From NCBI GenBank assembly GCA_015490465.1, contig WFXS01000056.1:1-42576 (forward strand): a stretch of 42,576 nucleotides of DNA, written 5' to 3'. The first letter of the stretch is position 1, and the number at the start of each line of letters is the position of its first letter. Below are positions 1-42,576 of this stretch, piece after piece. The notes below the pieces were generated by a model. The model made no database searches, was not told where the DNA came from, and saw only the letters and a program-made list of their open reading frames with translations. This stretch comes from Caldifarciminota bacterium (lineage in GTDB: Bacteria; Hydrothermota; Hydrothermia; LBFQ01). The translations under genes were made by a program, and so were the position numbers.

Positions 1-74
1 TCCCTCTTCAGGGGCAGAGCCGCCCACCAGCTACCTTCCAGCTCAACCGTTTGCGACAGAAGATATATGAACAT
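1..74 (-). CDS. partial ORF running off the window edge (MFIYLLSQTVELEGSWWAALPLKR...), preceded by the same leader seen upstream of the 214/229-aa repeat genes
   Basis: Minus-strand ATG at 74, open to position 1. The upstream sequence ...TTAAAATTTAACCTTATGTT matches ...TTAAAATATGACCTTATGTT in front of the 16445 gene. Confidence 0.4.
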   Translation of the reverse strand, partial: MFIYLLSQTVELEGSWWAALPLKR

Positions 75-905
75 AAGGTTAAATTTTAAGATTGAATTGA
101 TATACATGGATATACATGCAAGTGATCAAAATTAACTGTGCGTATAGCGAAGAAGGAGACCACTAACGGCAGCACGTTTCACCTCCTACCTCACGAGATA
201 TATCGGGCTTAGCTCTATCTCGTATTCGTAGGTTCCAAAGGTGTCAGCAAGGGGTATAATAGCCCATCTCATGGGAACAAAGCCACTTTTCTTACCGTCC
301 TTCCCCCATGCCCAGCAGGCCGGGGAGCCTCCCTCGTTCCATATCCACCCAGGGGGATTATAAACATCAAACACCTCTTTTAAGGTATCAAGGTCTATCC
401 GTATTTCTATCCACGATGTGTCAAGAATTTGGTTTCGCACTATGAAGCCTCTGCAGTAGCGCCTATAGACTACCAATCCCCATATGTTGTATCTTCCCTT
501 CCCCCTGATATAAAAGACGAGATACCTACCCCAGTCAAGAAGGTCAAGGGGATAGCCTCTGAGATCAGATGCCATACCGGGCATAAGAAGTTCCGTTCTC
601 CAGCTCTTATCTTTGTACTCCCACACCCCCTTTAGATGCAGGGCCTTGTAGTCATCTACGATCCTGTACTCGCCGTCGGGTACGGGTATGCTATCACTCA
701 AGGGTAAAGTATCAAAGTTGGCTATCTCCCAGCCTCCGTACTCGTATTTCACTGCACCTACGGCCTTAAGTATGCTGTCCATCTGTTTGCTCTCGTCAAG
801 ATCGGCGAAGAGATAAACAAAAAGCAACATAAGGTCATATTTAAAGGGTGAACCGATATGCGTGCAGGTGGTCATACTGGCCGTGTAGCGAAGCAGATAA
901 CCGAT
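75..905. repeat. long dispersed repeat, copy 1 (leader + hypothetical gene + RBS/signal-peptide remnant)
   Basis: Shares GCGAAGAAGGAGAC..CTAACGGCAGCACGTTTCACCTCCTACCTCACGAGATATATCGGGCTTAGCTCTATCTCGTATTCGTAGGT and most of the gene with 15745..16515. Confidence 0.85.
186..875 (-). CDS. hypothetical protein, repeat-family copy 1 (paralog of 15801..16445)
   Basis: Near-identical to the 214-aa ORF at 15801..16445. The true start may be the internal ATG at the MLLFVYLFADLDES position, matching copy 2. Confidence 0.8.
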   Translation of the reverse strand: MTTCTHIGSPFKYDLMLLFVYLFADLDESKQMDSILKAVGAVKYEYGGWEIANFDTLPLSDSIPVPDGEYRIVDDYKALHLKGVWEYKDKSWRTELLMPGMASDLRGYPLDLLDWGRYLVFYIRGKGRYNIWGLVVYRRYCRGFIVRNQILDTSWIEIRIDLDTLKEVFDVYNPPGWIWNEGGSPACWAWGKDGKKSGFVPMRWAIIPLADTFGTYEYEIELSPIYLVR

Positions 906-1055
906 GTGTGAAAGGTTGTGAGGCCTAAATCGCTTCCGGAGAAACTTTAAGATCCCAAAGTGAAGATCACCTTATCAGCATAATACAGACCTCAGCCACG
1001 TCCGTTTTAATATCGTAGCCATATCGGACACAAAACGGGAGTAGAATATCCATCC

Positions 1056-1550
1056 ATGACGGAAGTCCTGATGTGGTTTTTTGCTTTACTGGCCATAATA
1101 GGGGCCTTCACGGTGGTACTCAACCCCAACCCCTTCTACGGGGCTATGGGACTGCTTTTGAACTTCTTATCCATAGCGGGTATGTACATGCTCCTGCAGT
1201 CCCCCGTACTCTCCCTCCTTCAGGTTATAGTGTACGCCGGTGGTATAATCGTCTTCTTCCTGTTCGTTATCCTCCTCCTTCACCTGCGCAGGCCCCTCGC
1301 CGACCGCGACTCCTCCCTCAAAGGGGTTATCGCCGTGGCCTTGGCCGTCGTATTCGCCGTAGTTGGGGTCTCGGCCCTCTTCATATATCCGATGAACGGC
1401 TTCTACATGGCGTACGTTACGGCAAAGGATATAGGCCAGTACATGCTCACCGACGGCCTGTTCGCCTTTGAGCTGTCCTCCTTCCTGCTTCTGGTGGGCG
1501 TGGTCACCGCAATAGCCATCGTAAAACTTTACAGGGAGGAAGAGAAATGA
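1056..1550 (+). CDS. nuoJ: NADH-quinone oxidoreductase subunit J
   Basis: NuoJ-like membrane protein (NPFYGAMGLLLNFLSIAGMYMLLQSPVLSLLQVIVYAGGIIVFFLFVILLL); followed by nuoK. Confidence 0.92.
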   Translation: MTEVLMWFFALLAIIGAFTVVLNPNPFYGAMGLLLNFLSIAGMYMLLQSPVLSLLQVIVYAGGIIVFFLFVILLLHLRRPLADRDSSLKGVIAVALAVVFAVVGVSALFIYPMNGFYMAYVTAKDIGQYMLTDGLFAFELSSFLLLVGVVTAIAIVKLYREEEK

Positions 1551-1852
1551 CACCGGTATTCGTAATCTCTCTGGCTCTCATAATGTTTGCCATAGGGCTG
1601 TTTGGAGTCCTTTTCAGGAAGAACTTCATCGTAATCCTCATGAGCCTTGAGCTCATGCTAAACTCCTCCAACCTCGCCATAGTTGGGGCATCCCAGATGT
1701 TCGGGGAGCAGGGGGTTCAGGGACACTTCCTGGTCCTCATGATCCTGATCATAGCCGCCGTTGAGGTAGCGATTGGGCTGGCCATAGCCGTACACATGGC
1801 CCGGACGGCCGACACCGTTGAAGTGGACTCCCTTTCGGAGCTGCCCAAATAA
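1547..1852 (+). CDS. nuoK: NADH-quinone oxidoreductase subunit K
   Basis: 101 aa; LLFRKNFIVILMSLELMLNSSNLA...VEVAIGLAIAVHM is typical NuoK. Overlaps the nuoJ stop. Confidence 0.94.
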   Translation: MTPVFVISLALIMFAIGLFGVLFRKNFIVILMSLELMLNSSNLAIVGASQMFGEQGVQGHFLVLMILIIAAVEVAIGLAIAVHMARTADTVEVDSLSELPK

Positions 1853-3175
1853 TTGAGGAGACTCCCCCCAGCAGCGGCCCTGTTTCTGGGTTACTTTATA
1901 GTATCGGCAATTGGAGGGGTTCTGCTCTATCTCCCCCCTATGCATACGGGTGGAGTCTCCCTTCTTGATGCCCTGTTTACGGCCACGTCCGCCGTGTGTG
2001 TTACGGGGCTGATAGTGGTTGATACGGCCACGGCGTGGACCTTCTGGGGAAAGCTGGTCATCGCCCTACTGATACAGATCGGTGGCCTCGGTTACATGAC
2101 CCTCGGGGCGATACTCTTCGCAGCGATCGGCTCCAAAGGTTCCCTCCACGCCCGGAGGATGTTAGCGATGAGCCTTGGGTCCTCCACCCTCTCCGGTATT
2201 CTGGGCGTAGCGCGGAAGGTCGTTCTCGTGGCCGTTCTTATAGAGGTGGTCGCCCTCGTCCCCCTCTGGATGGTCTTTGGCCTGAGATACGGCCCCGTTG
2301 TGGGTTTCGGCCACGCGCTGTTTCACAGTATAAGCGCTCTGAACAACGCCGGCTTCTCAACCTTCTCAAACAGTCTGATGGACTACGCCGGGAATCCCGT
2401 TGTAAACGTGGTTATCGTTTCCCTTATAGTGATAGGGGGGATAGGTTTCAAGGTCTGGATGGACGTATATAACCGCGCTATCGGAAGCGTAAGCCGATTT
2501 GACCTGCACGACCGCATCGTGTTTATGGCCACCGCCGTTCTGATCCTTGGAGGTTTTGTTCTCTTCCTTATACTGGAGCCTTCCACACAGGGGAAGGTAT
2601 GGGAAGCCCTGTTTGCGGCCGTTACGCCGAGAACTGCGGGTTTTAACACCGTGGATTACGCCTCCCTATCCCCCTTCGGAAAACTACTGACCACAACCCT
2701 CATGTTCGTAGGTGGCAGTCCCGGAGGTACGGCCGGAGGGATCAAAACAGTTACGACCTTCATAATACTGATATGGTTGATCAACACCCTTCAGGGTAGA
2801 AGAGACGTTTTCGTGTTCCGCAGGACTATACCGCAGGACACGGTAATAAAGGCGTTCCAGACCTTCATCCTCGCCATAGCCGTTCTGTGGGTGTGGGTAC
2901 TTCTCCTATCCCTGACGGAGAGGGATGTTGTACACAGGGTAGGTTTTTTGAACTTCCTCTTTGAGGTAGTCTCAGCCTTCGGAACCGTGGGCCTGTCCAC
3001 GGGCAGCCTGACGAAGGCCAACGTAAGTCTGGTCGCAGACTTCTCCGTCGCCGGTAGAATACTGACGATGCTGGCCATGATCATAGGGAGGGCCGGATAC
3101 ATCGTCTTCGCCGCCTCTCTCATAAGGATGGCGCCCCTTCCGTACAGGTACGCCGAGGAGGAGGTTCTGGTCTGA
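1853..3175 (+). CDS. TrkH/KtrB-family potassium uptake transmembrane protein
   Basis: Repeated P-loop-like segments (TSAVCVTGL, ALNNAGFS, TPRTAGFN, GTVGLSTG). TTG start immediately after the nuoK stop. Confidence 0.9.
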   Translation: MRRLPPAAALFLGYFIVSAIGGVLLYLPPMHTGGVSLLDALFTATSAVCVTGLIVVDTATAWTFWGKLVIALLIQIGGLGYMTLGAILFAAIGSKGSLHARRMLAMSLGSSTLSGILGVARKVVLVAVLIEVVALVPLWMVFGLRYGPVVGFGHALFHSISALNNAGFSTFSNSLMDYAGNPVVNVVIVSLIVIGGIGFKVWMDVYNRAIGSVSRFDLHDRIVFMATAVLILGGFVLFLILEPSTQGKVWEALFAAVTPRTAGFNTVDYASLSPFGKLLTTTLMFVGGSPGGTAGGIKTVTTFIILIWLINTLQGRRDVFVFRRTIPQDTVIKAFQTFILAIAVLWVWVLLLSLTERDVVHRVGFLNFLFEVVSAFGTVGLSTGSLTKANVSLVADFSVAGRILTMLAMIIGRAGYIVFAASLIRMAPLPYRYAEEEVLV

Positions 3176-3864
3176 TGCAGGTAACGGTAATAGGTCTCGG
3201 AAGGTTCGGCAGCTCCCTCGCCGAGACCCTCATAGAGAGAGGACACGAGGTGGTCGTTATAGATAAGGACGAGAGGCTCGTCCAGAAGTTCGTTGGCAAA
3301 ACGGACACCGCCATAGTGGCGGACGCAACGGACGACACCGTCCTCCGCAGCCTGGGGGTTCAGGATATGGACGCCGTGGTGGTGGCCATAGGGGACGACG
3401 TGGAGGCCAGCGTCCTGGTGTGTATTAGCCTGATGGATCTCGGGGCGAAGAACATAATCGCCAAGGCCGAGGACGAAAAACACGCCCGGATCCTCAACCG
3501 GATAGGTGTCCAGAGGGTGGTGCAGCCGGAGAGGGACTCCGCCCTTCACGTTGCGGATCTCATATCTTACCCTACCCTTGCCGACAGGTTCAACATAAGC
3601 GAGGAACACGCCATAGTTGAAGTCAGAGCGCCTAAGAGCTTCGTGGGTAAGAGGATAAGGGAGCTGGACCTGAGACGGAGGTACAACGTTCTGGTGATAG
3701 GTATCCGTAGGAAGGAGGCCGTGTTTGACCAGAAGGGGGAGATAGTTGACCTGAAGGAGAGGTTCTTCGCGCCTCCGGATCCCGACGAGGAGATAACCGA
3801 CGGGGACGTACTGGTTCTCCTTGCCCCGGTTGACGTTATAGACGACATAGCCCGATGGGAATGA
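3175..3864 (+). CDS. TrkA/KtrA-family potassium channel regulatory subunit (RCK_N + RCK_C)
   Basis: MQVTVIGLGRFGSSLAETLIERGHEVVVID Rossmann motif, IVADATD; overlaps the trkH-like stop. Confidence 0.93.
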   Translation: MQVTVIGLGRFGSSLAETLIERGHEVVVIDKDERLVQKFVGKTDTAIVADATDDTVLRSLGVQDMDAVVVAIGDDVEASVLVCISLMDLGAKNIIAKAEDEKHARILNRIGVQRVVQPERDSALHVADLISYPTLADRFNISEEHAIVEVRAPKSFVGKRIRELDLRRRYNVLVIGIRRKEAVFDQKGEIVDLKERFFAPPDPDEEITDGDVLVLLAPVDVIDDIARWE

Positions 3865-4565
3865 TCCACGTCGTTACCCTTCTGCTGTCCCTCGCGGTTT
3901 CCATGCTTATGTCGTCGTTTGAGATGGCCTACGTCAGGAAGGCTCCCTTCTTTAACTCCGGTAAACTGGACAGCCTACTCCACGACCGCACGGGTGTACT
4001 GGCGACCGTCCTCTTCTGGAACACGGTGGCCCTCGTCTTCGGATCCATATCCCTGTACAACCTACTCCACAACTTTCCCGGTGCCATAGTCTGGTCCGGT
4101 ATTATCGCGGCCGTACTTTTCGCAGTAGTCGGAGACTTCATACCCAAACTGGCCGCCATAACTCACCTTGATCTCGTCTTCAAACTGGAACTCTATCCTT
4201 TCGTTTTCTTCTATTACCTATCCAGGGTCCTCCTCATAACCTTCGTCGCAGAGAGGATACTGCAGTCCAGATACAGCCGGGAGGAGGTTGTGGACATGAT
4301 AATGGCCTACCTGAGGGGCAGGGTGAGCGATGAGGATCTTAGGTTTGCCGGCAAAGCCATATCCTCCCTCTACGAGCCGGCATCAAAGTACGTACGTAAG
4401 GGGAAAGGGGAGTGTACGTGCGAATCCCCCTCTCCCACCGTCCTTGACGTCCTCAGGGTGATGCGGGAGAAAAGATGCACGGCCGTGAACGTAGGCGACG
4501 GCGTCTTTGAACTCCACGAGTACCTTAAATCCCTGGTCAGGGAGACCGTCTCCTCCTTAGAATAG
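3855..4565 (+). CDS. membrane protein, divergent DUF21/CNNM-like
   Basis: SSFEMAYVRK...LFWNTVALVFGS...VVGDFIPKLAAI resembles the DUF21 pattern (EaAl..., GN..., GEi.PK); weak CBS-like C-terminus. Confidence 0.5.
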   Translation: MGMIHVVTLLLSLAVSMLMSSFEMAYVRKAPFFNSGKLDSLLHDRTGVLATVLFWNTVALVFGSISLYNLLHNFPGAIVWSGIIAAVLFAVVGDFIPKLAAITHLDLVFKLELYPFVFFYYLSRVLLITFVAERILQSRYSREEVVDMIMAYLRGRVSDEDLRFAGKAISSLYEPASKYVRKGKGECTCESPSPTVLDVLRVMREKRCTAVNVGDGVFELHEYLKSLVRETVSSLE

Positions 4566-4570
4566 GGATC

Positions 4571-5878
4571 GTGTACGTCTGTTCCGTGTGCGGGTACAGG
4601 AGCGTGAAGTACCTCGGAAGGTGTCCCAACTGCGGTGAGTGGGGGACCCTGAAGGCCGATGTCGGGGGAAAGGAAAGGGGGAAAAAGAAGGGAAAAGGTG
4701 TACCGGTGGTAAAACTTTCCGACATAGGAAAGGGAAGGTTCGTGAGGGTTCCGACGGGGATACCGGATCTGGATCGGGTCCTCGGGGGAGGTCTGGTATC
4801 CGGGAGCGTGGTACTTCTGGCCGGAAATCCCGGCGTAGGGAAGTCAACGTTGTTCCTTCAGGTGGCGGGGAACCTCGCCGAAAAGGGTAAGAGGGTCCTC
4901 CTCATATCGGCTGAGGAGTCTTCTGTTCAGGTCAAACATAGGGCCCAGAGACTCGGCACTTCCGACTCCGTTATGGTGGCCGAGGGGGAGAACCTGGATG
5001 CTCTGCTCTCCTCCGTACCGGAGGACGTGGACCTCGTGATGTTAGATTCAATACAGGCCGTTTACACCGAAGATCTGAACTCTCCCGCCGGGTCCGTTTC
5101 ACAGGTACGTTTCTGTGCCGACAGGCTGTTTCGCTTCGCGAAGGAGAGGAACGTAACCGTCCTGATGTCGGGACACGTCACCAAGACGGGGAACGTGGCC
5201 GGGCCGAAGGCCCTTGAACATATAGTGGACGTCGTACTCTACCTTGAGGGGGAGAAGGGTTCACCCCTCAGACTCCTGAGGGCGCATAAGAACCGGTTTG
5301 GCCCCACGGACGAGGTCGCCTTCTTTCAGATGACCGAAAGGGGTCTTGTCCCTATAGGGGACCCTTCCCTATTCTTCGCGTCGCCCGGTAAGGCTTCCCG
5401 TGTCGGGGTATCCTACGGTGTGATAACTCGCGGGAGTGTGAGGCTCGTCGTGGAGATCCAGTCCCTTGTCCATTACTCCTACTACCCCGTTCCCGTCCGC
5501 TACAGCATCGGCTACGACCATAAGAGGCTGGCCATAGTACTCGCCCTCATGGAGAAGAGGCTGGACGTCAAACTCGGCAAGAGGGACGTCTACCTCAACG
5601 TGAGCGGTGGCATCCGCATAGACGAACCTTACGCCGACATGGCCGTGGCAATTTCTCTCCTCTCCTCCGTCCGGAACTTTCCCGTGGATAACGCCGGTGT
5701 ATTCGTGGGAGAGGTATCCCTATCCGGGGAGTTCAGGGCGCCTCCGGACCTTCCTCTCAGGGTCGCCGAGGCGAGGAGACTTGGCTTCAGGAGGGTGTAT
5801 GCCCCTACGGAGGAGAAGTTTGACGGTATGGAGACCGTAACCGTACGGGATATGACCGACCTGTCGGACGTACTATGA
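4571..5878 (+). CDS. radA: DNA repair protein RadA
   Basis: CxxC..CPNC zinc finger, GNPGVGKST Walker A, KNRFG motif, Lon-like C-terminal domain; GTG start. Confidence 0.96.
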   Translation: MYVCSVCGYRSVKYLGRCPNCGEWGTLKADVGGKERGKKKGKGVPVVKLSDIGKGRFVRVPTGIPDLDRVLGGGLVSGSVVLLAGNPGVGKSTLFLQVAGNLAEKGKRVLLISAEESSVQVKHRAQRLGTSDSVMVAEGENLDALLSSVPEDVDLVMLDSIQAVYTEDLNSPAGSVSQVRFCADRLFRFAKERNVTVLMSGHVTKTGNVAGPKALEHIVDVVLYLEGEKGSPLRLLRAHKNRFGPTDEVAFFQMTERGLVPIGDPSLFFASPGKASRVGVSYGVITRGSVRLVVEIQSLVHYSYYPVPVRYSIGYDHKRLAIVLALMEKRLDVKLGKRDVYLNVSGGIRIDEPYADMAVAISLLSSVRNFPVDNAGVFVGEVSLSGEFRAPPDLPLRVAEARRLGFRRVYAPTEEKFDGMETVTVRDMTDLSDVL

Positions 5879-6715
5879 CACCGGCATCAACCTCTCCGGT
5901 TTTAAAATACCTCCGTTTACCCTTCCGACACCCACGAACCTGCCGTCAACGTACACCCTGTAGTGTCCCTCATCAAGGTCAACCCTTATCCTTCCGCCGT
6001 TCAAAAAGAGTCTGGCATCTCTCCCCTCAAGGTTAACCTTTCCCATCCAGTACAGGGCGTCCTTCACCCGTATCAGGTCGTCCCGTCCTATCTCCTCCGG
6101 GTGTCGGGCATCCTTCACGTGGAAGTTCCCTATGGAGAGCCTCCGCAGGAAGGTTAAGTACCCCACAGTTCCAAGTTCGTGGGCTATGTCCCGGCCCAAC
6201 GCCCTGACGTACGTACCGCTTCCCACCCTGCACCTGAAACGGATCCTGTCCCCCTCAACCGAAAGGACGTTAACACTCTCAACGTAAACCTTGCGGGGTT
6301 TTAACTCTATCTCCTCCCCCCGGCGGGCGAGGTCGTACGCCCGCTTCCCCTTCAGTTTGAGGGCCGAGAACTTCGGAGGAACCTGTTCAATATTACCGAT
6401 AAACTTCCTTACGACCCCTTCCACCTTTTCAACGGTTAACTCCGGGACGGGGGAGGTTTTTATTACTTCTCCCTCCGGGTCAAGGGTATCCGTCTCCTCA
6501 CCGAGTTTGAGGACGGCTTCGTACTCCTTCAGGAGGGGGCGGAAGAACTGGAAGAAGCGGGTCGCCCTGCCCACACCAACGAGAAGCAGACCGCTGGCGA
6601 AGGGGTCAAGGGTTCCCTCGTACCCCCCTCTCACCTTCAGGCGCCTCTGGATGACGTTCATGGCCTTCCGGGAGGTCCACCCCTCCGGCTTATCCACAAG
6701 AAAAAAACCCTCCAT
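5873..6715 (-). CDS. truB: tRNA pseudouridine(55) synthase TruB
   Basis: GFFLVDKPEGWTSRKAMN..., GTLDPFASGLLLVGVGRATR, PPKFSALKLKGKRAYDLAR, VGSGTYVRALGRDI. Confidence 0.96.
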   Translation of the reverse strand: MEGFFLVDKPEGWTSRKAMNVIQRRLKVRGGYEGTLDPFASGLLLVGVGRATRFFQFFRPLLKEYEAVLKLGEETDTLDPEGEVIKTSPVPELTVEKVEGVVRKFIGNIEQVPPKFSALKLKGKRAYDLARRGEEIELKPRKVYVESVNVLSVEGDRIRFRCRVGSGTYVRALGRDIAHELGTVGYLTFLRRLSIGNFHVKDARHPEEIGRDDLIRVKDALYWMGKVNLEGRDARLFLNGGRIRVDLDEGHYRVYVDGRFVGVGRVNGGILKPERLMPVS

Positions 6716-6732
6716 GGAGTGAAAATGATAAA

Positions 6733-6750
6733 GGGGGGCGTTCGCCCCCC
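6733..6750 (-). terminator. G/C hairpin followed by a U-rich tract, probable rho-independent terminator for the 6757..8250 gene
   Basis: GGGGGGCGTTCGCCCCCC inverted repeat; TTTATCATTTT follows on the minus strand. Confidence 0.7.
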
Positions 6751-6756
6751 TGCGGT

Positions 6757-8250
6757 TTACCTCTTTACGAACCTCACGCTCTTGCTGGCAAAGCGGACGA
6801 TGTAGACGCCCTCCGGAAGGTGGGAGAGGTCAACCCTCCTGCTTCCCTTTACGTAAGTCCTGAGTACGGCTCTACCCGTAGGGTCGTAAACTTTCAGGAC
6901 GTCTCCCACCTCGGAGGATACCAGTACGGCATCCCTCTCTATGCGGAGAGAAGAACCCGTGTTCCTGACCTCGGATACGTCCGTAGGATCGTCGTAAGCG
7001 AGGGGACACGTACCCCATACGACTATATGGCAGGAGTAGTCTCCTACGGCGAAGGCGAGGGATCCGGACAGTTTGAGGACTATAACCTCCGACGTTATGG
7101 AGTAGGGGGTGGTTCCGTACGTGCCGAGGAGGGTGAGGCTCAAACCGTCAACCAGACCCACGTTGTAGTCGCCAACGGGGGCGAGGACGTCGGGGAACCT
7201 GTCCCCGGTCAGGTCAACGAGCGTGGGCGGATAACCGGTCCCTTCGTTACCGTTCACACCGAAACCGCTCGTATTTCCGAGCAGTGAACCGTCCGTACCC
7301 TTGTATATGTAAAGCTCCCCGTCGTGTATCACCCAGACGTCGTCCCAGCTGTCGCCATCGTAGTTGGCGAGGGCCACGGGGGAACCGTTAGAGTATCCGG
7401 CCACCGTCCACAGCTGCACCCATCCGAGGAAGGAGCCTCTATATTCGTAAACCGAAACGGACGTTGACGTGGGGACGACGACCTCGTCGCTACCGTCCCC
7501 GTCCACGTCTCCGAGGGCCACGGTGTAATCCGGCCATATGTCTATGGACGAGGGTACTCCGGCGGAGAAGGAGCTGTGAAGGGTACCCGTACCGGCGTCC
7601 AGTACGTATATCTGCCCGTTGCTCAGGGGGTATACCACCTCCATATAACCGTCCCCGTCCACGTCTCCGAGGGCTGGAGCGTAGGCGTTTGCCGGGAGGG
7701 TGTACGTCCAGTGGGTGGTGTAGGTGGTAGCACATCCGTCAACCGAAACGGCCTGGTTTCCGAAAGAGGTATAAACCTCGGGGCATCCGTCCAGGTCCAC
7801 GTCTGCTATGGCGGGGGATGGATCACGGCCGTCGGGTTTATCGTACTGGTACACTGTAGCACCGTTGGTTATATCTATTACCTTGAAGTAGTAGTATCCG
7901 TTGGCGAAAACGAAGGCGTCCGACGCCGCCACGGAGGCTATGCCGGGAGAGGTGAAGTAATCCCCCCTGTTCTCCCATAGCGTATCTCTCGTTATTACGT
8001 CAAGCGCCATCACACCGTAAGCTGAAGACGATTGCTGAGCGCCGATGATATCAACGGCGTCGTCCCCGTTAGCGTACATGCCGATTATGCTCTCGTCTAT
8101 GGTGCCGTGAACGACGTCCCACATCCTGGTTATGGAGGCGCACTGGGCTGGCCACCTGTAAAAGCCCGTACGCCTGTAATCGTGCCTATACTGAGGCCAA
8201 GCCGTGCCTTCCGGCCCGTACAGACTCTGTGATAGTAGAATCCCTATCAT
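6757..8250 (-). CDS. secreted FG-GAP/VCBS-repeat beta-propeller protein with T9SS type A-like C-terminal sorting domain
   Basis: Repeated DVDGDGxxEVV/DVDLDGCPEV motifs; C-terminus VYDPTGRAVLRTYVKG..LPEGVYIVRFASKSVRFVKR. Confidence 0.85.
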   Translation of the reverse strand: MIGILLSQSLYGPEGTAWPQYRHDYRRTGFYRWPAQCASITRMWDVVHGTIDESIIGMYANGDDAVDIIGAQQSSSAYGVMALDVITRDTLWENRGDYFTSPGIASVAASDAFVFANGYYYFKVIDITNGATVYQYDKPDGRDPSPAIADVDLDGCPEVYTSFGNQAVSVDGCATTYTTHWTYTLPANAYAPALGDVDGDGYMEVVYPLSNGQIYVLDAGTGTLHSSFSAGVPSSIDIWPDYTVALGDVDGDGSDEVVVPTSTSVSVYEYRGSFLGWVQLWTVAGYSNGSPVALANYDGDSWDDVWVIHDGELYIYKGTDGSLLGNTSGFGVNGNEGTGYPPTLVDLTGDRFPDVLAPVGDYNVGLVDGLSLTLLGTYGTTPYSITSEVIVLKLSGSLAFAVGDYSCHIVVWGTCPLAYDDPTDVSEVRNTGSSLRIERDAVLVSSEVGDVLKVYDPTGRAVLRTYVKGSRRVDLSHLPEGVYIVRFASKSVRFVKR

Positions 8251-8281
8251 AGTACGAATTATACGCCTGAAATATGTCAGC

Positions 8282-9844
8282 CTACAAGGAGAGGTTCCCC
8301 ACGCGATCGCGGTGCATTCTCGCCCTACTTATCTGGGCGCATCCGAGGTACAGGTAATCCATGTCCCACTCCCTGTGGGCGTCCGTACCGATGAAGACCT
8401 TCCCCCGGTACTCTCCGGCGAGCAGGAGATTTCCGGAGAGATCTACGCGCCGGGGGTTGGCATTAACCTCAAGGGCCTTGCCCAGTTCCTCTGCTCTGCG
8501 GAACACCCTGTAGAGGTCTACTCTGTAGGCCGGACGTTTCTTTAACACTCTCCCCGTAGGGTGTCCTATGACGTGGACGTAAGGGTTCTCAAGGGCCTTA
8601 AGTATCCTCTCCGTCAGGTCCTCTCCATCTTTCCACGCGTGTACAGAGGCTATGACGAAGTCAAAACGGCTCAGTACCTCGTCCGGGTAGTCCAGAGAAC
8701 CGTCCGGGAGTATGTCCACCTCCGTACCGAACAGTATCCTGATGTAGGGGTACTTCTCCCGGAGCCGCAGGATATCGGAATACTTCTTCTCCAGACGGTA
8801 CTCGTTCAGGCCACCCCCCGATGAGGGTGAGTGATCCGTAAGAGCCACTAAGTTGTATCCTCTGCGTACGGCGGCCCGTACGGCCTCTTCAGGTCTCATA
8901 CTCCCGTCGGAGTACGTCGTGTGGACGTGGGTATCCCCGGGTACGTCTTCGGGAAGTACGGGATCGGGGAGTTCGCCCCTCAGGGCCATCTTTACCTCCT
9001 CCCCGTCCCACCTCTGGAAAGGGTGTATGAACGGGAGGCCGAGCCGTCCGTAAACCTCCTCCTCGGTGGCACCTTCAACGCCCCCCATCTCCTCAAGGGT
9101 ACGGATATGCCCTTCCGGACCCGTAGCGTAGACCAGAACGCTTCCCATGTCTTCGGGGGTGTATATGTGGATCCGGACGGGTATGCGATCCCCTCCCCAT
9201 AGCCAGTGGCCGCGGTCGTACCTCCCTGAGAGGGCAAGGCGGAAAGCGTCCTTTTCGGATATGGCAAAGTCCAGCATTTCCAGAAGTGGTTCCCCTCTCC
9301 TGTACCCCCCAACTGCCACGGCTGAAGGGAAGAGCCTCCCAAAGGCCTTTACGATTATGCGGGCCTCCGGCGCTAAAAGATGGTTGCGGTACTTCAGGTA
9401 GAACAGGACGTTTTCGTAAACCTTTTCCGGGTTCTTAAAGAGTTTCTTTGCCTCCTCAGTGGTCAAAAATTTCAGGAGATCGTCAAACGTACGTATGCCC
9501 ATCTCAACCAGAGTTCTGGCCGTGGCCGGCCCTATCCCCCTGACCTTTACGAACTCCACGGCGTCCTTTCCGTACTCCCTCAGTATCTCCTCGTACTCCT
9601 CCACCCTGCCGTCCTCAAGGAACTCAACTATCCTGTAAACTATCGCTTTTCCGATCGGCAGGGCCTTCTGCAGACCCTTAACCCCTTCGTACTCGTATAT
9701 TCCGGCCACGTCCTCGGGGAATTCGGAGAGTATCCGGGCTGCCCGTCTGTAGGCATCGCAGCGGAAACGGGAATCACCCTTTAAAAGGCATCCACCGTGC
9801 AGTACATCAAAGATCCTGTACAGCCTGTAGTTGGCTTCCGACAC
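8282..9844 (-). CDS. polX: PolX-family protein (DNA polymerase X N-terminal region + PHP domain), polymerase active site apparently degenerate
   Basis: HhH motif VRGIGPATARTLVEMG; PHP motifs DTHVHTTYSDG, LTDHS, EVDILPDGSLDYPDEVL, GHPTGRVL, NANPRRVDLS, GTDAH. Confidence 0.9.
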   Translation of the reverse strand: MSEANYRLYRIFDVLHGGCLLKGDSRFRCDAYRRAARILSEFPEDVAGIYEYEGVKGLQKALPIGKAIVYRIVEFLEDGRVEEYEEILREYGKDAVEFVKVRGIGPATARTLVEMGIRTFDDLLKFLTTEEAKKLFKNPEKVYENVLFYLKYRNHLLAPEARIIVKAFGRLFPSAVAVGGYRRGEPLLEMLDFAISEKDAFRLALSGRYDRGHWLWGGDRIPVRIHIYTPEDMGSVLVYATGPEGHIRTLEEMGGVEGATEEEVYGRLGLPFIHPFQRWDGEEVKMALRGELPDPVLPEDVPGDTHVHTTYSDGSMRPEEAVRAAVRRGYNLVALTDHSPSSGGGLNEYRLEKKYSDILRLREKYPYIRILFGTEVDILPDGSLDYPDEVLSRFDFVIASVHAWKDGEDLTERILKALENPYVHVIGHPTGRVLKKRPAYRVDLYRVFRRAEELGKALEVNANPRRVDLSGNLLLAGEYRGKVFIGTDAHREWDMDYLYLGCAQISRARMHRDRVGNLSL

Positions 9845-9847
9845 TCC

Positions 9848-10207
9848 TTATCCTTCTCCCTTGACGGCCTTTAGAGCCTCGTAGACGTCGTTGAATGTCC
9901 TGAATACTTTGTCAAAGGCCATTACCTTATAGACCTTAAGGACCTGCCCCTTCGGTCCGCAGATCAGTATGTCGCCTCCCCGTTCCCGTGCGTGTTTGAG
10001 TACCGTTATGAGGGCGCCCCATATCGCCGAGGAAACGTACTCCGCCTCCGATAGGTCAACGATGAATATGTCAACGCCGTCGGCGAGTTTATCGTCAAAG
10101 AACACGATCAGGGGTTCGCGCATGGCCGTGTCAATCTCCCCTATGAGTCTGACGATCCCGATTCTACCGTCCCGACGGAACTTCAAAACGTCTCCGATAT
10201 TTCTCAT
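9848..10207 (-). CDS. STAS-domain protein (anti-sigma factor antagonist-like)
   Basis: GEIDTAMREPL...DIFIVDLSEAEYVSSAIWGALITVLKHARERGGDILICGPKGQVLKVYKVMAFDKVF. Confidence 0.85.
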   Translation of the reverse strand: MRNIGDVLKFRRDGRIGIVRLIGEIDTAMREPLIVFFDDKLADGVDIFIVDLSEAEYVSSAIWGALITVLKHARERGGDILICGPKGQVLKVYKVMAFDKVFRTFNDVYEALKAVKGEG

Positions 10208-10230
10208 GCTTGTATTTTATACCCGCATCT

Positions 10231-11295
10231 TTAGTCGTACGTTAGAGCCTCCTCCTCCCCGTTAAGTACCCTCAGAACACCCTCGGCCAGAGCCTTCATC
10301 TCGTCCTCCCCGGGGTAAACGTACACGGGGGCGATGAAGGATAACCGGCGTTTTAGATTGTCCACCACGTAATCCTCGTGGGCCATACCTCCGGTTATTA
10401 TCACGGCGTCCACCTTACCCTCAAGTACGGCCGCCATACCCCCCGCCTCTTTTCCCACCTGATAGAGCATGGCGTCCACCACCTCCTTCGCTCCGGGGTC
10501 CCCGGCCTTCACCCTCTCCATAACCTTCCTGAAGTCCTTCTCTCCAAGGTAGGCGTACATTCCCCCCTCACCGAATATCATCCTTTTCACCTGATCAAAC
10601 GTGTACTTTCCGGAGAAGCACAGCCTTGCAAGGCTCATAACGGGGAGGGTCCCGGTGCGTTCAACGGAGAAGGGGCCCTCTTCCATGGAGTTCGTGAGGT
10701 CCACCATCCTCCCATCCCTGTGGGCCGACACCGTGATACCGCTTCCGAGGTGGATAACGATGAGGTTGCTTTTACCGTAGTCCTTTCCGTTCTCCTTCGC
10801 CCACCTCTTTGCTACGGCTTTGGTATTCAGGGCGTGGGATAGGCTGTACCGGGGGAGGTCCGGGTGGCCGGAGTACCGGGCGAGGTCGTCCATCTCGTCC
10901 ACGCTAACGGGGTCTACGGTGTAGGCCTTTATTCCCCACTCCTTTGCGAGGTTGTACCCGATTATTCCGGACAGGTTGGAGGCGTGGAAACCCCTCTTGC
11001 TCTCGTAGAGGTCAAATACCATCTTCTCGTTCACCTCGTACGTGCCGCTCCGGAGGGGCTTGAGGAGACCCCCTATAACGGCTATGGCGTCTATTCCTTC
11101 CCCCGTCACGTTCCTTTTCTTGAGGATCTCCCTTATTACTCTCTCACGGAATCGGAGATGCTCCTTAATATCCGGAAGGTTTTTGATGGTTTCGTAATCG
11201 TGTCTGACCGTCTCCTTCCATACCTCCTTATCATTCTCGTAGAGGGCGACTTTGGTTGAGGACGAACCGGTGTTTACGATCAGGACTCTGGCCAT
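10231..11295 (-). CDS. buk: butyrate kinase family protein
   Basis: VLIVNTGSSSTKVALY, GFHASNLSG, HALNTKAVAKRWA, IVIHLGSGITVSAHRDGRMVD, IITGGMAH. Confidence 0.92.
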   Translation of the reverse strand: MARVLIVNTGSSSTKVALYENDKEVWKETVRHDYETIKNLPDIKEHLRFRERVIREILKKRNVTGEGIDAIAVIGGLLKPLRSGTYEVNEKMVFDLYESKRGFHASNLSGIIGYNLAKEWGIKAYTVDPVSVDEMDDLARYSGHPDLPRYSLSHALNTKAVAKRWAKENGKDYGKSNLIVIHLGSGITVSAHRDGRMVDLTNSMEEGPFSVERTGTLPVMSLARLCFSGKYTFDQVKRMIFGEGGMYAYLGEKDFRKVMERVKAGDPGAKEVVDAMLYQVGKEAGGMAAVLEGKVDAVIITGGMAHEDYVVDNLKRRLSFIAPVYVYPGEDEMKALAEGVLRVLNGEEEALTYD

Positions 11296-11342
11296 CGCTG
11301 GATTTTACGGACGGTCGGGGAATCCTCTATATACTTGTCGCC

Positions 11343-12656
11343 GTGAAGGTTGTGGTTGAGAACGTACCACCCGGCTACAGGATGACGGAGCTGGGGCCTT
11401 TGCCGGAGGAGTGGGAGGTGGTGAGGTTGGAGGAGGTTTTTTCGGTTGTTCCAAAGAAAAAACGTGAACGCATAGTGGAGGATAATACCGCTTATCGTCT
11501 ACTCACTGTCAGGCTGTACGCTAAAGGGGTCATACTCCGTGAGGTAAAAGAGGGCAAGGACATAGGCACCAAAAAACTCTACGAGGTTAAGGAGGGAGAT
11601 TTCGTTTTTTCCAAGATAGACGCCCGTAATGGGGCGTGGGGATTTGTGAGCAAGGATCTGTCGGGTGCGTTAGTTAGCGGAGATTTCCCTATTCTTTCGT
11701 TAAATCGTGAAATTGCGGATGAGGATTTTATAACGTTCTCCCTATCCCGTCCTTCTATCTGGAAAGTATTGAGGAACATAGCGGTGGGTACAACGAACCG
11801 GCGTAGAGTTCAACCCAAAGAATTCCTGAAGGTTTTATCCATACCCCTCCCCCCACTCCCGGAGCAGAAGGCCATCGCCTACGTCTTAAGGGCTGTGCAG
11901 GAGGCAAGGGAGAAGACGGAAGAGGTTATAAAGGCTCTCAAGGAACTCAAGAAGTCTTTGATGAAGCACCTATTCACCTACGGCCCCGTGCCTCTCGGTG
12001 AGGTTGATAAAGTTAGCCTGAAGGAAACGGAGGTAGGGGATATACCGGAGCATTGGGAGGTGGTGAGGTTGGGGGAGGTGGGAAAAGTCGTTACAGGGAA
12101 AACACCCTCAACCGGAGAACCAAAATATTGGAACGGTACTGTCCCTTTTATCACACCTGTTGACCTTCAGGGAGGAGAAATTTACACGACAGCTCGCACC
12201 ATCACACAAGAAGGTCTTACACAGACTAAAACCGTACCTCAGGGAGCCGTTCTGGTCAGCTGTATAGGGTACATCGGTAAGGTGGGTATCGTGGGGACAA
12301 GGGTGGCAGCCACTAATCAACAAATAAACGCAGTTATCCCTTACACCAGTGTACTGAACAACGTATTCCTGCTTTATGTCCTTCAAAAGGAAGAAGTGCA
12401 GAAAATTATGGATCAGATGACCCGAAAGACTACGGTTCCCATTTTGAATAAATCCAACTTTTCAAAAACGCCCATCCCCCTTCCCCCTCTCCACGAACAG
12501 GAACAGATCGCCCACATACTCCGTTCGGTGGATGACAAAATAGAGACAGAGAGGAAGAGGGCAGAGGCGTTAGATACGCTCTTTAAAACCCTCCTTCACG
12601 ACCTCTTAACGGCTCGTAGGCGTCTGCCGAAGGACTTCGTTAAGAAGTTTGAGTAA
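11343..12656 (+). CDS. hsdS: type I restriction-modification specificity subunit S (two TRDs)
   Basis: Two half-repeats: MTELGPLPEEWEVVRLEEV...IPLPPLPEQKAIA and EVGDIPEHWEVVRLGEV...IPLPPLHEQEQIA. The ORF-track start at 11256 overlaps buk; the GTG at 11343 is more plausible. Confidence 0.9.
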   Translation: MKVVVENVPPGYRMTELGPLPEEWEVVRLEEVFSVVPKKKRERIVEDNTAYRLLTVRLYAKGVILREVKEGKDIGTKKLYEVKEGDFVFSKIDARNGAWGFVSKDLSGALVSGDFPILSLNREIADEDFITFSLSRPSIWKVLRNIAVGTTNRRRVQPKEFLKVLSIPLPPLPEQKAIAYVLRAVQEAREKTEEVIKALKELKKSLMKHLFTYGPVPLGEVDKVSLKETEVGDIPEHWEVVRLGEVGKVVTGKTPSTGEPKYWNGTVPFITPVDLQGGEIYTTARTITQEGLTQTKTVPQGAVLVSCIGYIGKVGIVGTRVAATNQQINAVIPYTSVLNNVFLLYVLQKEEVQKIMDQMTRKTTVPILNKSNFSKTPIPLPPLHEQEQIAHILRSVDDKIETERKRAEALDTLFKTLLHDLLTARRRLPKDFVKKFE

Positions 12657-12692
12657 TACCGAACTTCCTTTACACCGGTAGAATCTCCCCCT

Positions 12693-14138
12693 ATGAAGCT
12701 GTACGAGTGCGTCCCCAACTTCTCCGAGGGCAGGAACGAGGAGGTAATAAACGCCCTTAAGGAGGCCATAGAGTCCGTTCCGGACGTGAAACTTCTGGAT
12801 ATGGAGAAGGATCCGGATCACAACCGGAGCGTCTTCACCTTCGTAGGTACGGCCGAGGGCGTTCTGGACGCCGCCTTTAAGGCCATAAAGGTGGCGGTTG
12901 AGAAGATAGACATGAACAGGCACGAGGGGGCCCACCCAAGGATAGGGGCTGCAGACGTCGTCCCCTTCGTCCCGCTCTTTGATGCCACCATGGAGGAGGC
13001 GGTTGACCTCGCCCACAAGCTGGCGAAGAGGGTGGCGGAGGAGTTGAATCTGCCCGTGTACCTCTACGGTGAGGCCGCTCAGAAGCCTGACAGGTACGAC
13101 CTCGCCAACATCCGCAAGGGTCAGTACGAGGGTCTCGCCGAGAAGATGAAGGATCCTAACTGGAAGCCCGATTACGGCCCGGATACCCCACACCCCACGG
13201 CCGGAGCCACCGTAATAGGGGCGCGGAAGATACTGGTGGCCTACAACGTGAACCTCAACAGCCGCAACCTCAAGGCAGCCAAGAGAATAGCCCGCCACGT
13301 GAGGGCAAAGACGGGGGGCCTCGCCTTCGTAAAGGCGTTGGGCTTTGACCTGCCCACGAAGGACATGGTGCAGGTATCCATGAACTTAGTTGACTACGAG
13401 AAGACTCCTATACACGCGGCTTACGAGTACGTTAAACTCTGGGCGGAGCGTTACTCTCAGCCGGTTTACGAGAGCGAAATCGTTGGCCTCGTTCCACTGA
13501 AAGCCCTGGTTGACGTGGCGAAGTTCTATCTGAAGCTTAACGACTTCAAGCCCGACCAGATAATAGAGAGCCGGATATACGACGGCTGGACGCTGGATCT
13601 GTACCTCTCGGACCTCGCTTCTTCCGAAGCCGTCCCCGGTGGTGGAGCGGTGTCGGCCCTATCCCTCGCTCAGGCTGCCGCTCTCCTGTCCATGGTGGCG
13701 GGAATAGGGTTGAAACGGAAGAAGTACAGGGAGAACTGGCCGAAGTTTCAGGAGATACGTGACAGAGCCAAAGCCATACTCAAGAGAGCCAGAGATCTGG
13801 TTAACGAGGACGTTAAGGCCTTTGAAGAGGTGATGGCCGCCTACAAACTGCCGAAGGACGACCCGGAGAGGAAGGGGAAGATCCAGAAGGCTCTGGTCAG
13901 GGCTGCCGAAGTACCCCTTGAGGTAGTGAAGTTGTCGGCCGAGGTTAAAGGGCTGGCGGACGAGCTTGAGCCGATAGCGCCCAAGTCGGCCATAAGCGAC
14001 GTGTACGTATCCAGATATCAGGCGGAGGCGGCCCTTAAGGGAGCAGCAGAGAACGTTAAGATAAACCTCGCCTCCCTTGAGGAGGGGGAGACCAGGCGGA
14101 GGATAGAGGAGGAGCTGAGCAGGTACACCAAAGAGTAA
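12693..14138 (+). CDS. ftcD: glutamate formimidoyltransferase fused to a formimidoyltetrahydrofolate cyclodeaminase domain
   Basis: ECVPNFSEGRN, DxDHNRSV, HEGAHPRIGAADVVPFVP, ARKILVAYNVNL; C-terminal FTCD-like LASSEAVPGGGAVSALSLAQAAALLSMVAG. Confidence 0.93.
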   Translation: MKLYECVPNFSEGRNEEVINALKEAIESVPDVKLLDMEKDPDHNRSVFTFVGTAEGVLDAAFKAIKVAVEKIDMNRHEGAHPRIGAADVVPFVPLFDATMEEAVDLAHKLAKRVAEELNLPVYLYGEAAQKPDRYDLANIRKGQYEGLAEKMKDPNWKPDYGPDTPHPTAGATVIGARKILVAYNVNLNSRNLKAAKRIARHVRAKTGGLAFVKALGFDLPTKDMVQVSMNLVDYEKTPIHAAYEYVKLWAERYSQPVYESEIVGLVPLKALVDVAKFYLKLNDFKPDQIIESRIYDGWTLDLYLSDLASSEAVPGGGAVSALSLAQAAALLSMVAGIGLKRKKYRENWPKFQEIRDRAKAILKRARDLVNEDVKAFEEVMAAYKLPKDDPERKGKIQKALVRAAEVPLEVVKLSAEVKGLADELEPIAPKSAISDVYVSRYQAEAALKGAAENVKINLASLEEGETRRRIEEELSRYTKE

Positions 14139-14295
14139 GGGACGTAGGGATAGACTAAGGCTTAATTTCAGGAGGTGCCGTTGTGTTTTAAAGTAGGTGG
14201 GGCGGAGTACTTAGTAAAGGTAAACGTAAGGAAAACAACTTGCACATCCCCACATTCCGATGACTACAACACCATTTCCATTGGGAATATATAGA

Positions 14296-15790
14296 TTACC
14301 TTACCACCACCTTAAACACCTTACCCCCGACCTTCACGAAATACACACCGGCGGGCAAGGAAACCCTGCCCTTGCCCCTGAAAACGAGCCTGCCGCTCAC
14401 GGAATAGACTTCGCCGTACTCCGGAACCTCCAACCCACCCTTCACAACCCTGATGGCAACCTTTTCACCTCCCTTAACTACCTCCTCAACCCCAATTATC
14501 TCACTGATAACACCCCTGAAGAACCAAGCGTTACCCCCACCGGAAAAGGAAGAAGCGTCCAGAGACCTATCACCACCGACGTAGTAATATACCGTATCCC
14601 TGTACGTTATCAAACTCGCATAGTGATTGCCGTTCCATCCGTTGCACGATGACCATACGTCAGGATGATGGCCGAAAGCAGAGGCTATCCTCCTGTTCCT
14701 CCACACACCTCCCTCCATCCATCCGTACATCACCATACTCGTGTCCCACCTCCCCGGTGCCTTCAACGAAAAACAGAAGAAGCGTATCTCCAGAGGAGGA
14801 TAAAACGGGATTTCCCTGAATGCTGTCACTTCTGTAAACTGCACTATCTATCCACGTTGTTCCTCCGTCAAAGCTGTAGGAGACGTATACGTTGCACCTC
14901 CCTGTGTCGCTGCGGTCGTTCCCATAGACGTAGGCAACTGCAAGACCGTTCATACCAAAGGCCGATATGCTCTTGAGCCGCTTCGTGAAGCCATTAAACG
15001 GAACGTTGCATTGCTTATACAGAGGTCTCCTGTAGAACCGTGCTGCCACACCCGGCACCTCGTTCCACGTCGTGCCACTGTCCGTGGAGTAGAAGACGTG
15101 GATGTAAACGGAGTCAGTAGGTGGATATACTTTCTCCTCAACTGCAAGGTAGTACACGCCATCATGATAAGTGAGATACGGAATGTTGAAAATAGAATTA
15201 CGACGAGCAATAGATTTTCTAATCACCCAATCACCCGGCGCACCGTGGTTGTCGTTGGTAAGGATGAAGACTGTGTCCTCCTTCATCCACGCCCCTATCA
15301 CTCTACTACTACCCAGAACACCTATCACCCACGGTTTGTCCCTGTCCTTTGGGCTGTACTCGTGCATGTTGTAGCAGTACCAGCTGCCCGACAGGTGGGG
15401 ATCGGAGAACGCCATGCAGAATACTATCATGTTTGAATCCCTTCGTGACGTGTCCTTGAGGCTTACCATCCCTATCAGATAGAATCCGTTCGCATTATCT
15501 CCCATTATGCTGACAGAGGGGTCAACTATCGCATACCTGTTTGTGTCCATTACCCACCCGTCATCAAATGTGCCTATCAGGTCCTTTACGTGAAGCCAAT
15601 TTGTGCCTCTGGTGGTATCAACGAAGATGCTTATCGTCCAGAACTTATTAGGCCAGTTTCTGTTTAGTACTGCTGCCACTAAATAGCCGTCGTTAAGGGC
15701 GAGGTCCCCTTCAAGGTAACTCTGGTAGCAGTAGTTGGGTATGTCGCTGTTTATACGTGTAGCGAAGAAGGAGACTGCTAACGGCAGCAC
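14296..15790 (-). pseudogene. secreted protein with T9SS type A-like C-terminal domain, interrupted by an apparent frameshift (ORFs 14660..15790 and 14296..14844)
   Basis: Frame A (GTG start at 15790, GGAGG upstream) reads to FFVEGTG. Frame B, one nucleotide later, continues DTSMVMYGWMEGGVWRNRRIASAFGHHPDVW... and ends SLPAGVYFVKVGGKVFKVVVR. Confidence 0.7.
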
Positions 15791-16515
15791 GTTTCACCTC
15801 CTACCTCACGAGATATATCGGGCTTAGCTCTATCTCGTATTCGTAGGTCCCAAAGGTGTCAGCAAGGGGTATAATAGCCCATCTCATGGGAACAAAGCCA
15901 CTTTTCTTACCGTCCTTTCCCCATGCCCAGCAGGCCGGGGAACCTCCCTCGCTCCATATCCATCCAGGGGGGTTATAGACGTCAAATCCCTTCTTTAAAG
16001 AATCAAGATCTATCCGTATCTCTCTCCACGATGTGTCAAGCGTTAGATTCCTAATGATGAATCCTCTACAGTACTGTTGATATACGATCTCTCCTCCTAT
16101 TTCGTACTTTCCCTTTCCTCTGATATAGAAGACGAGATACCTCCCCCAGTCAAGGAGGTCAAGGGGATAGCCCCTGAGATCAGATGCCATACCGGGCATA
16201 AGAAGTTCCGTTCTCCAGCTCTTATCTTTGTACTCCCACACCCCCCTTAGATGCAGGGCCTTGTAGTCATCTACGATCCTGTACTCTCCATCGGGTGCGG
16301 GTATGCTATCACTCAAGGGTAAAGTATCAAAGTTGGCTATCTCCCAGCCTCCGTACTCGTACTTCACCGCACCTACGGCCTTAAGTATGCTATCCATCTG
16401 CCTGCTCTCGTCAAGATCAGCAAGAAGATAAACAAAAAACAACATAAGGTCATATTTTAATGGTGAACTGATATGCGTGTAAGTGCTTAAAATTAACCGT
16501 ACGTGTAGCGAAGAA
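15745..16515. repeat. long dispersed repeat, copy 2
   Basis: See copy 1 at 75..905; the shared sequence includes the gene, its leader and the downstream RBS/GTG signal-peptide start. Confidence 0.85.
15801..16445 (-). CDS. hypothetical protein, repeat-family copy 2
   Basis: 214 aa, near-identical to 186..875; no family recognised by eye. Confidence 0.8.
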   Translation of the reverse strand: MLFFVYLLADLDESRQMDSILKAVGAVKYEYGGWEIANFDTLPLSDSIPAPDGEYRIVDDYKALHLRGVWEYKDKSWRTELLMPGMASDLRGYPLDLLDWGRYLVFYIRGKGKYEIGGEIVYQQYCRGFIIRNLTLDTSWREIRIDLDSLKKGFDVYNPPGWIWSEGGSPACWAWGKDGKKSGFVPMRWAIIPLADTFGTYEYEIELSPIYLVR

Positions 16516-16600
16516 GGAGACTGTTAACGGCAGCACGTTTCACCTCCTACCTCACGAGATATATCGGGCATATCTCGTACCTGTAGGTCCTAAAGATGCG
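16485..16600. repeat. truncated third repeat copy (3' end of the hypothetical gene + RBS/signal-peptide start remnant)
   Basis: GTGTAGCGAAGAAGGAGACTGTTAACGGCAGCACGTTTCACCTCCTACCTCACGAGATATATCGGGC, then decayed similarity (ATATCTCGTACCTGTAGGTCCTAAAG). Confidence 0.8.
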
Positions 16601-16764
16601 GACGTGAAATGCATCTACTGACACCTTACAGAGAAACAGCAGGATCACCCGGAAGCCGTCTATCGCTTCCATCCCGACATCGCTCCACTGGATCGTTCGT
16701 TTTTTGCCTTCATTTTACACCCATTTGATTTTTGACCCGCCAGACTGTACAATAGAGGCGCACC

Positions 16765-18954
16765 ATGAAAAATTTTACAATTTTTTCGCTCTCAGGGCTA
16801 ATAGCCCTCACGTCCGCGGGGATGCCCCTCGCCGGAATGGAGACGGTATTTATTCCGAACGCTGGACAGTACCGTTCCAACGTTCAGTTCGTTTCTTTTC
16901 CGGAAGGTGTATCTTTCAGGACTAACGGCATGGATATAAGGGGTATACGCGTATCCCTTATCGGCAACCGCGACGTATCCCCGAAACCCCTTCACAGGAG
17001 AGAGGCAAGGTTCAACTACTACAGGGGTAAAGATCCCTCCCTGTGGAGGACTGGTCTTCCTTCGTTCGCGTCCCTTAAATACGAGGAGATTTACGAAGGC
17101 GTGGACCTGACGTTCGTGGGTACGGAGGGAAGGATGGAGTTCCACTGGACGGTAAAGCCGGGTGCAGACCCCGGAGACATCCGTATTCACCTGTCGGGGG
17201 GTAAAGCCTCCCTTGAGGACGGGAAGGTGGTGGTCAGAAGGTCCGGAAAGGTGGTTATGGTTATCTCTGAACCCGAGGCCTATCAGGGAGCGGACGAGGT
17301 CCAGGTATCCTACGCCCTATCGGGGGATACCCTATCCTTCGTGGTCGGAGAGTACGACCCCTCCCGCCCGCTGGTCATAGACCCCATGATAAACAACCTC
17401 GCGGCCTCAACCTTTCTCGGTGGCTCCTCCTCTGAGAGGGGTATGGACGTGGTTTCCACCTCCGACGCCGTTTACGTCGTTGGTACGACCTACTCAACGG
17501 ACTTTCCGGGTAACGGTAGCCTGAGCGGGGGTTCGGACGTCTTCGTGGCGAAGTTCTCAAGGGATCTGAACACCCTGCTGTCGGCCACGTACTACGGAGG
17601 AAGCGACTACGACGACGGCTTCGGGATAGCCGTACTCGGAAGTGACGTGTCCATCTGTGGATCCTCCCAATCCTCCAACCTTCCCACACCCGGAGGCGCC
17701 TTTACGACCTACTCCGGGAACGTAGACGGTTTCGTGGCGCAGTTTGATACCAGCCTCGCCCTCGTATCCGCCACCTACCTCGGCGGAAGCCAGTACGACG
17801 TCGCCCGCTCGCTGGCCTTCAACGGGGCTTACGTTTACGTGGTGGGCAGGACCGCATCCCCCAACTTCCCGGTCCAGAACGGGTACGACCTGACCCACAA
17901 CGGTGGCGAGGACATCTTCGTCGCCCGTCTCCTTAACCCCTCCTCCCTCCTGAGCGCCACCTTCATCGGAGGTTCGGACAGCGACTGGGGTATAGATCTG
18001 GCCCTGAACCCCGTATCCATGGACGTGGTGGTAGTGGGATGGACGGCCTCTGCGAACTACCCCACGGTTAACGCCTACAGTACCACGCTCTCAGGAACGA
18101 GAGACGCCGTCGTATCCGTATTGACCGGCGATCTGCTTACCCTCAACTCCTCAACCTACGTCGGCGGTACGAGGGACGACAGGGCGTACGGTGTGGACTT
18201 CGTAAGTGGCAGCGAGGTGATGGTGGTGGGATGGACGAGTTCACCGGACTTCCCCGTAGTGGGCAGTTCAACCGCTCTCAGCGGCGTGGGGGACGCCTTC
18301 GTTTTCAGACTCAACGGGAGTAACCTCGCGTTCTCCCGGTACCTCGGAGGAGCAGATAACGACGTCGCCGGCGACGTCCTTGTAAGGAACCCGGTGGCTC
18401 TGGTGGTCGGGCATACCTCTTCTTCCAACTTCCCCACCCGTCCGGGCGCCTACGACAACACCTTCGGTGGCATGGTTGACGCCTTCGTAACCCGCTTCAA
18501 CCTCACGACGGATTCCCTTGAGGAGTCCACCTACCTCGGTGGAGCCAACGACGACGAGGCCTTTGCCGTGGGCCTTTACGGAGATTCCACCTACGTGGTC
18601 GGTGTGACCGGTTCTCCCTCCTTCCCCGCCAACGCCTACGATACTACCCTCGGAGGGGTATCGGACGCCTTCGTGTCCCTATTTGATCAGGCCGTGGCCA
18701 CGGCGGTAGAGGAGAGGGAAAACGTTCGCAGTTCGTTTGAGGCGTACAGGGATAGACTCGTGGTTTTCTTAAGGGAAGCTTCGTACGTGGGTGTGGACGT
18801 CTACACCTATAACGGGCGGCGCGTGGGATCGGTCTCGGCCGGTTTCCTTCCGAAGGGCCAGCATACCGTTGCTCTGCCCGACCTTCCGAAGGGCAGGTAC
18901 GTCCTGAAGGTCCGGATGGGAAGGGAGGTAAGGACGTTAAAGGTGGTCAGGTAA
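16765..18954 (+). CDS. SBBP-repeat beta-propeller secreted protein with T9SS type A-like C-terminal domain
   Basis: Multiple STYLGGSxxDxAxxV...VVGxTxSxxFP repeats; C-terminus LPDLPKGRYVLKVRMGREVRTLKVVR. Confidence 0.88.
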   Translation: MKNFTIFSLSGLIALTSAGMPLAGMETVFIPNAGQYRSNVQFVSFPEGVSFRTNGMDIRGIRVSLIGNRDVSPKPLHRREARFNYYRGKDPSLWRTGLPSFASLKYEEIYEGVDLTFVGTEGRMEFHWTVKPGADPGDIRIHLSGGKASLEDGKVVVRRSGKVVMVISEPEAYQGADEVQVSYALSGDTLSFVVGEYDPSRPLVIDPMINNLAASTFLGGSSSERGMDVVSTSDAVYVVGTTYSTDFPGNGSLSGGSDVFVAKFSRDLNTLLSATYYGGSDYDDGFGIAVLGSDVSICGSSQSSNLPTPGGAFTTYSGNVDGFVAQFDTSLALVSATYLGGSQYDVARSLAFNGAYVYVVGRTASPNFPVQNGYDLTHNGGEDIFVARLLNPSSLLSATFIGGSDSDWGIDLALNPVSMDVVVVGWTASANYPTVNAYSTTLSGTRDAVVSVLTGDLLTLNSSTYVGGTRDDRAYGVDFVSGSEVMVVGWTSSPDFPVVGSSTALSGVGDAFVFRLNGSNLAFSRYLGGADNDVAGDVLVRNPVALVVGHTSSSNFPTRPGAYDNTFGGMVDAFVTRFNLTTDSLEESTYLGGANDDEAFAVGLYGDSTYVVGVTGSPSFPANAYDTTLGGVSDAFVSLFDQAVATAVEERENVRSSFEAYRDRLVVFLREASYVGVDVYTYNGRRVGSVSAGFLPKGQHTVALPDLPKGRYVLKVRMGREVRTLKVVR

Positions 18955-18972
18955 AACTCGTCCGACTGACGA

Positions 18973-18994
18973 ATGGGGGGCGTACGCCCCCCAT
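18973..18994. terminator. perfect palindromic hairpin ATGGGGGGCGTACGCCCCCCAT, bidirectional terminator candidate
   Basis: Lies between convergent genes; a T-rich tract follows on the + strand. Confidence 0.7.
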
Positions 18995-18997
18995 CTT

Positions 18998-19450
18998 TTA
19001 TCTGTCCTTCCGGCTCCAGTCGTAGGGGATATCCCCGTGGGCCGGCCTCCTCAACTCGTCCGGATTTTCGTGGTTGTAGGGCCGGGTTATGACGTTTATA
19101 ACTATGGCCTCGTACTCTCCGACGTTCTTGAAACCGTGCCACACGAGGGGGGGGATCTTCACCAGTATGGGGTTGTGGATTCCAATATAGAACTCGTTTA
19201 TCTCCCCGCGGGTGGGACTGTCCTCCCTGTCGTCGTAAAGGACGAGCTTTATCATCCCGTGGACGCAGGTTATGAAGTCGGTCTGAAGTCTGTGGGCGTG
19301 CCAGGCCTTCACAACACCGGGGTAGGCCGTGGTAAAGTAGACCTGCCCGAAGCCCTCGTAAATGGGGTCGTCCACCCTCAGGATCTCCGCCAGCCTTCCC
19401 CTGTCGTCGGGTATGACCTTAAGCCTCTTTACTTCCACTCCCCTTATCAT
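18998..19450 (-). CDS. dTDP-4-dehydrorhamnose 3,5-epimerase-related cupin protein (RmlC-like)
   Basis: VIPDDRGRLAEILRVDDP...GFGQVYFTTAYPGVVKAWHAHRLQTDFITCVHGMIKLVLYD...PPLVWHGFKN. Confidence 0.85.
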   Translation of the reverse strand: MIRGVEVKRLKVIPDDRGRLAEILRVDDPIYEGFGQVYFTTAYPGVVKAWHAHRLQTDFITCVHGMIKLVLYDDREDSPTRGEINEFYIGIHNPILVKIPPLVWHGFKNVGEYEAIVINVITRPYNHENPDELRRPAHGDIPYDWSRKDR

Positions 19451-19673
19451 GATCCTTCCGCAGGAATATCAACCATCCGAGAATCCCCCCAAGGAGGGCC
19501 ACACCGAAGGATGCGAGGACGTAGTTATCCGGGTACTTGAAGGCTCCCATGAGTCCGGCCGTAAAGGATGCGAGGGCGATAAGCGTCCAGGCCCTTATCC
19601 TCTCAGGGTAGAGCAGGTAAAGGAAGATGCTCAGGAAAAAGAGGCCGAAGAAGAAGAAGCTGAGCTGGTTCAT
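19419..19673 (-). CDS. small membrane protein (84 aa)
   Basis: Hydrophobic segments; overlaps both neighbouring CDSs, suggesting translational coupling. Confidence 0.6.
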   Translation of the reverse strand: MNQLSFFFFGLFFLSIFLYLLYPERIRAWTLIALASFTAGLMGAFKYPDNYVLASFGVALLGGILGWLIFLRKDHDKGSGSKEA

Positions 19674-21880
19674 TCCCTTAACCGCCTCCTGTAGAGCGAA
19701 CCTACACCCACGACCGCGACCACGACGGCGAAGCCGAGGGCGTACAGGATGAGGGAGATCCTCTCAATCGGGCTGATGTACCGGAATACGACCTCGTGTT
19801 TACCCGGTCTTACCGTAAAGGCCATGAACGTACCCCTGTACCTCTCAACCTTCACCTCCTTACCGTCCACGTAGGCGTGCCAGTGGGGGTACCAGTTCTC
19901 CGTCAGGACGAAGGTACACTTTGCGGGAACGTCTATCTCCGCCCTGTAATAGCCGTTTACGTAGTCGTAGTCTTTGACTCTGGCCGGGACGATAGAATCC
20001 TCGCACTGGGCGTAGAAGCGGGGGAAGTGGTCGGGGTTGAACAGTACAGATATCCTGCCGTCGTTGTAGACCTCCTCGTACTTTGACAGGTAAGAGGCGA
20101 ACCCCTTCAATACGGGGTCGTCCCTCCTTTCCGCCTCCGCACGGGCGGCTTCCTTTATTCCCGGAGGGGCGAGGATGTACTTCGTGTTGATGGTGTCAAG
20201 GATCTGAAAGTGTCTTACGAGCCTCTCGCAGTTGAAGGGGTTGAACATGAGGGCCTTACACCCGAGGTACTCCTGATAGGACTGCATCTGCTGACCGTGA
20301 TGTCCCCCTACGAAATGGACGCCGAACAGGGCGAGGTAGTTGTCCTCAGGCCTGTAACCGAAGTCCAAGATCCGGTATATACCCGGATGTTCCTGAAAGT
20401 ATCGGGCTATATCGTCCGGCGCGAAGCGCTCCGTCTCGTTTATGGGCTGGATGAACCTGCCCTTAAGGAGGAAGCTCTCACCGTACCCGAGGAGGGCGAC
20501 CACGAGGGCGGCCGTGGTGAGCTTCAGGTTGGGGTTCTTCAGCACAGCCCAGATGAGGAGCCATATACCGAGAGTCCTTATGAGGGCGAACATCCTGTCC
20601 CCGGACGTTGCGGCGAATATCTCGTCTATCCGCGGATTGTAGGAGAAGGAACCGGATTTGAGGGCGAGGGAGGAACCGGCGAGAAGCACCAGACCCGCTA
20701 CTATCAGTCCCCCTATCAGGACCTTCGGCATGATCCTCTTCGCCTCCTCAAGGTGGAGTAAGGCGAAGCCGGAGAGGGCGAGGGCGACGAATCCGAGGGG
20801 TATGGCGGCCATAGACTGCGCCCTGAAGAGCTTGAGGCCGGGCAGGATGGCGTGGAATAGGTGGAAGAGGATGTTCACCTTGGCCGTCATGAAGGTCATA
20901 AGGAGAAAGGCCGATATAAGCAGGGCTATCACCCTCCAGCGGCGGTATGCAACCAATCCCCCGACTATGGCCAGAAAGCCGAGGGCAGCACCAAGGTACT
21001 CCGTGTTTATTTTGAAGGGGTTGGAACCCCAGTAGGTCTCAAAGGCCCCGGAGTAAAGGCCGAAGAAGACCGAGACGAAGTCCGCCCAGTCAAGGGACCA
21101 GGTCTTTGAGAAGGAGAGGCTCTTCGTCTCCCCTCTGACGGAGAAACCGGTTATGTACTCGTATTGGGGAAAGAGAAAGGGCGCCCCTATCATCAGGGCG
21201 ATCACGACGGCAAAGATCCCGAGGAGCAGAACCTTCGCCGCATGCCTGTAGTTCCCCTTCCTGACCTCAACGATAAGGTAGGTCATACCGTAAATTATCG
21301 CAATTACACCTACGTAGTAAACTATCTGGGCGTGGTGGGCGACTATAATCAGTCCGCCGAATAACCCCAGAAGGGCAGCGTAAACGAGACTTCCCCGCAG
21401 GGTTCCCTCTAACGCCCAGAATACGGCCGGTATGTAGGCGGCTATCACCATCTTGGCTATGTGGCCGCTGTACACCATGCTCGTCCAGAACAATCCGAAG
21501 GCGTAGAGGGTGGCCAGCGCCCCGGACCACTCCGTTTTGAGGCCTATACGCCGCAGGTAGAGGTAGGAGAAGGTAAAACCTATCAGAGAGTGGAGGAAAA
21601 GGGTAAAGGCCGCAGCATGGCCGGGGGTCGTGAGCATGCGGAGGAGCTGGTTTATGGGATAGAAGCTGTCGGCGTGAGGCGCCCCCCAGAAGGGAAGACC
21701 CCCGAATACGAAAGGCTCCCACTCCGGCGGAGGGAACTTCATTGAGGCGAGTTTCCAGAAGGGGTAGGAGGAGGTCAGAAAGTCCGTCATAACGAAGGTG
21801 TGACCCGGAACCCATCCCGGATAGAAGTACACCAGGGAAAGGGCGAACACGAGGGCAAACCACTTCCAGAACCTGTCCAT
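19670..21880 (-). CDS. YfhO-like large polytopic membrane protein
   Basis: Many TM segments, FGGLPFWGAPHADSFYPINQLL, C-terminal ENWYPHWHAYVDGKEVKVERYRGTFMAFTVRPGKHEVVFRY as in YfhO family proteins. Confidence 0.8.
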   Translation of the reverse strand: MDRFWKWFALVFALSLVYFYPGWVPGHTFVMTDFLTSSYPFWKLASMKFPPPEWEPFVFGGLPFWGAPHADSFYPINQLLRMLTTPGHAAAFTLFLHSLIGFTFSYLYLRRIGLKTEWSGALATLYAFGLFWTSMVYSGHIAKMVIAAYIPAVFWALEGTLRGSLVYAALLGLFGGLIIVAHHAQIVYYVGVIAIIYGMTYLIVEVRKGNYRHAAKVLLLGIFAVVIALMIGAPFLFPQYEYITGFSVRGETKSLSFSKTWSLDWADFVSVFFGLYSGAFETYWGSNPFKINTEYLGAALGFLAIVGGLVAYRRWRVIALLISAFLLMTFMTAKVNILFHLFHAILPGLKLFRAQSMAAIPLGFVALALSGFALLHLEEAKRIMPKVLIGGLIVAGLVLLAGSSLALKSGSFSYNPRIDEIFAATSGDRMFALIRTLGIWLLIWAVLKNPNLKLTTAALVVALLGYGESFLLKGRFIQPINETERFAPDDIARYFQEHPGIYRILDFGYRPEDNYLALFGVHFVGGHHGQQMQSYQEYLGCKALMFNPFNCERLVRHFQILDTINTKYILAPPGIKEAARAEAERRDDPVLKGFASYLSKYEEVYNDGRISVLFNPDHFPRFYAQCEDSIVPARVKDYDYVNGYYRAEIDVPAKCTFVLTENWYPHWHAYVDGKEVKVERYRGTFMAFTVRPGKHEVVFRYISPIERISLILYALGFAVVVAVVGVGSLYRRRLRE

Positions 21881-21891
21881 TGGGGGAAATT

Positions 21892-22473
21892 CTAAGGGGG
21901 GGTGGTATCGGACTCCGTCGTATCCGGCCCGAACAGTACGGAATCCGGAGGCTCCTCGCTGTAGTAGAGGGTTACGGTGCTACCTATCGGGACGGACGAT
22001 CCGGGCGGGGGGTACATCCTCATAACGTATCCGGGTTCCTCGTCCATGGTATAGAGAGGCTCAACCTTGACGTTAAAACCGACGTCTTCCAGAGATCTAA
22101 CGGCCTCCTCAAGGGCCATGCCCACCAGGTCCGGCACCGTTTTATTCTTCGCCCCAGCCGAAACCGTAAGGTAAACCGTACGCCCCCTCTTTACGGTGGT
22201 CCCGGGGGGAGGCTCCTGACCTATAACCGTACCGGCGGGGGCGTTCAGGCTGGGTACCGTCGTATCCACGATGGCCTTGAGGCCCTTCTCACGGGCAACG
22301 GCCCTCGCCTTCTCAACGTCCATCCTGACCAACTGCGGAACCGTCGTGGTATCCCACCTCCTCTGAATAACGGGCATGAGAACCCCGAGGAGGAGGTCAA
22401 GGGCGAAGTACCAGATTACGACCCATATCCCTACGTACACAAGGAACCTTACTGCCGCGAAGAGTCTGCCCAT
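21892..22473 (-). CDS. single-TM protein with PASTA repeats (no kinase domain)
   Basis: TVPQLVRMDVEKARAVAREKGL..., TVPDLVGMALEEAVRSLEDVGFNVKVEP...PPPGSSVPIGSTVTLYYS. Confidence 0.82.
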   Translation of the reverse strand: MGRLFAAVRFLVYVGIWVVIWYFALDLLLGVLMPVIQRRWDTTTVPQLVRMDVEKARAVAREKGLKAIVDTTVPSLNAPAGTVIGQEPPPGTTVKRGRTVYLTVSAGAKNKTVPDLVGMALEEAVRSLEDVGFNVKVEPLYTMDEEPGYVMRMYPPPGSSVPIGSTVTLYYSEEPPDSVLFGPDTTESDTTPP

Positions 22474-22901
22474 TACGAGGCCTTCTTCTTAAGACGGTTC
22501 TCCTCGTACCACCTGTTCAGGTAGTCTATTATCTCCTGCAGGGGCGCTCCCGGGCCGAAGATCTTCCCCACCCCCATCTCCTCCAGCTTGCGGGCATCCT
22601 CGTCGGGGATTATGCCCCCGCCGAAGAGGAGGACGTCGTCCATCCCCTTCTCCTTCATAAGCCGGAGTATCTTCGGGAAGTAGGTCATGTGGGCGCCGGA
22701 GAGTATGGAGATGCCTATGGCGTCCACGTCCTCCTGAAGGGCCATGTTGACCACGTTCTCGGCCGTCTGATGGAGACCCGTATATACCACCTCCATCCCC
22801 GCGTCCCTCAGCGCCCTCACTATGATCTTGGCCCCCCTGTCGTGTCCGTCAAGGCCCACCTTGGCTATAAGGACTTTTATGGGTTTTTCCCTTTCGGCCA
22901 T
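22473..22901 (-). CDS. cobalamin (B12)-binding domain protein, methylmalonyl-CoA mutase small/C-terminal subunit-like
   Basis: [33 protein letters not shown]...[15 protein letters not shown]...[28 protein letters not shown]. The ATG at 22901 is preferred to the ORF-track start. Confidence 0.93.
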
Positions 22902-22975
22902 GTCTAAACATTTTAAGGTAGACGTACAACTTGCAAAGGCGGGGGATTCTGCCGTATAATATCGCACGTTAAATC

Positions 22976-24025
22976 ATGGTTTATAAAGATAAAGGCAAAA
23001 ATTATGGGGCTGTTTTTTCTGTGGATAGGAATTTTAGCGGACTCGTGGTGTACAGGAGAAAGGTCCTTGAGGATCCCGTACTATCGGCCTATTACGTGAG
23101 GGGGAAACCCGTATACGCGGACAGCTTCCTCATAAAGGAGATGTGGTGGGAGGGGCTTCTGAGTAAGGAGGAGGTTGACAACAACCTTTTCGGAGACGTG
23201 TTCGGCTACGCGGCGAAGAAGTACGGTAAGAGGTACGTTGAGCATCTCGTACGTAAATCCGAGGATCTCATAAACCGCACCGTCCAGATCATACAGGACT
23301 TCGGATGGGAGGTGGATGCGGAACCCTATCCATCTACGCCCGAAGAGGTGGAGAGGATGTTCCACCTCGGGGTTTATAGGAGAGAGAAGAGTCCGGAGGA
23401 TATAAGGATCAACCTGAACGCCCTCGGGTTTCCGATCTTTTACGTCCCTGGATACGAAGAGAGTAAGAACGCCCGCGTATTCTTCAGTACCCTGGAGGGT
23501 ACGAAACGTCCCGTGAGGTGGATCATGGAGAAAGTGGGAGAACTTGAAGGTTCCGTCATGTTCGTCCTTCCCCTCTTTATACTGGGATATCTGAACCTGA
23601 ATAAGGGACGGGCATGGATCGTAACGAAGGACATAAGGAAGGGAGTCCTCGCCCTTAAGTACGCCTCACCTCTCAAGGGGACACCGGGAGAGCTGCTAAA
23701 AGAGGTGGAAAAGGCACGATGCTGCCGGTACGTCGTATGGAACGCCGGGGACGGGAAGATAGCCCTGTATGATAAGGGAAGGATAAACCTGATGGCCGCC
23801 GACGAGGTAATCGGAGTCGTGGAAGATTACCTCCGATCCTACAACAGGCTCCTGACGGACGTATTCAACCGTATATCTTCCCATACCCCTCCGCGGATGC
23901 GGAAGATGCTGATCCACCAGATAGCCGAGAGGAACCCCTATATCGGGGACTTCGTGAGGGAGGTATCCTCACGTTTTGGTATAAATTTTGACCATGGTGA
24001 GATTAAACCTAAAAAACAGTCTTGA
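22976..24025 (+). CDS. hypothetical protein of unknown family
   Basis: 349-aa ORF, divergent from the B12-domain gene; overlaps the downstream V4R gene by ~30 nt. Confidence 0.7.
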   Translation: MVYKDKGKNYGAVFSVDRNFSGLVVYRRKVLEDPVLSAYYVRGKPVYADSFLIKEMWWEGLLSKEEVDNNLFGDVFGYAAKKYGKRYVEHLVRKSEDLINRTVQIIQDFGWEVDAEPYPSTPEEVERMFHLGVYRREKSPEDIRINLNALGFPIFYVPGYEESKNARVFFSTLEGTKRPVRWIMEKVGELEGSVMFVLPLFILGYLNLNKGRAWIVTKDIRKGVLALKYASPLKGTPGELLKEVEKARCCRYVVWNAGDGKIALYDKGRINLMAADEVIGVVEDYLRSYNRLLTDVFNRISSHTPPRMRKMLIHQIAERNPYIGDFVREVSSRFGINFDHGEIKPKKQS

Positions 24026-25235
24026 TCTCCTTGAGTACGACGCTCCCACAGGGAGGATGTTGGTTGAGGGGATACCTATGACCTACCACTGCAACGTCTT
24101 CAACCACTTCTTCGCCAAGGGTGTTAAACTCGCCCTCGGCGAGGAGCAGGGCAGAGAGGTGATATACAGGGCATCCGAGTTCGCCCACTACAGGCTCTTC
24201 AGGCGGCTCAAGGAGAAGTACGGTCTGAACGACCGCGAAACCTACGAGCTGGGCATGGACTTCTTCCGAAGTAGAGGGTTGGGAGTTCTGGACATAAAAA
24301 GTCCAGACAAGATCTATCTTCTCGCATCAACCCACGCCCACACGTACATAAAGGTTCTGAGAGCCTTCTCCGATCTCCCCGTCTGCGACGTTGAGAGGGG
24401 GTTCGTGGCCGGCCTTCTGGAAGCGGCTCTGGACGCCGAACCGGGGAACATATACGTTGAGGAGTCCTCGTGCATAGGTGCGGGGGATCCGGTGTGTAAA
24501 TTAGAGGTGAAGATAAGGAGGGAGAGGGTTGATTACCCGGAACCGGACTACGGCAGGGTCGTCTTCTACGAGGTTGAGGGGGCGGACGAGAGGAGAAAAA
24601 CGATGGAAAAGTTGATGCCCCTGATACCCGAACCGGACGACTCCGGCATAATAGCCCTGGACTCAGCCTTCGCCGACATAAAGAAGGTGTGGATCTCCCA
24701 GCTGCCCGGTGAGTACTACGCCTACGCCAACATGAAGGTGGCCGAGATGGCCGACGAGGAGGTGGCCCGGTACTCCCTGGTACTGGCAGGTTTCAACTGC
24801 GTCTTCTTCACGTACGTTTCCATAGCGAGGAGTCCCATAGGGGAGATACTCCTTCAGGACGCCGTAACGGAGGACGACTACTTCAGAAAGCTGGCGGAGA
24901 TGGGGAACTACTTCGGTTTCGGAGTGTTTAAGGTGGGAGACATCAAGAGGGGTGGTGAGTGTGTGTGCGACATGAGGCTTTACAACTTCTACGAAAACAG
25001 TTATCTCCTCGCCCTCGGAAAGGAACCCCTCTCCTACTTCTTACCCGGAGCCGCCCTCGCCCAGATAATGGCGACGTACCGGTACAGGTATTACGACAGG
25101 AGTACGGCCACCCTCGGAGCCATAAACGCCATATTTGAGGACTTTGATAGGGCGTACGAGACCCTGAGCTTTGACATGGAGTTTGATACAACGAAGAACG
25201 AGCAGAGGGTCTGGCTGAGCGTGAAGGGCGTATAA
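23994..25235 (+). CDS. V4R (4-vinyl reductase)-domain-like protein
   Basis: CDVERGFVAGLLEAALDAEPGNIYVEESSCIGAGDPVCKLEVKI matches the V4R C-terminal pattern (C...G...E..C...GD..C). Confidence 0.7.
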   Translation: MVRLNLKNSLDLLEYDAPTGRMLVEGIPMTYHCNVFNHFFAKGVKLALGEEQGREVIYRASEFAHYRLFRRLKEKYGLNDRETYELGMDFFRSRGLGVLDIKSPDKIYLLASTHAHTYIKVLRAFSDLPVCDVERGFVAGLLEAALDAEPGNIYVEESSCIGAGDPVCKLEVKIRRERVDYPEPDYGRVVFYEVEGADERRKTMEKLMPLIPEPDDSGIIALDSAFADIKKVWISQLPGEYYAYANMKVAEMADEEVARYSLVLAGFNCVFFTYVSIARSPIGEILLQDAVTEDDYFRKLAEMGNYFGFGVFKVGDIKRGGECVCDMRLYNFYENSYLLALGKEPLSYFLPGAALAQIMATYRYRYYDRSTATLGAINAIFEDFDRAYETLSFDMEFDTTKNEQRVWLSVKGV

Positions 25236-25237
25236 AA

Positions 25238-25256
25238 AGGGGGGATTACCCCCCCT
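25238..25256. terminator. G/C hairpin between convergent genes
   Basis: AGGGGGGATTACCCCCCCT. Confidence 0.65.
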
Positions 25257-25281
25257 CTCATCTTTTGCTTCCTAAGTTGTT

Positions 25282-26955
25282 TCAGTAGCGTACGACTACG
25301 GAGACGTTCCACATGGCGGGGGTGAGGAAGCCGTATCCGAATCCCGTAAAGTCAATGACCACACGGTCCGCTACCGTCCAGGACGCGCCGTACATGAACT
25401 GCGTGAAGGATGCACCCACCTTCGTTGTGATCACGTTCTCGTCGGGAACGGCTATATCGTTGTAGGTAGTCGTAGTACCGAGGGAGGTCTCCGTTACGCT
25501 CTTGCTCTCGGCCGAGTGGTCGTAGGACTTCGTCTTCGTGGTCTGGGAGAGGCGACCGTAAAAGCCACCGAACCTCAACTTGAAGTTGCTCCACGCCTCT
25601 ATCGGTACTACCTCAAGGCCAACGGGAAGGTAATAGAAGAAGGTGGTGCGTCCCATATCCTCCTTATAGGAGCGGGTCGTGGTCGTAGTACTCTTGAAAT
25701 CTGCCCCGTCCACGCTCCCGTTACCGTTGGCGTCGCTGAAGGTATAGCTCTGTGAAAGCACCTTCTTGTAGTCGTACTTGCCGGACATCAGACCGAAGTA
25801 CAGGCCGAGACCGACACCGAGGAGGACCCTCTCGTTGAGGACGTACCCGTTCCTCAGGTAGAGGTTGAAGTCGTTGGCCAGAGAGCTGTAAGTGAACTCC
25901 GTGGATGTGGTGTTTATGGTCGTAAGGATCGGGTTGCTGGTGGAAACCGTACCGTCCCACGTGGTATTTTTCAGGACCTCGTTCACCCTGCCGTTTCCGT
26001 TGGACATAATACGCAAAGCGTAGACGAAGGCGAGGTTGGCCTTCCATGAGTCCGACCCGAAACCGTAATCTCCCTGAAAGCCGAAGATGGGCCCCCCAGC
26101 CCCCGTGTTGGACGCCCTGTTGTTGTCCCACCTGGCCCCTGTAAAGGGGTTGGCCGGGTCCGTGTTATGCTCGGCTTTCACGCTCCCCGTGTCGGCGGTC
26201 CTGACGGAGTTGAACCCACCGAACACCATACCGGAGAACTGGCCGAAGGCGAAGGAGACCGCTCCGAGGATGGGCGTGTAGGACGTGTCCACCACGGCGT
26301 AACCTTCGGACCTGTACTCTTCAAGGAGGTCGCCGGTCAGGTTGTTATACCGGGCGTAATCGTAGACGAAGTTACCGTAGTTGAAGGGGAACGTCCCCGT
26401 CCTACCCGGCACGTTCTTGCTGTTGGCGTTTACGTACATGAACAGGAAACCGAAGGACTGGTTTCCCATGGAGAGCAGGAAGCTCTTGGATCCGAAGGAC
26501 GTCTTAGCGTAGGAGGAGTCAAAGACCTCGTCCCTGTTCTGATAGTTGTTGTCACCGGAGCTCCAGTTGTACTTGTACGTCGTATCAAGCTTGCTCATCT
26601 GCTTTACGCCGAATTCGGACGTGAGGAATAGGGGAGATAGGTTCATGAAGAAGTTCGTCTTGGCACCGAGGACGAGCTGGTTGTTGGTGGGCTGGGAAGG
26701 GTCAAAGAGGTACTCGTTCCCGAAGGGGTTGCTCAGCGTGGTAAAGAGCCTTCCCCCTTCTATTTCGTATAGTTTGACAGGGTAGAACAGTCTGTCCAGA
26801 TCGTCCTCAAACAGGTAGGCCGTATGCATGAAACGGAAGGAGTACACGCCGTTGAACCCGAAGATGGTCTGCGGGTAAGCGTAGAATTGGGCGTGAAGGA
26901 CGCCCACACTTCCCACTATCGCGGATGCTACCAGAAATTTTGAAAACCTCCTCAT
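25282..26955 (-). CDS. outer-membrane beta-barrel-like protein
   Basis: Signal peptide MRRFSKFLVASAIVGSVGVLHAQ; alternating aromatic/hydrophobic strands; C-terminal ...MWNVSVVVRY. Confidence 0.7.
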   Translation of the reverse strand: MRRFSKFLVASAIVGSVGVLHAQFYAYPQTIFGFNGVYSFRFMHTAYLFEDDLDRLFYPVKLYEIEGGRLFTTLSNPFGNEYLFDPSQPTNNQLVLGAKTNFFMNLSPLFLTSEFGVKQMSKLDTTYKYNWSSGDNNYQNRDEVFDSSYAKTSFGSKSFLLSMGNQSFGFLFMYVNANSKNVPGRTGTFPFNYGNFVYDYARYNNLTGDLLEEYRSEGYAVVDTSYTPILGAVSFAFGQFSGMVFGGFNSVRTADTGSVKAEHNTDPANPFTGARWDNNRASNTGAGGPIFGFQGDYGFGSDSWKANLAFVYALRIMSNGNGRVNEVLKNTTWDGTVSTSNPILTTINTTSTEFTYSSLANDFNLYLRNGYVLNERVLLGVGLGLYFGLMSGKYDYKKVLSQSYTFSDANGNGSVDGADFKSTTTTTRSYKEDMGRTTFFYYLPVGLEVVPIEAWSNFKLRFGGFYGRLSQTTKTKSYDHSAESKSVTETSLGTTTTYNDIAVPDENVITTKVGASFTQFMYGASWTVADRVVIDFTGFGYGFLTPAMWNVSVVVRY

Positions 26956-26993
26956 ATCACTGCTATTTTACGGGAGAAAATCGGATTATTTTT

Positions 26994-27671
26994 TTATTTT
27001 ATGCGGTGTAATTTCCCTTCCCTGAGCTGGTAGATCTCAACGTCCCCACGGTCCTTTATCACCGTGGGAACCCTGTTGGACGTCCAGAGTATGGAGGTTC
27101 CGGAGTCGTTTATCTCCATGAAGAGGTGTTCTATCTCGTAGGAGGACCTGTCATCAAGGCCGAGGGTGGGGTCGTCCGCGAGTAGTATCAACGGCTCCTT
27201 CGCTATGGCTCTGGCTATTGCTAACTTCTGCCGCTGGCCTGCGGAGAGTTCGGGGGGATAGGCGTCCTTCCTGTCCGCAAGGCCGACCCTCTCAAGCGCC
27301 CTTTCGGCCCGCTCCTTCGCCACGTTGCGGTTGTATCCGAGATGCTCAAGGACGTAGTATACGTTGTCGTAGCACGTCATATCCTCCAGATGTACGGGAA
27401 CCTGCTTAATAACGCCCACCTTACGTCTGACGTTCTGGAGGACTCCTGCGTTCTTCCTCGCCTCCTCGTGATGGACACCGAGGACGACCACGTCCCCCTC
27501 ATCGGGGAACTCCTGAAAGTGGGCGAGGTTTATGAGCGTACTCTTACCTACCCCCACTTCTCCGTAGACGACCGTAAAACCCCCTTTCTGCAGGAGGAGG
27601 TCAGCCGACTTTAAAACCTCCCTTTCCCTGAATCGCTTTACGACCCCCCTGAAGGTAAGGACGGCTTCCAC
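26994..27671 (-). CDS. ABC transporter ATP-binding protein (FtsE/LolD-like), with altered Walker B and H-loop
   Basis: Walker A GEVGVGKST, signature LSAGQRQK, Walker B LILLADDPTLGLD; GTG start 1 nt after the upstream stop. Confidence 0.9.
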   Translation of the reverse strand: MEAVLTFRGVVKRFREREVLKSADLLLQKGGFTVVYGEVGVGKSTLINLAHFQEFPDEGDVVVLGVHHEEARKNAGVLQNVRRKVGVIKQVPVHLEDMTCYDNVYYVLEHLGYNRNVAKERAERALERVGLADRKDAYPPELSAGQRQKLAIARAIAKEPLILLADDPTLGLDDRSSYEIEHLFMEINDSGTSILWTSNRVPTVIKDRGDVEIYQLREGKLHRIK

Positions 27672-27672
27672 C

Positions 27673-27930
27673 CTAAGCTATTCCGAGTCTGCGAGCCTCC
27701 GCAAGGAAGCTTAGAACGTCCCTGTAGGCCTCCTGATAGTCCACCTCGTACTCCTCGGTAAGTTTGCGGGCTATCTCGTCAGCTCCGAGACCCTCCCTCT
27801 TCAGCTCAAGGATCCGGCTTGCGGTCTCGTTAAGGACGTAGTTTGAGGAAGGTGTAGCCTTCAGACTACCCGCCAGTGCCATTACGGCGAAGGTCCCAAT
27901 CGCAGCCTTAAGAAAATCCCTACGCTTCAT
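27673..27930 (-). CDS. small Tat-signal protein with PqqD-like domain
   Basis: MKRRDFLKAAIGTFAVMALAGSLKA (twin-arginine signal), then YVLNETASRILELKREGLGADEIARKLTEEYEVDYQEAYRDVLSFLAEARRLGI, which matches the PqqD pattern. Confidence 0.75.
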   Translation of the reverse strand: MKRRDFLKAAIGTFAVMALAGSLKATPSSNYVLNETASRILELKREGLGADEIARKLTEEYEVDYQEAYRDVLSFLAEARRLGIA

Positions 27931-27936
27931 AAGGTT

Positions 27937-30372
27937 TTATTTTAAAGGCGAAATACCACCGATTACAACCCGGTTGCAGAGTACGAAGTAAACACCGTGT
28001 TTCCGGGGTAGTAAAAGGGTACCTTTTGTACCTACCCTGCCTTTAAAGTGAAGGCGTCCGTCGGCCGTGTACACCCGCACCTCCGTCCCGGGACGCGCCC
28101 GGACGATCCCATCACTTACCGAACACGTACCCTCTTCCTTTCTCCCTTCGCTCAGGGCAAGGCCGGGGAGTACGGCGAGGTCGTCTATGGATATGTCCGT
28201 ATCCCCGAAGTCGCTCCGGGCGACCAGCTTAACGTAAACGGTGTCGGCCTCCGGGAGGTTGAACGTCCTCTCCTGCCACGACGGCATGTCCCCGTACACG
28301 CTACCCAGGGGGTGCCACACCCCGCTTCCCGCCGTCCTGTAGTAAAGGTCAACGCGGTCGTAATTCCCCCTTCCCGTCCACGTTGGGCCGTTCCATACCT
28401 TTAAGGAGATGTGGGATCCACCGGTGGAGAGGATCGGCGGCAGGTACAGGGCGGAGGAATCCCCAGAGGGGAAGACGAAGGAGAGGAATTCGGCGAAACC
28501 TTCTCCGGATGAGCCGTACGTGGGGGATATGCGGGCGTCCCCGAGGTAGTGGCCGGGGACCCACCCCCTTCCCTCAACCTTCCACCCGGCCGGGGGCCAC
28601 CTTCCCTCAAAGTCCTGAACGTAGGGCGGCGAGATGGGTCTGCCCACGGGTACGAAAAGGACGGCGGTGTCGTTGCCGGGTGAGTCGTCGGACGTCAGGG
28701 TGGCCATCACCCTGTAGTGGCCGCTGTCGGAGGGGGTCCACCTTACGTAAAAGGTGTCTACGGAGGCGTAGGGGACGTTCAGGGGACGTTCCAGAGAGAG
28801 GATAGGTGTGCCGTCCCTCTCAACCCTCACCCTCAGGGTCTCAACGTCCATGCGGAGGGAGTAGTTGTCGTAGATTACGACAGCCGTTGAGCAGACCCTA
28901 TGGGCATCACACTCCGAAGGCAGGAGGGAGAGGCCGACGTCGTGCCAGTCGTTTGGCCGTTGAAGGGTCAGGTAGGTGTTCGCCGGGCCGAAGGTGTCGG
29001 AGGGGAGGTCCTCCGTCTGGGGCCACCATGCGAGGAACTTCCCCGTCCTCCCATCACGGTAGGCCACAAACAGGGAAATATGCTCCCCCACACCCCTGTG
29101 GAGTACACCGACATCCGGCTCCGTACCTCTGGCCATGGGTACGGAGATCTCAAACGTCCCCCCAAGGCGGGCGGCGCGGAGCATCAGGTCCTTTCTGGGG
29201 AAGACGTAAGCCTGCCCACTGTCTCTCGTCGCCCAGCCGGAATAGGGCTTTCCCCCTATGAGGTTGAGGCCCTCACCCCTCTCCCAGATGCGGTCCCCGT
29301 CGTCGTCCACGAATATAAAGAGGGCGTCCGTACTGTCGTACGTGTTATCACCGGTCTCTACGAGTACGTTCAGGTACGAACCGTCGTGCTGGAAGTAAGC
29401 CCGGACCACGCCCGTATCGGTGGGTGGGGAGTGTTTTCCGAAGTAGTTGGACACGTCCACCCTGTGGGCCGAACCCCACTCCCCCGGTGAGGCCACCCCA
29501 TCAACGGTAACGGATGGGGCGAAGGGTATACCGAAGACCACGTCCGGGTAGGGCCAGACCTTGAAGGTCTTGCTTACGGTGTCGTTCCCGGCATAGTAAT
29601 CCGTGTCCGCACTCACTATGGCCACGGCCACGTGGGTTCCGAGGCTCTCAGGTACGAAAAATCCCATGGGTACGTCGTAGTACTCTCCGGCGTTGGCTAT
29701 GAAATTGGCCGATCCCCTGAAGACCGTATCCGTACCGTAGAGTACGTAGAGCTTTACATCCGTATGTACGTCCGTCGTTCCCCTGTTCGTTATCCTGACG
29801 GTCGTGGAGATGTACTCTCCCCTGTAGTGCAGGTCCAGAGGCACGAGGATGGCCGTAGCCTCAACGTCGTAGGTGTAAAGCGTCCTTCCCTCAACCTTTA
29901 CGTCGTCAACGGCGAACCAGTAGGCCGCATCCTGCGAGTAGTAGGCGAAGGCCACCTGCAGGCTGTCGTACCCCGTCGTCAGGTAAACCGTATCCTCCCC
30001 TTTTAAAGTACTCTCGTACCTCCTCACCCTGATCCACGGCCCCCAGGCGGCTCCGTCGTGGTACCTGACCATCACCGTTCCGGAATCGGAGGAGGAGTAA
30101 TTTTCCCGGCTGAAAGCGTAGGAGTAAACGAGGCGGAGGCTATCGTACCCGGCCACGTACACGGCCGGAGATACGAGGGTGTCGGCGTAGATCTCGTTAG
30201 AACGGCCATCGCATACGGCGTAAGAGGTGCCAGAGCCGTCGGGTTCGTAGGCGATGGTACCGTACGGGTAGGTGATCCACGTACCTGTTCCCCCACCGTT
30301 TCCCACGTACCATCCGGAAAGCCCGGCCTCAAATCCTTCACCAAGGAGCGTAACCCACGTGAACAGGGGCAT
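27937..30372 (-). CDS. large secreted multidomain beta protein with T9SS-like C-terminal domain
   Basis: Repeated YVQDFEGRWPPAGWKVEGRGW-type (choice-of-anchor/MAM-like) modules; C-terminus VRVYTADGRLHFKGRVGTKGTLLLPRKHGVYFVLCNRVVIGGISPLK. Confidence 0.75.
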   Translation of the reverse strand: MPLFTWVTLLGEGFEAGLSGWYVGNGGGTGTWITYPYGTIAYEPDGSGTSYAVCDGRSNEIYADTLVSPAVYVAGYDSLRLVYSYAFSRENYSSSDSGTVMVRYHDGAAWGPWIRVRRYESTLKGEDTVYLTTGYDSLQVAFAYYSQDAAYWFAVDDVKVEGRTLYTYDVEATAILVPLDLHYRGEYISTTVRITNRGTTDVHTDVKLYVLYGTDTVFRGSANFIANAGEYYDVPMGFFVPESLGTHVAVAIVSADTDYYAGNDTVSKTFKVWPYPDVVFGIPFAPSVTVDGVASPGEWGSAHRVDVSNYFGKHSPPTDTGVVRAYFQHDGSYLNVLVETGDNTYDSTDALFIFVDDDGDRIWERGEGLNLIGGKPYSGWATRDSGQAYVFPRKDLMLRAARLGGTFEISVPMARGTEPDVGVLHRGVGEHISLFVAYRDGRTGKFLAWWPQTEDLPSDTFGPANTYLTLQRPNDWHDVGLSLLPSECDAHRVCSTAVVIYDNYSLRMDVETLRVRVERDGTPILSLERPLNVPYASVDTFYVRWTPSDSGHYRVMATLTSDDSPGNDTAVLFVPVGRPISPPYVQDFEGRWPPAGWKVEGRGWVPGHYLGDARISPTYGSSGEGFAEFLSFVFPSGDSSALYLPPILSTGGSHISLKVWNGPTWTGRGNYDRVDLYYRTAGSGVWHPLGSVYGDMPSWQERTFNLPEADTVYVKLVARSDFGDTDISIDDLAVLPGLALSEGRKEEGTCSVSDGIVRARPGTEVRVYTADGRLHFKGRVGTKGTLLLPRKHGVYFVLCNRVVIGGISPLK

Positions 30373-30440
30373 GCTCCCGGATTCTAAAGGTGCATGCGGA
30401 TCGGGTCAACCGGGGGTGGCCACTTTAGAATTGTCCCTGC

Positions 30441-31814
30441 ATGCAGGAGATAAAGGTACCCCACAACCCGGACGCCGAGATGTCCGTACTCTCCGCCTGT
30501 CTTTACAAGCCGGACCTTCTGGCCAGGGCCGTAGTGGAGCTGCAGGAGGACGACTTCTACGATCCGAGGCACAGGGTGCTGTTTTCGGCCCTCAAGTCCC
30601 TGTACAACGAGGCCTCTGCCGTTGACGGTGCGATACTCCTTGAGTACCTGAAGAAGCATAACCTCCTTGATAAGGTGGGTGGCCTCAACTACCTTGCGGA
30701 GGTGTTTGACCGTATAAGGGGTTCGGTATCCCTATCCCTCTTTGAACAGCACCTGCGTATCGTTAAGGACAAGGCGATAAAGCGGGGGATAATAAACACC
30801 TTCTCCGAGACCATACGTCTGGCCTACGAGGACGAGATGGACGCCGACAACATTCTGGACAGGGCGGAGAAGGAGATATTTGACATAAGGATGAGGACGA
30901 TAAAGTCCGCCCAGTGGGTTCCCGTGGGTGATGTGGCCAGACGTCTCTTAGACACCCTTGAGGCCAGAGTGAGCGGGGACCTTCCACCGGAGGCCGTCCT
31001 GACGGGCTTTAAGAAACTGGACGAGATAACCGGAGGTTTCAGGCCCGGGGAGTGGATCATCGTGGCCGCCCGTCCCTCCGTGGGTAAGACGGCCTTCGTC
31101 CTGAACATCCACCGTAACATGGCCCTTGATGGTATACCAACCGCCATGTTCTCCCTTGAGATGACGGCGGAGGCTCTGGCGATGAGGCTTCTGGCCCTTG
31201 AGAGCGGAATACCCATGTTCATGTTGAGGGAGGGGAGGATAACGGTCAAGGATCTGCCCCGTCTCGCCGACGCCGTTGAACGTATGATGGAGATGCCCTT
31301 TTACATAGACGTCACCCACGGCATAGACATATTTGAGATAAGGAGCAAGGCCCGGATGGTCGTTCAGGAGTACGGGGTAAAGATGATCTCCATAGATTAC
31401 CTCCAGCTCATGGACCTGCGCGGTGGTCGTGGGAAGAACATGACGAGGGCGGAGGAGCTGGCGAAGATCTCCCGTAGTTTGAAGATTCTGGCCGGGGAGC
31501 TGGGGGTGTCCATAGTGGGTATATCGCAGGTTAGCCGCGAGGTGGAAAAGAGGGCGGACAAGAAACCCACCATGGCGGATCTGAGGGAATCCGGGGCTTT
31601 GGAGCAGGATGCGGATATAATACTCCTCCTGTACCGGCCGGGGCAGTACGATAAGGACGCCGACGAGAGTCTGGTTGAGGTTGACGTGGCCAAGAACAGG
31701 CAGGGGAGTCAGGGAACGGTCAAACTCCACTTCTACAGGGAGTTCATGAGGTTCGCAGACTGGCACGAGGAGGACGGGAGCATAGAGGAGGTTGAGGAGG
31801 ACGTACCGTGGTGA
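30441..31814 (+). CDS. dnaB: replicative DNA helicase DnaB
   Basis: VPHNPDAEMSVLSACL, GEWIIVAARPSVGKTAFVLN, SLEMTAEALAMRLL, LRESGALEQDADIILLLYRP. Confidence 0.96.
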   Translation: MQEIKVPHNPDAEMSVLSACLYKPDLLARAVVELQEDDFYDPRHRVLFSALKSLYNEASAVDGAILLEYLKKHNLLDKVGGLNYLAEVFDRIRGSVSLSLFEQHLRIVKDKAIKRGIINTFSETIRLAYEDEMDADNILDRAEKEIFDIRMRTIKSAQWVPVGDVARRLLDTLEARVSGDLPPEAVLTGFKKLDEITGGFRPGEWIIVAARPSVGKTAFVLNIHRNMALDGIPTAMFSLEMTAEALAMRLLALESGIPMFMLREGRITVKDLPRLADAVERMMEMPFYIDVTHGIDIFEIRSKARMVVQEYGVKMISIDYLQLMDLRGGRGKNMTRAEELAKISRSLKILAGELGVSIVGISQVSREVEKRADKKPTMADLRESGALEQDADIILLLYRPGQYDKDADESLVEVDVAKNRQGSQGTVKLHFYREFMRFADWHEEDGSIEEVEEDVPW

Positions 31815-34730
31815 TTACCTCTTTACTACCTTGAGAATACGCCTCTCGCCCCTGATTCTAAGGACGTACATGTACACTCCCCTCGGCAGACCCTTGAGGG
31901 TAGCCTTAACGAAGCCTTTACCACGGCTCAGGGTAGGATTTACCCGTCTGCCGGCAACGTTGTAGGCCTCCACCTTCACCCTATCCGCACCGTATATCAC
32001 CACCTCGTCTCCGGATACGGCTATCCGTACGGGTACCTCACCACTCTCCCCGGCAGATAGTAGGTGGCTCAGGTACATCCCGGCAAAGAGGGTATCGGTA
32101 CGGGCGACCTCGTACGCCCGACCGTCGTACCTTGACACTACGGCGTGGAGGCGGGTCCCGGAGTACGTGGCCATGGGCTGGAGGGAGACGTAATCCATGT
32201 ACCCGTTACTCTCCCCCATATCAACCGGTGAACTCCACGAGGATCCGTCCAGATAGGAGACTCTCAGTACCCGACATATATCGCACCAGTCGTCCCCCTT
32301 CACCCTCACCCATCCGACGAAGGGATAACTGGCCGTGGGAGCGAAGGCGGAGTCGTCAAGGGTAGTCTCGGGGGACCATGTACTGGAGACGGTGGCGTAG
32401 TACCGGGCTTTGACCTCCCTGTCCCTGAGGTAGGAGAGTATAACCGTGTCCGTACCGTTGGAGGATACGGAGGGGGCTTCACCCTCGCTCAGGCCCATAA
32501 CCGGCGCCCATCCCGATAGGTCCCTGTAGGTGTACCGGACGGTGTCCCTGCACGTCCACACTACGAAGGGGCGGTCCGTGTTGGTCAGGGTTATGGAAGG
32601 GCCCCCATAAGGGGAGTAGGCGGGTAAGGTCCTTATCGGCGGAACCCCTCCGCACCTGTCCAGGACCTGCCACCTTACGCTCCCGGCGTCCCCCTTGTAG
32701 AACTTGCCGTAGAGAAGCCTGCTACCGGTGGTCAACCCCTTAACCTCAAAGACAACGTGTACGGTGTCGTGGGGGTCTATCGTCAGGGAGGGGGCCTTCG
32801 GCCTCTCTATGGCCGAACTCCTGAATAGAGTCGTATTATCCGTCCACGAGTAGTAATCCGCACCTCCGCAGTTGAACCTCACCTCCCTCCCACTCGTCCA
32901 CACGGCGCATACCTCTCCGGAGGGACTGAAGGCCACGGCCGGGTCTCCTCCCCTGTCCACGGGATAGGCCGGATCCCACCTCCACGGAGGTGCAACCGTA
33001 CTCGTATGGTAGACGTACCCCCTGGACGTGTACACCATGTGGAGCCTCCCTCCCCCGTACGCCAGCTTCGGAGATGTGGACGGCCCCGTCGCTATACTGT
33101 CGTCGCTCTGGACGTAGTTGACGTACACCTCCGCCACCATGTTCGGCCCCACCCCTCCCTCCTTACGGATGTTCCTGATGGCTATGTGCGTGGCTATGTT
33201 CTGGGGAACGTTTAACTCCTGCGCCTCATCCCACCACAGGTGGCCGGCATAGATCGTATCTTTACGGCTTGGATCCTCCGGGTCTGGGCGTATTATCGTG
33301 TCCGTAATACATGCCCCCGGTAGCCATACACCGCTGTCCTCAAAGCACGAATCTCCGGGAAAAGTGACGTAGTAGGCCTGAAGGTCGTTGTAGGCGTCGG
33401 ATGAGGGGTTGGAGAGGTGGTCAAATACGGTCTTGTTCTCCTCGTTGAAGAAGTCGTAGGGTGAGGCGTACCCGTAGGAAGCGTCCCCTATGCTCTTACG
33501 GACGTAGTAGGAATAACAGGCCGGGACGTACACCGTGTCCAGCCCAAAGTCAAGGTTGTCGTACCCCCTCTCCGGATCCTCCCCGTAATCCTTACCCCTG
33601 TAGTCCCACATACCAAAGGCACTTTCAAGGTCTTCCTTCTTCTTCTTCTCCGAGACGTAACTCATCGGGTAATTCTCCCGTATGTGCCATATCAGAAGGC
33701 CTTCCCCCCTGAAGACATCCTCAACCCTTGAAAGTTTCTGGTGGTTGGTTATAAGAAAGTACTCCCGCGATGAAATGGGAATGTGGTATATTTTGCCCGT
33801 AGTAGCGTGATCCTCAAAGACGTAGGTACCGGAGGAGGTTATGCTCACGATTTTGACCCTGCGATAGTACCCCTCCCGTTGCATCACGATCTTGTCGTAT
33901 GGACTTGATGGCCGGGGTAAGACCGTAGCAGTCGGGACCACCTGAGAGTAGTGTCCCACGGATAGGGACCGTATGGCCGGGTTGGAAAGACGACAACTCT
34001 CCCAATTAAGGCTGTCGTTGGAATTACGGTCGTACTTGCTTCCCACACACAGGATCTGGAACCACTCGTACAGGGGCATAGATACCGCCCTATAGTACGG
34101 TACTACATTCGTGATATTATCCGGCGCCCCATATCCCAGAGTTATTCCGGAGCTTCTTACTATCCTCACAAAGGAAGAGCCACAGACATCGTTCGTATAG
34201 TAGGCGGCCACGGGTAGATTGAGGGCAGGTTCCCCGAACCTGTAAATCGGCACTGTCATCAGGATTGAAGCGTTATCTACAACGCAGTCCCCGTCAAGGT
34301 CGTAGTCATTGAAATCAACGACGCTATCCAGTTTGCGTAAGACCTCATACTCGTAGTAATCCACCTGAAAAGTGTCGTTCCTGAATACATCCTCACTATC
34401 CACCAGTATGATCCCGTCAAACCCCGGATTCACCTCACCCGCTACTACGTACTGGCCGTAGGAGTCGTAATAGACATATGCGGAATAGCTCCTGTAGTAC
34501 TGGGGTAGATCCAGATCCGCCCTATTAAACGGCCACGGTACGAGAATGCGGCGGGACCACGCGGGGATATGCGTGGGTCGGCTCCCCCATATCTCCCTGA
34601 TACTGCCGAGTACGTACATCGCATGGATGGTGTCGTTCGCTCCCTGACAGTACGGAAGGGCAACGTTCCCATCACTACCGTGTATAACATCAAACGTGGA
34701 AAAGGGATAGTAAACCAAAACCCACATCAT
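31815..34730 (-). CDS. secreted M6-peptidase-like protein with T9SS type A-like C-terminal domain; metal-binding motif apparently absent
   Basis: YDLDGDCVVDNASILM, REYFLITNHQ, GEGLLIWHIRENYP resemble M6/immune-inhibitor-A-type proteins; C-terminus LPRGVYMYVLRIRGERRILKVVKR. Confidence 0.65.
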   Translation of the reverse strand: MMWVLVYYPFSTFDVIHGSDGNVALPYCQGANDTIHAMYVLGSIREIWGSRPTHIPAWSRRILVPWPFNRADLDLPQYYRSYSAYVYYDSYGQYVVAGEVNPGFDGIILVDSEDVFRNDTFQVDYYEYEVLRKLDSVVDFNDYDLDGDCVVDNASILMTVPIYRFGEPALNLPVAAYYTNDVCGSSFVRIVRSSGITLGYGAPDNITNVVPYYRAVSMPLYEWFQILCVGSKYDRNSNDSLNWESCRLSNPAIRSLSVGHYSQVVPTATVLPRPSSPYDKIVMQREGYYRRVKIVSITSSGTYVFEDHATTGKIYHIPISSREYFLITNHQKLSRVEDVFRGEGLLIWHIRENYPMSYVSEKKKKEDLESAFGMWDYRGKDYGEDPERGYDNLDFGLDTVYVPACYSYYVRKSIGDASYGYASPYDFFNEENKTVFDHLSNPSSDAYNDLQAYYVTFPGDSCFEDSGVWLPGACITDTIIRPDPEDPSRKDTIYAGHLWWDEAQELNVPQNIATHIAIRNIRKEGGVGPNMVAEVYVNYVQSDDSIATGPSTSPKLAYGGGRLHMVYTSRGYVYHTSTVAPPWRWDPAYPVDRGGDPAVAFSPSGEVCAVWTSGREVRFNCGGADYYSWTDNTTLFRSSAIERPKAPSLTIDPHDTVHVVFEVKGLTTGSRLLYGKFYKGDAGSVRWQVLDRCGGVPPIRTLPAYSPYGGPSITLTNTDRPFVVWTCRDTVRYTYRDLSGWAPVMGLSEGEAPSVSSNGTDTVILSYLRDREVKARYYATVSSTWSPETTLDDSAFAPTASYPFVGWVRVKGDDWCDICRVLRVSYLDGSSWSSPVDMGESNGYMDYVSLQPMATYSGTRLHAVVSRYDGRAYEVARTDTLFAGMYLSHLLSAGESGEVPVRIAVSGDEVVIYGADRVKVEAYNVAGRRVNPTLSRGKGFVKATLKGLPRGVYMYVLRIRGERRILKVVKR

Positions 34731-34734
34731 GTTT

Positions 34735-36177
34735 TTACCTCCCTATAACTTTTCTAACACCCTTTCTACCCACCACGAAGAAGACCCCACGGCCAAGGCG
34801 GACCTTGTCGTACTCACCCACGTACACCAGCCTCCCGGAGGCGTCGTATACCCTGACCACACCTTCAACTATATCCTCGTACTTTGGCATCTCAGCGATA
34901 CCCACCCTCTCAGGTCTCACCCTCAGTGCTATGAGGTCGTAGTCCGACGTATCCGTACTGAAAGAGTTGCTGTAGCCAGTTATCAGCAGATCCAACGAGT
35001 CTCCATATACGAACCTGACCCCTGCCCCCACGTCTGTGCGAGCGAAGTCGTAGAAGCCCCAGCCCGATCTGGAAGCGTACAGGAGGATCCCGCTGTTGTT
35101 CGTCGTGTCTGCAAATTCCGCATAGGGTTCTGTCGTGTCGTTGAGGTTAAGAAGGCCCGTTGAATAATAATAATCCGGATCCGATCTATAGGCAAGTTTC
35201 CCCATAAACCCAACATGAACAAATCCCGTATCACCGAAGATGGAGGACAGTACCCCGTGATCGTAAGAACGGTCCAGGTACCATACAGAACTACCAAAGC
35301 GTGGACCACCGCTCATCAACCCAAGAGGTTCAGGGGCGTCTATGTAATGCACGCTGCCATAAGCGTGTTCAAGGTTCCATCCGGGTTCAACGTACACGGA
35401 CATCGCCACACCGTAGAAGGTGCCGGGGATATAGGGTGATGCGTAAAGATAAGCACTATCAACGTAAGAAACCGAGGTGTCTAACAGAAAACCGAGAGCG
35501 TAGAAGTAGGGCAGGACGCCTTCAAAACTGTACTCATAAGGCACTCCCTTACCCACGACCACAACCTTCCTGTCTTCCCTGACAGCCACACCGTACAACA
35601 ACTCGTACGTGGCATCTGGTATGTTCACTATCACAGCCTTCACGCTGTCCCCACCAATTGGATCTATCCCGATAACGTACCCTACGTAAGACGTGTCCCA
35701 GCTGAACCTCTTGAATCCCACCCCCCACACGATACCCCTCAAAGTGTCGTACACGGCACCGTACAAACCCTCCTCCTCACCCGCTACACCGTACGTAGTG
35801 TCCCACACTACGTTACCGAACGTATCCACCTTTACCACATGGATGTCCCTATTGCCTACGGGTCCCCTCCATCCCACCACGATGTAGCCGTCGGAAACCT
35901 TCGCAACGTCCCTCGCCACTTCGTCAACACCACTCTGACCGTGTACCGTAGCCCATAGCAGATTACCGATAGTGTCAACTTCGGCTATGAAGAAGTCTTT
36001 GTCCCCGTTTTCAGTCGTGTAGCCCACGGTTATCAGACCTGAGCTGGATCCTACTCCCCTGAACACTTTCTGCTCCCCAGTACGGGGATACACCCTGAAC
36101 CATAAGGTGTCAGATAACTGCGTAAACAGAACTATCATCATAACGGGTAAATTATACGGGGGTTTTACCCTCCTCAA
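34735..36177 (-). CDS. secreted beta-propeller-like protein with T9SS type A-like C-terminal domain
   Basis: Repeated ITVGYTTENGDKDFFIAEVDTIGNLLW / IVVGWRGPVGNRDIHVVKVDTFGNVVW; C-terminus VRVYDASGRLVYVG...RGVFFVVGRKGVRKVIGR. Confidence 0.8.
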   Translation of the reverse strand: MRRVKPPYNLPVMMIVLFTQLSDTLWFRVYPRTGEQKVFRGVGSSSGLITVGYTTENGDKDFFIAEVDTIGNLLWATVHGQSGVDEVARDVAKVSDGYIVVGWRGPVGNRDIHVVKVDTFGNVVWDTTYGVAGEEEGLYGAVYDTLRGIVWGVGFKRFSWDTSYVGYVIGIDPIGGDSVKAVIVNIPDATYELLYGVAVREDRKVVVVGKGVPYEYSFEGVLPYFYALGFLLDTSVSYVDSAYLYASPYIPGTFYGVAMSVYVEPGWNLEHAYGSVHYIDAPEPLGLMSGGPRFGSSVWYLDRSYDHGVLSSIFGDTGFVHVGFMGKLAYRSDPDYYYSTGLLNLNDTTEPYAEFADTTNNSGILLYASRSGWGFYDFARTDVGAGVRFVYGDSLDLLITGYSNSFSTDTSDYDLIALRVRPERVGIAEMPKYEDIVEGVVRVYDASGRLVYVGEYDKVRLGRGVFFVVGRKGVRKVIGR

Positions 36178-36287
36178 GGGACACTACCACCAATTCATCT
36201 TTAAGGCACGTGCGGGTTGAAGCCATCCCTTCGGTTATCATGGGAAATGGGATACGGCGCACATCTCCTTCCCGCATATAATACCTT

Positions 36288-36983
36288 ATGCACCTGCTTT
36301 ACGAAGGGAAGTCCAAGCGCATATACGAGGTTGATGATAGGACGGTTTTCGTTGAGTTCAAGGACGACGTCACCGCCTTCAACGGCCAGAAGAAGGCTTC
36401 GCCGCCGGGCAAGGGGGACGTAACCGCTCGCATATCAACCCTCCTCTTTGAGTACCTCAAGAAAAACGGGATACCCACCCATTACGTCCGTCCCGGGGAA
36501 AAGGGCTTTTACGCCCTCAAGGTGAGGATCCTGCCCGTTGAGGTGGTCGTACGGAACGTGGCCACAGGGAGCATAGTCAAACGGCTCGGTCTGGAGAAGG
36601 GAAAGGAACTGTCCCCTCCCCTCGTTGAGTACTTCTACAAGAACGACGACCTCGGCGACCCCATGGTGTGCGAGGGCCACATAACCTACTTCGGCTGGGC
36701 CACGGAGGAGGAGTTGAGGAAGATGAAGGACCTATCCCTGAAGGCTACGGCTCTGCTTACGGAACTCTTCAAAAGGGCGGGGCTAAGGCTCATAGATATA
36801 AAGTACGAGTTCGGGTACGACCCCGACGGTAACCTCGTTCTGGCCGACGAGATCAGCCCGGACACCTCCCGTATATGGGACGATGAGGGCAGGTCCTACG
36901 ACAAAGACGTCTTCCGCAAAGACCTGGGAGACATAGTTGAGGCCTACGAGGAGGTTTACCGCAGACTTCGGGCAGTGGTTTAA
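36288..36983 (+). CDS. purC: phosphoribosylaminoimidazole-succinocarboxamide synthase
   Basis: LLYEGKSKRIYEVDD, FKDDVTAFNGQKK, VEVVVRNVATGSIVKRLG, IDIKYEFGYD, ADEISPDTSRIWD. Confidence 0.97.
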   Translation: MHLLYEGKSKRIYEVDDRTVFVEFKDDVTAFNGQKKASPPGKGDVTARISTLLFEYLKKNGIPTHYVRPGEKGFYALKVRILPVEVVVRNVATGSIVKRLGLEKGKELSPPLVEYFYKNDDLGDPMVCEGHITYFGWATEEELRKMKDLSLKATALLTELFKRAGLRLIDIKYEFGYDPDGNLVLADEISPDTSRIWDDEGRSYDKDVFRKDLGDIVEAYEEVYRRLRAVV

Positions 36984-37007
36984 CTTTCCTCCGTAACATT
37001 CCGGGAT

Positions 37008-37811
37008 ATGGAAACGCTCAAGTACTCCGTAGATGGAGGAGTGGGAAGGCTCGTCCTGAACAGGCCCCACAGGGGGAACGCCTTTAACCGCACGATGCTC
37101 GGCGAACTCCGCTCCCTCCTGAGCGAAATATCAAGAGACGAGGGCCTCCGCGTTCTGGTGATAACGGGCGAAGGGAAGCACTTCTGTGCAGGTGGGGACC
37201 TCAACTGGATGAAGGAGATGGGAAACGCTCCCTACGAGGAGAACTACAGCGACGCCCTCGCCCTCTACGACACCTACAGGGCGCTGGAGGACGTACCCGT
37301 TCCGGTAATATCCCTGGTGAAGGGGGCCGTGAGGGGTGGAGGTATGGGCATAGTGGCAGTGAGCGACGTCGTAATATCCATGGACAACGCCACCTTCTCC
37401 TTTTCGGAGGTTAAACTCGGAATAGTCCCGTCGGTGGTCTCCTCCTTCGCCCTCAGGAGGATAGGCTTCGCGGCGGCCCGCAGGCTATTCCTGACCGGTG
37501 AGGTCTTCGGCCCCGAGCTGGCCAGAGAGATAGGGTTAGTGGACGTGGTGGTACCTAAGGAGAGGTTAGAGGAGGAGGGGGAACGGTTCGTATCCGAGAT
37601 ACTCAAAAACGGACCCAGAGCCGTGAGGCGGACGAAGGAACTCCTGAGGCTATACCGCCCCTTCTCCGGTGAACATTTCCGCCATATAACCGCCCATATA
37701 CTGGCCATGACGAGGGCGAGCGAGGAGGCACAGGAGGGAATGGACGCCTTCCTGAGCAAGAGGGAACCTAAGTGGAGGGGAACCTCCCCTAACGGGACCA
37801 CTGTAAAATAA
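37008..37811 (+). CDS. enoyl-CoA hydratase/isomerase family protein
   Basis: RLVLNRPHRGNAFNRTML, GKHFCAGGDLNWM, GAVRGGGMGIV, FSFSEVKLGIVPSVVS. Confidence 0.94.
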   Translation: METLKYSVDGGVGRLVLNRPHRGNAFNRTMLGELRSLLSEISRDEGLRVLVITGEGKHFCAGGDLNWMKEMGNAPYEENYSDALALYDTYRALEDVPVPVISLVKGAVRGGGMGIVAVSDVVISMDNATFSFSEVKLGIVPSVVSSFALRRIGFAAARRLFLTGEVFGPELAREIGLVDVVVPKERLEEEGERFVSEILKNGPRAVRRTKELLRLYRPFSGEHFRHITAHILAMTRASEEAQEGMDAFLSKREPKWRGTSPNGTTVK

Positions 37812-37817
37812 CCTCGG

Positions 37818-38810
37818 ATGGACCTTCTCCTCGTATCGGGAGGCACGGGGGGGCATATCGCCCCGGCTCTATCCGTCCTTGACAGAGCCATAGAGATGGG
37901 TGTGGACGTTGACCTGATACTGGGAGGGTTGAAGGTCAGGATGGGAGTAAACAGGGCGAAGTACGTGTACAGCGCGGGGGAAATAAACCTCAAAAATTTC
38001 GGGAAGATAGTCGGAGGTATATTTCAAACGTTCGGAGACGTGTGGAGGAGCAGGATTATACTGGCATTTGGAGGGTACCCCGTTCTCCCTCCCCTTTTTA
38101 ACGCCGTCCTCCTTCGTAAGAAGTTCTACCTGTTTGAGGGGGACGCCATGCCCGGAAGGGCGAACCGTTTCTTTGAACCCTTCGCTGTTGAGGTACTATG
38201 CGCGTTTAGAAACTCCGTGAGGTTCTACAGGAGAGGGGTCTTCGTCGGTATCCCTATAAGGAAGGATCTGACCCCTATACCGCGGGAGGTGGCCCGTGAG
38301 AGGATGGGTATAAGTACCGACCTGCCGGTCGTGGGCATAATGGGGGGAAGTCAGGGGTCGCAGTTCCTGAACACCCTCGCCCGTAGTCTGGCCGACACCC
38401 GTCGCTACTACGTGGTCGCCCTCGTTGGCAGGAGGGGAGAGGCGGAGGAGGGTCCGAACTACCGTTTCATACCCTTTTTGAGCGATATGAGCAGTTTCTA
38501 CTCCTCCCTTGATGCGATAATCAGCAGAGCGGGGATGAGCAGCATAGGGGAGATAGCCTACTTCCGCGTTCCTTCCCTCTTCATACCCTACCCGTACGCC
38601 GGGGGCCACCAGATCCATAACGCCCTTGACGTGGTGAACTTCGGGGCGGGTGAGATGCTCCTTCAGGAGGAGGCCTCTCTGGACAGGGTGGAGGAGAAGT
38701 TGAGGGTCCTCATAACCCGGCAGAATATATACAGGAACCGTCTGGGGCATTACTTCGTACCGGGGGCGGCGGAGAGGATAGTTGACAGGGTGCTTTTGAG
38801 CGTTAGGTAA
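37818..38810 (+). CDS. murG: MurG-like UDP-N-acetylglucosamine--LPS N-acetylglucosamine transferase
   Basis: SGGTGGHIAPALSV, FGGYPVLPP, MPGRANR, GGSQGSQFLN, SRAGMSSIGEI, GGHQIHNA. Confidence 0.87.
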   Translation: MDLLLVSGGTGGHIAPALSVLDRAIEMGVDVDLILGGLKVRMGVNRAKYVYSAGEINLKNFGKIVGGIFQTFGDVWRSRIILAFGGYPVLPPLFNAVLLRKKFYLFEGDAMPGRANRFFEPFAVEVLCAFRNSVRFYRRGVFVGIPIRKDLTPIPREVARERMGISTDLPVVGIMGGSQGSQFLNTLARSLADTRRYYVVALVGRRGEAEEGPNYRFIPFLSDMSSFYSSLDAIISRAGMSSIGEIAYFRVPSLFIPYPYAGGHQIHNALDVVNFGAGEMLLQEEASLDRVEEKLRVLITRQNIYRNRLGHYFVPGAAERIVDRVLLSVR

Positions 38811-38856
38811 ACCCGAGGGTTGCGAAATTTTATTTCGGCCTTATAATCTTCCTCTA

Positions 38857-39351
38857 TGAGGAGGATAATAGACATTCTTAGCAGGCTCGGGAACTGGAAG
38901 GAGGTCTTCCATCTTCTTCCATCTTCTTCGCATTCCTCTTCGTAGTTTTGGCCTCGCCCCTTAAGGCAGTGGTAGTACCTGCAGAACTGAACTTCCTTCG
39001 GACATGAAAACAATTACAACCGTCATCATAAGCCCAATAAACGGAGCGAATTGCATAATGTTCATGTTTAACGTTTACGCTATAGATAGGGATGGAAACA
39101 TAAGCGGCAGGAGCAACACGGTTATAGACGGATGGTGGGATGAGAGCGTGTGTGGCCCTCCTCCCCTTGCTATATCTGAAGGTCGTGAGAAATCCGGAGA
39201 AATCGTTTATCCGACATCTTCACGTATAAGAGTGTACGATGCTACGGGAAGGCTCATATATAAGGGCGACAGGAGAGGCTTTAAACCCCAAAGAAGGGGA
39301 GTATTCTTCATTTACGAGAACGGCAAGGTTAAAAAGGAGGTTGTAAGATGA
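38857..39351 (+). pseudogene. remnant of a T9SS-cargo gene (decayed signal-peptide region + Fn3-like end + C-terminal sorting domain)
   Basis: ATGAGGAGGATAATAGAC...FFAFLFVVLASPLKA in a shifted frame, then ORF 39004..39351 FNVYAIDRDGNISGRSN...IRVYDATGRLIYKGDRR...RRGVFFIYENGKVKKEVVR. Confidence 0.6.
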
Positions 39352-40088
39352 TAAGACGTTCGGCTCTTATTCTGAGTGTTATATCGGCTGGTATGAGTCT
39401 GGGATGTAGCCACGGTACCACACCTCCCATTATGGAGGTCTACAGCATATACGTCTCCAACGACGGTACGGCGATCAATCTCCTGATCTCTGCGCCCTCT
39501 TACTCCGATACCCTTGGCATCCTGTGTAAAGATAACGTCTATTTTGATACCGTGATTGTGGATGAGTCAGTTGATACGATCAGGTACGCCCTTGATAGCA
39601 CCTTTCTGCTTAAGTGCGCCGAACACGACAAAATTTTCCTTCTGGACGGATCTAATAAACTCATTTCTCTATCCTTTTATGGAATTGAATCGGATATCCT
39701 ATCATCCCCATTACGTGTGGTACTCGGTCAGAGAGATACCCTATTTCTTAATGACGACACTTCTGGCTATACCGTAAGGACGAGCGAGTACGTGAAAGTA
39801 CAGAAGTACACCGGTGGTCTGTACGCCCCTCTACCTCCTGAAGGGTACGATACTCTCATCGTTGCCGGCTCTAACGACACTCTAATCGTATGGCAGGACT
39901 ACGACCGCGACGGTGTCTCTGGCTACGATAAGGAGGACATCTTCTGGGTTGTCCTTATCAAAGGTGATTCAGGGACGGTAGATGTAAGAACCATAGCGAG
40001 GAGACCCCTGTCCGAGGACGATCCCCTTGCCTTCACCGGGTACCGCGGCCTTGAACTGTGCTTTAAGTGTATGGAGGGCAAAAGATGA
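39348..40088 (+). CDS. putative lipoprotein
   Basis: MIRRSALILSVISAGMSLGCSHG lipobox-like signal; overlaps the remnant ORF stop (ATGA). Confidence 0.7.
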   Translation: MIRRSALILSVISAGMSLGCSHGTTPPIMEVYSIYVSNDGTAINLLISAPSYSDTLGILCKDNVYFDTVIVDESVDTIRYALDSTFLLKCAEHDKIFLLDGSNKLISLSFYGIESDILSSPLRVVLGQRDTLFLNDDTSGYTVRTSEYVKVQKYTGGLYAPLPPEGYDTLIVAGSNDTLIVWQDYDRDGVSGYDKEDIFWVVLIKGDSGTVDVRTIARRPLSEDDPLAFTGYRGLELCFKCMEGKR

Positions 40089-41050
40089 TGGTACTCTTAC
40101 TTGCAGATCTTGGCTGGGGCGGTTTTACGGCCGGTGCAACCCGGTGGTACTTCGCAGATCGGGACGGCTCTTCCTTCTACGCCCAGGAGACCGTCCTTAC
40201 CGTAGGCCCCTGGGACGGTACGGGAAGTCGTTGCTCCTTCTCAACATCCGTAGACAGGGCCGACTTCTACATTTACTCCTTTTCCTACGACCCCTATACC
40301 GACACCGGCTATGCGTACTACGACGGTACGTATCTGGTGGACTTCGTAAACGCCTACCGCAGTTTTTACTTCTCCGAATCCGGGATGAGGGTACTGAAGT
40401 TTCCCCTTATTGTGGGGGATACGTGGCAAACCGTGGATACGTGCAAGTACGCCCTTGGGGTTAAAAGGTCCATCGGGTACGACGAGAACTGGGACGGGTT
40501 AGAGGACAGCCTCTACTACGACACCTCCTACGCCGTGTTGGTCCATTACTCCGGGGATACGGCCGAAGTGCATATATACCCCTTCAAGGTGATCTTCTAC
40601 TACACGGGGATGTGGCCGGATACAGGAGGGTACATGGGTTGTTGTGAAGAACATATCGCGCACCATTACATCCGCCTCAGGTACGTTAACGGTACGGGTA
40701 TGGTCCTCTTCAGTACGGATAGCCTTGTGGGTTATCTGGTTTATTCCCTCGTGGACACAACGACAACGCCCTGGGACACCATTCCCCTACCTCCGCTACG
40801 GTACTGGTTCTTTACTAACTTCAACGTATGGACCTACACCACCACCTCCGTTTCGGAGATAAGACCCCGCATAACCTTTACGCCCTACCGTCTCAACGGG
40901 CGGAGGCTGACGGCGCTGGAGGATCTGACCCTCTACTCGTACGACGGGAGGCTCGTAGGGGAGGTACGAAAGGGCAGTACCGTCTCCTTAAAGCCCGGCC
41001 TGTACTTCGTAAGGAGCAGAGGCAGAACGGGTAAGGTAGTGGTGCGGTAG
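40085..41050 (+). CDS. secreted protein with T9SS type A-like C-terminal domain
   Basis: ATGA overlap with the preceding lipoprotein gene; C-terminus LTLYSYDGRLVGEVRKGSTVSLKPGLYFVRSRGRTGKVVVR. Confidence 0.78.
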   Translation: MMVLLLADLGWGGFTAGATRWYFADRDGSSFYAQETVLTVGPWDGTGSRCSFSTSVDRADFYIYSFSYDPYTDTGYAYYDGTYLVDFVNAYRSFYFSESGMRVLKFPLIVGDTWQTVDTCKYALGVKRSIGYDENWDGLEDSLYYDTSYAVLVHYSGDTAEVHIYPFKVIFYYTGMWPDTGGYMGCCEEHIAHHYIRLRYVNGTGMVLFSTDSLVGYLVYSLVDTTTTPWDTIPLPPLRYWFFTNFNVWTYTTTSVSEIRPRITFTPYRLNGRRLTALEDLTLYSYDGRLVGEVRKGSTVSLKPGLYFVRSRGRTGKVVVR

Positions 41051-41080
41051 GGGGACGCCCCTCCCGTGTAAAATCTTCGG

Positions 41081-42576
41081 ATGATCATGGCAGCTATCGG
41101 TGTATCCAAGCCGGCCGACCCCTTCGCCTGGCTCAAGGACACGACGAGGAAAGACCCGAAGGTCATAGCCTTCCTTAAGGAGGAGAACGAGAGGACGGAG
41201 AGGTTCCTCGCCGATACGAAGAAACTTCAGGAGAAACTCTTAAAGGAGTTCAAGAGCCGGATACAGGGGACCTACGAGACCTACCCCGTCCGCATAGGAG
41301 ACTACCTCTACTACCGCAGGTACGAGGACGGCAAGGACTTCCCCGTAGTCCTCAGAAAGAGATCCCTGAGGGCCAGGCCGGAGGTTATCCTTGACTGGAA
41401 CGCCCTGGCCAGGGGCCATGAGTTCTTCTACCCCGGAGGGTGGGAGGTGAGCAGGGACGGCAGATACCTCGCCTTCTCATACGATATCTCCGGAGGGGAG
41501 AAGTTCGCCCTTTATGTGAAGGACCTCCGCACAGGTGAGGTAATAGACAGCATACCGAGGGTCTCGTGGGAGGGTTTCCTCTGGACTAGGGACAACAGGC
41601 TCATATACATCGTTGAGACGGAGAAGACGAAACGGCCCTACAGGGTACTTCTACACGAGATAGGAGACGACCTCAAAAACGACAGAGAGCTTTTCCGGGA
41701 CGACGACGAATCCTATTTCGTATGGGCATACTCCTCCCTTGACGGGTACGTCTTCGCCACGTCCGGGAACACCGAGAGCAACATCACCGCCCTAATATAC
41801 CCCTATAGGAGGGACTTCTATCCGAGGAAGAAGGGAGTTAAGTACTGGGTCTATCACGGGGACGGGAAGTTCTACGTCCTCACGAACGAGGACGCCCCCA
41901 ACTACAGGGTCCTTGAGATGGACGAAAAGACAGGTGAGGAGAGGGTCATCATCCCGGAGGAGGAGGACGTCCCGATTGAGGACATAACCGTCTTCAAGGA
42001 CTTCATAGCCCTTGAGGAGAGGTACAACGGCCTTACGGCCATAAGGATATACGACAGGAAGACCGGCAGGACCCACCGGGTGAAGTTCAAAGAGGCCGCC
42101 TATACGGTGAGCCTCTCCGGAAACTACGAGTACAACACAGACAGCATCCGCATACACTACACCTCCCCCACGACCCCGGGCAGCATATACTTCTACAACG
42201 TAAGGACGGGGAAACTCCGCAAACGCTGGCAGGAGCCTGTACCCAACTACGACCCCAAGAAGTACCGGGTGGTCAGACTCTGGGCGCGCAGCTACGACGG
42301 CGTAAAGTTCCCCATAACCCTCGTATATCGCAAAGATAAGTTCAGGAGAAACAGAAAGCACCCGGTCTATCTGACGGGCTACGGGGCCTACGGCTCACCC
42401 TTTGACCCCTCCTTCAGCCGCTACGTCATCTCCCTCCTTGACAGGGGCTTCGCCTACGCCATAGCCCACATAAGGGGCGGGGGGGAGTTCGGCGAGAGGT
42501 GGCACAGGGAGGGGAAGTTCCTGAAGAAGAAGAACAGCATATACGACTTCACCGAGGCCGCGGAGTACCTCATAAT
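41081..42576 (+). CDS. prolyl oligopeptidase family (S9A) peptidase, 3' end truncated by the window
   Basis: Not in the ORF track because no stop occurs before the window end. ATG at 41081: MIMAAIGVSKPADPFAWLKDTTRKDPKVIAFLKEENERTERFL...; GYGAYGSPFDPSFSRYVISLLDRGFAYAIAHIRGGGEFGERWHREGK is typical of S9A. Confidence 0.93.
   Translation, partial: MIMAAIGVSKPADPFAWLKDTTRKDPKVIAFLKEENERTERFLADTKKLQEKLLKEFKSRIQGTYETYPVRIGDYLYYRRYEDGKDFPVVLRKRSLRARPEVILDWNALARGHEFFYPGGWEVSRDGRYLAFSYDISGGEKFALYVKDLRTGEVIDSIPRVSWEGFLWTRDNRLIYIVETEKTKRPYRVLLHEIGDDLKNDRELFRDDDESYFVWAYSSLDGYVFATSGNTESNITALIYPYRRDFYPRKKGVKYWVYHGDGKFYVLTNEDAPNYRVLEMDEKTGEERVIIPEEEDVPIEDITVFKDFIALEERYNGLTAIRIYDRKTGRTHRVKFKEAAYTVSLSGNYEYNTDSIRIHYTSPTTPGSIYFYNVRTGKLRKRWQEPVPNYDPKKYRVVRLWARSYDGVKFPITLVYRKDKFRRNRKHPVYLTGYGAYGSPFDPSFSRYVISLLDRGFAYAIAHIRGGGEFGERWHREGKFLKKKNSIYDFTEAAEYLI

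Follow-up and report, generated by a model that had tools for sequence, protein, structure and literature searches.

What kind of genetic arrangement places nearly identical leaders, genes and signal-peptide starts at several points of one bacterial contig, ahead of different neighbours, and is it a system for exchanging surface-protein genes? The stretch of DNA analysed here (the window; 42,576 nucleotides) is contig C56 of a 2.05-Mb, 126-contig draft genome assigned to WOR-3/Hydrothermota. The host is a hot-environment bacterium from a phylum that is almost uncultured. A cultured member of WOR-3, strain sy37, does exist (PMC12285271). The original prediction described a partly decayed repeat derived from an ancestral tandem array, recombining at shared leader and signal sequences and possibly serving as a cassette system for swapping surface-protein genes.

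Three copies of the repeat, two complete genes (A1 and A2) and one 3' tip, lie on the minus strand of the window (Table 1). Their predicted locations were confirmed, with the exception that the first gene starts at 830 and not at 875, at a conserved ATG 8 nt after TAAAAT/TTAAAT, and encodes a protein of 214 aa. A1 and A2 share 91% identity (300-nt core), far above chance, and a 107-nt junction is present in all three copies. Read along the minus strand, the unit consists of a promoter, gene A (214 aa), GGAGGTGAAAC, and the start of a cargo gene. A2 is followed by cargo C, while A1 is followed by a cargo-start scar and then by the D promoter and the opening 74 nt of gene D, where the contig stops; the third copy, an A tip of ~52 nt plus scar, lies directly upstream of A2. 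The partial ORF at position 74, which had been taken for another gene, is the start of small-gene type D, matching gene D of contig C54 over ~70 bp up to the contig end (80% identity to intact D over aa 1-25). A 1.5-kb T9SS cargo gene was expected to open at the second copy; cargo C does follow there, as a gene split into two ORFs by a frameshift; contig C42 carries an intact paralog of it (499 aa).

Table 1. Features of the repeat and its neighbours in the window (SD, as in the junction description; coordinates are window positions).
Feature	Position	Strand	Basis
Gene D 5' end, small secreted protein, truncated by contig end	1..74	-	C54 gene D match
D leader/promoter, junction-type, TTAAAATTTAACCTTATG	75..140	-	pattern at 0 mismatches, exclusively in front of A/B/D genes
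Junction copy 1: A 3' end, SD GGAGGTGAAAC and first ~45 nt of cargo C, leading into next promoter	141..217	-	96% to query window:15752-15832
A1, gene A copy 1, 214 aa, predicted secreted CBM-like beta-sandwich	186..830	-	
A1 promoter region, TTTAAATATGACCTTATG, homologous to other leaders	831..895	-	1 mismatch
Cargo C gene, BNR-like with T9SS-like C-terminal tail, frameshifted	14296..15790	-	ORFs 14660-15790, 14296-14844
Junction copy 2: A2 3' end, SD and intact cargo C start	15752..15832	-	
A2, gene A copy 2, 214 aa, recombinant	15801..16445	-	
A2 promoter, junction-type	16446..16516	-	promoter pattern, leader comparison
Junction copy 3: SD and cargo-C start scar joined to A2 promoter	16500..16576	-	arrangement recurs in G004 contig C8
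3' tip of deleted gene A, ~52 nt	~16547..16598	-	sequence, translation, DNA match

The leader has the consensus TTAAAAT(A/T)T(A/G)ACC(T/C)TATG, or a near variant, and all seven exact matches to the pattern in the genome stand before A, B or D genes; the promoter motif was found before A1-A5, B1, B2, and both D copies. TANAAT is also frequent 4-12 nt before the start of window genes (14 of the 28 long genes checked, versus 2.7% of all ATGs; p 3e-15), and the leader therefore looks, at the level of sequence, like a family-specific form of the host's usual leaderless-type promoter. A search of the literature available to the analysis found no report of leaderless transcripts in WOR-3.

Three two-gene types have this promoter and gene order in common, namely A-cargo C, B-cargo B, and D-cargo D. 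They are grouped by promoter and order because profile comparisons of A with B and of A with D detected no homology, and treatment of A, B, and D as paralogs by sequence was dropped for the same reason. Contig searches located full or near-full A genes at five loci (two on C56, and one each on C96, C42, and C118), the fifth of which (A5) is interrupted close to the 5' end by a transposase gene of IS630 type; the sequences on either side of the insertion are found at the ends of C74 and C118. Gene A also occurs in six of the seven other genomes of the same GTDB family (2-10 matches each, with about ten in the best-assembled relative), the seventh being a genome that is 57% complete. A profile search of 147 genomes of the phylum gave, beyond these, a single marginal match (E 7e-4). 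Gene A is thus a lineage-restricted multi-copy family.

Pfam and NCBIfam searches gave no family match for A. Its AlphaFold2 model (pLDDT 82) is a beta-sandwich, the fold of carbohydrate-binding module (CBM) families 11, 30, and 4 and of CIA30-like domains (PDB 6r31, 2c24, 2y6j, 7zkq), which are its closest structures in the PDB (Foldseek best E 7e-6, probability 1.0), although TM-scores reach only about 0.35-0.43 and identity 10-16%. We therefore describe A as a predicted secreted, CBM-like beta-sandwich protein with putative sugar binding. Cargo proteins show weak matches to BNR and Reelin-subrepeat models, and their predicted structure (pLDDT 37) was too low in confidence for use. The cargo tail (aa 462-495 of 499) scores 16.0 bits with TIGR04183, below the cut-off of 23, and T9SS-like tails of this kind recur 72 times in the genome. 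A gene for SprA, the outer-membrane pore of type IX secretion, was found on contig C85 with a model score over the cut-off, as it was in none of 14 control genomes; the literature available to the analysis yielded no report of type IX secretion in WOR-3.

A genome search for the junction, as had been proposed, identified seven copies of an 81-bp form in this genome, 10 in the closest relative, and 4, 2, and 1 in three others. Each genome has units at several scattered places, where they stand alone or form short tandem arrays; the arrays (A-B, B-A, D-A-A, and A-D) bear out the tandem organization originally envisaged. The same junction and promoter precede A, B or D genes, so that different genes do follow the repeat, each from its own promoter, while what follows the GTG-CTG-CCG-TTA start itself is either cargo C or the scar of a deletion. 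The point at which the cargo-C start meets a promoter is identical at five sites (C56a, C56b, C42, C118, and C54), suggesting that one deletion may later have been copied to several loci. A cargo start is instead joined to a cargo tail on C96, on contigs C20, C45, and C49 of the close relative G004, on C34 and C105 of G003, and in L064. Where the signal-peptide start appeared to run into stops, the sequence is thus what a deletion left of the 5' end of a cargo gene, joined to the next promoter, and the claim that conserved starts are attached to different cargo bodies is not supported.

Within gene A, two alleles of the N module and several of the C module meet at a conserved core, YPLDLLDWGRYLVFYIRGKG. 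Both N1 and N2 are found joined to C1-type as well as to C2-type modules, and all four main combinations were seen. In AU tree tests, with groups defined from the alignment after inspecting it, the C half rejected the N1 clade (dlnL 228, p-AU 0.0007) and the N half rejected the C2 clade (dlnL 202, p-AU 0.002). Runs of identical polymorphic sites were longer than in permuted data for 31 of 55 pairs (p<=0.002), a permutation that does not preserve spatial rate differences, of which the tree tests are independent; the mean ratio of observed to expected run length was 2.55, and none of 60 simulations without recombination exceeded 1.13. A2 is a case in point: it is 95% identical to the syntenic copy on G004 C8 over its first 180 nt (the first third), then mostly 62-85% until the 3' end, and over most of this remainder it matches its paralog A3, from its own genome, at 90-100% identity. 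Recombination among A copies is thereby strongly shown. The longest shared blocks were not significantly longer within genomes than between genomes (p 0.26), so exchange within a genome cannot be separated by block length from exchange between strains or species; we infer that some of it took place between copies in one genome.

Comparison of loci with close relatives revealed that neighbours of the units differ between genomes, contrary to the fixed neighbours that would have spoken against the predicted array. Both genomes are fragmented drafts, in which several arrays stop where a contig stops and some of the joins are presumed; the sites compared were sampled around A units and so do not include a background rate of rearrangement. 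Syntenic flanks are mostly 90-100% identical, with blocks inside A, B, and cargo genes falling to 58-87%. From window position 14982 onward, identity to G004 C8 per 100 bp runs 87, 87, 71, 66, 97, 97, 99, 96, 92, 73, 65, 84, 79, 98% and so on. C96 falls to 58-68% against G004 C20 only in gene B. C42 is 62-87% identical to G004 C1 in the 5' half of the cargo gene, a stretch that is 98-100% identical to G004 C52.

The clearest case of unit presence and absence is also on C42, where direct repeats of ~110 bp enclose exactly one A unit. At this position G004 C1 lacks gene A and has only one copy of the repeat, with both flanks collinear (98% identity upstream, 90-100% downstream of the cargo gene), and the A-plus-cargo segment of C42 matches another place in G004 at 98.6% identity. 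Loci shared with G004 are C42/C1, C96/C20, C43/C15, and the right side of C56b/C8. For the A units on G004 C51, C55, C49, and C14, the two flanks are separated in this genome, either by position or by being on different contigs, and synteny between the window and G004 breaks at A1, in the cargo gene (~14.1-15.0 kb), and at an hsdS-like gene (11.3-12.6 kb). At nuoJ, C54/C75, and C26/C106, with the contig joins at all three sites inferred, units or remnants are present here while G004 is contiguous. Of three sites that look empty, one contains the decayed remains of a cargo tail, which favours deletion over insertion at that site; the other two by themselves do not distinguish the two events.

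Taken together, copies, mosaicism, presence or absence of units, and shifting neighbours are matters of observation, and probably reflect a birth-and-death multigene family of two-gene secreted-protein operons shaped by ordinary homologous recombination and deletion. A full unit would comprise a leaderless-type promoter, a secreted protein of ~200 aa (A, B or D), and a BNR-like cargo protein with a T9SS-like tail. The stretches shared between units should be long enough for ordinary homologous recombination. Near-identical segments (promoter, A core, and A end plus cargo start) would pair, with RecA-type recombination as the presumed agent, and the resulting exchanges would swap A halves, replace cargo segments, and add or remove whole A units. 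Deletions would join the start of a cargo gene to the promoter that follows or to a cargo tail, producing the repeated scars, and flanks would change through the same recombination between tandem and dispersed copies. The predicted recombination at shared sequences thus survives in the mosaic genes, in the swapped junctions and in the units gained or lost between direct repeats, and not in the form of conserved starts placed on different cargo bodies. The proteins may be surface glycan binders whose variation is selected. A stronger version, in which interchangeable CBM-like N and C modules form a combinatorial surface-lectin system shuffled under selection by glycans, phages or kin, with the promoter-plus-cargo-start junction as the preferred crossover platform, is possible but rather doubtful.

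Other explanations must account for the same observations. Constant islands flanking variable modules, the many copies, and truncated potential donors lacking starts are what would be expected of dedicated cassette or antigenic variation, in which an expressed copy would receive segments from silent ones by way of a specific recombinase or fixed crossover sites. Nearly all copies, however, have their own promoter and start, including A1-A5, B1, B2, and both D copies, and no single expression locus accompanied by promoterless donors is apparent; since most copies carry a promoter, this is not an expression-site and silent-cassette arrangement. A Pfam scan of the 17 window genes around the arrays found no integrase, invertase or transposase, and breakpoints are scattered rather than fixed. 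Given own promoters and the lack of both a recombinase among these genes and mobile-element ends, a dedicated cassette machine is rejected at present as improbable, and with it the cassette-swapping system first proposed, for which terminal repeats and target duplications were equally not found. Transposition of the whole unit is a very improbable source of the dispersed copies. It would fit the different positions of copies in close relatives and the IS630-type transposase in A5, which also adjoins an A4-cargo pair in a relative, but this element interrupts one copy and is not a component of the unit, common terminal repeats and target duplications were not seen, and ends vary by locus. The reading was set aside in view of the cargo-tail remnant at one of the three apparently empty sites, which points to deletion.

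That likeness between copies reflects ancestry only, through old duplication and decay with little recombination, is extremely improbable: decayed copies, frameshifts, and scars are common, as this would require, but the conflict between half-gene trees, the identity runs, and the locally divergent blocks at syntenic loci contradict it unless the A copies are assembly chimeras. That short-read assembly mixed the repeats is likewise extremely improbable. Several copies do lie at contig ends (C96, C118, C74, and the left end of the window), and contigs C47 and C85 overlap at 98%; against this, the C56b site is internal, its order of A tip, junction, A, junction, and cargo recurs in a separate assembly (G004 C8) that stays syntenic to the end of the window, and the order B, remnant, A is identical in C96 and G004 C20.

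For a recombining family of secreted-protein operons, the closest published parallel found is Porphyromonas gingivalis, in which rearranged domains and exchanged alleles diversify surface proteins of T9SS type (PMC5266723). Its gingipain and adhesin genes likewise encode multi-allelic secreted or surface proteins with T9SS-type tails (in the present family T9SS-like), mosaic alleles that depart from the strain tree, and recombinational domain swaps, but P. gingivalis is a host-associated, naturally competent pathogen (PMC5266723), whereas the family described here pairs a small CBM-like protein with a cargo in many dispersed two-gene units of a Hydrothermota lineage. The rhs elements are a looser parallel, resembling the present family in dissociated gene ends beside intact genes, recombination via conserved sequence, and lineage-specific turnover (PMC2935791). 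Rhs genes have a core with one variable tip, and E. coli sequences cluster by genomic position (PMC2935791); in the present family A is variable in both its halves, its loci shift, and promoters are shared. Cassettes of Borrelia, Neisseria pilin, and Mycoplasma haemagglutinin share the constant regions flanking variable segments and the multi-copy surface genes, but consist of an expressed gene and silent donors (PMC2935791), in contrast to copies with their own promoters.

Both the protein family and the host lineage differ from these published parallels. Recombinational shuffling of surface and secreted proteins is best known in pathogens under immune pressure. Its occurrence in a presumably free-living lineage suggests that other pressures, such as glycan supply, phage or neighbours, can maintain it. 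The gene A family also offers a reason for assembly breaks at these genes, and marks sites at which gene order differs between close relatives.

The copy-2 cargo gene, which lies behind A2 (the second copy in the window of gene A, encoding a 214-aa protein predicted to be secreted and CBM-like), is frameshifted into two ORFs, and the frameshift maps to about residues 342-351 of its intact paralog; it represents either real decay or a base error. Lone 3' ends of cargo genes, carrying the T9SS-like tail without the corresponding body, occur at four sites in the source genome G000, and the one on C75 has ~70 bp past the stop codon in common with cargo B of C118. One A gene is interrupted by an IS630-type transposase gene, a second copy of which (94% identical) adjoins the A4-type cassette of A and cargo on contig C52 of the close relative G004. 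Directly 5' of sprA, the T9SS pore gene, G004 carries an A gene (L054, C51) and G000 a promoter-like remnant (C85:700-7000 region). The end of C47 and the start of C85 in G000 overlap by 523 bp at 98% identity, reflecting either a duplicated flank or strain variants.

Synteny between the window and the close relative is also interrupted at an HsdS-like gene; neither hsdM nor hsdR was found among the scanned genes adjoining it.

Coordinates of features in the window and in G000
Feature	Location	Position
HsdS-like type I restriction specificity gene	window	11256-12656
Frameshifted copy-2 cargo ORFs	window	14296-14844; 14660-15790
TANAAT-preceded genes (examples)	window	1056(+), 8250(-), 11295(-), 12693(+), 30372(-), 36288(+), 41081(+)
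IS630-type transposase gene inside one A gene	L014 (C74); L013 (C118)	13202-14212; start
Lone cargo 3' end, T9SS-like tail	C79	28516-28605
Lone cargo 3' end, T9SS-like tail	C75	4654-4728
Lone cargo 3' end, T9SS-like tail	C34	13444-13542
Lone cargo 3' end, T9SS-like tail	C73	6827-6958

The motif TANAAT was located 4-12 nt 5' of the start codon in 14 of the 28 long window genes checked (background 2.7%, p = 3e-15). Given that it precedes half of these genes, leaderless transcripts appear, from sequence, to be widely used in the source lineage.
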